Source of the DNA: Methanococcus vannielii SB
Lineage (GTDB): Archaea; AGJL01; Methanococci; Methanococcales; Methanococcaceae
NCBI RefSeq assembly: GCF_000017165.1
Contig: NC_009634.1
Span: 62,001-126,000, forward strand
Length of the DNA: 64,000 nucleotides
Direction: 5' to 3'
The position numbers and the translations under genes were made by a program. The notes below the pieces were generated by a model. That model searched no databases. It had not been told where the DNA came from and saw only the letters and a list, made by a program, of their open reading frames with translations. Of this stretch, positions 1 to 64,000 are shown piece after piece (within the stretch, counting starts at the first letter, position 1; the number at the start of each line of letters is the position of its first letter).

Positions 1-798
1 GCACCTTACAAGACTTAATTTTGCTTTGTGCATCCAACAGAGCTCGTCGTGGCATGCATCTCCAGTAAATTTACTGAGAACGTTAATACCCATTTCTTTA
101 AAATATTTTTCAAGTACCCAGTAGTCACCATCAATGTTATATTCCCCAATCAGGTTGATGTCGTAGTCCGTTGTTTTTGGTGGCTCTTTTGTACCGACTA
201 ATTTTGAAAATATTGTGTAATTTCCAACGTGGTGTCCTTTTGATTGGGTAGGCCCTGCAAAACCGGGGGCATTGAATGCTACAACGTCTTTTCCAAGTTC
301 TTCGGACATTTCTTTACATACTGCATCTAAATCATCCCCGATAAGGCCGGTTGTACATGTTGCGTAGGTATAAATTGCATTTGCTTCAGGATATTCTTTT
401 GCAGCTTCCCTAATTACTTTTTTAAGCTTGTTCATTCCACCAAACACGACATCGGATTCGTTTAAGTCAGTTCCAATAATGTGCTTGAGGTTGAAGTTTT
501 CAATTGGAAATACGGTTCCATCAGGCATTAATGGGTTTGTTGGGTATCTTTTTGTTGTACCATTTCCGTATGCAGTGCATCCAACAGGCGAGTGGACTAC
601 GTGTGCTACGTCTTTTAAAGCACCGGTTATTACGCCCTTAACTCCTGCAAATGCACAACCTCTCTCAGTCATACTTCCGGGGATTGTACTTTTGTTACAG
701 TGTGGCTGGCAATGTCTTGGTTCGTTTGAGTTTTTGATGTAAACGTGCTTCTCTCTTTCGGGGATGTCTTTATCTACATCTAGTAAGCAGTGTGGCAT
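1..798 (-). CDS. nifD: Nitrogenase MoFe protein alpha chain NifD (partial, 3' end beyond window)
   Basis: This is the N-terminal 266 residues of the alpha subunit of the molybdenum-iron protein, which carries FeMo-cofactor and shares the P-cluster with NifK to reduce N2 to ammonia. The start at 798 reads [11 protein letters not shown]-cluster cysteine contexts are visible as GCAFAG, VGCTAYG and [10 protein letters not shown], in the order and spacing expected of NifD. It lies on the same strand and downstream of nifH, nifI1 and nifI2, the gene order of Methanococcus nif operons. The rest of the gene, and presumably nifK, nifE and nifN, continue past base 1. No truncation or frameshift is seen in the visible part. 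Confidence 0.96.
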
Positions 799-897
799 TT
801 TAGCACTCCTAAAAAATTTTTAAATGTAATATATTCTGTATATTTTATTTTAAGTTTATTTTGGACATGAATTTTCTTTTTTAGTCTTGATCATACT

Positions 898-1263
898 TTA
901 AATTGCTAAATCTCCTTTTTCAAAAGTTCTTAACCTTACAACTTCCTCAATTGGGCATACGAAGATTTTTCCATCTCCGTATTGACCAGACTTATTTACT
1001 TTCATTATTGCTTCAACAACAAGGTTTACGTCTTCGTCTAAAACTACCAAACTTAACATTGTTTTTGGAACATATCTCATTCCACCCTGCTGGCTTAGAA
1101 GTTCTTTATTTTGAATTTCAAAGGAAATTTCTTGAATGATTGCCTTTTGTTTTCCCCGCCCAAAAACTCTAGATGCAGTCATTGAGGGAAATCCTAGGCC
1201 TTCAAGGATATTTTTAGTGGTTGCCATTTTATTTGGTCGGATTATTGCAATTATTTCCTTCAT
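898..1263 (-). CDS. nifI2: Nitrogen regulatory PII-family protein NifI2
   Basis: A 121-residue PII-family protein. In methanogens NifI1 and NifI2 form a complex that binds nitrogenase and inhibits it when ammonium is present (switch-off), with 2-oxoglutarate and ATP relieving inhibition. It starts MKEIIAIIRPNK, as PII proteins do, and has the longer T-loop region typical of NifI2. The ATG at 1263 follows GGTGAG at a good distance. It lies 8 bp downstream of nifI1, whose TAG stop overlaps this ribosome binding site, and 99 bp before nifD. The position between nifH and nifD is diagnostic for archaeal nif clusters. Confidence 0.93.
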   Translation of the reverse strand: MKEIIAIIRPNKMATTKNILEGLGFPSMTASRVFGRGKQKAIIQEISFEIQNKELLSQQGGMRYVPKTMLSLVVLDEDVNLVVEAIMKVNKSGQYGDGKIFVCPIEEVVRLRTFEKGDLAI

Positions 1264-1271
1264 ATACTCAC

Positions 1272-1589
1272 CTATAATCCGTTTGATCTAGTTCTTACAG
1301 TATATACTTCATCTACGGGACTTACAAAGATTTTTCCGTCACCGAAATTTCCAGTATACGAATTTTTTGTAACAATTTCAATTACATTTTCCACATTGGA
1401 ATCGTCTACAACAAGCATGAGCATTGTTTTTGGGAGTTCATCGTAGTATATTTGGTCGATTTTAATTCCTTTCTGTTTTCCCCTACCTATAACGTCCATT
1501 TTTGTTAAAGCGACGTATCCAGAGTCTGCAAGTTTGTCAACTACTTCTTCTGCTTTACTTGGCCTAACAATTGCTCTAATCATTTTCAT
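1272..1589 (-). CDS. nifI1: Nitrogen regulatory PII-family protein NifI1
   Basis: A 105-residue PII-family protein, the partner of NifI2 in post-translational ammonia switch-off of nitrogenase. It begins MKMIRAIVRPSKAEEVVDKL and contains the PII core pattern GRGKQKGI before the T-loop and KIFVSPVDEVYTVRT near the end. The start at 1589 follows AGAGGGC; a second ATG two codons later is possible. It is 41 bp downstream of nifH in the same transcription unit, so it should be controlled by the NrpR-type operators upstream of nifH. Confidence 0.93.
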   Translation of the reverse strand: MKMIRAIVRPSKAEEVVDKLADSGYVALTKMDVIGRGKQKGIKIDQIYYDELPKTMLMLVVDDSNVENVIEIVTKNSYTGNFGDGKIFVSPVDEVYTVRTRSNGL

Positions 1590-1630
1590 TTTTTGCCCTC
1601 TTTAAATTTAAAGTAAGTAATTTATTTTAA

Positions 1631-2476
<846 letters not shown>

Positions 2477-2487
2477 TCATCATTTTA

Positions 2488-2533
2488 GGAATTTTAATTC
2501 CTTATATTTATTATTTAACGGAAGTAACTTTCC
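2488..2533 (-). promoter_or_regulatory. Tandem NrpR operators of the nif operon
   Basis: Two perfect GGAA-N6-TTCC palindromes lie in the nifH leader: 2520-2533 (spacer GTAACT) and 2488-2501 (spacer TTTTAA). Their starts are 32 bp apart, about three helical turns. GGAA-N6-TTCC is the known binding site of NrpR, the 2-oxoglutarate-sensing repressor of nitrogen genes in Methanococcus, and a tandem pair downstream of the nif transcription start is the known arrangement there. The sites are seen directly; the repressor assignment rests on that precedent. Confidence 0.9.
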
Positions 2534-2560
2534 GGTGAAATATCATATACTATATTCCAA

Positions 2561-2570
2561 TATATAAATC
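2561..2570 (-). promoter_or_regulatory. TATA box of the nif operon
   Basis: On the minus strand this reads GATTTATATA, a good archaeal TATA box. A transcription start about 25 nt downstream would fall near 2538, just before the first NrpR operator, so a bound repressor would block initiation or early elongation. Confidence 0.65.
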
Positions 2571-2725
2571 TTTCGGATTAGCTAATAAAATAACATTAAT
2601 CATAAAATAAAGATTACATAAAAGTTAACTGTGGATTTTAACTTTTTATTTAATTCAATACGAAACTTCTTTAAATTACTAAGAAAATATATTAAGTATA
2701 AGTTTTTCTTTCAGGTGGTAAAAAG

Positions 2726-3202
2726 ATGGTCTTTAAAATACCTAAAATGGAAAAAGAAGAATATGATAAACTTATAATGGATAATTACCTTTCAAGAATC
2801 GCATTTTCCGGTTTAAAATATCCTTACATCGCACCATTTTTATACATTTTTGATGGGAAAAATTTGTATTTCCTTTCAACAAAATATGGGCGTAAGATAG
2901 ACTTTTTAAATAAAAATCCTTATGTATCTGTTGAAATTGAGAATTATTCAAAAAATATGTCTTGTTATAAATTTATAACAATTCAAGGGAAAATAATTCT
3001 TGAAGAAGATTTAAAAAACATGAACAAAATAAAGGAAAAATTTGTAGAAATGATAATTTCAAAAAAGTTATCCACTACAGTACTTGAAGCATTGGGGCAC
3101 AATAAGGATGAGCCAGTAAATTCTTTAGTTGAATCAGATAACACTTATGTTTGGAAGTTAGTGGATGTAAATGATATTGTAGCATTAAAAAATTCAAATT
3201 AA
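2726..3202 (+). CDS. Pyridoxamine 5'-phosphate oxidase-like FMN-binding protein
   Basis: A 158-residue protein resembling the split-barrel FMN-binding family related to pyridoxamine phosphate oxidase. Family-like features are the N-terminal NYLSRIAF strand, the PYIAPFLYIFDGKNLYF region and the STKYGRKIDFLNKNPYVSVEIE segment, which usually shapes the flavin pocket. Members often bind FMN or F420 and may act as reductases; the substrate here is unknown. The start at 2726 follows GGTGGT. It is divergent from nifH and convergent with fwdB, and appears to be a single-gene unit with its own AT-rich promoter at about 2680-2700. Confidence 0.75.
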   Translation: MVFKIPKMEKEEYDKLIMDNYLSRIAFSGLKYPYIAPFLYIFDGKNLYFLSTKYGRKIDFLNKNPYVSVEIENYSKNMSCYKFITIQGKIILEEDLKNMNKIKEKFVEMIISKKLSTTVLEALGHNKDEPVNSLVESDNTYVWKLVDVNDIVALKNSN

Positions 3203-3269
3203 CTGTTTTTAATATTTTTAATCAGTTTAATTCAAGAAATAAGTGCTTTGATAAAAAATTAAATATTTA

Positions 3270-4574
3270 TTAAATTAATTCTTCGACCTTTTTAAATATC
3301 TTTTTTAATATTTCTCTATCAGGAAGTGTTCCATTGGGTGGATTTATAACTTTTTTAAGTTCTAGTGGAACTCCATCCATTCGGTAAGCAGTCCCTGTAT
3401 CTTCAATGCCTGCAATTGTTGGCGGAAGAATAATATTTGCAAGAACTGATGTTGGAGTTTCATGTGGGTCAATACATATAAGTGGAATTTCAGACATTCT
3501 TTTAACTGCTTTTTGAGGAAAATGCGCTCCAGGGTCTGATGCGATATTTAGCATTGCATCTGCTTCATTTCTCATCAATGAGTCTGTAACCCCTGTTTCT
3601 CCAGGGTTAAATTCTGGAAAACCTTTTGAATAGTCCACACAGAGTGGAAATCCACTAATCCAGGTACAAACTTGATTAAATCCATTTACATTATAGTGTC
3701 CCCTCATCGGGATTAATGTAAATTTAGTAAATGCATTTAAATCAACTATTAATTGTATTGCTGTATCAATATTCCTGTGTTTCCCTTTAGTCTGAGTTAC
3801 CCCCATTGCAAAGAACAGTTCTCCAAATTGGGCATTTTTTAAAACTTCTACTGCTTTTTCAATAGTTTCTTTTGGAATTCCTGCAATTATATCGGATTTA
3901 AGTTCAAAGCCTTTCAATGAGGCCCTTAATGCAGAAACAAGTTCATAATCTTTATGAGGATCCACTTTTAAATGAATATCTGCTAATTTTGCAGTGTCGG
4001 TTTCTCTTGGATCTATAACTATTACGGTTCTATCTTTTCTCCCTCGTTCTCTGAAAAATCCTCTTGCGAATACTCCGTATCTACTCATGTGTCTTGGGTG
4101 TGCGTGCATTGGATTTGAACCCCAGTAAATTACTACATCTGCTCGATTTTTAACTTCTCCAAGCGTACATATTGGGTATCCAACATCTTGAAGTGCCCAA
4201 ACACTTGGTCCGTGACATACTTCAGCAGTATTACTTACTAAGCCCCTTATTTTTTCTGCCAACTTCATTCCTTCGATATGTGCATGGCATTCAGTTGCAG
4301 AAAATCCATAAATTAATGGTTTTTTAGCATTTACCAATATTTCGGCAGTTTTTTCTATTGCAGTGTCCCAATCAATTACTTTGAATTCATCTTTTTTATT
4401 TTCCCGAAATAACGGTTCAGTATATCTTACAGCACCCTCTCGGTGTGTAAATTTACTATGTCCAATCCTACAAGCATTTCTAGTTTTTACAATATGCCCA
4501 TGATCTACATGACACTCAATATCGTCACAAAGTGTTCCACAAAATGGGCAGACTATATTTTTAATAACTTCCAT
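3270..4574 (-). CDS. fwdB: Formylmethanofuran dehydrogenase subunit B, cysteine form
   Basis: Catalytic subunit (434 aa) of the molybdenum or tungsten enzyme that reduces CO2 to formylmethanofuran, the first step of methanogenesis. The N-terminus has a [4Fe-4S] motif (CPFCGTLCDDIEC), then a molybdopterin-binding domain. The metal-ligand position lies in AEVCHGPSVW, cysteine about residue 120; in the selenoprotein form this is selenocysteine. I chose ATG 4574 over the in-frame GTG 4583 because that GTG is part of the GGTGGT ribosome binding site. It lies 55 bp after hdrA and may be transcribed with the vhc-hdrA operon. Tungsten versus molybdenum use cannot be told from sequence alone. Confidence 0.9.
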   Translation of the reverse strand: MEVIKNIVCPFCGTLCDDIECHVDHGHIVKTRNACRIGHSKFTHREGAVRYTEPLFRENKKDEFKVIDWDTAIEKTAEILVNAKKPLIYGFSATECHAHIEGMKLAEKIRGLVSNTAEVCHGPSVWALQDVGYPICTLGEVKNRADVVIYWGSNPMHAHPRHMSRYGVFARGFFRERGRKDRTVIVIDPRETDTAKLADIHLKVDPHKDYELVSALRASLKGFELKSDIIAGIPKETIEKAVEVLKNAQFGELFFAMGVTQTKGKHRNIDTAIQLIVDLNAFTKFTLIPMRGHYNVNGFNQVCTWISGFPLCVDYSKGFPEFNPGETGVTDSLMRNEADAMLNIASDPGAHFPQKAVKRMSEIPLICIDPHETPTSVLANIILPPTIAGIEDTGTAYRMDGVPLELKKVINPPNGTLPDREILKKIFKKVEELI

Positions 4575-4629
4575 AAATACCACCAGTTAAAGATCATCCA
4601 ATTTAAAAATAGTAAAAATGGAAATAGGA

Positions 4630-6594
4630 TTAGTATGAGTCTTTAAACACTCCTTCAATCTGCCCATAAATTTGGTTTGTTTTAAAGTGTGATTGTTCAA
4701 GGGCCCCACTAGGGCATCCTCCAGCACAGGTTCCGCAACCCTTACACAATGCTGAAAGAACTTCTAAAGCCTGTTTTCCATCTTTTTCAACAAATCTTGG
4801 GGCGCCATATGGACACTGTTGAACACAAATACCGCATGCACCACAAACATCTTCATCAAGTGTTACAACTATTGGTTCAACCTGAACTTCCCCTTTTGCA
4901 AGAGGTATTGCTGCTCTTGAAGCTGCTGCTGAACCTTGTGCAACTGATGCAGGAATATCTTTTGGACCCTGACACGCACCTGCTAAATAGACACCATCCG
5001 TTGCAGTATCAACTGGTTTTAATTTAGGGTGGGCTTCCATGAAGAATCTATCAGTTGTTCTTGAAACACCGAGTAATTTTTGTACTTCGTCAGCACTTTT
5101 TGACGGAACCATACCTACTGAAAGAACCACTAAATCGTAGTCATTTTCGAAGATTTCTCCTAAAAGCGTGTCTTCTGATCTTATTGTTGGATTATCTGTT
5201 TTAGGATTGTCTAAAACTTGTGCAGGTCTTCCCCTAATAAACTTAATTCCGTATTGTTTTGAGCTTCTTTCGTAAAACTCTTCATAACCTTTACTAAATG
5301 CCCGGATGTCCATATAATAAATATCAATTTCAGTTTCAGGGGATTTTTCTTTAATTAACTGTGAATTCTTCATTGCATACATACAGCATACGTTTGAACA
5401 ATACTTTTTACCGATTTTTGCATCTCTTGAACCAACACACTGGATAAATGCAATCCTTTTTGGTTTTTTACCATCACTTGGCCTGATTACCTTCCCCATT
5501 GTAGGGCCTGACGCATTAATCATTCTTTCAAGTTCCATTGACGTAATAACGTTTGGAATTTTTCCATAACCATACTCTTCTTTTTCTGTTGGGTCGTATG
5601 GGTCATAACCGATTGCAGAAATAATTGTACCAATTTCTGCTTCAATAATTTCTGGTTTTTGATTGTAATTAATAGCTTGTGGGCCACAAACTTTTGCGCA
5701 TAATCCACAATCAATACAGCTTTCTTTATCGATTGTGTATTTTGCAGGAACTGCTTGTGGGAATGGTTTGTAAATGGCCTTTCTCATTCCAATTCCCATG
5801 TCAAATTCATTTGGAACGGTTATTGGGCAGACTTCTTCACATGAACCGCATCCGGTACATTTTTCTTCGGATAAGTATCTTGGTTTTTTCTCGATTTTTA
5901 CTTTAAAGTTTCCAATGTATCCGCTTACATCTTTTACTTCTGAATAGGAGTAAAGTTTAATGTTTGGGTGTTTTGCAACATCAACCATTTTTGGAGCTAA
6001 AATACAGATTGAACAGTCATTTGTTGGAAATACTTTATCGAGTTGTGCCATTCTACCTCCAACTGAGGGAGTTTTTTCAACTAAAATGGTTTCATACCCA
6101 GAATCCCCTAAATCAAGTGCTGCCTGAATTCCTGCAACCCCTGCACCGATAACAAGTGCTCTTCTTGTAACCGGTACTGTTAAGTAGTCTAATGGGTCTA
6201 ACTGTCTTGCTTTTGCAACCGCCATTCTAACGAGATCGTTTGCTTTTTCAGTTGCTTTTTCTTTCTCTTTCATATGTACCCATGAACAGTGCTCACGAAT
6301 ATTTGCAAATTCAAACAAAAATGGGTTTAAACCTGCTTCTTCAACACATCGTCTAAATGTTGGTTCGTGAAGTCGTGGGGAACATGCAGCAACAATTACT
6401 CTATTTAATCCAAGTTCTTTGATATCTTTCTTTATAAGTTCTTGTCCCGGATCTGCACACATGTATTTATATTCTCTTGAAATTACAACGTTTTTGAGTC
6501 CTTCTGCAGTTTTTGCAACATTTTCGCAATCAACTACGCCACCAATGTTTACACCGCAGTGGCAGACATAAACTCCTATTTTTGGTTCTTCCAT
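4630..6594 (-). CDS. hdrA: Heterodisulfide reductase subunit A, cysteine form
   Basis: HdrA (654 aa) carries the flavin that bifurcates electrons from the F420-non-reducing hydrogenase to heterodisulfide and ferredoxin. Visible in order: N-terminal cysteine region ([22 protein letters not shown]), an FAD Rossmann motif [12 protein letters not shown] near residue 150, CSIC at 194-197, and four ferredoxin motifs ([48 protein letters not shown]). Methanococcus HdrA selenoproteins carry selenocysteine in the DCSIC stretch; here both residues are cysteine. The start at 6594 follows GGTGAT. It lies 89 bp downstream of vhcB, consistent with a functional Vhc-Hdr complex. Confidence 0.95.
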
Positions 6595-6683
6595 AATATC
6601 ACCAATATTTGGCCTGAACTGTTATTCATAATAAATATATTAATGTATATATTAATATTTCTAATAGGTGGCCCTATTAAAAA

Positions 6684-7877
6684 TTAATTTAAAGATAGTG
6701 CATTCTTTTTAGCTTTTTCGCAAGCTTCAATACATTTTAAACACATTACGCAGAACCCTTCAAGTGGTTTTTCGCGTTTTCCAGTTAATTTGAGTATGTC
6801 ATAAGGACATGTTTCGATACATTTTCCGCAATTATTACATAAACTAGGACTAAATTCGATTCTGTCGTAATCTTTCCCTTTATGATTAATTTTTCCAAGT
6901 CTTAATGCTCCCGTGGGGCAGATTTGAACGCAAGCACCGCACCTAATACACATCCTAAATTGGTTTTGTTTTTCAGTTTTCAATTTGCTTGGAATTTCGA
7001 GTCCTTTTGGATTTACTACTGCTATTGCTTTATTTGGACATTTTATGGCACAAGGCCCGCAGTATACACATTTTTCTTCATCCCATATGATTCCTTCAGA
7101 AGTTGCAGGTTTTGCTTGCCCATATTCAACTTTTAAATCGACTGCATCAACAGGACAGGTACTAACACATAATCCACATGCAGGACATCCTTTTGGAGGT
7201 ATTGCAACCATATCTTTAACTACAATTAAATTTCTTGGACATTTATCAGTACAGTCACCACAACCAATACATAATTCATCATCAACATCAAATTTGATGA
7301 TTTTTTTATCTCTTTTTGGTGATTTTTTGCCTGCAACAAAAATTGCGTTCCAAGGACACGTTTGTGCACAAATACTACAATATATGCAAGATTTTTTGTC
7401 AACAACTGCTTTTTCATTTTCTAGTGAGATTGAAGCAACAGGACATTCTGGAACACAAATTCCGCAACCAACACAAGTATCGGTTACTACAATTGGTTCC
7501 TTTGGAATTACGAAATTTCGTTTAGCAGGTTCAATAATTCCTTCCATTCCAACGTAGTCGTCAGGACATATATCAACACACTTTGTGCATCCAACACAAA
7601 ATCCTTTAAGCTTACTATTTTCTATTTTTAGGTTATTTGGACAAACCTTAACACATTCACCACATAAATTACATTTTGTTGGTTTGTATTCGATTTGCTT
7701 AATTTTTTTGCCACTTAATTCAATTTCCCTTAAGTGGAGTGCATCGTTTGGACATACACTTGTACATTTTCCACAAAGCTGGCATACTTTAAGAGGATTT
7801 AATTTTAAAGCTTCCGTAGGGCAGTTATTTTCACAAGCTTTACACAAATAACAATCTTCAGTGTTTATCTTGATCAT
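6684..7877 (-). CDS. vhcB: Polyferredoxin VhcB with twelve [4Fe-4S] motifs
   Basis: A 397-residue polyferredoxin of the F420-non-reducing hydrogenase operon. I count twelve CxxCxxC-type motifs in tandem, from CYLCKACENNCP to CVMCLKCIEACE, enough for twelve [4Fe-4S] clusters as known for VhuB/MvhB. It probably accepts electrons from the hydrogenase or from bifurcation. It lies 8 bp after vhcA and is translationally close-coupled. Its length and motif number are normal for the family. Confidence 0.94.
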   Translation of the reverse strand: MIKINTEDCYLCKACENNCPTEALKLNPLKVCQLCGKCTSVCPNDALHLREIELSGKKIKQIEYKPTKCNLCGECVKVCPNNLKIENSKLKGFCVGCTKCVDICPDDYVGMEGIIEPAKRNFVIPKEPIVVTDTCVGCGICVPECPVASISLENEKAVVDKKSCIYCSICAQTCPWNAIFVAGKKSPKRDKKIIKFDVDDELCIGCGDCTDKCPRNLIVVKDMVAIPPKGCPACGLCVSTCPVDAVDLKVEYGQAKPATSEGIIWDEEKCVYCGPCAIKCPNKAIAVVNPKGLEIPSKLKTEKQNQFRMCIRCGACVQICPTGALRLGKINHKGKDYDRIEFSPSLCNNCGKCIETCPYDILKLTGKREKPLEGFCVMCLKCIEACEKAKKNALSLN

Positions 7878-7885
7878 AATATCCC

Positions 7886-9301
7886 CTATAATGTTTTAAT
7901 TAATTTTCCGCCTTTTAATACATCAATTGAAAGCATTCTTTCTTTTCCGTCAATTGTATGGGTTGCACATGAAAGACATGGGTCGTATGCCCTAATTACC
8001 ATTTCCATGTAGTTTAAAACGTGTGGTTTTGCATCTTCTGGGGATTTTATGAATTTTTGAGCAACTTTTTGAACTCCGATGTCCATTGCAGGGTTATTTT
8101 GAACGGTTGCCACAACTAAATTTGCATCCGTAATTATACCTCTATTATCGGTTTTGAAGTGGTGTACCAATGTTCCTCTTGGAGCTTCTACGCATCCAAC
8201 ACCTTCTCCAACGATATCGGTCGGTTCAACCCTTATGTCGGTTCCAACAATTGTATCATCTTCTAAGAATTTTCTAACAAGTTCGGCACTTGAAACCAAT
8301 TCTATTAATCTTGCGTAGTGGAAAAGCATTGGATGATGTGCAGGTTTTCCATATGTTTTTACAAATTCTTCGTAGTATTTTTGAGCAATAGGTGTTGGCA
8401 TTTTGTCGCAAACATTTAATCTTGAAAGGGTATTTACCCTATAAACTCCATCAACAGGCCCTTTTTCAGTGAGGTACGGGAATTTGAGGTATGAATAAGG
8501 CCTTACACCTTCTGACATGTATTTTGCATATTCTGAAGGGTCGTATTCGTATTCAATTTTTCCTTCAGGGTTTACAACACGGATATTTCCTTCGTAAATG
8601 TCTTGTGCACCATTATTTACTAAACCCATGTGGTATGACTCAAAGTATCCGATGTCAAATAAGTCTTTTTCTTTTAATCCTTCAACTAACTGTTTTCCGA
8701 GAGTTAATGTCTTTTCAGCAGTTTCTACTAAATTTTCAGACATTTTTAAAAGTTCTTCTCTTTCTTTTTCAGTTAATGGTTTTGATTGTCCACCTGGGAT
8801 TGCAGTTACTGGGTGAATTGCTCTTCCACCAACTTTTTGTATAATAGTTTGCCCGATTTTTCTCATTGCAATTGCATCTTTTACAACCTCAATGTTTTCT
8901 GAAGCGACACCTAAAACGTTTCTTTTTAATGCGTCATCAGTCATTGGAAACATTAAATCTGGAGATGCAAGCATTCCAAAGTGTAGCGCATGGCTGTGTA
9001 CATTTGAAGCTTGTTGCATTAAATTTCTGAGCATATTTGCAGTTTTTGGAATTTTTACCCCAAATACATTATCTACTGCTTTTGCACTTGCTAAATTGTG
9101 TGAAACCTGGCAAATTCCACAAATTCTTGGCGTAAATACTGGGGCATCTTCAATGTATCTTCCTTCTAAAAATTTTTCAAATCCTCGTACTTCCACAACG
9201 TGAAAATTAACTTTTTCAAGCTTCCCACTGTCATCAAATGAAAGTGTAACCTTACCGTGTCCTTCAACCCGTGATACAGGTTCTACTGACAGTTTTGTCA
9301 T
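7886..9301 (-). CDS. vhcA: F420-non-reducing hydrogenase large subunit VhcA
   Basis: [NiFe] large subunit (471 aa), which splits H2 for the Vhc-Hdr complex. Nickel ligands are in RICGICQVSH (C61, C64) and in the C-terminal DPCLSCATH (C442, C445). The C-terminal motif is fused to the large subunit, unlike the split VhuA plus VhuU selenoprotein form; residues after H448 should be removed by a maturation protease. Two ATGs are adjacent (9304 and 9301); GGTGAT touches the first, so the second, with a 3-nt spacer like hdrA, is preferred. It lies between vhcG and vhcB. Confidence 0.95.
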   Translation of the reverse strand: MTKLSVEPVSRVEGHGKVTLSFDDSGKLEKVNFHVVEVRGFEKFLEGRYIEDAPVFTPRICGICQVSHNLASAKAVDNVFGVKIPKTANMLRNLMQQASNVHSHALHFGMLASPDLMFPMTDDALKRNVLGVASENIEVVKDAIAMRKIGQTIIQKVGGRAIHPVTAIPGGQSKPLTEKEREELLKMSENLVETAEKTLTLGKQLVEGLKEKDLFDIGYFESYHMGLVNNGAQDIYEGNIRVVNPEGKIEYEYDPSEYAKYMSEGVRPYSYLKFPYLTEKGPVDGVYRVNTLSRLNVCDKMPTPIAQKYYEEFVKTYGKPAHHPMLFHYARLIELVSSAELVRKFLEDDTIVGTDIRVEPTDIVGEGVGCVEAPRGTLVHHFKTDNRGIITDANLVVATVQNNPAMDIGVQKVAQKFIKSPEDAKPHVLNYMEMVIRAYDPCLSCATHTIDGKERMLSIDVLKGGKLIKTL

Positions 9302-9322
9302 CATATCACCGTATTTATGATA

Positions 9323-10225
9323 TTATCTTTTGTTATTTATTGGAATTAAAGCACTTGGGAGTGTAAATTTATAAAAACTACCTATTTTATCTATTATTTG
9401 TTTTGGAAGATCTTTTGCATCCATTGTCCTATCTTCACTGACTTTATAGTCGGATGAAAGTGCAGAAACCATTTTTGCACCTTGATCTACTACTTTATCG
9501 GTAGGGCCATAGCATCCAGTACATGGCACTCCTGCTGTAGGGCATAAAGCACCGCATGCGGCTCTTGTAGCAATTCCCATGCATACATACCCCTGTTCAA
9601 GTAAACACTTTTTAGAATCGGCCGTCCCTTCGTAGCTTCGTTTAATCGACTCAATAGATACTCCTTCTTTACTTTTTTCTCTTTCACATACTTCACACAT
9701 GTTTTTAGTCGATAATTCTGGAGTTTTACCCTCTAAAAGCGAAGTAAGAACGTTTGCAATTAATTCCGGTTTCGGAGGGCATCCTGGAAGTATGTAATCA
9801 ACATCTATAACTTCTGAAAGTGGCATCACTCTTGAAGTTAATTTTGGAACTTCTTCGCTTGGAATTATTCCTTCTTCGTTTTTAGTCGTCACGGTAGTTT
9901 TATAAGCTTTTTCTAAAAGGGCATCATTTGAGTGTAAGTTACCCATTCCTGGAACTCCGCCGTAAACTGCGCATGTTCCAAATGCAATTACAATTTTTGC
10001 CTTTTTTCTCATTTCTTTTGCAGTATGAAGGTTTTCTTCGTTTCGTATCCCCCCTTCAATTAATGCAACGTCAATATTTTCTGGAATTTCTTTAACGTCC
10101 ATTAAAACAGGGCTGTGAACTAATTCAACTTGTTCAAGGATTGACAGTAAATCTTCGTGTAAATCCAAAAGACTTATGTGGCATCCAGAACAGCATCCAA
10201 GCCAAGTTGTAGCTATTTTTACCAT
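9323..10225 (-). CDS. vhcG: F420-non-reducing hydrogenase small subunit VhcG
   Basis: Small [NiFe] hydrogenase subunit (300 aa), which carries electrons from the active site through Fe-S clusters. The N-terminus [15 protein letters not shown] supplies proximal cluster ligands, followed by [24 protein letters not shown] and a cysteine-rich C-terminal region ([34 protein letters not shown]). The start at 10225 follows GGTGGT. It lies 17 bp after vhcD and 21 bp before vhcA. No signal peptide is present, consistent with a cytoplasmic enzyme. Confidence 0.94.
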
Positions 10226-10242
10226 TATACCACCTTTAACGA

Positions 10243-10665
10243 TTATTTAATATTTTCTTTCAAGGTGCACGGACCCATAGTTTTTATTCTACTATAAATT
10301 TCATTCATTTTTATCTGGAACTTTTCCCCTTCTGAAGCAGAAATCCATTCGTGCATTAATCTTTCTTTTCCGATTCCAAGCTCATCAAGCATGTCATAAA
10401 GCATCAAAACTCTTCTTTGCCATTTGTAGTTTCCGGCATCATAGTGGCAGTCGCCAAGGTGGCATCCACCTATAAATACACCATCAGCCCCTTCTTTGAA
10501 TGCTTTTAGAATAAATGACGGTTCAATTCTTCCAGAACACATAACTCTTATAATTCTAATGCTTGGGGGGTACTGCATCCTACCAACTCCCGCTGTATCT
10601 GCACCACCGTATGTACACCAGTTGCAACAAAAGCCGACTATTTTTGGCTCCCATTCTTCAGACAA
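10243..10665 (-). CDS. vhcD: F420-non-reducing hydrogenase electron-transfer subunit VhcD
   Basis: MvhD/VhcD family protein (140 aa), a [2Fe-2S] protein that connects the hydrogenase to HdrA. Cysteines are clustered in [23 protein letters not shown] and [17 protein letters not shown]. The homologous VhuD can be a selenoprotein; no in-frame TGA is seen here. The start codon is TTG at 10665, selected because GGTGAA lies just upstream and the following codons read [11 protein letters not shown]. It is the first gene of the minus-strand vhc operon and faces frcA. Confidence 0.93.
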
Positions 10666-11022
10666 TATTTCACCTCAGATGTTATTAGATATTTGGTAAA
10701 TTAATACCTACAATAGTTAATCTAATTGATGTGAGTATAACGATTAGTTATATATAAATTAAACAATTTGATATCAAATAGAAAAATATATATGTTAATA
10801 AAAATTTTTAATAGGTACATCTGTAATAATATTTAATAATATTTAATATTATTTTATAATATATTTTATAAAAAAGTAGTAATAAATATTTAAAAAACCG
10901 ATATTTGTTTTAACATATAACTCTTTTTATTTAATGTAATTAACAATTTTTTTAATATATATCATATAATATAATGTAGGTAATATATTTTTAAATATCT
11001 AATTGGTTGTTTAGGTGATTCT
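10666..11022. promoter_or_regulatory. Divergent control region between vhc and frc operons
   Basis: A 357-bp, very AT-rich spacer between two divergent hydrogenase operons. A minus-strand TATA box (TTTATATA) lies at 10751-10758 and would start vhcD transcription near 10728. A plus-strand box (TTTAATATATAT) at about 10951-10962 would start frcA near 10985. An AATAATA/TATTATT inverted repeat lies at 10835-10853 but could be chance in such AT-rich DNA. In Methanococcus maripaludis the LysR-type regulator HrsM represses the cysteine hydrogenases when selenium is available; a binding site would be expected here but I cannot identify it by eye. Confidence 0.55.
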
Positions 11023-12255
11023 ATGGGAAAGACGGTAGAAATTAATCCTACAACAAGACATGAAGGGCATACAAAGCTTGTCTTGAAAGTGGATGATGAA
11101 GGGATTGTTGAAAAAGGAAACTACTTAAGTGTAACTCCCGTTAGGGGTTTTGAAAAATTCTTAGTTGGAAAATTGGCAGAATTTGCACCGATTGCAGTTT
11201 CAAGATTCTGTGGAATTTGTCCAATAGCACACGCTACATCAGCAGTAGAAGCTATTGAAGATGCATGTAATATTACTCCTCCAAAAGATGGGTTATTATT
11301 AAGAGAATTAACTGGACTTGGAAATAAATTACATTCACACCCATTACACCAGTTTTTAATCGCTCCTGACTTTATACCTGAAGCAGATCGAGTAGAATAC
11401 ATAAAAAGAATCCAAGAGATGAGAAAGACGGGGCAATACATTGTTGACGTTGTTGGTGGAGAAGCAATTCACGCACCAAATATCAAGGTAGGGGGTATGT
11501 TAAAAAATATTACCGAAAATGCAGCCTCAAAAATGTATTATAAATGTAAAGAATACGAAAAATTAGCAAAAGAACAGATTGAATACCTAATTCCTATCTT
11601 TGAAAGTAGAATGCTTGTAAATGGAACAGAAATTCCAGAAAAATTAGGTTACCACGAATTTGGATATCTTGCAACTGATCCGACATACGGAAACAGAGAA
11701 AAAATTGAGCAAAATAAAGTTGTAGAATACACACCCTACGACGTTTACGAAAAAGACGTTGCAATGCAAGCTTGTACAACTATTCCAACATATAATGGAA
11801 GACTTATGGAAGTAGGCCCAAGAGCAAGATTTGCAAAATTTTTTGACTTTAAAGATAAGGGTGCTATGGCAATACACATTGCGAGAGCTTACGAAATGAT
11901 TGTAAATGTAAAAAGGGCACTTGAAGTTCTTGACAAATTAGATGTTAACGGAAAAACAAGATCCTCTGAACCAATACTTGGTGATGGTGAAAAAGTAGGT
12001 CTCGGCGTTCACGAAGCTGCAAGAGGTCACAACACCCACCAGGCTGCAATTGATGGAAAAGGAAGAATTACATACTATAACGCAATCGTTGCAACAACTT
12101 GGAATATTCCATTAATTGGTAAAGCTACAGAAGGAACGCACTACAAATTTGCAGAACACGTTGTAAGAGCATATGACCCTTGTGTTTCATGTGCAACTCA
12201 CGTAATTACAATGAATCATGAAAATAAAGTTATTGATAAAAAAATAATATTATAA
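11023..12255 (+). CDS. frcA: Coenzyme F420-reducing hydrogenase alpha subunit FrcA, cysteine form
   Basis: [NiFe] large subunit (410 aa) of the hydrogenase that reduces F420 with H2. Nickel ligands are [10 protein letters not shown] (C63, C66) and DPCVSCATH (C387, C390). In the selenium isoform FruA, the first cysteine of the C-terminal motif is selenocysteine; here it is cysteine, hence FrcA. The family is cleaved after the histidine of this motif (H393), which would remove 17 residues. The ATG at 11023 follows GGTGAT. It is the first gene of frcADGB, and the protease gene frcD follows after 10 bp. Confidence 0.95.
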
Positions 12256-12265
12256 GTGGTGAATC

Positions 12266-12766
12266 ATGCCTGGATACCTTAATAAAGAAGTATTGGTTTT
12301 AGGATGTGGAAATGTCCTTTTTGGTGACGATGGATTTGGATATGCTATCGTAAATAAGCTAAATGAGTTAAAAGAAGAATATCCAATTCTAAAATCCGAT
12401 AAAATACAGATAATTGATGCGGGAACTGGAGCTTCGCACTTCATATTGTCATTAATTGACGACCAAACTCCATTAAAAAAAATCATAATTGCTGACATTA
12501 TTGATTATGGGTTAATTCCAGGCGAATTAAAGAAATTGTATGCTTTTGATCTTCCAAATATTGCAAAATACCATATAGATGCTCACGACATGCCCCTTGC
12601 AGGAATGTTAAAAGATATTCATGAAAATTACGGTGTAAAAATTGTTGTTGTTGGATGCCAGCAGAAAAACGTGCCTGCACCGGATATTCTTCTTGAACTA
12701 TCCCCTGAAGTGAATTCTGCAATAGATGATGCTGTTAAAATGATAATAGATGAATTAAACGAATAA
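12266..12766 (+). CDS. frcD: Hydrogenase maturation protease FrcD
   Basis: A 166-residue HycI/FrhD-type endopeptidase that trims the C-terminus of the large subunit after nickel insertion. The N-terminus [17 protein letters not shown] is the nickel-binding protease signature, and DAGTGA and DAHDMP supply further conserved acidic or histidine positions. The start at 12266 follows GTGGTGA, and the gene is packed between frcA and frcG. Its substrate is probably FrcA; it could also serve VhcA encoded divergently. Confidence 0.9.
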
Positions 12767-12776
12767 TGGTGATATA

Positions 12777-13505
12777 GTGGTAAGAGTTGCCCATATACAC
12801 ATGAGTGGTTGTACAGGATGCTTAATTTCCCTTGCTGACACTTATGAAAAGCTTTTGGATATATTAGGTGCTGTTGAACTTGTTTATGCACTTACTCTTT
12901 CAGACGAAAAAACAGAAATTACGGAAACTAACGATAAAATTTTAATTGAAAGAAAAATTCCTGAAAATATAGATATTGCACTTGTTGAAGGTAGCGTCTG
13001 TTTAGATGATCACCATTCATTGGATGACATTTTAACAACGAGGAAAAACTCAAAAATTGTTGTTGCACTTGGTGCTTGTGCCGCATCAGGGGGCGTTACA
13101 AGATTTGCAAGAGGGGGACAAATGTCTCAACCTTCACATTCTGCATTCGTTCCAATCGGAGATGTAATAAAAGTAGATTTAGCACTTCCAGGATGCCCCC
13201 CATCAACTGAATCAATTGTAAACTTAATCATGGCTGCGTTAAATGGCGATATGGAATACCTTGAACCATTTGCAGAAATTGCAAAATATGGAAAAGATGC
13301 TTGTGGTTGCGATGTAATTAAGGGAGTTATTGACATGTCACTTTGTATGGGGTGTGGAACTTGTGCTTCCGCATGCCAAGTAAAAGCAATAGACATGATT
13401 GATGGAAAACCAAATATTATGACTGAATTTTGTATAAAATGCGGTGTTTGTGGGGCCCAATGCCCAAGAATTAGATTCCCAAAAGTAGTTCAAAAAATCG
13501 AGTAA
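12777..13505 (+). CDS. frcG: Coenzyme F420-reducing hydrogenase gamma subunit FrcG
   Basis: Small subunit (242 aa) linking the NiFe site to the F420-reducing beta subunit. The N-terminal [12 protein letters not shown], then GACAASGG and LPGCPPSTE, supply proximal cluster ligands. Two ferredoxin motifs near the C-terminus are [12 protein letters not shown] and [12 protein letters not shown]. The start is GTG at 12777, three nucleotides after GGTGAT at 12769-12774; no ATG fits better. It lies 10 bp after frcD. Confidence 0.93.
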
Positions 13506-13526
13506 TTAGGTTTAAAGGTGGTAATT

Positions 13527-14375
13527 ATGGATCCATTTGGAACATACAATAAAGCGATATCTGCAAGAGCCACAGATAAGGCAATACTTAAAAAATCACA
13601 GGATGGAGGAATAATTTCTGCTTCATACATTTATGGCTTAGAAAGTGGCCTATTGGACGGTGTAATCGTTGCAAATACTGAAAAAGGATTTAAAGCGGTT
13701 CCAAAAATTGTAACGACCCCTGAAGAAGTACTTAACGCTGCTGGAACAAAATATACAATATCTCCAAATGTTTCAGTTTTAAAAGACGCAGTAAGGGAAT
13801 ATGCACTTGAAAAAGTTGGAATTGTTGGCACACCTTGCCAAGTTCAGGCGATTAGAAAATTAATAAAATACCCAATGGGATTTAGACATACTGATTCAAA
13901 AATTGCACTTATATTGGGAATATTCTGTATGGAAAACTTCCCCTACGAAGGTATGAAAGCAATTGTAGAGCAATATGCAGGAATTAGGATGAATGACGTT
14001 TTAAAAACAGATATTGGAAAGGGTAAATTTTGGGTATATTCAAAGTCTGGTGAAGTAAAAACCGTAGCTTTAAAAGATACTCACATGTATGAACAAAAAT
14101 CATGCCACGTTTGTATGGATTACACCGCAGAACTTGCAGACATCTCAACTGGTTCTGTCGGTAGCCCTGATGGTTGGAGCACAGTATTTATTAGGACGAA
14201 AAACGGAGAAGAATACATAAATAAGATGGTTGAAGCGGGAGTACTTGAGACAAAACAAATTGAAGAAGTAAAACCCGGACTTGAATTAGTTCAAAAACTT
14301 TCCCTTCAGAAAAAAGAGAAAAATGAAAAAGAACTTGGGCATAGAAAAGAACTTGGGCTTCCAATTCCCTATTAA
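13527..14375 (+). CDS. frcB: Coenzyme F420-reducing hydrogenase beta subunit FrcB
   Basis: FrhB-type flavoprotein (282 aa) that passes electrons from FrcG to coenzyme F420. Conserved segments are [31 protein letters not shown] and [20 protein letters not shown], which includes Fe-S ligands. ATG 13527 is preferred to GTG 13518, which lies inside the GGTGGT ribosome binding site. It is the last gene of the frc operon and is followed by a TTTA repeat tract and a convergent gene. Confidence 0.93.
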
Positions 14376-14380
14376 TCTTT

Positions 14381-14426
<46 letters not shown>

Positions 14427-14467
14427 ATTTTAAAATTTAAAAATTTTAGAAAAAATAATTATTGAAT

Positions 14468-14950
14468 TTACTTTAAAATATCCATTACAAACTCTTCAAT
14501 CGACTCATTTTTAATGTTTGTTTGATTTTTATTACTTTTTGTAATTATTCTAACAATGGATTTATCAAAAAAACCCATTTTATCAAATAAAAATTCTCCG
14601 CCTAAAAAACCTTTTGTCTTACAATTTACAGCTAATTCATTAGGAAATGCATTATTGAACTGCTCAATTTGTTTTTCTTCATTCATAAAGCAAATAAAAA
14701 GAGATATTTCTTTTTCTTTTAAAATTGATAGGTTTTTTTCTAAGAATTTTTTCATGTTTTTTTGAAAGTTACCAGCATATATTGGCCCACCAATAATTAT
14801 TCTATCATACTTATCTAATTCTAAATTTTGATTTTCATTAATATTTGCTACTTTACAATTACAACCATATGTCGTTAATTTTTCAGCAATGATATTACTT
14901 ACTTTATTAGTTGTTCCATATCTTGTATCAAATAAAATTATGGTTTCCAT
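14468..14950 (-). CDS. Flavodoxin-domain protein (HemG-like)
   Basis: A 160-residue flavodoxin-fold protein. The FMN-phosphate loop is DTRYGTTNKVS near the N-terminus, and IIIGGPIYAGNFQKNMKKFL is typical of the flavodoxin_5/HemG group, as is GFLGGEFLFDKMGFFDKSIV. A role in electron transfer or as a menaquinone-dependent protoporphyrinogen oxidase relative is suggested, but no haem pathway gene is nearby. The start at 14950 follows GGAGTT; that ribosome binding site sits in a 15-bp tandem duplication (about 14957-14986), giving two similar Shine-Dalgarno sequences. It is convergent with frcB. Confidence 0.8.
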   Translation of the reverse strand: METIILFDTRYGTTNKVSNIIAEKLTTYGCNCKVANINENQNLELDKYDRIIIGGPIYAGNFQKNMKKFLEKNLSILKEKEISLFICFMNEEKQIEQFNNAFPNELAVNCKTKGFLGGEFLFDKMGFFDKSIVRIITKSNKNQTNIKNESIEEFVMDILK

Positions 14951-15007
14951 ATTTTAACTCCTTTAAATTTAACTCCTTTAAATAAAGATTAGAAAAGAAA
15001 AACTAAA

Positions 15008-15439
15008 TTATTCTTTAAAATTTACAATTTTTTCATAATCTTTTTCACTAATCTGTGCCATTGCCCGTCTTAATGAACCTGACCAGAATTTTTTATTTGT
15101 AATAAAATCCATTTCTGGAACTAATTCTTTAAACAAAATCGGTTTTTCAAATATTTTAACTTCTTTTAACTTAATCCTTAATGGATATGTTTCATTTGGA
15201 CTGTATGATTCAAACAATTTTTTATTATCTTCTTTAATCTCTGAAACTACTTCATAAATTGCCCTAATATATTGAGGTTTTGGCTCTTTTCCTTGTTTTC
15301 CCATTTCGTAAATTATTAAATAATCTCCTAAATTTACCTTTGAAATTGTATTTTGATATTTTTTAGAAACCCCCCATATTTTTTTTTCTTTTATTATATT
15401 CCAATTTTCTTCTGTTGTAATACATAAAAAATAATTCAC
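15008..15439 (-). CDS. EVE-domain protein (UPF0310)
   Basis: A 143-residue EVE/PUA-like domain protein. Features are [13 protein letters not shown] at the start, [25 protein letters not shown], and the C-terminal [23 protein letters not shown] domains form a pocket thought to read modified bases and are enriched beside restriction systems. It is divergent from the type I restriction genes, 164 bp away. The start is GTG at 15439, with AAGGGGAT upstream. Binding specificity is unknown. Confidence 0.8.
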
Positions 15440-15603
15440 GTTATCCCCTTAAAATTTGTTAATTAGATTATGTTTAAAAAAGAATTTAAAATGATTGGTT
15501 TTGATATGGTTTAAAATAAGAAGATTATAACTATATATGTTATATCTATATTAAATATATGATTTTTAAAACGACAGTTTAAAATTTTTATAAGGGAAAA
15601 AGT

Positions 15604-17166
15604 ATGATTTCAAAAGAACAAGAACGAGCAGAATTACATCGAACTATTTGGCAAATTGCAAATAATTTAAGAGGTAGTGTTGATGGTTGGGACTTTAAAC
15701 AATATGTATTAGGAATGCTTTTTTATCGGTTTATAAGTGAAAATCTAACTAATTATATTAATGAGGAAGAAAGAAAAGCAGGAAATAAAGATTTTGACTA
15801 TTCTAAACTAAGTGACAAAGAAGCAGAATTTGGGCGAAAAGATACGGTTATAGAAAAAGGATTTTACATTTTACCAAGTGAATTATTTTATAATGTTACA
15901 AAAAATGCGAGAAATGACCCAAATTTAAATGAAACTTTATCTAAAGTTTTTAAAAATATTGAAAGTTCTGCTAAAGGATTTGAAAGCGAAGACGACTTAA
16001 AAGGATTATTTGATGATTTAGATGTTAATTCAAATAAATTAGGGAGTACTGTTGAACAAAGAAATAAACAGCTTGTTAATCTTTTAGAAGCAATTAACGA
16101 ACTTAAATTAGGAAATTATTCCGAAAATACTATTGATGCATTTGGTGACGCATATGAATATTTAATGACCATGTATGCTGCAAATGCTGGAAAATCTGGA
16201 GGAGAATTTTATACACCACAAGAAGTAAGCGAACTTTTAGCAAAAATTACTATTGTTGGAAAAAAAGATGTAAATAAAGTTTATGACCCAACATGTGGCT
16301 CAGGCTCACTACTTTTAAAATTTGCAAAAGTTTTAGGAAAAGAAAATGTTAGACAAGGATTTTACGGACAAGAAATTAATTTAACAACTTACAATTTATG
16401 CCGTATTAATATGTTCTTACATGACATTAATTATAATCATTTTGATATTGCTCATGGAAATACTTTAACAGATCCAAAACACTTTGATGATGAACCTTTT
16501 GATGCAATTGTTTCAAATCCTCCTTATTCAATTAAATGGGAGGGTGATTCAAATCCAATTTTAATAAATGACCCTCGTTTTTCTCCTGCTGGAGTATTAG
16601 CTCCAAAAAGTAAGGCTGACTTAGCATTTACTATGCATATGTTAGCATGGCTTTCAACAAGTGGGACTGCCGCAATAGTTGAATTTCCTGGAGTTTTATA
16701 TCGAGGAGGAGCTGAACAAAAAATTAGAAAATATTTAATTGACAATAATTATGTTGATTGTGTTATTCAGTTACCTTCAGATTTATTTTTTGGAACTACA
16801 ATTGCAACATGTATAATAGTTTTAAAGAAAAGTAAAATTGATAATAAAACTTTGTTTATTGACGCATCAAAAGAATTTGTTCGGGCCGGAAATAAAAATA
16901 AATTAAGTGACGAAAATATTAATAAAATTTTAGATGCATTTCTTAACAGAAACGATATAGAATATTTTTCAAAATTAGTTGATAACACAGATATTTCTAA
17001 AAATGATTATAACATTGCAGTTTCAAGCTATGTTACTGTAGAGGACACAAGAGAAATTATTGATATTAAAGAATTAAACAAAAAGATTTCTGAAATTGTT
17101 AAAAGACAAAATGAATTAAGAATTGAAATTGATAGTATTGTTGAAGAGATTGAAGGAGATAAGTAA
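15604..17166 (+). CDS. hsdM: Type I restriction-modification system methyltransferase subunit HsdM
   Basis: A 520-residue N6-adenine methyltransferase subunit. It has an N-terminal helical HsdM domain (WQIANNLRGSVDGWDFKQYV), the SAM-binding motif DPTCGSGSLLLKF and the catalytic NPPYSIKW. It pairs with HsdS for host methylation and with HsdR for restriction. The start at 15604 follows AAGGGAAAAA. hsdS begins 3 nt after its stop, so the operon is tightly coupled. Length is normal for the family. Confidence 0.95.
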   Translation: MISKEQERAELHRTIWQIANNLRGSVDGWDFKQYVLGMLFYRFISENLTNYINEEERKAGNKDFDYSKLSDKEAEFGRKDTVIEKGFYILPSELFYNVTKNARNDPNLNETLSKVFKNIESSAKGFESEDDLKGLFDDLDVNSNKLGSTVEQRNKQLVNLLEAINELKLGNYSENTIDAFGDAYEYLMTMYAANAGKSGGEFYTPQEVSELLAKITIVGKKDVNKVYDPTCGSGSLLLKFAKVLGKENVRQGFYGQEINLTTYNLCRINMFLHDINYNHFDIAHGNTLTDPKHFDDEPFDAIVSNPPYSIKWEGDSNPILINDPRFSPAGVLAPKSKADLAFTMHMLAWLSTSGTAAIVEFPGVLYRGGAEQKIRKYLIDNNYVDCVIQLPSDLFFGTTIATCIIVLKKSKIDNKTLFIDASKEFVRAGNKNKLSDENINKILDAFLNRNDIEYFSKLVDNTDISKNDYNIAVSSYVTVEDTREIIDIKELNKKISEIVKRQNELRIEIDSIVEEIEGDK

Positions 17167-17168
17167 CA

Positions 17169-18347
17169 ATGGCTGAAACAATTACTAAAATTGATAAGCT
17201 AATCAATGAACTTTGTCCTGAAGGCGTTGAGTTTAAAGAATTAGGAGAAATTTGGAAAAGAGCACCTAAATCAAAAATAGGTGTTGGAAAAATACCTTTA
17301 TTAGGCGTTGGAAAAATAATTTGTTTTACTTCTGGTTCAAAAGATTATTTAGTCAATGATTTTTTAGTTGATGGTGAATATATTTTTGTTAATGACGGAG
17401 GAGTAGCTGATTTCAAATATTATAGTGGAAAAGCATATTATACTGACCATGTTTTTACATTTGGTATTGAATCAGAGCTAGTTAATGTAAAGTTTGTTTA
17501 TTATTTTCTAAAAGATAATCAATTTATGATTAATGAAAAAATGTTTCAAGGCTCTGGTTTAAAAAATTTGCAAAAAAAATTATTTGAAACATTAAAAATT
17601 CCTCTTCCACCTCTCCCTATTCAAGAAGAAATAGTTAAAATTCTTGATAATTTTACGGAGCTGGAAGCGGAGCTGGAAGCGGAGCTGGAAGCAAGAAAGA
17701 AGCAATATGAATATTATAGAGATGAATTATTAACATTTGGAGATGATGTTGAATTTAAGGAGTTAGGAGAAATTTGTCTTAATACTAATAATATAAAATG
17801 GAAAGAAAATCAAAATACAAATTATGAATATATTGACCTTTCTTCCGTAAGTAGGGATAATAATCAAATTTCTGAAACAAAAACAATCAATTCCGATAAT
17901 GCTCCAAGTAGGGCACAACAAATAGTAAATGAAGGAGATGTAATTTTTGGAACAACAAGACCCACATTAAAAAGGTACTCTTTAATTAATTCTGAACATC
18001 ACAATCAAATCTGCAGTACTGGTTTTTGTGTTCTTAGAGCAAATCCTAAGAAATTATTGCCAAAATTTTTATTTTTTATATTAAAAACTACTAAGTTTTA
18101 TGATTATGTTGAAAATAATCAGGAAGGAGCAGGATACCCTTCAATATCTAATGGCAAAGTAAAAAAATTCAAAATCCCATTCCCTTCCCTCCAAGAACAA
18201 AACCGAATAGTCGCAATCCTTGATAAATTTGATGCTTTAGTTAATGATATTTCAATTGGACTTCCTGCAGAATTAGAATTAAGAAAAAAACAATATGAAT
18301 ATTATAGAAATAAACTTTTAACATTTAAAGAAAAGTTAACGGTATAA
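17169..18347 (+). CDS. hsdS: Type I restriction-modification specificity subunit HsdS
   Basis: Target-recognition subunit (392 aa) with two target recognition domains separated and followed by similar conserved helices: RKKQYEYYRDELLTF after the first and RKKQYEYYRNKLLTF after the second. The first helix carries three ELEA repeats encoded by a perfect 12-bp repeat. In EcoR124-type enzymes the number of four-residue repeats here sets the spacer length of the bipartite recognition sequence. It lies between hsdM and an AlbA_2 gene. The recognised sequence cannot be deduced. Confidence 0.93.
   Translation: MAETITKIDKLINELCPEGVEFKELGEIWKRAPKSKIGVGKIPLLGVGKIICFTSGSKDYLVNDFLVDGEYIFVNDGGVADFKYYSGKAYYTDHVFTFGIESELVNVKFVYYFLKDNQFMINEKMFQGSGLKNLQKKLFETLKIPLPPLPIQEEIVKILDNFTELEAELEAELEARKKQYEYYRDELLTFGDDVEFKELGEICLNTNNIKWKENQNTNYEYIDLSSVSRDNNQISETKTINSDNAPSRAQQIVNEGDVIFGTTRPTLKRYSLINSEHHNQICSTGFCVLRANPKKLLPKFLFFILKTTKFYDYVENNQEGAGYPSISNGKVKKFKIPFPSLQEQNRIVAILDKFDALVNDISIGLPAELELRKKQYEYYRNKLLTFKEKLTV
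17658..17693 (+). repeat. Three 12-bp repeats in hsdS encoding ELEA
   Basis: Three tandem copies of GAGCTGGAAGC followed by G, G and A, encoding ELEA-ELEA-ELEA in the central helix. The codons CTG, GAG and GCG are GC-rich compared with the surrounding gene, so the tract stands out as a slippage-prone element. The same position is repeat-variable in EcoR124-type systems. Confidence 0.9.
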
Positions 18348-18349
18348 AA

Positions 18350-19807
18350 ATGAAAAACCAAAGAATTAAAGAAATACTTAAAAAAGGAGAAGGAATTTCA
18401 GTTGAATTTAAAGAATGTAAAGATGAAATTCCTCAAAGTGCTTATGAAACGGTTTGTGCATTTCTTAACAGAAACGGCGGAGATATTCTTTTAGGTGTAA
18501 AAGATAATAAAGAAATTCAAGGAATAAATAAAGATAAAATAGAACAAATAAAAAAAAATTTTGTAACTGCAATAAACAATCCTCAAAAAATGTCACCTCC
18601 TGTTTATCTTTCAATTCAAGAAGTAACTATAAATAATAAACAAATTCTGCACATTTACGTCCCTGTTGGTTCTCAAGTTCAAAAATGCAAAAATAGAATA
18701 TTTGACCGAAACGAAGATGGGGATTTAGATATAACAAATAATCAAACACTCATAACTCAATTATACTTAAAAAAGCAAACAACTTACTCTGAAAATACAG
18801 TTTATCCGTATTGTGAACTAAAAGATTTAGATGAAAATTTAATAAATAAAGCAAGAAAATTAGCTGTAAATCAAAACAATACTCATCCTTGGAAGGAAAT
18901 GACTAATTTAGAATTATTAAAAAGTGCTAAATTATATTCAAAAGATTATCAAATCAATAAAGAAGGAATAACTTTAGCAGGAATTTTATTATTTGGAAAA
19001 GAACAAACAATTTTATCAGTTTTGCCACACCATAAAACAGATTTAATCTTAAGAAAAGTGAATTTAGATAGATACGATGATAGGGATGATGTTCGAATAA
19101 ACTTAATTGATAGTTATGAAAGAATAATTGCTTTTGGAGAAAAACATTTACTAGACCCCTTTTATCTTGAAGGTACTCAAAGAATAAGCGTTAGAAATAA
19201 AATTTTAAGAGAAATTGCATCAAATATTTTAATGCACAGGGAATTTACAAATCCTTTTCCTGCAAAATTCATAATTGAAAAAAACCAAATAAAAACCGAA
19301 AATGCAAATAAGCCTCACGGACATGGAAAAATAAATCCAAATAATTTTTCTCCGTATCCTAAAAATCCTGTAATCGCAAGAGTCTTTAAAGAAATTGGTT
19401 TTGCTGATGAATTAGGCTCAGGAATAAGAAATCTTACTAAATATGTTAAAATCTATTCAAATAAAGAACCTGAACTAATTGAAAATGATATTTTTACAAT
19501 TATAATACCATTAAACGAGCAAGATACCCAGCAAGATACCCAGCAAGATACCCAGCAAGATACCCAGCAAGATACCCAGCAAGATACCCAGCAAGATGAA
19601 ATCTTAAAATTCTGTCAAACTCCAAAAACAAGGGGGGAAATACAAAAACATATCTCTATAAAAGATAGAGAACATTTTAGAAAATCAATACTAATTCCAT
19701 TATTAGAAAAAGAACTAATTGGATTAACAATTCCAGATAAACCAACAAGTAAAAATCAAAAATACGTAACAACTAAAAAAGGTTTAGAACATTTAAAAAA
19801 AAGGTAA
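18350..19807 (+). CDS. AlbA_2/AAA_4 (Schlafen-like) ATP-binding protein with winged-helix C-terminus
   Basis: A 485-residue protein inserted between hsdS and hsdR. The N-terminal AlbA_2 domain includes GEGISVEFKECKDE and FLNRNGGDILLGVKD. The middle contains an ATP-binding-like region with REIASNILMHREF and GFADELGSGIRNL. A QDTQ tetrapeptide-repeat linker follows, then a winged helix with KDREHFRKSILIPLLEKEL and TIPDKPTSKNQKY. Such proteins are common companions of type I restriction operons, where a regulatory or accessory defence role is inferred. It starts 2 nt after hsdS. Exact biochemical role is unknown. Confidence 0.82.
   Translation: MKNQRIKEILKKGEGISVEFKECKDEIPQSAYETVCAFLNRNGGDILLGVKDNKEIQGINKDKIEQIKKNFVTAINNPQKMSPPVYLSIQEVTINNKQILHIYVPVGSQVQKCKNRIFDRNEDGDLDITNNQTLITQLYLKKQTTYSENTVYPYCELKDLDENLINKARKLAVNQNNTHPWKEMTNLELLKSAKLYSKDYQINKEGITLAGILLFGKEQTILSVLPHHKTDLILRKVNLDRYDDRDDVRINLIDSYERIIAFGEKHLLDPFYLEGTQRISVRNKILREIASNILMHREFTNPFPAKFIIEKNQIKTENANKPHGHGKINPNNFSPYPKNPVIARVFKEIGFADELGSGIRNLTKYVKIYSNKEPELIENDIFTIIIPLNEQDTQQDTQQDTQQDTQQDTQQDTQQDEILKFCQTPKTRGEIQKHISIKDREHFRKSILIPLLEKELIGLTIPDKPTSKNQKYVTTKKGLEHLKKR
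19517..19597 (+). repeat. 12-bp repeats encoding the QDTQ linker
   Basis: Six 12-bp units (CAGCAAGATACC, the first beginning GAG) plus a partial seventh, in frame, linking the ATP-binding part to the winged helix. Copy-number change would alter linker length by four residues without a frameshift. Confidence 0.9.
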
Positions 19808-19810
19808 AAA

Positions 19811-22800
19811 ATGTCAAATAATAATTATAATCTTGTGGTGCAAAATACTGAAAGCACAGTTGTAGCAGAATATTCCCCCCATAATGGGAAAAGACCTGAA
19901 ACTTACCAAAGCGAAGCAGATTTAGAAAATGCATTTATTAAACAATTAAAATCACAAGCTTATGAATATGTAAATATTAATTGTGAAGACGATTTAATAA
20001 AAAACTTAAGAAAACAATTAGAAAAATTAAATGATTTTAAATTTTCAGATAATGAATGGGACCAATTTTTTAAAACAGAATTAGCAAATAAAAATCAAAG
20101 TATTGCAGAAAAAACAAAGACAATACAAGAAGATTATATTAAAATCTTAAACTTAGATAGTGGAAACACTAAAAACATTTACTTACTAAAAAAAGATAAT
20201 ATTCACAGTAATTTTTTACAAGTTATTAATCAATATGCTACTGATGAAGGAAAATATAAAAATCGTTATGATGTAACTGTTTTAGTAAACGGCCTTCCAT
20301 TAGTACACATTGAACTTAAAAAAAGAGGAGTTGCAATAAAAGAAGCATTTAACCAAATTAATCGTTATCAAAGAGATAGTTTTTGGGCAGGAAATGGTTT
20401 ATACGAATATATCCAAATTTTTGTAATTTCTAACGGAACTCATACAAAATATTACAGCAATACAACAAGGTCAGAACACCTTAAAGAAGCAAAAAACGAA
20501 ACAAAGAAAAACGGAAAAAGAACAAGCAATAGTTTTGAATTTACTAGTTGGTGGGCTGACTCTAAAAATAAACCAATTACTGATTTAGTTGATTTTACAA
20601 AGACTTTTTTTGCAAAACACACAATTTTAAACATTTTAACTAAATACTGCGTATTTACAACAGATAAACAGCTTTTAGTTATGAGGCCATATCAAATTGT
20701 TGCAACCGAAAAAATATTAAATAAAATTGAAGTAAGCACAAATTATAAACAACTAGGAACGGTAAAAGCAGGAGGGTATATTTGGCATACAACTGGTTCA
20801 GGAAAAACTTTAACCAGTTTTAAAACTGCACAATTAGTAAGTAAGCTTCCTTTTATTGATAAAGTCTTATTCGTTGTTGATAGAAAAGATTTAGACTACC
20901 AAACAATGAAAGAATACGATAAATTTGAAAAAGGTGCAGCTAATAGTAATACAAGCACAGCAATTTTAAAAAAGCAACTTGAAGACAAAAACTCAAAAAT
21001 AATTATAACAACAATTCAAAAATTAGACCGATTTATTAAACGGAACAAAGGGCATACTATTTTTGATGGTCACGTTGTGTTAATTTTTGATGAATGTCAC
21101 CGTTCCCAATTTGGAGATATGCATTTAGGAATTACAAAAGCATTTAATAAATATCATCTTTTCGGGTTTACTGGAACTCCTATTTTTGCAGTAAATTCAT
21201 CTTCTGGCGGTAGAGTTGATTTAAAAACAACAGAACAAGCTTTTGGCGATAAATTACATACTTATACTATTGTTGATGCAATTGCTGATAAAAATGTTCT
21301 ACCTTTCAAAGTAGATTATATTTCTACACTTAAAGAAGCAGAAAATATTGAAGATAAAAAAGTTAGTACTATTGATAGGGAAGCTGCACTTTCAGCTCCT
21401 GTTAGACTAAATAATATTGTTAAATATATTTTAGAACATTTTGACCAGAAAACAAAACGAAATGTTTCGTATAAATTAAAAGAAAGAAGATTAAGGGGCT
21501 TTAATTCTATTTTTGCAGTTTCTTCTATTGATATGGCAAAAAAATATTATACTGAATTTAAAGAACAACTAAATGATTTACCAAGCGATAAAAAGCTTAA
21601 AGTTGCAACAATTTATAGTTTTGGTGCAAATGAAGAAGAAATTGACGGAATTATTGATGAAAATTCGGAAGAAACAAGCGGACTTGATGCAAGTTCAAGA
21701 GATTTTTTAGAAAATGCAATTAAAGATTATAATAAAATGTTTGGAACATCTTATGATACAAGTTCAGATAAATTTCAAAATTACTATAAAGATGTAAGTG
21801 AAAGAGTAAAAAATAGGGAAATAGATATTTTAATAGTAGTAAATATGTTTTTAACTGGATTTGACGCAACTACCTTAAACACTCTTTTTGTTGATAAAAA
21901 TTTAAGATTACATGGATTACTTCAAGCATATTCTCGAACTAACCGTATTTTAAACAGTATAAAAACTTTTGGAAATATTGTATGTTTTAGAAATTTAGAA
22001 AAAGCAACTAATGAATCAATTTCACTTTTTGGAGATAAAGAAGCTTGTGGAATCGTTTTGTTAAAAACATATCAAGAATATTATAATGGATATGAAAAAG
22101 ACGGAAAAGAAATAAAAGGATATAAAAGTTTAGTTGAAGAATTACAAGATAAATTTTCTATTGGGGAAAGAATACTCGGAGAACAAAACCAGAAGGATTT
22201 TATCAAACTTTATGGCAGTATTTTAAGAGTTAAAAATATTCTTAATACTTTTGATGAATTTATTGGAAATGAAATTTTATCAGAAAGAGATGTTCAGGAC
22301 TATCATAGTTTATATATTGATTTATATAACGAATTTAGAAAAAACGATACAGAAAAAGAAAATATTAATGACGATATTGTTTTTGAAATGGAACTCATTA
22401 AACAAATTGAAATTAATATTGATTATATTTTAAAGTTAATAAAAAAATATCATGAAAAAAATACTAAAGATAAAGAAATTTTATTGGATATAAATAAAGC
22501 AATAGATTCAAGCGTAGAATTAAGAAATAAAAAAGACCTTATTCATCAATTTATTGAATCCATCAATAAAAACTCTAATTTAGATGAAGATTGGCAGAAA
22601 TTTGTAGAAAAAAAGAAAATTGAAGAATTAGAAAAAATAATTAATGAAGAAAATCTTAATCATGACGAAACATGCAAATTTATAAAGAACTCGTTTAGGG
22701 ACGGAAATATTCAAACAACAGGAACTGCAATCACTAAGATTTTCCCGCCAGTTTCAAGATTTTCTAAAACTGGAGAAAGAACTAAAAAAAGAGAAATAAT

Positions 22801-22855
22801 TATTGAAAAATTAACTAGATTCTTTGAAAGATTTTTTGATATATCGAAATTTTGA
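19811..22855 (+). CDS. hsdR: Type I restriction endonuclease subunit HsdR
   Basis: A 1014-residue restriction and translocation subunit. The N-terminal PD-(D/E)XK nuclease is visible as RYDVTVLVNGLPLVHIELKKRG, followed by an SF2 helicase with Walker A HTTGSGKTLTS and motif II IFDECHRSQFGD, then motif VI region GLLQAYSRTNRI. HsdR translocates DNA and cuts it at a distance from unmethylated sites. It starts 3 nt after the AlbA_2 gene, ending the hsdM-hsdS-albA-hsdR operon. It appears intact. Confidence 0.95.
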   Translation: MSNNNYNLVVQNTESTVVAEYSPHNGKRPETYQSEADLENAFIKQLKSQAYEYVNINCEDDLIKNLRKQLEKLNDFKFSDNEWDQFFKTELANKNQSIAEKTKTIQEDYIKILNLDSGNTKNIYLLKKDNIHSNFLQVINQYATDEGKYKNRYDVTVLVNGLPLVHIELKKRGVAIKEAFNQINRYQRDSFWAGNGLYEYIQIFVISNGTHTKYYSNTTRSEHLKEAKNETKKNGKRTSNSFEFTSWWADSKNKPITDLVDFTKTFFAKHTILNILTKYCVFTTDKQLLVMRPYQIVATEKILNKIEVSTNYKQLGTVKAGGYIWHTTGSGKTLTSFKTAQLVSKLPFIDKVLFVVDRKDLDYQTMKEYDKFEKGAANSNTSTAILKKQLEDKNSKIIITTIQKLDRFIKRNKGHTIFDGHVVLIFDECHRSQFGDMHLGITKAFNKYHLFGFTGTPIFAVNSSSGGRVDLKTTEQAFGDKLHTYTIVDAIADKNVLPFKVDYISTLKEAENIEDKKVSTIDREAALSAPVRLNNIVKYILEHFDQKTKRNVSYKLKERRLRGFNSIFAVSSIDMAKKYYTEFKEQLNDLPSDKKLKVATIYSFGANEEEIDGIIDENSEETSGLDASSRDFLENAIKDYNKMFGTSYDTSSDKFQNYYKDVSERVKNREIDILIVVNMFLTGFDATTLNTLFVDKNLRLHGLLQAYSRTNRILNSIKTFGNIVCFRNLEKATNESISLFGDKEACGIVLLKTYQEYYNGYEKDGKEIKGYKSLVEELQDKFSIGERILGEQNQKDFIKLYGSILRVKNILNTFDEFIGNEILSERDVQDYHSLYIDLYNEFRKNDTEKENINDDIVFEMELIKQIEINIDYILKLIKKYHEKNTKDKEILLDINKAIDSSVELRNKKDLIHQFIESINKNSNLDEDWQKFVEKKKIEELEKIINEENLNHDETCKFIKNSFRDGNIQTTGTAITKIFPPVSRFSKTGERTKKREIIIEKLTRFFERFFDISKF

Positions 22856-22866
22856 TATATCGAAAT
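22835..22866. repeat. 16-bp perfect tandem duplication at the hsdR stop
   Basis: Two copies of TTTGATATATCGAAAT, at 22835-22850 and 22851-22866; the hsdR stop codon falls at the start of the second copy. Each unit has a near-palindromic GATATATC core. Confidence 0.85.
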
Positions 22867-23038
22867 AAGATTTTAAATACTTTTTATTATATAAGATGTT
22901 TATTTTAAATTAAAAGAAAATAACATAATTTTAAAATGCTTTAAATTCTTATAATGTAAAAGAAATAAAAAAATTATTGAAGAAAGTTTTAAAAATTAAA
23001 CATTCAATATAAATTTTTAAATTTTAGAGGGTATAACA

Positions 23039-23266
23039 ATGGCAGAAGTAACTTTTGAAATTGTAAAACATATTAAAATTCTTTCAGAATCCAAAAAAGG
23101 ATGGAAAAAAGAATTAAATCTTGTTAGCTGGAACAATAATGAACCAAAATATGATATAAGAGAATGGAGTCAAGACCATACTAAAATGAGTAAAGGAATT
23201 ACAATTACCCCTGAAGAATTGAAAATATTAAAAGACATTTTAAATGAAATTGAAATTAAACTATAA
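23039..23266 (+). CDS. YdbC/PC4-like single-stranded nucleic-acid-binding protein
   Basis: A 75-residue protein of the YdbC/PC4 coactivator fold. The pattern KILSESKKGWKKELNLVSWN, then YDIREWSQDHTKMSKGITI and TPEELKILKDIL, matches this family, whose members bind single-stranded DNA. The start at 23039 follows GAGGGT. It is convergent with the CARF regulator, overlapping its end by 6 bp. A role in repair or transcription within this defence island is inference. Confidence 0.78.
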   Translation: MAEVTFEIVKHIKILSESKKGWKKELNLVSWNNNEPKYDIREWSQDHTKMSKGITITPEELKILKDILNEIEIKL

Positions 23267-23860
23267 TATAACAATCCTCCCGTAATCAGTCAATTTTAAC
23301 CCATCAGGAGTTTCTTCTAAGATATCCATATCTTTTAACTCTTTTACGTGTTTGTAAAGCATTGCTTTACTTACACCTACGTTTTCAGAAAATTCTGCCA
23401 TTGATGAAATTTTATTTTTATTAATATATTCGATAATTTTGTACTGGGCAGGAGTAATCTGATAAGATAATTTTGGAAGATAAACAAGCTGCTTATTTTC
23501 TTCTTTCACATACATTATTCGTTTAATTCTTGAAATTCTAGCGTATGCACCAAACAAAAGACCTAATGCTTTTGTTTTTCTCCCGGCCGTAATATCAACA
23601 TATATTTCATCAGTGTCAGATAGTGAATCGATTATTTCCACAGTTTCTTTCGAAACTTCTACAATATCATATACATCAGTGTTAACTGTATCTATTTTTA
23701 AAACCGAACCTAATGAATCATTTATTAAATCAATGGACTTTTGCTGCGTTTTGTCAGGTTTATAATCGACTAAAAGAATTAATCGATCTGCACCTATTTT
23801 GGTTGATGCAGCAATAATTGGTTCAAATGAGTACAGGGTTGCGAGTAGTATTTTTGCCAT
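23261..23860 (-). CDS. CARF-winged-helix regulator, Csa3-like
   Basis: A 199-residue protein with an N-terminal CARF-type Rossmann domain (MAKILLATLYSFEP, GADRLILLVDY, VDITAGRKTKALGLLFGA) and a C-terminal winged helix (SSMAEFSENVGVSKAMLYKHVKEL). Csa3 regulators control CRISPR genes in response to cyclic oligoadenylate in Sulfolobales; this copy sits away from the cas genes, divergent from a helicase-nuclease. An ATG six codons upstream (23878) exists, but no ribosome binding site precedes either. A TATA-like TTTATAAAT about 25 nt upstream of 23860 suggests a leaderless mRNA starting at this ATG. Confidence 0.75.
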   Translation of the reverse strand: MAKILLATLYSFEPIIAASTKIGADRLILLVDYKPDKTQQKSIDLINDSLGSVLKIDTVNTDVYDIVEVSKETVEIIDSLSDTDEIYVDITAGRKTKALGLLFGAYARISRIKRIMYVKEENKQLVYLPKLSYQITPAQYKIIEYINKNKISSMAEFSENVGVSKAMLYKHVKELKDMDILEETPDGLKLTDYGRIVIL

Positions 23861-23910
23861 AGTCAAAATAGTGTGCATAATTATTTATAAATTTTTCTAA
23901 TTAAATAAAA

Positions 23911-23928
23911 TTCTCATAATTATGAGAA
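23911..23928. promoter_or_regulatory. 18-bp perfect palindrome between CARF regulator and helicase-nuclease
   Basis: TTCTCATAATTATGAGAA is a perfect 18-bp palindrome in the 145-bp divergent spacer. It lies just upstream of a plus-strand TATA box (ATATATAAAT, 23931-23940) and of the minus-strand TTTATAAAT. This is the expected place for an operator bound by the winged-helix regulator to control itself and the helicase gene. Confidence 0.65.
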
Positions 23929-24005
23929 AAATATATAAATTAGGTACACAATATAAAAATATGTTAAAAAAATTACTATAAATTGGGGTAACAAAGAGGG
24001 GAATC

Positions 24006-27000
24006 TTGAAAAAAAATCCAAACGAATCGCAAAAAAATGCTATTGAATACTTAAAAGGACCATTGTTAATTTTAGCAGGACCTGGATCTGGAAAAACATT
24101 TACAATTACTGAAAAAGTGGCCCATTTAACAAAAAATATGGAAAAGAAAAAAATTTTAGCACTTACATTCTCAGAAAAAGCTGCAAAAGAAATGCTCGAT
24201 AGAATTGAAAGTGAACTTGGAAAAAACAATGAAATCACAGTTTCGACATTTCACTCGTTTTGTAATGAGTTAATAAAAGAATTTGCACTTGATATTGGAA
24301 TTAGTAAAAATCCAAAATTAATTTCAAAGGAACATGCTTGTGTTTTTGGTGTTAAAAATATTGATTCGTTTGGATTTGAAACAATTAAAGTCTCTGGAAA
24401 ACCATATGATTTAATATCAAGTTTAATTGAAGGAATTTCTCAATTTTATGACTTTTTAATTTCTCCTGAAGAATTAAAAAATTATGTCTTAGGAGAATTA
24501 GAAAAAACTGATGATCCGGAATTAATTTTAGAATTAGATAAACTTCATGATCTCTCTAAATTTTACATGGCGTATGAAGAATACAAAAGAAAAAACGACC
24601 TTATCGATTACGATGATATGGTTGCAATTGCATGTAAATTACTTAAAAGTAACCCGGTTATTCAAAAACAGCTTCAAAACAGATTCGATTATATTTTAGT
24701 CGATGAATTTCAAGATACGAACTATTCTCAGCTTTACTTAATAAATATGCTTACTAAAAATGGCATGTTAACGTGTGTAGCAGATGATGATCAGTGCATC
24801 TACCAATTCAGAGGTGCATATCTAACAAACATCAATCAACTTGAAGAATATTATCCAGATTTGAAAAAAATCCCACTTGAAATAAATTATAGATCTACTG
24901 AAAATATTGTGAATTTATCCCAAGAACTTATAAAAAATAACGAAAAACGAGAAAAAAAGACAGTTAAATCGAATAAAAGTTCAGAAGAAAAGGTAAATGT
25001 AGTTTCAATGCCTGATGATTACAGCGAAGCTGAATGGGTTTCTAATGAAGTTCAAAACTTAATTAAAAAGGGATTAACTCCAAAAGATATCTTCATATTA
25101 ACCAGAAAAACTGCGGATGGAAAAAAATTTAGCGATTCGTTAAAAAACAGGTTAATTCCAAGCGAATATATTGGAAATTACCGATTACAAGATTTTCCAG
25201 TAATTAAAGATACTTTATCATACATCTCCGCTATATCCGATCCATTTAATTCAGGAATAGATTTTAAAAAGATATTTACCAGAGAAGGACTTTTTGAACA
25301 CGACATTCAAAAAATAAATAAAAAAGCAAAGGAATTAACATATTCTAACCCGGAAATTTCCGGAGATGGGATATTTTACGTTTTGGAAAAAAATCTATCT
25401 GAATTAAATTTAGAGAATTTAGAAATTGCAAAATCAATTTTTGAAAACATTAATGAACTTTTAATTTACAAGAAAAACCATCTTCCATCAGACACATTAA
25501 AACATTTGTTAATTGAAAAAACGGACATATACAAGTTAGAAATTCATCAAAATACGCTAAATTCAAGAAAAAATATCGAATTATTAAATTCATTAATTTC
25601 ACTTGTCGAAGAATTTGAAAGTGTTAGAAAAACAGAATTTGAAGAAATTTCTGAATACCTCAACATTTTATCCGACTTTGAAGTAGAACCGGAAGACTTT
25701 TTAGAAAACGATACTGTTAAAATTATGACGATCCACCAGTCAAAAGGAAAAGAAGCAAAAGCAGTGTTTGTTTGTGACGTTTCAGAAAGACATCTTCCTT
25801 TGCAATATCGAAAAAAAGAATTTACGGTTCCATTGGATTTACAAAAAGGCATTAAAAAAGATAATTTTGATGAAAAGAAACTCTATTTAGAAGAAGAATT
25901 AAGGTTACTTTATGTGGCAATGACTAGAGCAAAAGATAAACTTTATTTAACGTATCCTAAAATCTTTTCAGGAAACAAAAAGGAATCAAAACCAAGTTTG
26001 TTTTTAGATGGCATTTCGTATTTACAAAATGATAAGGTAAATTTCTTTGAAACTGAAAAATTTGAAAAACCTGTAATGTCTGTAGAATCCCCGATAAATA
26101 AAAAAATTTCAGAATATGAAAGGTTAGTCATCAAATATTCAGTTCAAAAACAGTATAAAAAAGCAATAGAATCAATCATCACCCTTGTAAAAATAAATGA
26201 ACTCGAAAAATCCGGAAACTTATCAAATTTCGACTTAAATGACTTTTTAAAAATAGATATTCCGGATATTTCAGAATTATCGGAGTTATTAACTGTAAAA
26301 TTACCACCGCTTGTAGATAAATCTATGAAATTTTCCGCATCAAAAATTAAGCAGTACATTGGATGTCCGCTAAATTTCAAGTATAATTACGTATTGAATA
26401 TTCCAACTCCAAAGAAAGCACATTTAACTGTTGGAACAGACGTTCACAAAATATTTGAAGATTTGGGGATCTTAAAAAATAAGGGTGAAGCCATTGATTT
26501 AGAACTTGCAAAATCAATGCTTTCTGAAAATTTAAAGGAATTTTCATTTAATTCAAAAACGGAATTCGAAGAAGAGTACTCAAAATCATTGAAAATGATT
26601 GAATACTGGTTTGATTTTGAAAGTAAAAATAAAAACAAAATATTGGCTACTGAAGAAAAATTCAATCTTGACTTAGGGGGATTTACATTTACAGGAATAA
26701 TTGATAGGATTGACGTAACGCCTGATGGGGAATATATTATACTCGACTATAAAACCGGAAAAAAATCAAGCGTACTTACTAAACCAAAAATGGCAGAAGA
26801 TGTACAAATGGCACTCTATGCCATGGCAGTTTTTGAAAAATATGGGAAATATCCTGTAAAAATGGGACAACTCTATGTAAACCCCGATGTTTCAAAAGAT
26901 GTAATCATTGACGTAAATCCTGCAAATATCGAAAATATCAAAGAAAATGTTATTTCAAATGTTAATAAAATAATGGATGAAGATTTTACAGTAATTAACA

Positions 27001-27056
27001 CGCCTAAAATGTGTTATTTCTGTGATTATAAAGATATTTGTGAATATTTAGAATAA
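24006..27056 (+). CDS. UvrD/AddAB-like helicase fused to an Fe-S PD-(D/E)XK nuclease
   Basis: A 1016-residue SF1A helicase: Walker A GPGSGKTFT at residues 25-33, motif II ILVDEFQDTN near 230, DDDQCIYQFRGA, MTIHQSKGKEAKAV and LLYVAMTRAKDKLYL. The C-terminal third is a RecB-like nuclease with GTDVHKIFEDLG and ILDYKTGKK, plus a cysteine set (IGCPLNF, CYFCDYKDIC) typical of Fe-S AddB/Cas4-type nucleases. It probably unwinds and resects DNA ends in repair or defence. The start is TTG at 24006, after GAGGGG. It diverges from a CARF regulator and precedes two further plus-strand genes. Confidence 0.88.
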   Translation: MKKNPNESQKNAIEYLKGPLLILAGPGSGKTFTITEKVAHLTKNMEKKKILALTFSEKAAKEMLDRIESELGKNNEITVSTFHSFCNELIKEFALDIGISKNPKLISKEHACVFGVKNIDSFGFETIKVSGKPYDLISSLIEGISQFYDFLISPEELKNYVLGELEKTDDPELILELDKLHDLSKFYMAYEEYKRKNDLIDYDDMVAIACKLLKSNPVIQKQLQNRFDYILVDEFQDTNYSQLYLINMLTKNGMLTCVADDDQCIYQFRGAYLTNINQLEEYYPDLKKIPLEINYRSTENIVNLSQELIKNNEKREKKTVKSNKSSEEKVNVVSMPDDYSEAEWVSNEVQNLIKKGLTPKDIFILTRKTADGKKFSDSLKNRLIPSEYIGNYRLQDFPVIKDTLSYISAISDPFNSGIDFKKIFTREGLFEHDIQKINKKAKELTYSNPEISGDGIFYVLEKNLSELNLENLEIAKSIFENINELLIYKKNHLPSDTLKHLLIEKTDIYKLEIHQNTLNSRKNIELLNSLISLVEEFESVRKTEFEEISEYLNILSDFEVEPEDFLENDTVKIMTIHQSKGKEAKAVFVCDVSERHLPLQYRKKEFTVPLDLQKGIKKDNFDEKKLYLEEELRLLYVAMTRAKDKLYLTYPKIFSGNKKESKPSLFLDGISYLQNDKVNFFETEKFEKPVMSVESPINKKISEYERLVIKYSVQKQYKKAIESIITLVKINELEKSGNLSNFDLNDFLKIDIPDISELSELLTVKLPPLVDKSMKFSASKIKQYIGCPLNFKYNYVLNIPTPKKAHLTVGTDVHKIFEDLGILKNKGEAIDLELAKSMLSENLKEFSFNSKTEFEEEYSKSLKMIEYWFDFESKNKNKILATEEKFNLDLGGFTFTGIIDRIDVTPDGEYIILDYKTGKKSSVLTKPKMAEDVQMALYAMAVFEKYGKYPVKMGQLYVNPDVSKDVIIDVNPANIENIKENVISNVNKIMDEDFTVINTPKMCYFCDYKDICEYLE

Positions 27057-27087
27057 AAAAGATTTTTTAGTTTTTTTGAGGGATTTT

Positions 27088-27309
27088 ATGAAAATAGGAA
27101 TAAGAAAACCAAGTTTGAAAAAAAGAATTGCTGCAAAAACAAGTATTAAACGACAAATTGCCCATAGAGTCGGTGTTAAAATGCCAAAAGGTCTTGGAAT
27201 TATTAGAAATCCTGAAAAATACGTATATAATAAGATTTACAATAAAATTTCTTTTGATATTTTTAAATTGATTAGTTCAATTTTTAAATCATTTAGAAAA
27301 TCCAAATAA
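27088..27309 (+). CDS. Small basic protein, phage/mobile-element-like
   Basis: A 73-residue, strongly basic protein (KIGIRKPSLKKRIAAKTSIKR, then HRVGVKMPKGLGIIRNPEKYVYN). I have a weak recollection of similar short KPSLKKRIAARTS proteins in phage and integrative elements, but no function is known to me. ATG 27088 follows GAGGGA at a good distance and is preferred to an upstream TTG. It lies between two large helicases on the same strand and may be co-transcribed. It could bind nucleic acid. Confidence 0.6.
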   Translation: MKIGIRKPSLKKRIAAKTSIKRQIAHRVGVKMPKGLGIIRNPEKYVYNKIYNKISFDIFKLISSIFKSFRKSK

Positions 27310-27362
27310 TAGATATCAAACGATTTAGATGATAAATATGATTATTCGAGGAGGGTTTATTG

Positions 27363-30300
27363 ATGGAAAATAGTTCAAGTATCGATGGTAGTTTAGAAGG
27401 GTTAAAAAATAGTTCAAATAGCAATATTGAAAATTTAATAACTACTTGGAAAAATAACCTTATTGATACTACAAAACGAAATAAACTTACAAATTTTAGA
27501 TTTAAAGATACAAACGCCCTTGAAATACGTTTTGGAATATCCAAAGATTCAAAAAGATATTTTGAGGATATTTCCGAATTATACCTTCAAAGCATTTCCG
27601 GAAAATCTATTTCTACAGAATTATTGAATACAAACTTTGAAGATTTTGAAAAATGTCAGAAATTACTCTATAAATTAAATTTAAAATCAAAAACGGAACT
27701 AAAGGAAAAGGGCACAAATATTCTTTATTTAACATTTGGACTTTTAGAATGGTACGAAAGCGACGATTCGGACTTAAAACTATATTCTCCGCTTATAATG
27801 GTCCCAATATCACTATCCCGAAATTCAAAATATGATCCAATGACACTTAAACGGTTTGAAGATGATGTAGTAATTAATCCGTCATTATCCTATAAATTAA
27901 AAATGGATTTTGGAATAGATATTTCTGAAGACATAAATATCGAAGAAATAAACATTTTAGATTATTTTACCGCACTTAAAGAAAAAATTTCCAAATTTAA
28001 CCGCTGGAAAATTTTTGATAAATCATACATAAGCCTATTTTCGTTCAATAAACTTGTAATGTTAAAAGATTTAAACGATCTCGATTTAAAAATTAAAGAA
28101 AGTCCCATAATAAGGGCAATATCTGGAGAATCCCCTGAACTAACGCCCTCTGGAACCTACATACCTGGGGCAGAAGAATTAGATAGTCTTATAGCACCTG
28201 CTGATTCTTACCAGGTACTTGATGCAGACTCAAGCCAGCAGGAAGCAATAGTTGCAGCAAAATTGGGTGCAAGTTTTGTTCTTCAAGGTCCCCCGGGAAC
28301 TGGAAAAAGCCAGACTATTACAAATATAATTTCAGAATGCCTCGTTGATGGTAAAAAAATATTATTTGTAAGTGAAAAGATGGCTGCACTTGATGTGGTC
28401 AAAAAAAGGCTTGATGAAGCAGGTCTCGGCCAATTTTGTTTGGAACTTCACAGCTACAAGATGAATAAAAAAGAATTAATAAATAATCTCTATCAAACGT
28501 ATGAAGAATACGAATCCGGAAAGATTTCAAAAGAATCTTTTGATTATACTAAATTAAAGTACGATAGAAATATTTTAAACGCCTATGTGAAAAGTTTGCA
28601 CAAAATACATTATCCGTTGGGAAAAAGTGCATACCAATTACATGGGGAATTGGCAAAACTATCCGAAATTCCAGAAGTGTGTTTCGATTTAAAAAATACC
28701 ATAAATTACACTGAAAAAGATTTGGATACACTCAAATATACGTTAGAACAGTTAGATGCACGTAAAGAAAAAATAATAGAATTTGATGAAAGTTTTTGGA
28801 AATACCTAAAAGTAATGGATTACCGACTTTCGTTAAAATCAGAAATAGAATCAAATTTTTTAGAAATGTCACAGACTTTAGAAGACATAAATTTAAAATT
28901 AAAAGAAATATCGGAAGAATGGGGTCTTGAAAAAGAACTTAAAATTTCAGATTTTGAATGGTTATATAAATTTTTAAATATCTCGCTATCTAATCCAGTC
29001 CCCATTCAATCGTGGCTTAATCCGGGTAACGTCCAACCCCTAATCGATATTTCAAAAAATTTTAAACAGAAATTTAGCGAGTACAATATCCAAAAAAGCC
29101 AGCTATCTTGCAAAATAAATAACAAAGCGTTTGAAATAAATGCTTCAGAACTTAAAACGCCACTCGATAAGAATTTTCATATTATCTCGGAAATCCTGTA
29201 TTCAAATAACTGTAATTGGTTAAGTTACCAAATTATGAATAAAGAATGTAAAAAAATACTTGAAAACTTAGTGAAGACCTCCGAAAATTTGAAAAATAAT
29301 TCAGAAAAATTAATTTCAAAACTTGGTTTTTCAAACGAGCTACTAAACATCTCAGATCTCGAAAAAATAAAAGAAATCACGTGCGTAATTTCAAAAAATG
29401 GGAAACTTCCAAAAAATACGATATTAAATGCAACAAATCTAAAAATAGACTATTTAAAAGATTTTGAAGTATTTGAAAAATATTTTGAAAATAGAGCGAA
29501 TATCTTAAAAAATTACGAAGAAAGAATTTTCGATTTAAATGTCGAGGAACTTATAACTAAATTTAAAACCGAATATAATTCCATTTTTAAATATTTAAAG
29601 TCGAAATACCGCAAAGATAAAAAATTAGTGTTAGAACTTCGAAAAGATTTGAAATCACTAAATGATTCAGAAATACTCTCCGATTTATACAAAATTAACG
29701 ATATAATCAAAGTGGAAACGTTAATTTCTAAAAAAGAAGAAGAATTTATTAAAAATTACGGGAATTTGTATTCGGGAGTTACTACGGACTGGAAATTTAT
29801 CGGAACCATGCTTGAAGAACTTTCAAATATTGAATTAAACCTTGGAGTGAAAATTCCGTCAAAAGCGGTTGATTCGATAATAAATACTGAAGAATATGCA
29901 GAAATTGAAAAAATATTATCGGATATCGATTATTCAATTAAAAATCTCGAATCTGATGTATATTCGCTTAAAAAGTTAGCAAATATTGAATTAAACTTTG
30001 ATTTAAAAAAATTTAACATATTTAACATGAACCAGCAGTTAAACGGGATAAATTCTGCAATTTCGTCAGTAAATGAAATTTTCAACCTGTTGAAAAAAGA
30101 TGACTTTTTAGAAATGACATATAGGGATTTAAAAAATACGCTATCAAATATTGAACTCTTTCAAAATTTAGAAAATACATTAAATTCTGAAAGAACACGG
30201 CTTTCAGAGAATTTTGGGAGATATTATGCCCATGAAAGTACCAATTGGGATGTAATTTACGATGCACTAATTTGGGTAAACTCTTTAAACGATTTATTTA

Positions 30301-32231
30301 AGGATTCGGAAATACCGAATAAATACGTTGAATACATTGTTAAAGACCATAAAAATCTAAATTCAATTATGGGCTCAATATTGAATCTTATAAATCAGTA
30401 CAATTCTAAAAAAGCATATCTTGAAGAGATATTCGATGTGAAAAATTTAGAACTCAATGGTAAGGAATTTAGTGAAAATTCTATATCAAACGTAAGTTCA
30501 TGGATGAAAACTGTTTCTTATGAGTCTTTTAACCTCGAAGAAAACATATCTCTTAAAAAAACGATATCTGATGCCAAATACCTTGGATTTAGTGATATAA
30601 TTCACGTTATAAAACATAAAAATTACGGTGATTATTCATTAAAAGATATGTATTTAAAAAGATTTTATACGCTAAGGCTTGAAAATATTTATTTATCGGA
30701 TACCATACTCAACAGCTTTAAAAAAGAAGATTATGAAAAAATTTTAAAAGAATTTAGAAATCTTGATAAAGACCAGTTTAAAAGTAATATTACTCGAATT
30801 CAGAATAAATTATTGGCTAAAGGTCGGGAAAAAATTTATTCGCTGGATTTAGAATTAACTACCTTGAAAAAAGAATACAACAAACAAAAAAAGCATCTTT
30901 CAATAAGGGCCCTACTTTCAAAGATACCTAATTTAACATGGGCCATGAAACCATGCTTCTTAATGAGTCCAATGTCTGTCAGCACGTATTTAGAATCACA
31001 AAATTTTGATTTTGATCTTGTAATTTTTGATGAAGCGTCACAGATACTACCTGAAGACGCAATAGGGTCCATAGTACGAGGTAAGCAGGTTATTGTTGTT
31101 GGAGACAGTAAACAGATGCCGCCAACAAGATTTTTCACGAGCACTTTTGATGATCCTGAATCCGAAGAAGAGTTTGATGAAATTTATGAGAGCATATTAG
31201 ATCAGTGTTCCGCAGTAATGCCTGAAAAAAGTTTAAAATGGCACTATAGGAGTAGACATGAATCGTTGATTGCATTTTCAAATAAAAACTTTTACAAAAA
31301 TAAGCTATATACGTTCCCAAGTTCAAATAATTCGTGTAACAACGGATTAAAATTTGTATATGTTGAAGACGGGATTTACGATCGATCATTAAGTAGAACA
31401 AATAAAAAAGAAGCTAAAAAAGTAGCCGAACTTACAATAGGCCACTTTAAAAATCATCCCGAAAAATCGCTTGGAATTATTGCATTTAGCGAAGCACAGC
31501 AAATGCAGATTATTGATGAATTAGATTATTTAATGGAAGATTATCCAGAATTACGGTATTTAATGGACGAATCAAAAGAAGAATCGTTTTTTATTAAAAA
31601 TTTAGAAAACGTTCAGGGCCATGAACGAGATGTAATATTTTTCAGTGTAGGCTATGCAAAAGACAATGCTGGAAACCTAAGGTATAATTTTGGGCCGCTA
31701 AGCAAACAGGGCGGTGAAAGAAGATTAAATGTTGCGATTACTCGTGCAAAACACCATATAAAGTTAGTATCCTCCATAATGCCTGAAGAAATAGACCTCA
31801 TGCGTACAAACAGCAGAGGTGCAAAGTTATTGCGGGAATACTTAGAATTTGCTAAATATGGTAAACTTCCCGAAAGTTTAGAATACAATAGTGAGCTTGA
31901 ATTTGATTCCCCATTTGAAGAAGATGTTTATGATGCAGTTTCTGCTTTAGGGTACGATGTACACACCCAAGTCGGATGTTCCGGTTATAAAATTGATTTA
32001 GCCGTAATTGACCCAAATAACCCTGGAAGATACATAATGGGAATAGAATGCGATGGTGCAAGTTACCATTCATCACATTCTGCAAGAGATCGTGACAGGT
32101 TAAGGCAGCAAGTTTTAGAAGGTCTCGGTTGGAAAATTTATAGAATATGGTCTCAGGACTGGTTTAAAAGAAAGAACTTTGAATTAGAAAAAATAAATCG
32201 GCAACTAAAAGACATACGTGGTATTCAATAA
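27363..32231 (+). CDS. Giant DUF4011 SF1 helicase with C-terminal Vsr-like nuclease (Hhe-like)
   Basis: A 1622-residue protein. The N-terminus fits DUF4011 (TTWKNNLIDTTKRNKLTNFRF). The UPF1-like helicase is split by a long helical insertion: Walker A LQGPPGTGKSQT near residue 310, motif II IFDEASQILPEDA and VVGDSKQMPP near 1220-1255, and NVAITRAKHH near 1450. The C-terminal nuclease fold shows CSGYKIDLAV, IMGIECDGASYHSS and RQQVLEGLGWKIYRIWSQDW. This layout matches single-gene defence proteins such as Hhe; that name is by architecture, not tested. ATG 27363 follows GAGGAGGG with 7 nt spacing. It appears complete. Confidence 0.82.
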   Translation: MENSSSIDGSLEGLKNSSNSNIENLITTWKNNLIDTTKRNKLTNFRFKDTNALEIRFGISKDSKRYFEDISELYLQSISGKSISTELLNTNFEDFEKCQKLLYKLNLKSKTELKEKGTNILYLTFGLLEWYESDDSDLKLYSPLIMVPISLSRNSKYDPMTLKRFEDDVVINPSLSYKLKMDFGIDISEDINIEEINILDYFTALKEKISKFNRWKIFDKSYISLFSFNKLVMLKDLNDLDLKIKESPIIRAISGESPELTPSGTYIPGAEELDSLIAPADSYQVLDADSSQQEAIVAAKLGASFVLQGPPGTGKSQTITNIISECLVDGKKILFVSEKMAALDVVKKRLDEAGLGQFCLELHSYKMNKKELINNLYQTYEEYESGKISKESFDYTKLKYDRNILNAYVKSLHKIHYPLGKSAYQLHGELAKLSEIPEVCFDLKNTINYTEKDLDTLKYTLEQLDARKEKIIEFDESFWKYLKVMDYRLSLKSEIESNFLEMSQTLEDINLKLKEISEEWGLEKELKISDFEWLYKFLNISLSNPVPIQSWLNPGNVQPLIDISKNFKQKFSEYNIQKSQLSCKINNKAFEINASELKTPLDKNFHIISEILYSNNCNWLSYQIMNKECKKILENLVKTSENLKNNSEKLISKLGFSNELLNISDLEKIKEITCVISKNGKLPKNTILNATNLKIDYLKDFEVFEKYFENRANILKNYEERIFDLNVEELITKFKTEYNSIFKYLKSKYRKDKKLVLELRKDLKSLNDSEILSDLYKINDIIKVETLISKKEEEFIKNYGNLYSGVTTDWKFIGTMLEELSNIELNLGVKIPSKAVDSIINTEEYAEIEKILSDIDYSIKNLESDVYSLKKLANIELNFDLKKFNIFNMNQQLNGINSAISSVNEIFNLLKKDDFLEMTYRDLKNTLSNIELFQNLENTLNSERTRLSENFGRYYAHESTNWDVIYDALIWVNSLNDLFKDSEIPNKYVEYIVKDHKNLNSIMGSILNLINQYNSKKAYLEEIFDVKNLELNGKEFSENSISNVSSWMKTVSYESFNLEENISLKKTISDAKYLGFSDIIHVIKHKNYGDYSLKDMYLKRFYTLRLENIYLSDTILNSFKKEDYEKILKEFRNLDKDQFKSNITRIQNKLLAKGREKIYSLDLELTTLKKEYNKQKKHLSIRALLSKIPNLTWAMKPCFLMSPMSVSTYLESQNFDFDLVIFDEASQILPEDAIGSIVRGKQVIVVGDSKQMPPTRFFTSTFDDPESEEEFDEIYESILDQCSAVMPEKSLKWHYRSRHESLIAFSNKNFYKNKLYTFPSSNNSCNNGLKFVYVEDGIYDRSLSRTNKKEAKKVAELTIGHFKNHPEKSLGIIAFSEAQQMQIIDELDYLMEDYPELRYLMDESKEESFFIKNLENVQGHERDVIFFSVGYAKDNAGNLRYNFGPLSKQGGERRLNVAITRAKHHIKLVSSIMPEEIDLMRTNSRGAKLLREYLEFAKYGKLPESLEYNSELEFDSPFEEDVYDAVSALGYDVHTQVGCSGYKIDLAVIDPNNPGRYIMGIECDGASYHSSHSARDRDRLRQQVLEGLGWKIYRIWSQDWFKRKNFELEKINRQLKDIRGIQ

Positions 32232-32331
32232 ATTGCAGGATATTTCAAAAGGGCATAAGTTGGCTAAAATTCGCAAATAAACTGCTGATCCATTTATTTC
32301 TTATTAAATTTTTTAAATACGTAAACATTAT

Positions 32332-32931
32332 TCAAATTATTTTTTCAATAATTTTTCTGCAGTCTTCATCTTGTTTTAAATATTTATACAAAGTTCTTCT
32401 AGAAATTCCACACGTTTTTAAGATTTCATTAATTGAATATTCTTTACTTTTCCACATTCGAACTGCAATGTCAACGTTTTTTGGATCAGCAGGTTTTCTT
32501 CCACCTTTTCTACCACGTGCTCTTGCAGCTTTTAGTCCCGACTTTACTCGTTCTGAAATAATATCTCTTTCAAATTGAGAAATTCCTGCAAAAAAAGTAA
32601 ATAATAATTTACCATGTGCTGAAGAGGTATCCAACCATGATTCCTTCAATGATTTTATTGAAACACCTTTTTCTTCAAGCATTTCAACTACATTGAGTAA
32701 ATCCTTAGTCGACCTTGAAAGTCTCGTTAATTCGGTGATTATTATTAAATCTCCTGATCGAACCTGATCAAGCATTCTCAAAAATTCTGGCCGTTCTATT
32801 TTTGTCCCGGATATTTTTTCGTAAAATATTTTTTGACAGCCTGCTGCTTTTAATTCATCTAGTTGACGATCCACATTTTGATCTTGAGTGCTAACCCTGG
32901 CATAACCAAATATCATTTCATTTCCCGGCAT
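32332..32931 (-). CDS. Serine recombinase (resolvase/invertase family)
   Basis: A 199-residue small serine recombinase. The N-terminal catalytic domain has YARVSTQDQNVDRQ with the nucleophilic serine, and TELTRLSRSTKDLL; the E-helix is FFAGISQFERDIISERVKSG. The C-terminal Hin-like helix-turn-helix ends in SINEILKTCGISRRTLYKYLK. It would invert, resolve or integrate DNA. The start at 32931 follows GGGGATATTT. No transposase is adjacent. The AGTATACT motifs upstream are candidate binding sites. Confidence 0.9.
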   Translation of the reverse strand: MPGNEMIFGYARVSTQDQNVDRQLDELKAAGCQKIFYEKISGTKIERPEFLRMLDQVRSGDLIIITELTRLSRSTKDLLNVVEMLEEKGVSIKSLKESWLDTSSAHGKLLFTFFAGISQFERDIISERVKSGLKAARARGRKGGRKPADPKNVDIAVRMWKSKEYSINEILKTCGISRRTLYKYLKQDEDCRKIIEKII

Positions 32932-32948
32932 AAATATCCCCTAAATTG

Positions 32949-33090
32949 AGTATACTTTAGTTATAGCCGTAATCAGATATAAACATTAATAAGTAAACCA
33001 GAAAGTATACTAAAAATCCAAAGAATAATATGCAAAACTAAGTTCAAAAATAGATTTAAAAATAGTTTACAAAACGGGTGTTTTGTATAC
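32949..33090. promoter_or_regulatory. AGTATACT motifs upstream of the serine recombinase (candidate res or operator sites)
   Basis: The palindrome AGTATACT occurs at 32949-32956 and 33004-33011, and GTATACTT at 33085-33092. Resolvases usually bind several imperfect palindromes upstream of their own gene. The core is short and AT-rich, so its assignment as a recombination site is an inference. Confidence 0.4.
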
Positions 33091-33151
33091 TTAAAAAAAC
33101 ATAATTTGAAAGTAATAAGGTTGAATTTTGAAAATAGGGCATTAAGTCCAT

Positions 33152-33238
33152 TTAATTATAACCAAGAAACTCTTTTCTTTTAGTTTCGTCAGTTATGTTA
33201 CTGTGTTTTATTGAACCATTTGCAGATTTAACTCTTGT
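33152..33238 (-). pseudogene. C-terminal remnant of a small antitoxin-like protein
   Basis: Read on the minus strand this ends ITDETKRKEFLGYN followed by a stop. The same ending (ITDETKRKEFLGL) closes a frameshifted small gene at 46334-46590, and the DNA of the two tails is clearly similar. No start or N-terminal part is found here, so it is a fragment. Confidence 0.6.
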
Positions 33239-33280
33239 AAAAAGATAAAATATAATTAACTACCAAATGAAGTATTATAA

Positions 33281-34489
33281 TTAATTAAGAACTTCCTCTA
33301 GGGCTTTTTTATTATATCTAGCAATTTGGTTATTTGGATCGAGTTCTAATGCTTTTTCATGGCACCTTAATGCCTCTTTTGCCTTTAAAATGCCGATTTG
33401 GGCATCCATTATATTATTCCAAGGGTCAGCACAATAAGCACCAACAAGAGCAACGCCTTTACCATTCCATGCATTTGAATGGTAAGGGTTTAGTTTCAAT
33501 GCATTATCGAAACAAACTAGTGCTTTTTTATATTCTTTACGTTCATTGTAGGAATTGCCTTTATTAACTAATGCAGCGTAACTATTTGGGTATAATTCCA
33601 ATTCTTTGTCACAGCATTCTATTGCAGTTCGATATTTTCTACCATAAAAGCACGTCATCTGAATACCCCTCATTGCTCCCTGACTGGTTGGATCGAGTTC
33701 TAATGCTTTTTCAAAGTAATAAAGTGCTTTTTGGTAATCATTCAGGTCATAAAAAACCCATCCTGCATTTTTTAAATCTATATCCTCATTAGGATCGAGT
33801 TCTAATGCTTTTTCAAAACATTTGAGGGATTCATTGTATTCTTTTAAATCATCATGTAGAATTACCCCCTTTTTGGACCACATGATCGAATTATTGGGCT
33901 CTAAAGTTATTGCATTGTCAATATATTCAATTTTTTTGCTGGGGGATGATTCATTATTGGCTAAATCTTCCCATTGTAGTGCAGTTTTTCCATCTATTTT
34001 CGGATACTTGTCAGGGTTTTGAATCTCATCAAACCTTGTTTCAACTATCGAAATCATAAATTTTGCAGATTTGTAATTAGGGTCTATTTTTAACGCAGTA
34101 TTATAACAGTCAAGGGAATCATTATATTGTTTTAAACGGTAGTAATAATTACCCTTGATAAACCAATATTCCACATTTTTTGGATCTGCTTTTAAAGCAT
34201 TTTCATAACATATTATGGCTTCATTATATCGTCCGAGTTTTGCATATGCACTACCACGATCTGACCAAACTTTAGGTTTCATTACATTGTTTAATTTTAC
34301 GTTTAACTCGAAAGCGTTATAATAACAACGTATTTTTGATTCAGGTCTTTCTGTGTTCAAACCTAAACCACACCAATCTTGTGCAGTTTTTCCATCTATC
34401 GTCTTAAAACCGCCAATGTTAAATGAATATGCTACTGAATAGGACATCAAAATTAGTAAAAGCAATGCAAAAATTTTTCCAATTTTCAA
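33281..34489 (-). CDS. Secreted or membrane-anchored TPR protein
   Basis: A 402-residue protein with an N-terminal signal or anchor segment (MKIGKIFALLLLILMSYSVA) and about eight or more tetratricopeptide repeats, several ending KALELDP. TPRs mediate protein contacts; the partner is unknown. The repeats share nearly identical DNA, for example GGATCGAGTTCTAATGC at three places (33337, 33690 and 33802 approximately), pointing to recent internal duplication. TTG 34489 is preferred to GTG 34498 because AGGTG, which includes that GTG, is the likely ribosome binding site. It lies in the accessory block with the recombinase. Confidence 0.8.
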   Translation of the reverse strand: MKIGKIFALLLLILMSYSVAYSFNIGGFKTIDGKTAQDWCGLGLNTERPESKIRCYYNAFELNVKLNNVMKPKVWSDRGSAYAKLGRYNEAIICYENALKADPKNVEYWFIKGNYYYRLKQYNDSLDCYNTALKIDPNYKSAKFMISIVETRFDEIQNPDKYPKIDGKTALQWEDLANNESSPSKKIEYIDNAITLEPNNSIMWSKKGVILHDDLKEYNESLKCFEKALELDPNEDIDLKNAGWVFYDLNDYQKALYYFEKALELDPTSQGAMRGIQMTCFYGRKYRTAIECCDKELELYPNSYAALVNKGNSYNERKEYKKALVCFDNALKLNPYHSNAWNGKGVALVGAYCADPWNNIMDAQIGILKAKEALRCHEKALELDPNNQIARYNKKALEEVLN

Positions 34490-34744
34490 TTGAAACACCT
34501 TTTTATTAAATATACTGTTTTTAATTTTTAAGTTAGTATACGTATTTATTTAAAATTAAAGGATTACTGATAAATTGATAATTACCTTAAATATCCCAAC
34601 TTAAATATTAAATTTTCGAAAACGTTTTGAAACCGGGCTATCTTCATTATTAATTTTCAGAAATTAATTTAAAAAAGTATATATATCGCCAATTAACAGA
34701 AAAGAAAATACGACAGACATTGCGATTATAGGGGAGGTTCAAAT

Positions 34745-34897
34745 ATGGGTGAAGATCGATCAATGCTATATGTGGGATTATTGGTTATTTCAAGTATTAT
34801 GCTTTTAATTAACTTTATAAAACTCAATCTTTTTTTTAGCATAATAAATATTGCTACGATTATACTTTGTTTATTTGCCCTATCATATACCTCATAA
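34745..34897 (+). CDS. Small hydrophobic membrane protein (50 aa)
   Basis: Short frame starting at ATG 34745 after a strong GGGGAGGT ribosome binding site. After MGEDRSMLYV the sequence is almost wholly hydrophobic with two predicted membrane segments (GLLVISSIMLLINFI and FFSIINIATIILCLFAL). Function is unknown. It faces the TPR gene across a 255-bp AT-rich spacer and is convergent with the next gene. Confidence 0.6.
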   Translation: MGEDRSMLYVGLLVISSIMLLINFIKLNLFFSIINIATIILCLFALSYTS

Positions 34898-34986
34898 ATT
34901 AAAGATATTCTGGTACAGATACCCTCAATTTGATATATTTTCCATCCTGCCAATACCAAATAATACTTTTTGAAAAGTAGAAATAT

Positions 34987-35361
34987 TTAATATTTCTCAA
35001 TACTGCACATTAGTTGCCAACGATCGCCCAATGGGGTATCGAGGCTTCTTGTATCTGTTCTGAATGATTCACCAGGATGTACTATGTTTTTGTGAGGCCA
35101 AGTTTTATCAATTATAATATTGTTGTTATCGTAGATTTTACACCAAATTTTCACAATTATTGGTATACTATCCATATTGTGGATAATACATTCAACAGAA
35201 TTTCTTGAATTCTTTTTATAATCAAGTTTTACATTGTATTCATCAAATGGTCGCCATTCTGTATAGTCATTACAAATGTCATAACCTTTATCCTGTAGGC
35301 GCCCTATCCAATATTTTAAAACAAATATAAGAATAATCAAACAAACTATGAACATTAACAT
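34987..35361 (-). CDS. Membrane-anchored protein of unknown function
   Basis: A 124-residue protein with one N-terminal membrane segment (MLMFIVCLIILIFVLKYWIG) followed by a soluble domain of about 100 residues that is probably a small beta domain exposed outside the cell. I do not recognise the family. It starts near 35361 and has no close operon partners; the next 262 bp upstream hold only AT-rich DNA. In the same block are other membrane and TPR proteins. Confidence 0.6.
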   Translation of the reverse strand: MLMFIVCLIILIFVLKYWIGRLQDKGYDICNDYTEWRPFDEYNVKLDYKKNSRNSVECIIHNMDSIPIIVKIWCKIYDNNNIIIDKTWPHKNIVHPGESFRTDTRSLDTPLGDRWQLMCSIEKY

Positions 35362-35623
35362 TTTTTTAACTCCTCACTGCCATATTACGCCTGCCATATA
35401 TGTTTAAATTTAATAATCGATAAATATATACAATTTACGGTTTAATTGCAACATTTAAGTTTTTAATCTGATAACCCATATTGGGGTGTCATTGGAGATT
35501 TAAACAAAAATTCTAAATATGAATTCTGGACAATTATAATTATTTAAAAAGATATGAAAAGAATAGGGCCCTACTGATAAATCATTTTTATCATAGGATT
35601 ATAACGTTTTTCGAAAATAAGAA

Positions 35624-36421
35624 CTAATTAAATATAAAATAAACCTTAAGAAAGTTTCCAATCTTCACCAGTTTCAAAATATATTTTCCAGGATGTTTAT
35701 TATGGCTTATTGAATCGCATATATAAGATATAATATTATTATGAATGGATACATCATAATATATCAAAAAATTCCGTTCATCAATGTTTTTAAGGTTTTC
35801 AGTACATGCTGGTTCCCATCCTTTTTTTCTTAAGTATATGTGCAAATGTCTCTCGATAATATTAATTGGAATCTTTGAGTCTGAAGATCTTATAGATGTT
35901 AACTCTTTTGTACACCCTATTTTTTTTATAGAATAGTCTTGATTAAAGTTTTGAATGAGGTAATATCCGATATCTTCAATAATATTGCCATTAATAGTCA
36001 AACCTGAAATATAATCTTCGAAACTAATTAATGGCAATTTATTATCAAGAACTAAGAAATTATTATCATATTTTAATACGATTACACTATGTTCCGTTTT
36101 TTTGAATCTGCTTTTTATCGTACATAAATAAAAGTTATCATAACCAAAATTTAATAAAATGGCCATAATAAGTATAGAATAATCTAAACAAATTCCTTTT
36201 TTTAGTATTATTGTTTCAAAAGGGGTTTGAAGGTTTTGTGAATTTTTAACAACTATTGAATTGGATTTTTCAATATCGTATGAAATATTATGTTCTAACC
36301 ATTCTAAAACGTTCCAAAAAGTTTTAATATGTGAATTAGAATATAAATCCCCAATAAAACATTTTATTTTTGCAATTTCAGCATAATTAATTTTTGAACA
36401 AATATATTCATCTAATTTCAT
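35624..36421 (-). CDS. Transglutaminase-like protein
   Basis: A 265-residue protein with a transglutaminase-like core: Cys in LKKGICLDYSILIMAIL, His in KTEHSVIVLKYD, and Asp in NNFLVLDNKLPL, the expected Cys-His-Asp order. These enzymes may act as peptidases or crosslinkers. The C-terminal 80 residues are a separate domain that I do not recognise. It has no signal peptide. Its start codon is only 17 bp from that of the divergent TPR/J-like gene, so the two promoters must lie within each other's coding region. Confidence 0.75.
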   Translation of the reverse strand: MKLDEYICSKINYAEIAKIKCFIGDLYSNSHIKTFWNVLEWLEHNISYDIEKSNSIVVKNSQNLQTPFETIILKKGICLDYSILIMAILLNFGYDNFYLCTIKSRFKKTEHSVIVLKYDNNFLVLDNKLPLISFEDYISGLTINGNIIEDIGYYLIQNFNQDYSIKKIGCTKELTSIRSSDSKIPINIIERHLHIYLRKKGWEPACTENLKNIDERNFLIYYDVSIHNNIISYICDSISHNKHPGKYILKLVKIGNFLKVYFIFN

Positions 36422-36438
36422 AATATCCCGGTGATTAC

Positions 36439-39400
36439 TTGATCAATTTATCAAAGTTATTCTATAAATTACTTGGCAGGCCTAAAAAGTATGCCATAAG
36501 GGGAAATGAATTATTTAATAATTCTGAATATAACGAAGCACTAAATTTTTACAAAAAAGCGCTAGAAATAGAAAAAAATGAAGAATTATTGGAAAAAATA
36601 AATTCTATTAAAACAATAGGTCAAATATATGCCTTAATAAAAGAATTAGAAAAATCTAAAGATTATTCTATGATTATTTCAAACTGCAATGAAATTTTAA
36701 AAATTAATCCTCACGATCAGAAAATACAATCATTAAAGAAAAAATGTGAAAAAACAGAGTCGGAAATTTTAAAACTATTAAATGATGGAAAAGAACTTTT
36801 TAAACATGGAGAATATTCTGTCTCAAAAGAATGTTTCAAAAAAATATTTGAAATTATTCCAAAATATGATGAAGCCAACAAATTTTTAAGTGATTTAGAA
36901 ACTATTGTTTCGATGCACGATCAAATTAAATTGGATTTTAAAAATTCAGAATATGGTTCCATTCAATTAAAATCCGAAAAAATTTTCTCATTAAATCCTG
37001 AGGATAACTTAACAAAAGACGTTATTAAAAAAACAGAACAAATATTGGAATTATTACAAAAAATCAAAAATTTAATCGAAATTAATTCCGAAGATTCGAG
37101 CTATGAATTGTATGAAGAACTAATTAACATTTGCAATGAAGTAATAACTTTAAATCCAAACGATAAGTTTGTTTCTGAAAATTTAATAACTTTTAAAAAA
37201 GAATGTCTTGAAATATTAAAAATGGATTATCACGAGTTAGTTCAGTCGTTTGAATATAATTTAGCATTTGAAAAATTAAAAAAAGCAAAATCACTAGGAT
37301 ACCATTCCCAAGAAGTAAATTTGGAATTTGAAAAAATTACAAAAATAATAAATTTGATTCGATCAGCTTCTGAATTTTTCGAAAAAAAAGAATTTAATGC
37401 TGCATTATTATCTTATGAAAAACTTAATAGGGTAGTTCCTAATGATTCGAAGTTTCTTGATAAAATAAATGAAATAAAAAATTATTTAGAACATATTTCA
37501 AAATTAAAACACGAAGCAGATTTATTATTATCTAAAAAAGAATATTCAAATGCTTTTGAAATTTATTTTGAATTAAAGAACTTAAATCCAAAAGATAATG
37601 AAATAAATCAGACTTACTCTCGATTAAATGAATATTTCTCACAACTTTCAAAAGGGGACCATGAATTAACTTATGAACATTATGAAAATGCGTTAGAAAA
37701 TTATAAAAAAGCCCATTCTCTCTTCGAAAGTTCTGATCTGACAGTTAAAATTCAAAATGTTGAAAAAGAATTATTTAATAAATATTTATTGAATGGTGAT
37801 CGAGCTTTTGAAAAAGGAAACTATGAATTGGCAATTGAGTGGTATTCTAAATCTAAAGAACTGATTAAAAATGAATATATTAATCAAAAAATTATTGAAG
37901 CTACTAATGAATTGTTTAATAAACACTGCACGTTTGCAGAAAGGGCATATGACTGTAAAGATTACCAAAATGCAATTACTTCGTATAAAAATGCATACAA
38001 TTTAAAAAAATCCGAAAAAATTGCTAAAAAGATTGATGAAATAACCAAAATAATGAATGCGTCAAAATCTGCTGAAGAAAGTTATAAAAATGGAAACTAT
38101 GAAAAAGCACTTCAAAATTACCATATTATTAAACAACTAAACTCCGAATTATGTACTGGCGAGATTGAAAAGATTGAAAAAATAAGATCTTATTTAATAA
38201 AAGGGGACTCCCAATATTCTCAAAAAAATTATTTTGAATCATTGCCATATTATAAAAAAGTTTTATCAATAAACCCATTAGATAAAAACGTCGAATCAAA
38301 AATCAAAACCATTGAAAAGATTTCAGAACTTTTAAAAAGAGGAAATTTGGAATTTGAATCTAAAAATTACGATTTAGCCTCTAAATTCTATAAAGAATAT
38401 ATTTCTTACGTTTCTGATCCAGAAGTATTGGATAGATTACATCTCATTTCGATTACGAATGAATCAAATTATTATAAAATATTGGGTTTAAACGAATCTT
38501 CCTCAAAAGGCGTAATAAAAAAGGCGTATGTTACCCTTTCAAGAAAATACGTCCCTGCAAAATATCCGGATATTCAGGTAAAAATAAGAAAAGCGTATGA
38601 TACGCTTTCAAATGACGTTTCTCGAGAAGAATACGATATCATTTTAAAATATGGTACAGTAATTGAAGAAAATATTAAATCAGCTAAAAACAGCATAGAG
38701 TCTCAAAGATATTCTGATGCTAAAAAAGCATTAACAAAAATACTTGCGGTACATCCGAAGCATTTTGAAGCGTTGGATTTAATTATGGTCTGTGCCCTGA
38801 ATCTCAGGGAATACGATGAATTACTTAAATATGCATCTAAATTTAAAGAGCGGGGGGACTATGAAAGTTTAATTCGAGCAGGACGTTGTTATAGGATATA
38901 TTCGAAAGAAATTAATTCCAATTATGGAATTAATGCTGAAGACTGTTTAAAAGATGCAATTAATATTAAAGATAACCCCCATGAAGCATATTCTGAACTT
39001 TTAGACTATTATATTGGTGTATCTTCTTTCCAAAAAGCCAAAAATTGTATTGAAGATATTATTAAACTAAAAAAAGGAATTGAACATTTAACTCCAGATA
39101 TCGTTACCCAAATGGTGGTTATTGGTGTACTTGGGCACGAATGGTACTCTGCAAAAGAATTTATCAACAGATGGTCAAAAACCCAAAATGAGAGTAACAA
39201 AAAAGTTCTTTCTGATAGTATTATTGAGCATGCTAAGGCACTGGCTGATGCACGGGCACACGGAATAGCTGCAGATTGTCTTGAACTTGCATATTCTTTA
39301 GATTCTGACAAACATGGCCTTAAAGAAATATGCTCTAATTTTAGAACAATTGATAATGCATATTCTGAACTTAATCTATTACAAAATGATAACGGAATAC

Positions 39401-39624
39401 TCCAAGAATTAAGAATAATAATGGGCGTTCTTTTGGGGAACAGTACTGGCGAACAAATTAATAATGCAGATACGATAATCCGAAACTGTTTAAACAGTTT
39501 GGATCATATTAATCGGAATTATATTTCTGATTCAATATATCGAATAGAAAACAGATACCCAAACATTTCTAAAATAAACATTGATTTTTTAAATGAACTA
39601 AAAAAGGTGGTTAGAGGATGGTAA
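36439..39624 (+). CDS. TPR protein with embedded J-like domain
   Basis: A 1061-residue protein built of many TPR-like helices (NELFNNSEYNEALNFYKKAL and later copies), with a J-domain-like segment near residues 675-740: YYKILGLNESSSKGVIKKAY, then RKAYDTLSNDVSREEYD. The HPD tripeptide that activates Hsp70 is changed (KYVPAKYPD), so function as a classical cochaperone is doubtful. The start is TTG at 36439 after GGTGAT. It overlaps the GrpE-like gene by 7 bp and stands before an Hsp70 gene, so the three are probably one operon and one chaperone machine. Confidence 0.78.
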   Translation: MINLSKLFYKLLGRPKKYAIRGNELFNNSEYNEALNFYKKALEIEKNEELLEKINSIKTIGQIYALIKELEKSKDYSMIISNCNEILKINPHDQKIQSLKKKCEKTESEILKLLNDGKELFKHGEYSVSKECFKKIFEIIPKYDEANKFLSDLETIVSMHDQIKLDFKNSEYGSIQLKSEKIFSLNPEDNLTKDVIKKTEQILELLQKIKNLIEINSEDSSYELYEELINICNEVITLNPNDKFVSENLITFKKECLEILKMDYHELVQSFEYNLAFEKLKKAKSLGYHSQEVNLEFEKITKIINLIRSASEFFEKKEFNAALLSYEKLNRVVPNDSKFLDKINEIKNYLEHISKLKHEADLLLSKKEYSNAFEIYFELKNLNPKDNEINQTYSRLNEYFSQLSKGDHELTYEHYENALENYKKAHSLFESSDLTVKIQNVEKELFNKYLLNGDRAFEKGNYELAIEWYSKSKELIKNEYINQKIIEATNELFNKHCTFAERAYDCKDYQNAITSYKNAYNLKKSEKIAKKIDEITKIMNASKSAEESYKNGNYEKALQNYHIIKQLNSELCTGEIEKIEKIRSYLIKGDSQYSQKNYFESLPYYKKVLSINPLDKNVESKIKTIEKISELLKRGNLEFESKNYDLASKFYKEYISYVSDPEVLDRLHLISITNESNYYKILGLNESSSKGVIKKAYVTLSRKYVPAKYPDIQVKIRKAYDTLSNDVSREEYDIILKYGTVIEENIKSAKNSIESQRYSDAKKALTKILAVHPKHFEALDLIMVCALNLREYDELLKYASKFKERGDYESLIRAGRCYRIYSKEINSNYGINAEDCLKDAINIKDNPHEAYSELLDYYIGVSSFQKAKNCIEDIIKLKKGIEHLTPDIVTQMVVIGVLGHEWYSAKEFINRWSKTQNESNKKVLSDSIIEHAKALADARAHGIAADCLELAYSLDSDKHGLKEICSNFRTIDNAYSELNLLQNDNGILQELRIIMGVLLGNSTGEQINNADTIIRNCLNSLDHINRNYISDSIYRIENRYPNISKINIDFLNELKKVVRGW

Positions 39625-40514
39625 TTGGAGATATGGAGTATATGGTAGAAATTAGTGCTTTAATATTTAAATATTTAATAATGTTTTTAATAAGTGTTTA
39701 TATTTTAAACATTTCAAGCCATTTTATTAAATTAAGATTTTTTGGAAGTAAATTAAATGAACAAATCAAACTTTTAAATGAAGGTTCTGAAAAAATCGAG
39801 AACTTAAATGAACAGTACCTGGAAAATATAAAAATTATTGATAAAAAACTGGATTTTGTTAACGAATTTAAAGAGAATATAGATGGTGGTTTAAAAAGAA
39901 TTAAAAACCTAATGGATAACTTTCAAAACGATGTAAAAGACGATTTTGAAGAGGGTATTTCTAATTTAAATAACTCTGTTGATGAATTAAACAAAATATC
40001 TGAAACAGAGGATGAATTGCGAAAAGAAATTCAGAAAAATAAAAATGAATTAAATAAACTGGAAAAATCAATCGTTGAATTTTTAAAATCAAAATATGCA
40101 GTATTGGATTTAGATTCGACCGATAAAGCTATAAATAATACAAATAGAGAAATTAACCAGTTTATTAAAATACTGCGTACCAATGGCGTTAAATTTGAAG
40201 TAATAATGCCTAACAAAGGGGATGAATTTGATAATATAAATCATACTGCAGTGGGGGAAAAAGAATGTAAGGATGTAGAGAATGGGAAAATAATAAGCTG
40301 TGAAACTATCGGGTATATTTATGGCGAATTTATTGAGAAATCCCGAGTAATCTTATGCAAAAATGAAATTCAAAAACAGAATAATTCAGAAGAAAGTCTT
40401 AATGATGATTCAAAAAATTCTGAACAAAAAGATGAGAAAATTCAAACATCTAATGAAAATAATGAATTAGGGGAAAATTTAGAAAAGATAATCAACGAAG
40501 AAACAAATCTCTAA
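39618..40514 (+). CDS. Membrane-anchored GrpE-like coiled-coil protein
   Basis: A 298-residue protein with an N-terminal membrane segment (LIFKYLIMFLISVYILNISS), a long coiled coil (about residues 50-160), and a GrpE-like head: GVKFEVIMPNKGDEFDNINH, then TIGYIYGEFIEKSRVILCK. GrpE is the nucleotide exchange factor of Hsp70; a membrane anchor is unusual for it. The C-terminal 50 residues are charged and low-complexity. The start at 39618 follows GGTGGT inside the end of the TPR/J-like gene, and the Hsp70 gene follows 19 bp later. Confidence 0.75.
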   Translation: MVIGDMEYMVEISALIFKYLIMFLISVYILNISSHFIKLRFFGSKLNEQIKLLNEGSEKIENLNEQYLENIKIIDKKLDFVNEFKENIDGGLKRIKNLMDNFQNDVKDDFEEGISNLNNSVDELNKISETEDELRKEIQKNKNELNKLEKSIVEFLKSKYAVLDLDSTDKAINNTNREINQFIKILRTNGVKFEVIMPNKGDEFDNINHTAVGEKECKDVENGKIISCETIGYIYGEFIEKSRVILCKNEIQKQNNSEESLNDDSKNSEQKDEKIQTSNENNELGENLEKIINEETNL

Positions 40515-40533
40515 AACTCAAGGGGTGTTATAA

Positions 40534-42255
40534 ATGAGTAATCCAATTATTGGAATTGATTTAGGAACTTCTACTTCAGAAATTTTTGTATTTAAAGATG
40601 GAAAGCAAATGCCTATAAACGATCCGGAAAGTGATAGTTCGGTAGTTCCCTCAATTATTGCAATGCAAAACAGTGAGATAATTGTTGGAAGTCAGGCTAA
40701 AGGACTTTTAAATTCGCTTCACGAGTTAAAAAGAAAAAGGGGAACTGGCGAAAAAATACGGTTTGAAAATCAAGAATTTTTTGCAGAAGAACTCGAAGCG
40801 CATATTTTAAAAAAATTAGTTAAGAATGCTGAAGATTACCTTGGGGAAAAAATATCTGATGTAGTAGTAACTGTACCTGCAAATTTTGCAGAACCTGCGA
40901 GAAAAGCCACATATAATATTGGAAAACTTGCCGGTTTGAATGTATTGGGGCTGATTAACGAACCAACTGCTGCAGCACTTGCTTTTGGAATAAGAAATTT
41001 ATCCTCAAATGAAAATATTGCGGTTTTTGATTTTGGGGGAGGAACATTGGATATTTCTGTTCTGGAAATGATGGGCGGATTTTTAGATGTTAAAATAAGT
41101 AGCGGAAATCCAAAACTAGGTGGAAAGGATATTGATGAATTAATAGTTGAATACTTAAAAAAGAAGTTTTTATCCGGAAATCCGAATTCAAACATCTTAA
41201 ATAATCAACAGAATTTACTTAATTTAAAGCTGAAAGCGGAAGAATTAAAAAAGAAATTATCAATGGTAACAAGTTCTGACGTTTACATTCCAAATTTTGG
41301 TGGTGCAGGCAAAGATTTAGAATTGACTATTACTCGAAATGAATTTAACAATGCCATAAAACCAGTACTTGATGAAATAAGAGTTTGTATTCGAGATGCA
41401 TTAAAAAAGGCAAATGATAAAGGCGTTACTCAAAAAGATATATCCCGGGTATTACTTGTAGGGGGATCTTCACGAATTCCAGTAATTCAGGAAGTGGTAA
41501 TGCAAGAATTTGGAACCGCATTGGATAAAAGTATCTCTCCAGATCTTGCAGTTGGAATTGGGGCTTGTATTCAAAGTGCAATATTAAACGGAGCGATTAA
41601 TCCCGATGAATTAATGATAATGGATGTTTCACCATTTTCATTAGGGGTTGAATGTTTGGGGATAAGAAACGGAGTTATCATACCTACCGAGTATTCCAGC
41701 TTAATGCCAATCAATTCGCCAATGCCTTATTCTGTTACAAATACATATAGTTTACTTCACGAAGAGCAGAACGCTGTAGTTATTAAACTATTTCAGGATC
41801 CTACAGGAATTGCAACCGTAACTGATGATGAAGGGGTAATTTATACTGGGATTGAAGGAATTATTGAAAATATTCCTAAATCAGATAATGGAATTCCGCA
41901 CCCTGTTAAAATAGATTTTTCTTACGATAACAATGGATTAATTACCCTTAAAGCAACAATTCCAACGCTAAACAATAAAGAAATATATATCGAACAAAAA
42001 ATTACGGAAGGGCTTAATTTACAAGAAAATAATCCGAAAAGTGTTAAAATTCCTATTTCAAATGGTTCCCATGGGGAATACACAATATACGTTGAAAGAG
42101 CTGAAAAAATACTGAACTCGAACGAAGGCGATGAATACCAAAGAGATGATTTAGCTAACACACTTGAAAGATTTAAAAAAGCGTGGAATGATTCCGATAA
42201 TTCAAAAATAATTCGTTATTCAGATCGGTTGATTGAATTACTTGCAGATTTTTAA
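40534..42255 (+). CDS. Hsp70/DnaK-family chaperone
   Basis: A 573-residue Hsp70. The ATPase domain has the phosphate-1 loop IIGIDLGTSTSEI, INEPTAAALAFGI, phosphate-2 AVFDFGGGTLDISVLEM, and the adenosine motif LLVGGSSRIPVIQEV. The substrate domain is shorter than in DnaK (about 610-640 residues), with a reduced lid, resembling HscC-type proteins. The start at 40534 follows AGGGGTG. Hsp70 is patchy in archaea, so acquisition by transfer is likely. It closes the TPR/J-like, GrpE-like, Hsp70 operon. Confidence 0.88.
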   Translation: MSNPIIGIDLGTSTSEIFVFKDGKQMPINDPESDSSVVPSIIAMQNSEIIVGSQAKGLLNSLHELKRKRGTGEKIRFENQEFFAEELEAHILKKLVKNAEDYLGEKISDVVVTVPANFAEPARKATYNIGKLAGLNVLGLINEPTAAALAFGIRNLSSNENIAVFDFGGGTLDISVLEMMGGFLDVKISSGNPKLGGKDIDELIVEYLKKKFLSGNPNSNILNNQQNLLNLKLKAEELKKKLSMVTSSDVYIPNFGGAGKDLELTITRNEFNNAIKPVLDEIRVCIRDALKKANDKGVTQKDISRVLLVGGSSRIPVIQEVVMQEFGTALDKSISPDLAVGIGACIQSAILNGAINPDELMIMDVSPFSLGVECLGIRNGVIIPTEYSSLMPINSPMPYSVTNTYSLLHEEQNAVVIKLFQDPTGIATVTDDEGVIYTGIEGIIENIPKSDNGIPHPVKIDFSYDNNGLITLKATIPTLNNKEIYIEQKITEGLNLQENNPKSVKIPISNGSHGEYTIYVERAEKILNSNEGDEYQRDDLANTLERFKKAWNDSDNSKIIRYSDRLIELLADF

Positions 42256-42351
42256 ATTTTAACTTTTTTTAGATTTTTTTAAATTAATACAACCACGATA
42301 TATGGGGATGATAACATATTACCTCCCGATGTTAGAGATCAAGAAAAAATA

Positions 42352-42780
42352 ATGCGTTATGCCCAGTGGAGACGTCAATCTCAATCTAAACCTACTTCAA
42401 CAGCAGGTGACGATTCTATCGACTGGGATCTAACCCAAATCTTATTTGCATTATTTTTTATTGCGCTATTGTATCATAACTATGGAGACATACATTTTGG
42501 AATATACTGGATTTTGGTAATAATGGCAGGAATTACGATATTGACCAATAAATTTGAGCGATTTTTTAAAGCCATTATAAATTCAGTTTTTGGAATTAAT
42601 ATGGTGGCATTAGCTCTTGCTCTTATCCTATACGGGGGATTGTTTATATTGGGATTGTTTTTGACTTTACTGGGTGCGGAATTCTATCCATTTATAAGTA
42701 TAATGTCTGCAAAAACTTATGTTTCGATAGTTTTAATCCTTGGAATGACTTCCGCATCTTTAACTACACTTGTAAAATAA
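42352..42780 (+). CDS. Multi-spanning membrane protein of unknown function
   Basis: A 142-residue protein with a basic N-terminus and three to four membrane segments (QILFALFFIALLYH, YWILVIMAGITIL, MVALALALILYGGLFILGLFLTLL, TYVSIVLILGMTSA). The start is uncertain: the same frame is open upstream to 42283 and would encode DDNILPPDVRDQEKI, with an SD-like GGGGATGAT at 42304, but no standard start codon there. ATG 42352 lacks a good ribosome binding site. It follows the Hsp70 gene by 96 bp and may belong with it. Confidence 0.6.
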   Translation: MRYAQWRRQSQSKPTSTAGDDSIDWDLTQILFALFFIALLYHNYGDIHFGIYWILVIMAGITILTNKFERFFKAIINSVFGINMVALALALILYGGLFILGLFLTLLGAEFYPFISIMSAKTYVSIVLILGMTSASLTTLVK

Positions 42781-42948
42781 TACTTTAGTAAATTTATTTG
42801 GGGTACTTATTTTACTTTTTATGGCATATTCTTACTAAAAACATATTTAACTTACTTATTTTGTTTATTTTTCGGAACGAAACAACATTTTAAATAATAT
42901 TTAAAACATCAGGATTGGTGTTCATAAATATTAATCATGAGGTTTAAA

Positions 42949-43305
42949 ATGGGTTATCACAAGTATAAAAATAAAAGCGGGTCATATTATCGGGGTAGAT
43001 CCAAAAGTGGTAAGTATTACACAGTAAGTAATCAAAATGATGATGGGGGAATGGCAATACTATTTTTGGTTGCGTCAGGATTGAGTATTGGGCTAATCAT
43101 GACAATATATGAAAATTTTAGTGTATATATGGTTGCGATCCCCATATGTTTTTCTATTATATCAAAATCTGTTGTTAAATATTATTTATCATTTTTTGCG
43201 ACCATGATTATTGCAAACATACTTTTAATGATTAATATGGGTAATATTTTATGCTATATTCTATGTATTTGGTTGGAATTTAATAGAGAATCCAATAATG
43301 TCTAA
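42949..43305 (+). CDS. Membrane protein of unknown function
   Basis: A 118-residue protein with a basic, glycine- and tyrosine-rich N-terminus (GYHKYKNKSGSYYRGRSKSG) and about three membrane segments. ATG 42949 follows GAGGTTTAAA and is preferred to ATG 42937, which overlaps that site. I do not recognise the family. It could form a unit with the preceding membrane protein and the tiny frame after it. Confidence 0.55.
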   Translation: MGYHKYKNKSGSYYRGRSKSGKYYTVSNQNDDGGMAILFLVASGLSIGLIMTIYENFSVYMVAIPICFSIISKSVVKYYLSFFATMIIANILLMINMGNILCYILCIWLEFNRESNNV

Positions 43306-43375
43306 AACAACGTATATTTATATGCTTCTAAGTCTAAGTTCAATCATCGCATTGTTATTTGGCACTCAAAATTAA
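43298..43375 (+). CDS. Possible 25-residue hydrophobic peptide
   Basis: Short frame overlapping the previous stop by 8 bp, starting MSKTTYIYMLLSLSSIIALL. The composition is that of a single membrane helix and the overlap suggests coupling, but there is no clear ribosome binding site, so it may not be real. Confidence 0.3.
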   Translation: MSKTTYIYMLLSLSSIIALLFGTQN

Positions 43376-43486
43376 TTTAATTTTAGACATTGATTCATAA
43401 CATTTTCTTTTAATTTTTAATCGCAATATACTAAGTTCAAAACACACGGCACCACTATCAAATCCAGATGAAAATTCAATATATCT

Positions 43487-44776
43487 TTAATTTTTCTTCA
43501 AAATATACACAAATTCTTTTCCCGCTTTTTTCTTTTCCAAATATCCTAAATCGACTAAATGGTTTAAATCCGCTCTTCCGGTTGCATATGCGACATTATA
43601 CGTTTTAACAATTTCTTTAATTGTAATTATGTTTTCAGGAGTTTTTAAAATTTCTTTTAAGATTTCAGCCTGTCTTAAATTAAGATCTTCGGATTTACTT
43701 ATTAACTTTAAAACTTCTTTCTGTTCAGCCTGTTTTATGCTTAAATAATTCAAGATTTCATCAAGCGATTTACAGATGCATTCCAGGTTGTATTTTATAA
43801 AATACGTTAAATCCCCTTTATCGTCTTTATAAAAAGTATCTGATTCTGTTTTTAAATAAGCGTCCCGATACTGCCCCTTTGATCCATTAATTACTCTTGA
43901 AATTGCCATGTATTCAAATAACCAGTAATCATTCTTTAAAAGGTACCAGTAAAATAGGGATCGTGCAGTTCTCCCGTTTCCATCATTAAATGGGTGGATA
44001 TATCCAATTAAAAAGTGGATTATAATTCCTTTTATTATTGGATGGATGAATTTGTCTTTTGAATTTGAAAATTCGCAGAATTCTTCCATCAATTTTTCAA
44101 CTAACCCATATTCGGGCGGTTGATGAAGAAGTGTTCCATCAGTCGAATAAACTGCAATTTCATTATCTTTTCTAAATTTTCCAACAAATTCGGGATCTTC
44201 AAGCGTTCCATCGGTTATAAGTTTATGAATTTTTAATATTTCTTCGACTGAAAATTCTTTGTTTTTTATTGTAAGGATGTATTTCATTGTATTGTAATTA
44301 TTAAGGATCATTTTTTGATCTTTATTTTTCGGCTTTCGGCCTTTTTTTAGCATTTCCTTAGCTACATTTCTCGTAGTTACTGCCCCTTCAATCTGGCTTG
44401 ACGCAATTGCTTCTTCCATCAATGAATCTATAATATATCGTTCTTTTTCGCTTGGAATGGATTCGAGTGCAGTTGAAAGGTTTCCAGAGGCTGATTTATC
44501 GAGGGTATGTAACTTTTCAATGAATTCATCGATTAAAGAATAATTAAATATCCAGTTTCCAAAATGTATCGATTTTAAATTATTCATTCTAAACATTTTC
44601 ATGATTGTCCAGATTATAACTGGATCTACTGGAAGTGTTTTATGTTTTAATTCATTAAAATGAAGATACTTTTCATTGTATTTTTGGACAATATCAATTA
44701 TTTCCCGATTTGGTACGTATTTAAGTGCAATTTCAATGTTTTCGTTTGAATATTTCGGAATTTCTGGAAGTTTCAT
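43487..44776 (-). CDS. Fic-domain protein (putative AMP transferase) with C-terminal winged helix
   Basis: A 429-residue Fic protein. The active-site loop is HPFNDGNGRTARSLFYWYLL, a full HPFx(D/E)GNGR motif, so transferase activity is expected. An N-terminal inhibitory helix (ASSQIEGAVTT) marks a self-inhibited class II Fic. A winged helix at the C-terminus (ETIKEIVKTYN-like region near residue 380) suggests DNA binding. Fic proteins modify target proteins, usually by AMPylation, and may act as toxins. Upstream lies a cluster of TATCAA/TTGATA boxes. No separate antitoxin is adjacent. Confidence 0.88.
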   Translation of the reverse strand: MKLPEIPKYSNENIEIALKYVPNREIIDIVQKYNEKYLHFNELKHKTLPVDPVIIWTIMKMFRMNNLKSIHFGNWIFNYSLIDEFIEKLHTLDKSASGNLSTALESIPSEKERYIIDSLMEEAIASSQIEGAVTTRNVAKEMLKKGRKPKNKDQKMILNNYNTMKYILTIKNKEFSVEEILKIHKLITDGTLEDPEFVGKFRKDNEIAVYSTDGTLLHQPPEYGLVEKLMEEFCEFSNSKDKFIHPIIKGIIIHFLIGYIHPFNDGNGRTARSLFYWYLLKNDYWLFEYMAISRVINGSKGQYRDAYLKTESDTFYKDDKGDLTYFIKYNLECICKSLDEILNYLSIKQAEQKEVLKLISKSEDLNLRQAEILKEILKTPENIITIKEIVKTYNVAYATGRADLNHLVDLGYLEKKKAGKEFVYILKKN

Positions 44777-44780
44777 AAAC

Positions 44781-44876
44781 TATCAACTATCATTTTCTAT
44801 CAATTCATTACATTTTGATAGATATTGATATTATCACATATATCATTTTCTATCAATTCATTACATTTTGATAGAT
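44781..44876. promoter_or_regulatory. Direct repeats with TATCAA/TTGATA boxes upstream of fic
   Basis: A 36-bp sequence occurs twice, perfectly, at 44788-44823 and 44841-44876 (53-bp period). Each copy contains CTATCAA and TTGATAG as inverted arms 11 bp apart. Extra TATCA and TGATA boxes lie between and around the copies (for example 44781, 44829 and 44931). The density suggests a multi-site operator, perhaps for the Fic protein through its winged helix. Confidence 0.7.
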
Positions 44877-44967
44877 TATATAAATCAAAGATTTATTAAC
44901 ACAAAAAACTCTGTTTTTTAGTGTATTGATAGTTCAATATCAGCAGTTTCTAAAACATTTAAATACC

Positions 44968-45020
44968 TTTACCTATAGATAGGTAAATAATTGTATTTTA
45001 TTTACCTACGTACAGGTAAA
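44968..45020. promoter_or_regulatory. Twin palindromic operators TTTACCT-N6-AGGTAAA
   Basis: Two sites with identical 7-bp arms, 44968-44987 (spacer ATAGAT) and 45001-45020 (spacer ACGTAC), start exactly 33 bp apart, about three helical turns, and lie immediately before the AAA_14 ATPase gene. The identical arms and different spacers show that the arms are the conserved element. Confidence 0.75.
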
Positions 45021-45036
45021 TATTTGGGTGAGAAAT

Positions 45037-46308
45037 ATGGAACTTCGGGATACTATAAAATCAATAATTAAAGAATACGAACAAAAGGACATATCATTAA
45101 ATGAAAGGAATATATCTCTACCAAAAACAAATAAAGCCCTTTCCGTAGTCGGAATAAGAAGATCTGGAAAAACATCCATACTAATGAAATTATTTAAGAA
45201 AACTGAAAATTCAGTATTTTTCCCACTTGATGACGATCGAGTATTTCCCGTAACTATCGATACATTAAGAGAAATAGTGAAAGTTTCAAAAGAAATTTAT
45301 CCCAATGAAAAAATAACGTTCTTTTTTGACGAAATTCAGGAAATTGAAAACTTTGAACTTGTTATAAAAAGGTTGGTTGAAAAAGAGGATTATAAAGTTT
45401 ATTTAACGGGGTCTTCATCAAAATTACTTTCAAAAGAAATTGCAACACAGCTTCGAGGGAGAAGCCTAAGTGTTGAAGTATTTCCTTTATCTTTCAAGGA
45501 ATGCCTCGATTTTAGGAATATAACGTTAACGGATATTTTAACTGAACAAGAACATGCCAATATACTGAATAACTTGGAAAATTACCTAAATTACGGGGGA
45601 TTTCCGGAAGTCGTTCTTGAAGAAGAAAATCGTGAAGATATTTTGAAAAATTATCTTGATATGGTAATCTATAAGGACATTGTTGAAAGGCATAATGTGA
45701 AGAATACCGATTCATTGCGTTTATTTTTAAAATTTTTAATCAATTCAAACACGAAAAAAGTTTCGATTAATAAACTTGCAAATCATTTCGGATCTATGGG
45801 GGTTAGTGTAAGTAAAAACACCCTTTATGAATATTTAAGCCATTTAAATGATTCTTACGTTATATTTCCATTAAAAAAATACGCATACAGTTTAAGAGAA
45901 AGCAGTTTAAGTTTAATGAAGTCATACGTGATAGATAATGGGTTTATAAATATATATGACTTTAAAAATTCGAGTGATATTGGAAAATACCTTGAAAATG
46001 CGGTTTTTATTGAATTGAGAAGAAAAGGTTTAGTTGAAAATCAAGATCTCTTTTACTATGAAGACGATATTGGTGAAGTCGACTTTCTAGTTAAACAGGA
46101 TGAAAAAGTTTCAAACCTAATAAACGTCTGTTATAACTTAAATTTTGAAAATTACGATAGGGAAATTAAAAAACTTGTTAAAATCGGGAAAAACATTGGA
46201 TGTAATAAATTGTATCTGATAACTTTTGACCAAGAGCGGGAAATAATTGAAGAAGGCGTTTTAGTTAAAGCCATTCCATTTTGGAAGTTTACTGATTTAG
46301 AAATTTAA
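45037..46308 (+). CDS. AAA_14/DUF4143 ATPase
   Basis: A 423-residue ATP-binding protein. Walker A is VVGIRRSGKTSILMKL, Walker B KITFFFDEIQEIENFE, and the sensor YLTGSSSKLLSKEI, followed by LRGRSLSVEVFPLSFKE, which is typical of this family. The C-terminal DUF4143 part has a restriction-nuclease-like fold (LFYYEDDIGEVDFLVKQ). Members are common in archaea and have no settled role. ATG 45037 follows GGGTGA, which includes an in-frame GTG (45028). Expression is probably controlled by the twin operators just upstream. Confidence 0.82.
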   Translation: MELRDTIKSIIKEYEQKDISLNERNISLPKTNKALSVVGIRRSGKTSILMKLFKKTENSVFFPLDDDRVFPVTIDTLREIVKVSKEIYPNEKITFFFDEIQEIENFELVIKRLVEKEDYKVYLTGSSSKLLSKEIATQLRGRSLSVEVFPLSFKECLDFRNITLTDILTEQEHANILNNLENYLNYGGFPEVVLEEENREDILKNYLDMVIYKDIVERHNVKNTDSLRLFLKFLINSNTKKVSINKLANHFGSMGVSVSKNTLYEYLSHLNDSYVIFPLKKYAYSLRESSLSLMKSYVIDNGFINIYDFKNSSDIGKYLENAVFIELRRKGLVENQDLFYYEDDIGEVDFLVKQDEKVSNLINVCYNLNFENYDREIKKLVKIGKNIGCNKLYLITFDQEREIIEEGVLVKAIPFWKFTDLEI

Positions 46309-46333
46309 TTCTTTCGTGAAAATTTATTTAATT

Positions 46334-46590
46334 TTATAAACCAAGAAACTCTTTTCTTTTGGTTTCATCAGTTATGTCAATATGTTCTGAAACATTTGAT
46401 TTTCTGTTTTTTAATACTGAATTTACAAATTCTTCACTGAATTCTTCATCAGAATTTAAAATTTTATATAATTCTTCAACATTGCTTACCCTAACGCTTT
46501 TACCCTCTTTGAGCCTTTTTTCAGCTTCAATACATTCTTCAATGAATGCGGGGCTAAACTGTTCATTTGTTTCATTTCTAAATTATCCAT
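46334..46590 (-). pseudogene. Frameshifted small antitoxin-like gene
   Basis: Minus-strand frame that begins MDNLE and continues, after one lost base near 46571, as NETNEQFSPAFIEECIEAEK and on to ITDETKRKEFLGL. The composition (acidic start, FIEECIEAEKRLKEGKSVRV) resembles short archaeal antitoxins. A C-terminal fragment of a relative lies at 33152-33238. No toxin gene is adjacent. Confidence 0.6.
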
Positions 46591-46691
46591 CTTTATTCCC
46601 CTTTCGGTTCAAACTTATCAAATGCTTCGTCTGATTAAGTAATATTTTAACTATCCCCTTAAGAAGTAATTTTTCAATATTATTTATTTAA

Positions 46692-46919
46692 TTTAACGAT
46701 TATAAATTCTATACAATTACTAAAAAGATAAAAATTTAAAACATTTTATAGGACAATTTATGAACAGGCGACTTTCAATGGATAAAAATGCTGAAAATTC
46801 AGACGAATATGAAGAAACAGAACCTGAATTAAGACCGGAATTCATTGAAAAAATAGAAAAGATTAAAAAAGGAAAATTTATAAAAATCGAAGATTTTGCT
46901 AAACATATGGATTAAAATA
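46692..46919 (+). repeat. Duplicated segment, copy A (intact antitoxin-like gene)
   Basis: This segment is about 85-90% identical by eye to 47993-48217, in the same orientation. It contains the upstream region and the full gene at 46778. The two copies flank the 46991 pseudogene and the DUF2283/DUF4258 pair. Confidence 0.8.
46778..46915 (+). CDS. Small antitoxin-like protein (45 aa), RelB-like
   Basis: A 45-residue acidic protein: MDKNAENSDEYEETEPELRP, then FIEKIEKIKKGKFIKIEDFAK. The EFIEKI-KKGKFIKIEDF pattern is like that of short archaeal antitoxins placed before RelE-type toxins, but no toxin follows, so it is an orphan. The start at 46778 follows AGGCGA; in the copy at 48076 this site reads AGGTGA. 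The family assignment is by resemblance only. Confidence 0.55.
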   Translation: MDKNAENSDEYEETEPELRPEFIEKIEKIKKGKFIKIEDFAKHMD

Positions 46920-46990
46920 AAAAATATACATTTAAATTTTATTAAATAATTAATATCTTGATCCCCCCAATAGTATATCAGGTGAATATC

Positions 46991-47159
46991 ATGGCATCAT
47001 CATCATTTTTTAGAGAATTTAAGTTAAAAGAAGAAGCTACTGAAATATTTTTAACTGAAATGAATAAAAAAACCAGTTAAGCGAAAACCGACAATGGACA
47101 TTCAAGGGGAACTCAAAAAAGGTGAAGAAGCATTAGAAAGAATATTATCCCATGTATAA
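46991..47159 (+). pseudogene. Frameshifted small antitoxin-like gene
   Basis: The frame begins MASSSFFREFKLKEEATEIF after GGTGAATATC and stops early at 47080. Removing one A from the A7 run near 47064-47070 joins it to PVKRKPTMDIQGELKKGEEA and a natural stop at 47159. The resulting protein of about 55 residues looks like a short antitoxin. The homopolymer suggests slippage. Confidence 0.55.
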
Positions 47160-47262
47160 CCCTTCTTGATAAATTAAGAATAATCCGGATATCTGTCGTG
47201 AAAAATTATTAAATTTATTTTCCCTTAATTTAAAAATATAAAACTCTAAAAATAAAAAAGAT

Positions 47263-47664
47263 TTAAGCAACTGCACTTGTCGCTTGAATGTTAAATGATT
47301 CATTTGAGAGTCCGTATTCATTAAGTGTTTTTGCGTTTATTGATTTTTCAAAGTGTTTGTTTCTTTTTAAAACGTCTAAAATTATGTTTATCTGAACAGT
47401 TTCCTTATAAACTTCTATAAGTCCGCTAGTTCCAACAATATTACTTAAATCAAATTTATTTAATCCAAAAGTTTCCGAAGCATCAATTATTTCAACGCCA
47501 GTAATTAATTTTTCCCCTGTTTTAGTTATTCCCATGTCTAAATAGATGTTATCTACTTCAATTGTGTGGTCGTATTCTGCTTCAATATTTTTTCTTTTAA
47601 TATACATTGCATCAGCTAGAGGATCATAGTCTAAAGTTACATCCTTACCTTCGAATTTACTCAT
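47263..47664 (-). CDS. DUF2283 protein, probable antitoxin
   Basis: A 133-residue protein with the DUF2283 pattern DVTLDYDPLADAMYIKRKN and ITGVEIIDASETFGL. DUF2283 proteins often pair with DUF4258 proteins as likely antitoxin and toxin. ATG 47664 is chosen because GGAGGA lies 6 nt upstream; an upstream extension of the frame has no ribosome binding site and would overlap the partner gene fully. It overlaps the DUF4258 gene by 8 bp. Confidence 0.75.
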   Translation of the reverse strand: MSKFEGKDVTLDYDPLADAMYIKRKNIEAEYDHTIEVDNIYLDMGITKTGEKLITGVEIIDASETFGLNKFDLSNIVGTSGLIEVYKETVQINIILDVLKRNKHFEKSINAKTLNEYGLSNESFNIQATSAVA

Positions 47665-47953
47665 GTTTTGTCCTCCGTTTAGTTTCTTGGGGAATTGGCG
47701 AAATAAAGTAGAATTTGTTAAATCTGTATGAAATAACAAGTATAATGTCTTTTTTTAAATCGTACTCGTAATATAACTTAAATGTATCAGAATTTTGATT
47801 AATTATTCCTTTACACTTTTTAGTTTTAAGTATATTATAAAGTTCATCGAATTTAAAATTTCTTTCTTTTAACCTTTGAACAAAGTGATCAGTTAGTTCA
47901 TAGTTGTTTTCAGAAAGTGTTTTTAAAATTTCTAAAAATTCTTCAATTTCCAT
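47657..47953 (-). CDS. DUF4258 protein, RelE-like probable toxin
   Basis: A 98-residue basic protein: TDHFVQRLKERNFKFDELYNIL, then YYEYDLKKDIILVISYRF, the DUF4258 pattern, which is distantly related to RelE/HigB mRNA interferases. It overlaps the downstream DUF2283 gene by 8 bp, as expected for a toxin-antitoxin operon with the toxin first. The start at 47953 has only a weak ribosome binding site. Confidence 0.72.
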   Translation of the reverse strand: MEIEEFLEILKTLSENNYELTDHFVQRLKERNFKFDELYNILKTKKCKGIINQNSDTFKLYYEYDLKKDIILVISYRFNKFYFISPIPQETKRRTKHE

Positions 47954-47992
47954 TTTTTCACGAATAATTAGTAGTTACATATTAGTTATTAG

Positions 47993-48217
47993 TTTAACGA
48001 CTATAAATTCTATACCTACTAAAAAGATAAAAATTTAAAACATTTTATGGGATAATTCTGAACAGGTGACTTTCAATGGATAAAAATGATGAAAATTTAG
48101 ACATTTATGAATAAATAGAACCTGAATTAAGACCGGAATTCATTGAAAAAATAGAAAGATTAAAAAGGAAAATTTATAAAAATCGAAGATTTTGCTAAAC
48201 ATTATGGGTTAAAATAG
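47993..48217 (+). repeat. Duplicated segment, copy B (decayed)
   Basis: Direct repeat of 46692-46919, including the upstream sequence TATAAATTCTATAC and AAAAAGATAAAAATTTAAAAC. It has collected a stop codon and small deletions, unlike copy A. Confidence 0.8.
48076..48211 (+). pseudogene. Decayed copy of the 45-aa antitoxin-like gene
   Basis: It starts like the gene at 46778 (MDKNDENLDIYE) but meets a TAA after 12 codons (48112-48114), where copy A has GAA. Further on, two single-base losses shift the frame. The AGGTGA ribosome binding site is better than that of copy A. Confidence 0.75.
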
Positions 48218-48227
48218 ATTTTTAGTT

Positions 48228-48736
48228 TTAAATTCGTAAACTTTCCAATAATGCTTGTTCAAGACCAAATAAATCAACATCATTTCTCGTCAAAGTTCCC
48301 CTTTTTAATAAATTAATCATTTTATTGCATTTTTTATCTATTAGTTTGATATGATTCTCGGATACGAGTCTTTGTGGAACAGTATTAAAATAATAGTTTT
48401 CTTTCAAATATTTTTTTGTTATGGGAAACATTTTTAAAATTAAAAAAACGCCCTCTTGACCACCTATTTTATATATTGAACCATCTTTATTTCGTATAAT
48501 GTGATATCCGTCACAAAACCCTCTTTTTTCCACTTAACGTTCTATCTTAGGTTCATATGTTTTGATTTTAGTAGATAACGGAATTAACCAAGGTAATCCT
48601 GTTTTTTTATCTTCAACGGATAGTAAAAAGGCCTACATTCTAATTTATTGTCCATAAACTGACAATTTAGAAAATTTTTATAATCTGTGAAAAACTCGTC
48701 TTTAACGGTATAAAAATAGTTTTCTGATACTATCAT
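48228..48736 (-). pseudogene. CptN-like type III toxin, broken by a frameshift and a stop
   Basis: Minus-strand frames that together read as one toxin: MIVSENYFYTVKDEFFTDYK and NKLECRPF (ATG 48736), then LSVEDKKTGLPWLIPLSTKI after one lost T in the T5 run near 48630, then an in-frame TAA at about 48534-48536, then KRGFCDGYHI, GGQEGVFLILKMFPITKKYL. The order FYT-KDEFF, RPF, LPWLIPLS-K, IKMFPIT-KY matches the CptN/AbiQ-type endoribonucleases of type III toxin-antitoxin systems, as I recall them. It lies 27 bp downstream of the tandem-repeat RNA element. The last part (48228-48533, from GTG) could be translated alone but is only a fragment. Confidence 0.7.
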
Positions 48737-48762
48737 GATTTATCCTGATTAGTAAATATGTT

Positions 48763-48878
48763 GTGATATCCAGCTCCGACCCGCATTTTATTAGTCGGAT
48801 TACGGGTTACCGACAGAAAGATCCGGCCCGCATTTTATTAGTCGGATTACGGGTTACCGACAGAATGCTGGATATCAC
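48763..48878 (-). ncRNA. Candidate CptI-type antitoxin RNA: two 47-nt pseudoknot repeats
   Basis: Two direct repeats with a period of 47 bp; 39 bp are identical (48780-48818 and 48827-48865). In each, read on the minus strand, the segments come in the order GTCGG, CCCG, CCGAC, CGGG, so the first pairs with the third and the second with the fourth: an H-type pseudoknot. The array is enclosed by a perfect 12-bp inverted repeat (GTGATATCCAGC at 48763-48774 and its complement at 48867-48878). Its position directly before a CptN-like toxin gene on the same strand is the layout of type III toxin-antitoxin loci, where the toxin cuts the repeat RNA and is inhibited by it. Confidence 0.75.
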
Positions 48879-48910
48879 TAGTTATGTACAAGTATAGACT
48901 TGTTTTGAAA

Positions 48911-48920
48911 CTATAAATAT
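48911..48920 (-). promoter_or_regulatory. Probable TATA box of the CptI-like RNA
   Basis: Minus-strand ATATTTATAG. A start about 25 nt downstream would be near 48890, just before the inverted repeat and the two RNA repeats, supporting transcription towards the toxin gene. Confidence 0.5.
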
Positions 48921-48998
48921 ATTTTAGTTAAATTTTAAGTTTAGACTGAATGAGCCCTTAATTCAAACGATTATTCCTTGTGAAAATTTATAAATTAA

Positions 48999-50511
48999 TT
49001 ATCCATTTGATAGATCATTCAATAATTTTAAACCTTTTTTAGTAATTCGATATTTTTGTTTTGAACTTGTTATTTTATCAGGAATTGTTAATTCAATTAA
49101 GTTATTTTCCAATAAATTTGAAATTGCCTGTTTGAATCGTTTAGTTCTAGACTTCAACCCTATTTCAGACAATATTTCCGAACTCGACATTTCAATATCT
49201 TTTACTACGAGTAGTATTTCATCTTCAGCCCGGGTCTTGACTTGGGTCTTGACTTGGGTCTTAGCTTGGGTCTTTTTTATATCCTCAATAAATTCTGGAT
49301 GAATTCTTAGCCGGGCGATAAATTGTGTTCTTTCATCATCAGTTATAAATTCAGGTTCCGGGGATCCATTGTTTTTTAAAGCATGTCTTATCTTCCTAAA
49401 ACCTGTATTTTTACCTTCTGTAAGTTTAAATTCTTTTAAAAAGTCACCAATTCGCCTATTTCTATACCTTTTAGAAATAACAATATCATCATTAAGATTA
49501 TATTTATTTAGTGGTGGAAGTGGTCCCGGATAACTTATTATATCAATTCGATCCGTTTCAATTCTAATTTCAATTGGTGCATCGATTTCGTAACTTTTAT
49601 GATATACTGCGTTTACGAGTGCTTCTTCAATTGCTTCAAAGGGATAAGAATAAATTCGTTTTGATTCTGCGATTCCCGGGATTTTTTGAACTCTTTCACG
49701 AATTGCTATGCTTTTTATATAATTTAGTGAAAGCCGTATCTGTGAAACCAAATCTCCATCAAACACATCTTCATCAAATTTATCGCCAATTTCATCGTAA
49801 AATACAGTAACTTCAATCCACGGTGTTTTGATGAATTTTTTAGGATTTGTTGAAAAAAAGCAGTAAACCAATGTTTTTTGGTTTCAAATATTCTTTTGGC
49901 CCATCTACGATATTTAGGCTTTTACATAACTCTTCAAATTTCAAAATTTCTGGATCAAGATTAGAATTTATTTCTTTTAAATATTGTTTAATTAAATGTA
50001 AATTTAAATCATTAATTGACGCTTTATGGTTTATCTGATCATCATATGGAATTTGATTAGACATTCCAATTAATTCTTTTTCATCTTCATGTTTTGCGAT
50101 AACAGTTGATGAGTTTCGCCTGATGTAATATTTATATTCTGAATTTTTACCGAGACTTGTTGGTGCCTTATATGGTCTTGCAGGACCTCCAGGGCAGGCT
50201 ATAACCAATACTGTCTTATTTTTGTAAATTATGGGTTCTACTACTGGAAAATATGGATAATGGATTTTATTGGATAAACCAATCATTTTTTTCAAAATAG
50301 TATCAATTTCAGAAGGATTTACTCCGATAACTTCTTTTGTTTTGTCGTGAATCCCGATTATAATATATCCGCCGCCCCAATTGTTAAAATCATTTGCAAA
50401 TGCACACATTGTATGCATAACATCCTCTGGATTAAATCCCCGTTTTAATTCTAACCGTTCTTCTTCGATTAAATTAGTTTCAAGTAATTGAGATATTGGG
50501 ATAGGCAGCAT
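48999..50511 (-). pseudogene. AlbA_2/AAA_4 (Schlafen-like) protein split by a homopolymer frameshift
   Basis: Two overlapping frames form one protein of about 500 residues. The first (50511-49840) has the AlbA_2 domain: EEERLELKRGFNPEDVMHTM, WGGGYIIIGIHDKTKEV. The second has the GHKL/AAA_4 part (PFEAIEEALVNAVYHKSYEI, GKNTGFRKIRHAL) and a winged helix (SRTKRFKQAISNLLENNLIE, TIPDKITSSKQKY). The join is a run of seven A (plus strand 49853-49859); losing one base would read LLLFSTNPKKF in one frame. A KTQV-type repeat links the domains. It resembles the intact gene at 18350. It may be phase-variable, inactive, or a sequencing error. Confidence 0.75.
49232..49273 (-). repeat. 12-bp repeats encoding the KTQV linker
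   Basis: About 3.5 units of 12 bp (plus-strand GGGTCTTGACTT, one variant TTAGCTT), encoding KTQAKTQVKTQVKT before the winged helix of the split AlbA_2 gene. This is at the same position as the QDTQ repeats of the homologous gene at 18350. Confidence 0.85.
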
Positions 50512-50795
50512 TTTTTAAGTCCCCAAAAGTATTCCCCTTATTAAATCTTAAAATCTATTATTTTAATGAATATATAAAAAGTCTTCTTTTAATGTCGATT
50601 TAATAGTAAAAAAGCGAATTTATTTAAAGAATTTGGCAGTATTTACTCTCTTTTCGGATATTCGATTAATTAATCCTTTTTAATTTCTAATTGCTTAAAA
50701 AATCAAAAAAGTTAATTATTATAATATTGCTAACTGTTAATGAAACATTTTTGGCTAATTATATTGAAAACTGTCTGAAAATTGATTTATACGAA

Positions 50796-51632
50796 TTATT
50801 CCTTTAGAATTTTCATGCCCCAAATAACCTCTAAAACTTTAAGTTTTTTGTACATTTTTGTACTTTTAAATTCTTCGTAAGAATATGAAAGTCTCAGGGT
50901 TCCATCAAGGATAAGTTCATTAATATGTTCTCCCCTTTTGTTTCCATACTTTTCTTTGAATAAAATACTCAAAGCTTCTACGAGATCGTGTCCAAATGAA
51001 ATTTGAAACGGATCATAGCTTTTGGACTGGAATAACGAAAGTATATTGGGGAGAATATTGTCTACAGTTAGCCCATAAGCATAGTTACTATTTTTAAGAA
51101 CTAAATCAAGGTAAGATTTTAAATCAAAGCCCAAGTTTTGGTCCATGAATTGTTTAAGTTTTATTTCCCTGTATCTTAAATATTTTCGATTTTTCAAAGA
51201 CCAGAGTTTTGCACAGCCCACTTTTTTTGTAATGTCGAATGCTTTGTTTAATATGTCGTTTTTAGAGTATCTTTTTAGCCCGAATTCTTCATAAATTCGG
51301 TCAAAACATTCTGAATTTATTATTAATGTTTCAAGGTCGTGAGTGTCTGTTATAATAATTCCGTCTTCAGTTGGCGCATTATTTAAAATATGGGATAAAT
51401 CTGCATCCACTATCACAAAAATTCCTTTAAATTCTTTTTTAGCTTTTTTAAATACATTTAATACATTAGTTTTCCCATAACAGTCGATTGTATCTATTTC
51501 GTCCAAATTTAAAAATTTTTCATAAACTCTAATGTCAGTACTCCCTTCAAAAAGAGCAGGTATTTTTTTGTGTGCTCTTCTAGCCATCTTGATGCCGTTT
51601 AATACATCATCATCAGTCAGATGCTTTCGCAC
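50796..51632 (-). CDS. DUF4435 TOPRIM-like protein, AriB-like
   Basis: A 278-residue DUF4435 protein. TOPRIM-type acidic residues are Glu29 in ALFEGSTDIRVYEKF and Asp76/Asp78 in IFVIVDADLSH; TDTHDLETLI follows as in this family. In PARIS defence, AriB is such a protein, held by the ATPase AriA and released as an effector when phage anti-restriction proteins appear. The start is GTG 51632, and its first base is the last base of the TAG stop of the ATPase gene, with GGTGAT just upstream, so the two are coupled. Other ATPase-DUF4435 pairs exist, so PARIS is a likely but not certain name. Confidence 0.72.
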   Translation of the reverse strand: MRKHLTDDDVLNGIKMARRAHKKIPALFEGSTDIRVYEKFLNLDEIDTIDCYGKTNVLNVFKKAKKEFKGIFVIVDADLSHILNNAPTEDGIIITDTHDLETLIINSECFDRIYEEFGLKRYSKNDILNKAFDITKKVGCAKLWSLKNRKYLRYREIKLKQFMDQNLGFDLKSYLDLVLKNSNYAYGLTVDNILPNILSLFQSKSYDPFQISFGHDLVEALSILFKEKYGNKRGEHINELILDGTLRLSYSYEEFKSTKMYKKLKVLEVIWGMKILKE

Positions 51633-52903
51633 TAGAAATCACCTTCAAAATATTCTTCATCCTCTTCATCGTCACCAAGTCCCACGGTTAAATCCCATCG
51701 GTTGTGGATAATTTGTGGGGAATGTGTTGCAATTATTATTTCAAAATTTTTAATGGCATTTATTTCAATTAAATCCCTTAAAAACTGCTGCTGCCATGAA
51801 ACGTGAAGTGAAAGTTCCGGTTCATCGATTAAAACGACTGAATTAGCATTTATATTAAACAATAATTCGTAGAGTAAAATTATTTCATGCTGCTCCCCTG
51901 AAGAAAGGTTTGAAGGAGTTAATATTTTGCCATTTGAACTTTTAAAGACGAATCCTTCTTTTTGGTCAATTACCAATTCTTTATCTATGAATTTCGAATT
52001 TACCATCCGTTTTAATAATTCAAGTTTTACAGACAGGTCTTCAAATACGTCAAGTTTTTTATTTGCATCCCTTAAATAAACTGAAAACAGGTCCCTATCG
52101 CTTTCATCAATTTTTAAATTATTTAAATCAAATTCTTCATCAGGATCAATTATCGCATCATCATTTGGATCCAAAATACCCAAATTTACAAATTTTTCAC
52201 GTCTTTTATCGAGATTTACGAGTTCCTCAGTAATTTTTTCTGAAGACAGCCGGTTTTCGATGCTGCAACGAATCACATTTATCGGGAAATTTTTATTCAA
52301 CTGTTCCGAGAGGTTACCGTATTTTTTAAGTCTTTCTTCGATTTTTTTAACAAGGTCTTTTGAATACTCTAAAACCGTTAAATCAAGAGATTTTGTTTTT
52401 TCGTACTCTGAAATTTTATTCAGCCTGTTTGTGTGGATAAAATAAATCTTACAGGAGTTTAAAAGTTCTTTGAGCCATTCTGGAAATTCTTCTTTTTTTT
52501 CACTTAAATTGATATTTTTTAAAACATCAGCCAGATTTGTATCTTTGCTATTTTCAAAATATCCTATAAGTTTTTTCAGATCATCAATATTCGTTTTTGC
52601 AGTTAAAAATTTGAAAGAATGGTTTAACTTTTTTGTTTTTGAATAAAAATTGTATTCAATAGAATCATCATTTTTTAAAACGTTTAAAACAGAATTATCT
52701 TCAAAATGTACGTTAAATTCTTTGAAAATAAAATTTTTCAGTTTTTCGGGATTATCGTTAAAGCAAGAGTATATCATTTTTAAAAAAGTGGTTTTCCCAA
52801 TCCCATTTACCCCGTGAATGATTGAAATTCCTTCATCGTTTAGTACAATATCGTGATCGATTGTATCGAAAAGGTTTTTTACAGATATTTGGTTTATTTT
52901 CAT
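51632..52903 (-). CDS. ABC-type AAA ATPase, AriA-like
   Basis: A 423-residue SMC/ABC-like ATPase: Walker A GVNGIGKTTF (residues 31-40), a coiled middle region, signature LSSGEQHEIILLYE, Walker B VVLIDEPELSLHVSW and switch IIATHSPQIIHN. The C-terminus ends in a short acidic tail (DDEEDEEYFEGDF). It is of AriA length and is fused by a one-base overlap to the DUF4435 gene. In PARIS, AriA forms the sensing scaffold. The start at 52903 follows GGGATAATT. Confidence 0.75.
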   Translation of the reverse strand: MKINQISVKNLFDTIDHDIVLNDEGISIIHGVNGIGKTTFLKMIYSCFNDNPEKLKNFIFKEFNVHFEDNSVLNVLKNDDSIEYNFYSKTKKLNHSFKFLTAKTNIDDLKKLIGYFENSKDTNLADVLKNINLSEKKEEFPEWLKELLNSCKIYFIHTNRLNKISEYEKTKSLDLTVLEYSKDLVKKIEERLKKYGNLSEQLNKNFPINVIRCSIENRLSSEKITEELVNLDKRREKFVNLGILDPNDDAIIDPDEEFDLNNLKIDESDRDLFSVYLRDANKKLDVFEDLSVKLELLKRMVNSKFIDKELVIDQKEGFVFKSSNGKILTPSNLSSGEQHEIILLYELLFNINANSVVLIDEPELSLHVSWQQQFLRDLIEINAIKNFEIIIATHSPQIIHNRWDLTVGLGDDEEDEEYFEGDF

Positions 52904-53265
52904 AATTATCCCGATTCCAATTGTTTTTTATTAAATTAAATAAGGGGAGTTATAATTATTTATATAATTCGTTTTATTTTTTCTAAGAATTTTTGATATC
53001 CTGCATATTCTCTATTCTTTTTTTAAATTTCTTTAAAAAATCATTAAACCCCGAATCAAGTCCCCGCGGGCAATTACCAATTATTTTAATGTGAAAACAC
53101 CATTTACTTTTTCAAATGTCGGGTAAATTGGGGCATAACGTTGTTTTCATTTTGAAATCTTAAAACCAATTATTTTTAAATAAAAACCTGTAAAAATGTT
53201 GAAAAATTGATAATTTTTATCCAGTGGTTTTTAAAACTGTAAAAACATGAGGAGATATTCAAAAA
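52904..53265. other. Gene-free AT-rich stretch
   Basis: No coding frame of credible length or codon use is seen on either strand. The only marked element is a CCCGCGGG palindrome near 53083-53091, unusual in this AT-rich DNA. Confidence 0.5.
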
Positions 53266-53689
53266 CATATATATAGAATCGAGTTCATACATGGATGTGC
53301 AAACAGTTATACGTGGCTTGAGAAATTTACATTAAAAGGCACGAAATCGGCCCTTGATAGTCGAGTTCTTGTTTTTCAATTTCAGGTTAGTATGTCACGT
53401 TTTACGAAAAATAAAAGCTAGATTCAACAGTTAGATTTTTGCCACGGGTAAGAATAATTGATCCACTAAAATAAGGATCAGACGGAAGGGGTACTCCCTC
53501 CAATCGAACCATTGGTTCGAGGGACACAAAAATCTATGATTTTTACTGTTTCCAAACCCAATCGAATCTTCAATTCAATTAAAGGGAGTTTTGCAAATGC
53601 ATTGCATTTGTAAAATTATGGAAAGCCATGCTTTCCACCTATTCTAAGAACCGTAGGTTCTGAATCTAAAAATTAGGAAGTGATTATTT
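53266..53689 (+). ncRNA. Candidate structured non-coding RNA or long leader
   Basis: A TATA-like CATATATATAG at 53266-53276 predicts a transcript starting near 53297. The following 390 bp hold no credible gene, are richer in G+C than their surroundings, and contain a TGATCC/GGATCA hairpin (53459-53480) and then a series of short hairpins up to the start of the gene at 53690. It could be an independent RNA or the leader of that gene. Transcription is not shown by sequence alone. Confidence 0.4.
53484..53661. repeat. Array of short hairpins with constant geometry
   Basis: Four perfect hairpins have 7-bp stems and 3-nt loops but unrelated sequences: TCGAACC-ATT (53504-53520), AAAAATC-TAT (53528-53544), CAAATGC-ATT (53594-53610) and GGAAAGC-CAT (53620-53636). 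A fifth is 6-3-6, AGAACC-GTA (53647-53661). Two imperfect ones lie at 53484-53501 and 53560-53580. Centres are 24-34 bp apart. Confidence 0.85.
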
Positions 53690-54049
53690 TTGAAATATGT
53701 AATTTCTTTTGGAACCGTACCTGGATACGGTTCAAATGACGGATCAGTAGTGGCTGAAAAAGTTGCTGAAGATTTAAAAAACATATTATTTAAAATACAA
53801 GAAAAAACCGAAGTTTATCCTTCAGGTGTTTTATCACTTGGAAAAGCGATATATTCAACAGAATGGGGCTGCCCGATAGGCGGTGAGGATATATTTGTAT
53901 ATTCTGGTTCACATAACCCTGAATTTTCAGACATTGAAAAATGGCAGGATGCAGTTTTGTTACTCGCAAAAGAAATTAAATCCCATTTTAAACAGTCAAC
54001 AGTTACAATAGACTGGATAGAATCAAAAATAACTTATTTAAAAGACTGA
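53690..54049 (+). CDS. Unknown 119-aa protein upstream of the Cmr operon
   Basis: A compact soluble protein beginning MKYVISFGTVPGYGSNDGSV and containing YPSGVLSLGKAIYSTEWGCP and GGEDIFVYSGSHNPEF. I do not recognise the family. The start is TTG at 53690, supported by a strong AGGAAGTGAT ribosome binding site at 53674-53683. It follows the hairpin array directly and precedes cmr1 by 288 bp on the same strand. The intact frame and strong site argue it is real; a link to CRISPR is only positional. Confidence 0.7.
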   Translation: MKYVISFGTVPGYGSNDGSVVAEKVAEDLKNILFKIQEKTEVYPSGVLSLGKAIYSTEWGCPIGGEDIFVYSGSHNPEFSDIEKWQDAVLLLAKEIKSHFKQSTVTIDWIESKITYLKD

Positions 54050-54157
54050 TTTTTTTCAAATTTTTATTTGACATCGTTAATGAAATTTAAATTTATGAAA
54101 TACTCTTTTTTTAAATTATGTTTTAGAAACCAATAAATTGTCAAATAAAATCAAAAT

Positions 54158-54167
54158 TATTATATAC
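54158..54167 (+). promoter_or_regulatory. Candidate promoter of the cmr operon
   Basis: ATTATATACC is the best TATA-like box in the 288-bp spacer before cmr1 and would start transcription near 54188, giving a leader of about 150 nt. The leader has a GGGGGTGG run at 54213-54220 without a gene behind it. No other feature is seen in the spacer. Confidence 0.35.
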
Positions 54168-54337
54168 CTTAAAACTCACATTAATATTGCTAAATACGAA
54201 AAATTACCAGAGGGGGTGGTTTGACGTACAGTTAATATTTTCGAGAAAATTTTAGGGTATTAAGATTTCTATCTGAATTTAAATAAAATATTGGTTTATC
54301 CAAATTTTTAAAATTATAAAATTTAAGAGGGGTATTT

Positions 54338-55351
54338 TTGCCTAAATTAGAAATTACATTAAAACAGCACACTCCGATGATCCATTTTCAGCATGATCAA
54401 GCGGGTGCAACTTTAAGGGCTACTGAATTGAAGCCAAAACTCGATAAATTTTTGATAAAATACGTTTTTAATGATTCTAAAGAAAAATATAAAGAATATT
54501 TAATAAATGGGACTGAAAAAGCATTAAATTATAAGGTAAAAATTTCTTCAGAAGGCTGGAGGCAGGGGGAAATCCAAAAATACGAAAAAGAGTACGACGC
54601 ATACTTTGGAGATTTACCCGGGCTAACTCTTTGTGATTCTGTAACGTTATGTTTTTTTTCTTATGATAAAGAACTACTTAAAAATATAGAAAAGATATTA
54701 AATCCTTTTTTCGCCGTGACAAATTTTGGGACAAGACAAAACAAAGGTTTCGGTTCTTTTTACCCCGAAGGTGCAGAATACGAGTTTGAAAAGGATTTTA
54801 AAGAGTTTTTTAAAGACCGATTATTATTCGAGAAACATGAACGAACAGAGGAACAGTGCCTGATAAAAATAAATAAAAATTATAATTCAATGAAATCGGG
54901 ATTAAATGGCGAAAACTCATTCTTAGTTGAATATTCAAAGACAAAAAACTTTTCTGGGGAAAAAAAACTAACCAATATGTTATCAAAGGGCTATGTTCAA
55001 AACGTACCTGGCAATGAGAAATACCTCCGTGCAATGCTTGGTTTAGCTGAAAATTATTCATATGATAATGGGAACACTACTGTAACTATCAAATCCACTC
55101 GTGAAAATGATGAAAAAATAGACCGTTTTAAATCCCCGATAACATTTAAGGTCATCAATAAAACGATATATGTGATTCCTGAAGAAATTCCTGAAGAAAT
55201 GTATGACGCAGAATTTGAATTTAAAAATGGAAATAAATATATGCGATTAAAAACACCGTCCAAAAATGAATTTAACTTAGCTGAATTCTTAAAATCAGAA
55301 GAGTACGGTTTGGTAAGTTTAGGATATACAAAAATAGGTGGGGACAAATGA
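54338..55351 (+). CDS. cmr1: Type III-B CRISPR RAMP protein Cmr1
   Basis: A 337-residue RAMP protein that caps the 3' end of the Cmr backbone and recognises target RNA. The start LEITLKQHTPMIHFQHDQAG, then GATLRATELKPKLD, is like the divergent Cmr1 group; VTNFGTRQNKGFGSF is the glycine-rich RAMP loop. The start is TTG 54338 after GAGGGGT. Its stop overlaps the cmr2 start (ATGA). It is the first gene of a six-gene operon whose other members are easily recognised. Confidence 0.82.
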   Translation: MPKLEITLKQHTPMIHFQHDQAGATLRATELKPKLDKFLIKYVFNDSKEKYKEYLINGTEKALNYKVKISSEGWRQGEIQKYEKEYDAYFGDLPGLTLCDSVTLCFFSYDKELLKNIEKILNPFFAVTNFGTRQNKGFGSFYPEGAEYEFEKDFKEFFKDRLLFEKHERTEEQCLIKINKNYNSMKSGLNGENSFLVEYSKTKNFSGEKKLTNMLSKGYVQNVPGNEKYLRAMLGLAENYSYDNGNTTVTIKSTRENDEKIDRFKSPITFKVINKTIYVIPEEIPEEMYDAEFEFKNGNKYMRLKTPSKNEFNLAEFLKSEEYGLVSLGYTKIGGDK

Positions 55352-56934
55352 CTAAATATATCGGGCTTACGATCGGGCCAATTTACGAAACATTGAATAA
55401 TGCCAAAAAAACGGGTGCACTATGGGGTTCAAGTTATATTTTTTCATATATCATGAAAAATATAATCAAAGAGTTTAAAGAGCGGGAAATAATCGTTCCA
55501 TATTGTGTAAATGAAGGAAAAGAATATGAAAAATATTATGAAAAAGAACTCGGTGCAGGGGTATTTCCAGACCGATTTATTTTCAAATCCGAAAATAGGG
55601 ACTACGAAAAACTTGAAAATATAATTGATAAATTATTAAACAAAATTTCAGAAAGTATTTGGGAGGATATCCAAAAATCGGGATACAAAAATCTGGATAA
55701 TACTAAAATATCCGAGTTTTTAAAACAATATTTTAAAATTTATTATCTTGAAAAAGACGTGCCTAATGGAAAAAATCCGATATTTGAGTTAAACAAATAT
55801 TTGGATGTTTTAGAGTTACAGCCAAAATATGTTACCCAATCTAATATTTATACAAAAGAAGAAAAAGTCTTTGAAAACCCATTGGAACTATTTTTTCACA
55901 ATAGAATAATAAAAGAGAGTTTTTTAGCCGAAGATTGTTTTAAATCTGAAACCGACGATTCTAAAGATTTTAGTAGATGGATCAAATCTATTCCTGAACT
56001 TGCATCAGCAGAACTAAAAATAACTAACCCTGATGAATATATAAAACTAGAAGAACTTTCAAATCCGAAAAATTTCACTGATGATAACGATTTGGAAAAA
56101 AAGATTTACAGTAACTTAAAAAAATACCCCAAATACTTAAAGTATTATGCTGTAGTTCAGGCTGACGGCGACAATATGGGAAAAATTATTTCTAAACTTA
56201 ATTCCGCCGATGATTTTAATAATTTTTCGAAAAAGCTATTTGAATATGCTGTAGATTCATCTAAACTAATAAAAGAATACGGGGGACTGCCAATTTTTGC
56301 AGGTGGTGATGATCTTTTATTTATTGCACCTGTAAAAAACGGAGAAAAAACCATTTTTGATTTAGTTGGTGACATAGATAACCGTTTTGAAGAAATTTTT
56401 GATGTTGAGATAAAAGATCCTGAAATATCACCGTCTCCTTCGCTTTCATACGGCATTTCAATTAATTACTACAAACACCCGCTTTACGAAGCCCTTTCTA
56501 ATGCAAGAACTCAACTTTTCGGAGTTGCAAAAGAATATTCAGGTAAAAATGCAGTTGCGGTAAACGTTAGAAAACACAGTGGTCAGACATTTGATTTGTG
56601 TTTCGGAAAAAATAAAGAATCGTATAAAAAATTTAATGAATTATTGAATGTAACTTTGAAAAATTCTGAAGAAAGTGAAAAAATACTAAATTCAATAAAA
56701 TTCAAACTTTCAAACGAAAAGGCCATTGTAGACGAAATAGGGAAGGATGAAATCAAATTAAAAAATTACTTTGAAAATTCATTTAAAAAAGATATTCATA
56801 AAAATTCTGATTTGAATAAAATTATTTCTTACGTGAATGGTGTTTACGGGGACGAACTTAAAGACCCGATTAAAAAGATAGACGCTTCCTTGCGGTTTTT
56901 AAGTTTCTTAAATGAAAAAATGGGGGCGGAATAA
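55348..56934 (+). CDS. cmr2: Type III-B Cas10 (Cmr2) without HD nuclease domain
   Basis: The 528-residue polymerase-cyclase subunit. The second palm carries GGDD in LPIFAGGDDLLFIAP (about residues 315-325), and the first acidic motif is in VVQADGDNMGKI (about 268-279). It begins directly with a palm-like region (YIGLTIGPIYETLNNAKKTG) and no N-terminal HD domain is seen, so it should not cut DNA. With CorA and DHH genes nearby, the product is predicted to be SAM-AMP rather than cyclic oligoadenylate. It overlaps cmr1 by 4 bp and cmr3 by 1 bp. Confidence 0.9.
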   Translation: MTKYIGLTIGPIYETLNNAKKTGALWGSSYIFSYIMKNIIKEFKEREIIVPYCVNEGKEYEKYYEKELGAGVFPDRFIFKSENRDYEKLENIIDKLLNKISESIWEDIQKSGYKNLDNTKISEFLKQYFKIYYLEKDVPNGKNPIFELNKYLDVLELQPKYVTQSNIYTKEEKVFENPLELFFHNRIIKESFLAEDCFKSETDDSKDFSRWIKSIPELASAELKITNPDEYIKLEELSNPKNFTDDNDLEKKIYSNLKKYPKYLKYYAVVQADGDNMGKIISKLNSADDFNNFSKKLFEYAVDSSKLIKEYGGLPIFAGGDDLLFIAPVKNGEKTIFDLVGDIDNRFEEIFDVEIKDPEISPSPSLSYGISINYYKHPLYEALSNARTQLFGVAKEYSGKNAVAVNVRKHSGQTFDLCFGKNKESYKKFNELLNVTLKNSEESEKILNSIKFKLSNEKAIVDEIGKDEIKLKNYFENSFKKDIHKNSDLNKIISYVNGVYGDELKDPIKKIDASLRFLSFLNEKMGAE

Positions 56935-58022
56935 TGTCGAATTATTTGGTAAAATTGACTCCGATAGATAGGTATTTTTTTGGCGGGAATGAAACATTTG
57001 GGGATGGAAAAAATACGAATTATTTCGTTAGGTCTAAAGAATTTCCCCAACAGACAAGTCTTCTTGGAATGATAAAAAAGGAAATTTTAATCATTACTGG
57101 AGTTTATAAAGAAGATTTTAAAGAATATAGGGAAAAAGAATTGGAAAACACCATTGGAAAAACCTTTAAATTGTCCGATTCAAATCAAAATCACGGAATA
57201 ATAAATTCTATTTCTCCGTTATTTTTGCTTGATAATGAAAATAACATATATTATAAAGCACCCCTCGACTATGGGCTGACTTTTGTAAAATCTGACGGTA
57301 AATGTAATTTTGGAAATACTGAAAAAGAGTATTTACCTTTTTTTGAAAATTACGATGCTAAAAAAGGCCTTCCAAACAAAATACTTTCTACTAAAATCTT
57401 GTCAAATAGAACAGATTATGAACTGTCGGAAATTTTTAAAGAGGATGTTAGAATTGGAATAAATAGAAAGAATGGGGAAGAAGATGGATTTTATAAACAA
57501 ATATTCTACAGGCTAAAAGAAGGACTTTCTTTTGCATTCGTTCTGAATATTGATGAAAATAATGAACATGCAAAAAAATTTAAAATTGAAAATGACAGTC
57601 ACAAAAACGTTTGTTATATTGGTGCGGATTCTTCAGGCTTTAAACTCGAAATAAAAGAAATTAATGACCCATCCAGTTATATTATGAAAAATTTTACTGA
57701 GAATGATATTCAAAAAGGCGAAACTTCCTCAAAAAAATTTAAAAGACTTTTGCTTGTTTCTGATACATTCTTAAAAGAAGAAGATTATTGTGAAATTTTA
57801 AATCTTTCTGAATTTATTATTGGAGAAACGGAAAAATTTAGAAACATGGATACGAAATCCAATAAAAAATCTGAAAAATATGTTTTCTTAAAACGAAGTT
57901 CAGTAATCTATTCAAAAACTGAAAATTCAGAAAAAATCAAGGAAAAAATAGAAAACGGATCAAAATGCTACGAAAATCTAAATAAAATAGGGTATAACGT
58001 TTTAAAAATTTTGGGTGAGTAA
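56934..58022 (+). CDS. cmr3: Type III-B CRISPR protein Cmr3 (Cas5-like)
   Basis: A 362-residue RAMP protein that binds the crRNA 5' handle beside Cas10. The N-terminus VKLTPIDRYFFGGNETFGDG, then FPQQTSLLGMIKKEIL, is characteristic of Cmr3. The start ATG 56934 shares its A with the cmr2 stop TAA. The gene is intact, of normal length and inside the operon. Confidence 0.9.
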   Translation: MSNYLVKLTPIDRYFFGGNETFGDGKNTNYFVRSKEFPQQTSLLGMIKKEILIITGVYKEDFKEYREKELENTIGKTFKLSDSNQNHGIINSISPLFLLDNENNIYYKAPLDYGLTFVKSDGKCNFGNTEKEYLPFFENYDAKKGLPNKILSTKILSNRTDYELSEIFKEDVRIGINRKNGEEDGFYKQIFYRLKEGLSFAFVLNIDENNEHAKKFKIENDSHKNVCYIGADSSGFKLEIKEINDPSSYIMKNFTENDIQKGETSSKKFKRLLLVSDTFLKEEDYCEILNLSEFIIGETEKFRNMDTKSNKKSEKYVFLKRSSVIYSKTENSEKIKEKIENGSKCYENLNKIGYNVLKILGE

Positions 58023-58023
58023 A

Positions 58024-58845
58024 ATGGATGTTAAAAAAGAACTATACATAATAGAAGCAATTACAAACATGCACGTAGGCAGCGGGGATGCCAATTTTGG
58101 AATAATCGATAAAACAGTGCAAAGAGATGTTTTAACGGGTTTTCCAGCAATATATTCTTCAAGTTTAAAAGGTTCGTTAAGAGATTACTTTGTTGGTTTA
58201 AAATCTGAAAAAACTGGCATAAATGACCTTATAATCGATCATATTTTTGGAAAAGAAGGGAACAATGAAAACGGAAGTATTCAAGGAAAATATAAATTTT
58301 TCGAAGCAAAACTTCTTGGACTTCCTGTTAGAAGCAATAAAAGACCATATTTAATTGCAACGTGTCCACAAATTTTAAATGATTTTTTAGAATCTGCAAA
58401 AATTTTCGCATCTGAATTATCTAATGAAATAAGTGATTTAGGAACTATTGATTTATTGAACGGGGAAATTTTTGTTAATGGCAAAATTGATGACGAAATT
58501 ATCGAAGGACATAAAGTTGAATCGAGTGCAAATTTATGGGAGAATTTAGAGAAACTTCTTGGGAATGATTTTGTAATATTTAGCAATGAAAAATTTATGG
58601 AAATATGTGCTGAACTTCCGGTAATTGCAAGAAACAAACTTGACAATGGCGAAAGTAAAAACCTATGGTACGAAGAGATAATTCCAAGAAAAACAAAATT
58701 TTATTTTGGCGTTGATCTCGGTAGTGGTGAGTACAACAATAAATTTACAAAAAATATCGATGATAAAATTGTTCAAATTGGCGGAAATGCAACAATTGGT
58801 TATGGATTTGCTAAATTAGAGAACTTAAGTAAAGTATTGAAATAA
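58024..58845 (+). CDS. cmr4: Type III-B CRISPR backbone protein Cmr4 (Cas7)
   Basis: A 273-residue backbone subunit that forms the crRNA filament and cuts bound target RNA. It shows AITNMHVGSGDANFG and TGFPAIYSSSLKGSLRDYF. Asp29 in FGIIDKTVQRD aligns by context with the catalytic Asp of Cmr4, so target RNA cutting is expected. ATG 58024 is preferred to GTG 58015, which is inside the GGGTGA ribosome binding site. GNATIGYGFAKL is the C-terminal glycine-rich loop. Confidence 0.92.
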   Translation: MDVKKELYIIEAITNMHVGSGDANFGIIDKTVQRDVLTGFPAIYSSSLKGSLRDYFVGLKSEKTGINDLIIDHIFGKEGNNENGSIQGKYKFFEAKLLGLPVRSNKRPYLIATCPQILNDFLESAKIFASELSNEISDLGTIDLLNGEIFVNGKIDDEIIEGHKVESSANLWENLEKLLGNDFVIFSNEKFMEICAELPVIARNKLDNGESKNLWYEEIIPRKTKFYFGVDLGSGEYNNKFTKNIDDKIVQIGGNATIGYGFAKLENLSKVLK

Positions 58846-58866
58846 AAAACTTAAATTGGGGATAAA

Positions 58867-59256
58867 ATGGGTAAAAAAGAAATTGAAAAATATATTCCAC
58901 AAGCACTTCAACTTATAGGTGAACACATCGCTTCAAACGGAAAGGTAGATAATGAATATTCTGGTTATATTTCATCATTTGGAGCTTCAATAATCCAGTC
59001 AGGATTAATTCCCGCAGTTGCTTTTTACAGCCAGCCTGGAAAAGAAGGTAATGTCAAAGATAATAGAAATAAATTAATGAATGTTATTTACTGTCTAATC
59101 CATGAAAAAGATAATTGTGACAATAAACTTTTGAATGACGTTATTTCGGGTACAGTATCTAAAGAAGAAGTACTTGATGCTGCAATAGCAACAAAACTTG
59201 CACTCAGGACATTTGAACGTGTTGAACCTAAAAAAGGCGAAAACAATGACAAATGA
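58867..59256 (+). CDS. cmr5: Type III-B CRISPR small subunit Cmr5 (Cas11)
   Basis: The 129-residue helical small subunit, which lines the target strand. It contains YIPQALQLIGEH, YSGYISSFGASIIQSGLIPA and the end of a four-helix bundle, as in Cmr5. It starts at 58867 after GGGGAT and overlaps cmr6 by 11 bp. Confidence 0.9.
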   Translation: MGKKEIEKYIPQALQLIGEHIASNGKVDNEYSGYISSFGASIIQSGLIPAVAFYSQPGKEGNVKDNRNKLMNVIYCLIHEKDNCDNKLLNDVISGTVSKEEVLDAAIATKLALRTFERVEPKKGENNDK

Positions 59257-60250
59257 TTCAAACTACGTCGGAAACATTGGTTATTACTACCAAAAACTCC
59301 AATTTTTAGGAAACGAAGGGGAAAAGAAAGAATGGGGAGAGATTTCAAAAGGAAAAGATAATCGGGATAAAATCGAAACGTTGAAAAAAGAAATCGAAAC
59401 AAACGAGGAAAAACTTAAAAAAATTTCATTTCATTTTGAAAATGAAAAGATATTGAACTATAAACCAGAACACAATAACTACGACTTAAAGGAAATAAAA
59501 ATTGAACGATTAATATTTAAAACAACTTATCCTGGACTTTTGGTTGGTTCAGGTTTAAACCATGAAGTGGGTGCAGATGAATTTAAACTCGGATTTTCAT
59601 TTGATTACACGTCAGGACTTCCAGTAATCCCAGGATCATCAGTAAAGGGGGTTTTGAGAAGTGCATTTCCAAATGACGAAAAAGATCCTAAATTTCAATA
59701 CATAAAAGATAAGTTAGCCACCTTTGGAGTAAATTCTGAAGATATTAACGTTTTAGAATTAAAAAAAGAAATATTTGATGGAATAAAAGAAGAAAATGGC
59801 GATAAGAATATTCGATTTAATGAAAGAGATATATTTTTTGATGCCGTTTTAACCGATAATAACAATGATAAACATATATTTGGGGAAGACTATATCACAC
59901 CGCATTCTGATCCACTAAAAAACCCAATTCCCGTGAAATTTTTGAAAATTTTACCTGAAATTGAATTTGAATTCAGATTTTTATTAAATGACAGTAAAGT
60001 AAATGATAAAATAACTGCAAACGTTAAAAAAGAATTATTTAAGCAGATTTTATGTGATCTGGGAGTTGGTGCAAAAACTAACGTTGGATACGGAAATCTG
60101 ATTTCCACAAATTTGTCTTCGAAAAATTTGGACAAAAAAACAGAAAAAAGTGCCGATAAAAAAACAGCCCCTGAAAAAGCAGGTGCCGATGAAACCTCAT
60201 GGCAAGATGAATATACGAAAAAGACCGGAAAAAAAGTTAAAAATAAATAA
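59246..60250 (+). CDS. cmr6: Type III-B CRISPR RAMP protein Cmr6
   Basis: A 334-residue RAMP protein at the head end of the filament. The core TTYPGLLVGSGLNHEVGADE, then YTSGLPVIPGSSVKGVLRSAF, is typical of Cmr6, with LGVGAKTNVGYGNL as the glycine-rich loop. ATG 59246 (MTNDSNYVGNIGYY) is preferred; the frame is open further upstream only because it overlaps cmr5. The C-terminus is a charged lysine-rich tail. Its stop codon abuts that of the convergent corA-like gene. Confidence 0.9.
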   Translation: MTNDSNYVGNIGYYYQKLQFLGNEGEKKEWGEISKGKDNRDKIETLKKEIETNEEKLKKISFHFENEKILNYKPEHNNYDLKEIKIERLIFKTTYPGLLVGSGLNHEVGADEFKLGFSFDYTSGLPVIPGSSVKGVLRSAFPNDEKDPKFQYIKDKLATFGVNSEDINVLELKKEIFDGIKEENGDKNIRFNERDIFFDAVLTDNNNDKHIFGEDYITPHSDPLKNPIPVKFLKILPEIEFEFRFLLNDSKVNDKITANVKKELFKQILCDLGVGAKTNVGYGNLISTNLSSKNLDKKTEKSADKKTAPEKAGADETSWQDEYTKKTGKKVKNK

Positions 60251-62158
60251 TTAATCAATTCTTCGTTTAATCTCTTCTATTATTTTAAGTACAGACATGA
60301 TTGAAATTAAGCTGGTTAATATAAATGCAAAATGACCCGTCAAGAATGAATATGCATAAATCCCCGGAAATATGTGTGTTATTAAACTAAAGGCTGTTGA
60401 AATAAGCATTGCAAAAATACAATATGCAATAATAATCAATATGGTGCCGGTTAATTTGGGAGACGTGGTATATTTTTCAGATAATTTTATAAAAAACTCC
60501 TTTTTTATATTTTCGCATTCTTTCTTATTTTTAGTATACATTATGTAAACATATCCTATGGCACATAATGGGGCCAGGGTATACATAAAAATCCATGCCC
60601 AAACCGACAAATAGCTGGTCGATAAGAAGATAGTATTTACCGTAAAATCCAAGACATTGCTAAATAATGCCCCCGAAGTATTGGACACTACATTTTCTGA
60701 AGTGCCTTGGGTAAAATCCACAAAATTCATTCCAAAAAATCCTGTTGCAAGTGCAGGAACTGCTAAAAATGCCCCTAATATGGTTAATAAATTTAATTTT
60801 TCATTGGTTTTTTTATCATCCATCAATGTTGCGTACTGATGCAATGAATCGAGTTCCTGATCTAAATCTTTTACATTTTTTTCAATACCCATGCAGTTGC
60901 TAAGTAAATTGTATAATTCGATTCCCTGATCTTGTGCAGTAACTTCCCGGTGGTAAATCCTATTGATGAACTGGATGTAATTCTTTTTTAGGTTCCTAAT
61001 TTTTTCCACAACTGTTGAGGTATTGTCTAGTGCGGAAATGTCAGAAACTTCGTCAGAAAAATTTAAGATTCCGACACGTTGTGCAAGAAGTAATGATATC
61101 ATTTCATAATATATTGTTTGCATATGTTTTTTAATAATATTTTCAGGAAACCATCCAGAATTGGTTAAACATACAAATGAATATCTCGAAAATCCATACA
61201 ATGTGGAGTCGTCTATCCATCTGTTGTAAGTATGATTTTCCACTAATGTTGGTAGCATTTCATGACTTTTACAAGATACATCATTTCCATCTACAAATAT
61301 ATATTTGCACCAGTCTTTTGATATTGAATACCCGTAGGTTTCAAGTTTTTTAGATCTACGTTTTAAATTCCGAATCCTGTCATCGTTTTTACACCAGCAA
61401 ATAGTAAACATCCTGTCATCGATTAATTTTTTAAAGGTGATTTTTCCATCTGAATTTTTATCTTCGGGATTTTCAGCTTTAAAATTATCCCCTAAAATTT
61501 TCGTTATTGTTTGTGAAATGTAGTATGGGTCGGCAAAACCGTTTTTTATCGATCCATTAAAATTTTCTTCAATTGTATTATCAGAACATTCGAGTTTTAT
61601 AGAATTTGCAAGAAAACTTGATTTTGTAGGTAATATGTCACATTTTTTTCCAATGTTTCCAACATATTGGGGATAAATTCTCCGGCCATATTCATTTATT
61701 TTTAAGATATCTTCAAATTCAGAGTACTCAGTATTGGATAACTGAAAAGATAAAATTCCAATCCCTGCTTCGTATAGTTTTAATTTTATGGAATCAATGT
61801 CTAACTTATACTCTAAGTCCTCTTTAGATTTCTGTTTAACTCGAATGGTATACTTTGGGTTATTCCACTGGTTATACTCATAATTAAAGACACACTGTTT
61901 TTTGGAATCATTAGAGTGTTCAGGCATTTCGCTAAACATTGCATTTCTAACATTATCATAAAAGTAAACGTATTCATTATATTCTTCAGAGTTTAGTGTT
62001 TTGTAATTCGTATACTTGTAGGACCAATCACTCTTTTTCATTAATTCAATTACTTTTTTAATATCCGTTTTTTCGTCAAAAGTAATTTCTTTATTGCTAC
62101 TAACAGACCATTTGAATGGAAACATAAATATGTGGTAACTTTTTATATCGTCTGACAT
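60251..62158 (-). CDS. CorA-like membrane effector of the type III-B CRISPR system
   Basis: A 635-residue protein with a large cytoplasmic N-terminal part and a CorA-type membrane region. The first membrane helix ends in ALATGFFGMNF, with the GMN motif at about 476-478. At least two or three more membrane segments follow (YLSVWAWIFMYTLAPLCAIG, TILIIIAYCIFAMLISTAFS, HFAFILTSLISIMSV), more than the two of ordinary CorA. In Bacteroides fragilis, a CorA homologue beside Cmr binds SAM-AMP and probably disrupts the membrane. It is the last gene of cas6-DHH-corA and meets cmr6 stop to stop. Confidence 0.82.
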   Translation of the reverse strand: MSDDIKSYHIFMFPFKWSVSSNKEITFDEKTDIKKVIELMKKSDWSYKYTNYKTLNSEEYNEYVYFYDNVRNAMFSEMPEHSNDSKKQCVFNYEYNQWNNPKYTIRVKQKSKEDLEYKLDIDSIKLKLYEAGIGILSFQLSNTEYSEFEDILKINEYGRRIYPQYVGNIGKKCDILPTKSSFLANSIKLECSDNTIEENFNGSIKNGFADPYYISQTITKILGDNFKAENPEDKNSDGKITFKKLIDDRMFTICWCKNDDRIRNLKRRSKKLETYGYSISKDWCKYIFVDGNDVSCKSHEMLPTLVENHTYNRWIDDSTLYGFSRYSFVCLTNSGWFPENIIKKHMQTIYYEMISLLLAQRVGILNFSDEVSDISALDNTSTVVEKIRNLKKNYIQFINRIYHREVTAQDQGIELYNLLSNCMGIEKNVKDLDQELDSLHQYATLMDDKKTNEKLNLLTILGAFLAVPALATGFFGMNFVDFTQGTSENVVSNTSGALFSNVLDFTVNTIFLSTSYLSVWAWIFMYTLAPLCAIGYVYIMYTKNKKECENIKKEFFIKLSEKYTTSPKLTGTILIIIAYCIFAMLISTAFSLITHIFPGIYAYSFLTGHFAFILTSLISIMSVLKIIEEIKRRID

Positions 62159-62182
62159 GTTAAACCCCTCAATAATTATATC

Positions 62183-62935
62183 TTAATTCTTTTCGTTGAT
62201 TTTTGAAATAATATCATTTAATAACTGTTCCGTTATTTTTTCGCCAGATATTCCAAAATAGCCCTCCCCTTGTCCACCAAAGTAAACTTTATCATTCAAA
62301 ATTTCAGAATATTTTTTTCCTAACAATTTAGCATGTTTTCCATAGTATGTGAGGTTATTTTCCGTATAAATTAAAAGTTTTTCAAATGGGTAGAGTCGAT
62401 CGACAACCGGTGAGAATTTGGATGTTTTTGATTCAACCAAAATTATTCCATCAATTGTTTTTTTATCTTTTATCGATTCAACTGCCAATTTTTCGTCTTC
62501 ATCCGTCACCCCTTGCATCATTCTATCAAGTTTTCTGATTTCTGCTATTTCTTCTTTTGTAGCACCAAATTCAATCATCTTTGGAATGTAACCTTTGTCG
62601 TTTTCCGCAATCAACAGCTGTTCTCTCGTTAATTTTATATTCAATAATTTTGCAACCTGCTCAATAGCAGCTGGAAAATCAGCTTTTTCATTATGATGAT
62701 CTATTTCAATTAAATTTTCAATTTCCATATTTGAATCGTTTGTAAGTTCAACCGAGACCAAAGTAGTATTTTTATCATTCAACTTTATTTCAATGTCGTA
62801 ACTGGCGATATAATCGCTTAACTTTGCGCCCCATGATAAATTTTTATCAATATATTCGATATTATTTTCGTCTAAAATATTTCTAATTTCGACCATTTCA
62901 AGGTCGTGTCCGCCCAATAAGAATAGGTATTTCAA
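62183..62935 (-). CDS. DHH-motif phosphodiesterase-like protein (NrN-like)
   Basis: A 250-residue protein with a DHH-type layout: YLFLLGGHDLEMVEI at the N-terminus, IEIDHHNEKADFP (Asp79-His80-His81), LIAENDKGYIPKM, and a C-terminal GGQGEGYFGISG that resembles the DHHA1 glycine loop. DHH/DHHA1 proteins (NrN) found with CorA-type type III-B systems degrade SAM-AMP to end the signal. The sequence is divergent and short for the family, so function is inferred mainly from the motif and position. The start is TTG 62935 after GGAGAAT. corA follows 24 bp later. Confidence 0.72.
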   Translation of the reverse strand: MKYLFLLGGHDLEMVEIRNILDENNIEYIDKNLSWGAKLSDYIASYDIEIKLNDKNTTLVSVELTNDSNMEIENLIEIDHHNEKADFPAAIEQVAKLLNIKLTREQLLIAENDKGYIPKMIEFGATKEEIAEIRKLDRMMQGVTDEDEKLAVESIKDKKTIDGIILVESKTSKFSPVVDRLYPFEKLLIYTENNLTYYGKHAKLLGKKYSEILNDKVYFGGQGEGYFGISGEKITEQLLNDIISKINEKN

Positions 62936-62964
62936 ATTATTCTCCTCGTTTATCCGTTTTAATT

Positions 62965-63615
62965 TTAATTAACTTTTTTAACCGTTCCAAATCCCCTAGA
63001 AACGCTTTTTCCAAGCCCCAAATAATTAGGAATACTAAAATTACACTCAAAAGTCCCCTTAAATCCAACCATGTTTTTATTTTTAAATTTAACAGTTATT
63101 TCGTCCAAATTCAAGTCTGACAATATTCTTTCAGAAACAGTGTGTTCAAATCCTTTTGCCATTGAAAGAATATTTCCTGCCAAAATTCTTTTTAAAAGCT
63201 CTTCTTTTTCAAAGTTATCAGAATCGGCATATTTTTTAAAATTTTCCTGATTTATCGGCATCCAAGGTACTTTAAATTCGTAAGTATTCATTTTTGATAT
63301 TCCAAACTCTGCTTTTTCATTTATCACTTCGATTTTAGAAATATAGGTTTTTCCATCCACGTCAATGGAATCTTCGTTAACTGCGGTTTCTTTTAATAAA
63401 ATGGCCCCTTCAGAAATTCCGACTAAATGGGGAATTTTATCGATTACCTTATACTGGATTTTTGGATAGCCGTACAAAAATGATTTATTTTCGTGATTGT
63501 GAAACATCAATTCGCTTGAATACTTGTTTGCAAAGTAACCCCTAACTTTTTGGCTATCGCTCATTTTAAGTCTTAAATCCGGATATTTTATAATTAAATA
63601 ATCTAAAACTGCCAT
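62965..63615 (-). CDS. cas6: CRISPR RNA-processing endonuclease Cas6
   Basis: A 216-residue RAMP nuclease that cuts CRISPR precursor RNA in the repeats. The C-terminal glycine-rich loop is PNYLGLGKSVSRGFGTVKKV, and KGTFECNFSIPNY precedes it; LLKRILAGNILSMAKGF is also typical. Histidine residues near the N-terminus (FHNHENK) may be catalytic but this is not clear. The start at 63615 follows GAGGAA. It leads the minus-strand unit cas6-DHH-corA. Confidence 0.85.
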   Translation of the reverse strand: MAVLDYLIIKYPDLRLKMSDSQKVRGYFANKYSSELMFHNHENKSFLYGYPKIQYKVIDKIPHLVGISEGAILLKETAVNEDSIDVDGKTYISKIEVINEKAEFGISKMNTYEFKVPWMPINQENFKKYADSDNFEKEELLKRILAGNILSMAKGFEHTVSERILSDLNLDEITVKFKNKNMVGFKGTFECNFSIPNYLGLGKSVSRGFGTVKKVN

Positions 63616-63738
63616 AAAATTCCTCTTATGATTGTTAAATTCGATTTAAATCTATAAATTTTTTAAATGTCGTTAAATATATAATTATTGGAATTTTTTT
63701 ACAGAACTGCTTTTTTTTAACTAAGGGAGGATGAAAAT

Positions 63739-64000
63739 TTGAAGTGTGTAGTAAATAAGTACGGATCTAAAATATCGAAATCTGGAAACAGGATCGTGAT
63801 TGAAAGTAAAGACGGGGTTTTTGAAAGTTCAATAGAAAATATAGAACAGGTTTTGATATGCGCACCTTCATCGATTACAACGGAGTTTTTGGAGCTTTCG
63901 GTGAAAAACAACGTTGATGTTGTGTTATTAAATAAATATGGAAAACCGGTTGGTAGATTTTTTGGAAATGGTATTGAAAAAACTGCTTTAAAACGAAAGC
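63739..64000 (+). CDS. cas1: CRISPR integrase Cas1 (partial, 3' end beyond window)
   Basis: The N-terminal 87 residues of Cas1: KCVVNKYGSKISKSGNRIVI, then ENIEQVLICAPSSITTEFLE, and NNVDVVLLNKYGKPVGRFFG, the usual beta-sandwich domain. The active-site residues lie beyond the window. Cas1 with Cas2 inserts new spacers. The start is TTG 63739 after GGGAGGATGA; the nearby ATG runs into a stop after three codons. It is divergent from cas6. A CRISPR array probably lies downstream. Confidence 0.9.
   Translation, partial: MKCVVNKYGSKISKSGNRIVIESKDGVFESSIENIEQVLICAPSSITTEFLELSVKNNVDVVLLNKYGKPVGRFFGNGIEKTALKRK

Follow-up and report, generated by a model that had tools for sequence, protein, structure and literature searches.

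Gene content of the locus

The stretch of Methanococcus vannielii SB DNA analyzed here (64,000 nucleotides, hereafter the window; coordinates are positions within it unless marked as genome coordinates) carries a type III-B CRISPR locus with a row of short hairpins in the intergenic region to its left. The genes and signals that frame this row are as follows.

50796-52903 (-): AriA/AriB homologues (PARIS-like pair), reading away from the row; PADLOC
53675..53684 (+): AGGAAGTGAT, probable ribosome-binding site of the lyase gene; read from the sequence
53690..54049 (+): SAM-AMP lyase homologue, 119 residues (PADLOC family Mvol_0529); phmmer, Foldseek and PADLOC
54338..60250 (+): cmr1-cmr6, type III-B effector operon; PADLOC
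62965..63615 (-): cas6b, candidate processor of the stray repeat described below; Pfam Cas6b_N/Cas6b_C

The gene between the row and the cmr operon, which the original prediction had called unknown, encodes a SAM-AMP lyase homologue, a predicted signal-degrading enzyme. Its product matches SAM lyase/SAM-AMP lyase in a phmmer search of the PDB (E 8e-22), and the top Foldseek matches (E 1.9e-10, TM 0.83) are solved structures with 39-41% identity; its AlphaFold model (pLDDT 78.5) matches the Clostridium botulinum enzyme (TM 0.83, 39% identity), so that the protein resembles solved enzymes of this class in both sequence and fold. PADLOC lists the Mvol_0529 family with the remark "DNA binding C-ter.," for which the predicted fold gives no support, and it assigns members of this family to 3 of 394 genomes, all Methanococcus. 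A scan of the genome contigs with the lyase protein gave no match. The start codon lies 29 nt past the end of the hairpin row, and the AGGAAGTGAT sequence before it is one that we take to match the anti-Shine-Dalgarno.

Beyond cmr1-6, on the opposite strand, lie corA, a gene for a 250-residue protein in the NrN position, and cas6b. This is the same gene set as that of the CorA-associated type III-B CRISPR with SAM-AMP signaling, for which the portion of PMC10600005 available to us names M. vannielii with corA and NrN; that portion gives a SAM-AMP lyase for Clostridium only, whereas M. vannielii has a lyase homologue in addition to the NrN-position gene. The locus may accordingly hold two different SAM-AMP-degrading enzymes. 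Further left of AriA/AriB are an AlbA_2/Schlafen-domain gene (49840-50511), a 47-bp tandem duplication whose copies are 97% alike (48775-48865), and a gene for a Fic/DOC-domain protein with a helix-turn-helix (43487-44776, -) that is divergent from an ATPase gene at 45028.

A row of perfect short hairpins

The plus strand of 53484-53661 contains four nonoverlapping perfect hairpins (stem of at least 7 bp, loop of 3 nt) and one 6-3-6 hairpin, together with two less perfect hairpins at 53484-53501 and 53560-53580.

53484..53501 (+): h0, imperfect hairpin GGAAGG/CCCTCC; folding
53504..53520 (+): h1, perfect 7-3-7, TCGAACC-ATT-GGTTCGA; direct read and folding
53528..53544 (+): h2, perfect 7-3-7, AAAAATC-TAT-GATTTTT; direct read and folding
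53560..53580 (+): h3, imperfect hairpin AATCGAAT-CTTCA-ATTCAATT; sequence read
53589..53615 (+): h4, perfect 7-3-7 core CAAATGC-ATT-GCATTTG at 53594-53610, lengthened to 12-13 pairs with one G-U; direct read and folding
53619..53637 (+): h5, perfect 8-3-8, TGGAAAGC-CAT-GCTTTCCA; direct read and folding
53647..53661 (+): h6, perfect 6-3-6, AGAACC-GTA-GGTTCT; direct read and folding

Direct reading found the four perfect hairpins and the 6-3-6 hairpin where the original prediction had placed them. Its description of four 7-3-7 hairpins holds for h1, h2, and the core of h4, but the hairpin at 53619-53637 is really 8-3-8. Extended outward over 53589-53615, h4 has a total of 12 Watson-Crick pairs and one G-U pair on the plus strand, and the mismatch in h3 reads as C-A on the plus strand and as G-U on the minus strand. 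The stem sequences, earlier described as unrelated, are only partly so: all five stems share a closing pair of the form 5'-C-NNN-G-3' and an A at the fourth pair counted from the loop. These shared features were spotted post hoc, and so the probability that five hairpins of matched G+C content would all close with C (7e-5) is likewise a post hoc figure.

The row is a real, nonrandom structure that chance does not explain. In a shuffled-sequence control and a genome-wide hairpin scan, two of the checks that had been proposed along with the original prediction, the cluster stood out both times. Dinucleotide shuffles of the 178-bp stretch gave an expectation of 0.025 hairpins with a stem of at least 7 bp and a loop of 3 nt, against 4 observed; none of 3000 shuffles of 53484-53661 had more than one such hairpin, and so none reached four. 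Across the whole single-contig genome (1,720,048 bases, scanned in 20-kb pieces), the row is the sole 200-bp stretch with four nonoverlapping hairpins of this kind; the runner-up stretches had 3 each and consisted of A/T-only low-complexity DNA or included a tRNA arm. The folding energy of the stretch was also extreme relative to shuffles (z = -3.98 on the plus strand and -4.55 on the minus strand), and one 140-nt segment of the row ranked 14th among 24571 genome windows in G+C-corrected folding.

On the plus strand the perfect hairpins are mutually compatible, with pair probabilities of 0.91-1.0 for four of them and 0.57-0.86 for the last when flanks are included; within 500 nt of context the five values are 0.95, 0.91, 1.0, 0.96, and 0.57. 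On the minus strand h2 is lost in folding, and the perfect hairpins are less compatible there. The imperfect pairs point to both strands, since the G-U in h4 fits the plus strand, whereas h3 and h0, along with a 16-bp pairing that includes G-U pairs, fit the minus strand, and the strand is therefore not settled by the sequence.

The constant closing C-G pair and the A at -4 are what would be expected if the palindromes were double-stranded DNA operators for one dimeric regulator with the consensus RAANC-N3-GNTTY, positioned ahead of the genes for the lyase and for Cmr, and four of the five palindromes do fit RAANCNNNGNTTY. We regard this as improbable: perfect complementarity extends to the variable positions, although operator function would not require it, the site centers have no even phasing, and the gene downstream encodes a lyase homologue and not a DNA-binding protein. 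The motif by itself is also common, with 19 occurrences in the window against 10.7 expected.

A stray CRISPR repeat at the edge of the row

The original prediction did not mention any CRISPR repeat, but a degenerate one adjoins the row, and elements resembling a CRISPR leader precede it.

53259..53275 (+): leader-like promoter element TCAAAAACATATATATA (BRE/TATA-like); pattern search and alignment
53435..53442 (+): ATTTTTGC, matching the functional CRISPR leader in sequence and in spacing ahead of the repeat
53448..53483 (+): degenerate solitary CRISPR repeat (psi-R); cmscan DR64 and alignment

Rfam was run at gathering and at relaxed thresholds. There were 0 matches in the window at the gathering threshold, and the sole useful lead from the relaxed cmscan was CRISPR-DR64 at 53448-53483 (22.7 bits, E 0.37 over 4227 families, and therefore about 9e-5 for DR64 alone). 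The four repeats of the functional array, which lies 12 kb away just beyond the end of the window (genome 127424-127680), are exactly DR64. Psi-R is identical to this repeat at 26 of 36 aligned bases, keeps the inner TGATCC/GGATCA stem, and is the best match to it outside the array in the whole genome; it ends at 53483, and the hairpin row begins at the very next base. The repeat alone has a p of 8e-4 in shuffles. The leader end and repeat together give an alignment score of 51, compared to a maximum of 43 in 6000 shuffles of the intergenic region and to 43 for the highest-scoring of all other genome positions outside the array.

Further upstream, the TCAAAAAC-TATATATA element lies 172 bp before psi-R; in the leader of the functional array, TCAAAAACTATATATA stands 169 bp ahead of the first repeat. 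The pattern TCAAAAAN{1,2}TATATATA occurs 3 times in the genome, and two of these occurrences are the 53259-53275 site and the functional leader, which is suggestive of a leader-like promoter element. A full-length alignment of the two leaders looks good, but once the TATA element and the junction with the repeat are set aside, the remaining similarity is not significant (p 0.23), and we therefore limit our claim to the repeat and its junction.

A repeat-like sequence that lies outside the array and is related to the local CRISPR repeat is what characterizes the RNAs of ectopic CRISPR repeats, and we conclude with moderate confidence that the element is most like this group, which includes s479 (PMC8155600), CreA (PMC9458426), and scaRNA (PMC8730458). 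It is not a functional CRISPR array, as the psi-R locus does not have at least two repeats with spacers. The s479 RNA of Haloferax volcanii is a Cas6-matured small RNA encoded between CRISPR and cas genes with an almost complete CRISPR repeat (PMC8155600). It resembles the M. vannielii element as an archaeal RNA next to CRISPR/cas genes with a repeat in its precursor, although the RNA considered here is a predicted one. The system of s479 is type I-B and no hairpin row is described for it (PMC8155600), whereas the M. vannielii repeat is more degenerate and its context is type III-B. The 8-nt 5' handle of s479 is identical to the crRNA handle, but that of psi-R is altered (GATCAGAC versus ATTGAGAC). 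CreTA/CreA likewise has an ectopic degenerate repeat near cas genes (PMC9458426), but the M. vannielii element has no second psi-R, no target promoter match, and no recognized toxin RNA, and it has a hairpin-row body. By these specific features the psi-R element is neither a CreA nor an s479.

The position of psi-R next to a cas locus, as in CreTA (PMC9458426) and s479 (PMC8155600), would also suit a crRNA-like guide RNA of the CreA (cas-repressing RNA) or s479 kind, with psi-R supplying the 5' handle and a spacer-like guide starting at 53484. CreA has a spacer-like sequence that partly matches a nearby promoter and, in most cases, a second degenerate repeat. The first spacer-like bases here have no 8-nt seed match in the local cas region and no match of at least 11 nt elsewhere in the genome, and a further degenerate repeat that seemed likely by eye where the row ends on its 3' side is at chance level (p 0.76). 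A guide in this position would moreover be locked inside a hairpin, and we consider a guide function of the row improbable.

A possible CRISPR-derived leader RNA

We tentatively favor, at somewhat less than an even chance, the reading that the hairpin row is part of a CRISPR-derived leader RNA on the plus strand, before the lyase gene. The excess of hairpins and of folding supports this reading, as do psi-R with its ATTTTTGC junction and its end directly before the row, the occurrence in this locus of cas6b and of a functional array whose repeats are of the psi-R type, the TATA element at a near-equal distance from the repeat, and the identity of the lyase gene; s479 offers a precedent. The plus strand is favored because the perfect hairpins are compatible on it and less so on the minus strand and because psi-R, the TATA element, and the downstream genes share its direction. 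The altered handle of psi-R, the lack of significant similarity over the remaining leader, and the imperfect pairs that point to both strands count against this reading.

In the scheme that we infer, which runs from transcription and Cas6 cutting through selection on structure to an effect on expression, the leader-like promoter element would start a plus-strand transcript that passes through the solitary degenerate repeat into a hairpin body. This body, made up of six to seven short hairpins, would be located in the 5' region of the lyase mRNA and ahead of cmr1-6. Psi-R would serve, or would once have served, as a Cas6b cleavage site, and the hairpin body might guard the resulting 5' end, whether this belongs to the mRNA or to a released small RNA, and adjust the expression of an enzyme predicted to destroy the SAM-AMP alarm. 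A Cas6b cut in psi-R would link crRNA processing capacity to lyase expression. A bolder form of this proposal, which we consider quite unlikely, is that a CRISPR leader and repeat came to act as promoter and as a 5' region cut by Cas6 for a SAM-AMP switch-off gene, with the hairpin row as the RNA body, such that the Cas6/crRNA machinery would set the duration of the type III alarm.

A cluster of transcription terminators is highly improbable as an explanation of the row. The genes on the left (50796-52903, -) point away from it, as do the right-hand genes on the plus strand, and therefore no adjacent gene reads into the row. Archaeal termination relies on T-runs, and no terminator-like hairpin with a T-run was detected within the row. 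Clusters of hairpins do act as terminators in bacteria (PMC8355165).

Relatives and the origin of the row

Searches for homologues of the row at the DNA level in 6 other genomes of the genus, in genomes of the family, in 35 other genomes of the phylum, and in phages, plasmids, and viral contigs returned nothing beyond short A/T-rich or chance matches. Two relatives have the lyase gene after cmr6 without the row. Both this arrangement and the lack of homologues that could display covariation count against a leader RNA, and inspection of their type III locus and CRISPR leaders revealed no similar element.

Absence from relatives would be expected of a young feature, and the perfect stems with free sequence are also consistent with template switching between nearby strands at replication, which would have written the hairpins in noncoding DNA beside a decayed CRISPR locus with no function as a set. 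The available portion of PMC8794818 describes template switching as making perfect stems in one step, and the hairpins in it share the perfect stems and free sequence seen here, but that portion describes no clustered row of five with equal loop length and closing pair. Template switching does not predict the common C-G closing pair and the A at -4, and nothing comparable exists elsewhere in the genome, so that the process would have to have acted five times in 180 bp and here only. The original prediction had offered selection on RNA structure and a mutational process as alternatives. We favor the structural one, in the proposed form of hairpins that form together on the plus strand, because the row follows a leader-like element and a repeat and precedes a coding start; the mutational one we retain as unlikely.

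The setting of the row, with a stray CRISPR repeat at its edge and a lyase homologue downstream, is newly recognized. RNAs built from stray CRISPR repeats are difficult to find, and their total number has been stated as an open question (PMC8730458). A CRISPR-derived leader RNA here, if true, would add a type III-B example with an unusual multihairpin body ahead of a gene whose product is predicted to degrade the signal; if mutation wrote the hairpins, template switching would have left a rare and dense record of itself at this site.

Other hairpin regions

Outside the window, genome positions 1402275-1403450 contain a tandem repeat with a unit of about 98 bp, present in about 12 copies. Each copy carries hairpins of differing sequence (GAAAGGG..CCCTTTC and GGGATAAC..GTTATCCC) as well as a segment similar to the 3' end of neighboring tRNA genes. 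Within the window, 44798-45030 was considered as a sister of the hairpin row and rejected, as it consists mainly of a duplicated 32-bp sequence and two palindromes that resemble each other. This region, before an AAA_14/DUF4143 ATPase gene, has the 32-bp duplicate ATTTTCTATCAATTCATTACATTTTGATAGAT and two 7-3-7 hairpins; its palindromes, both TTTACCT..AGGTAAA, are probably operators.
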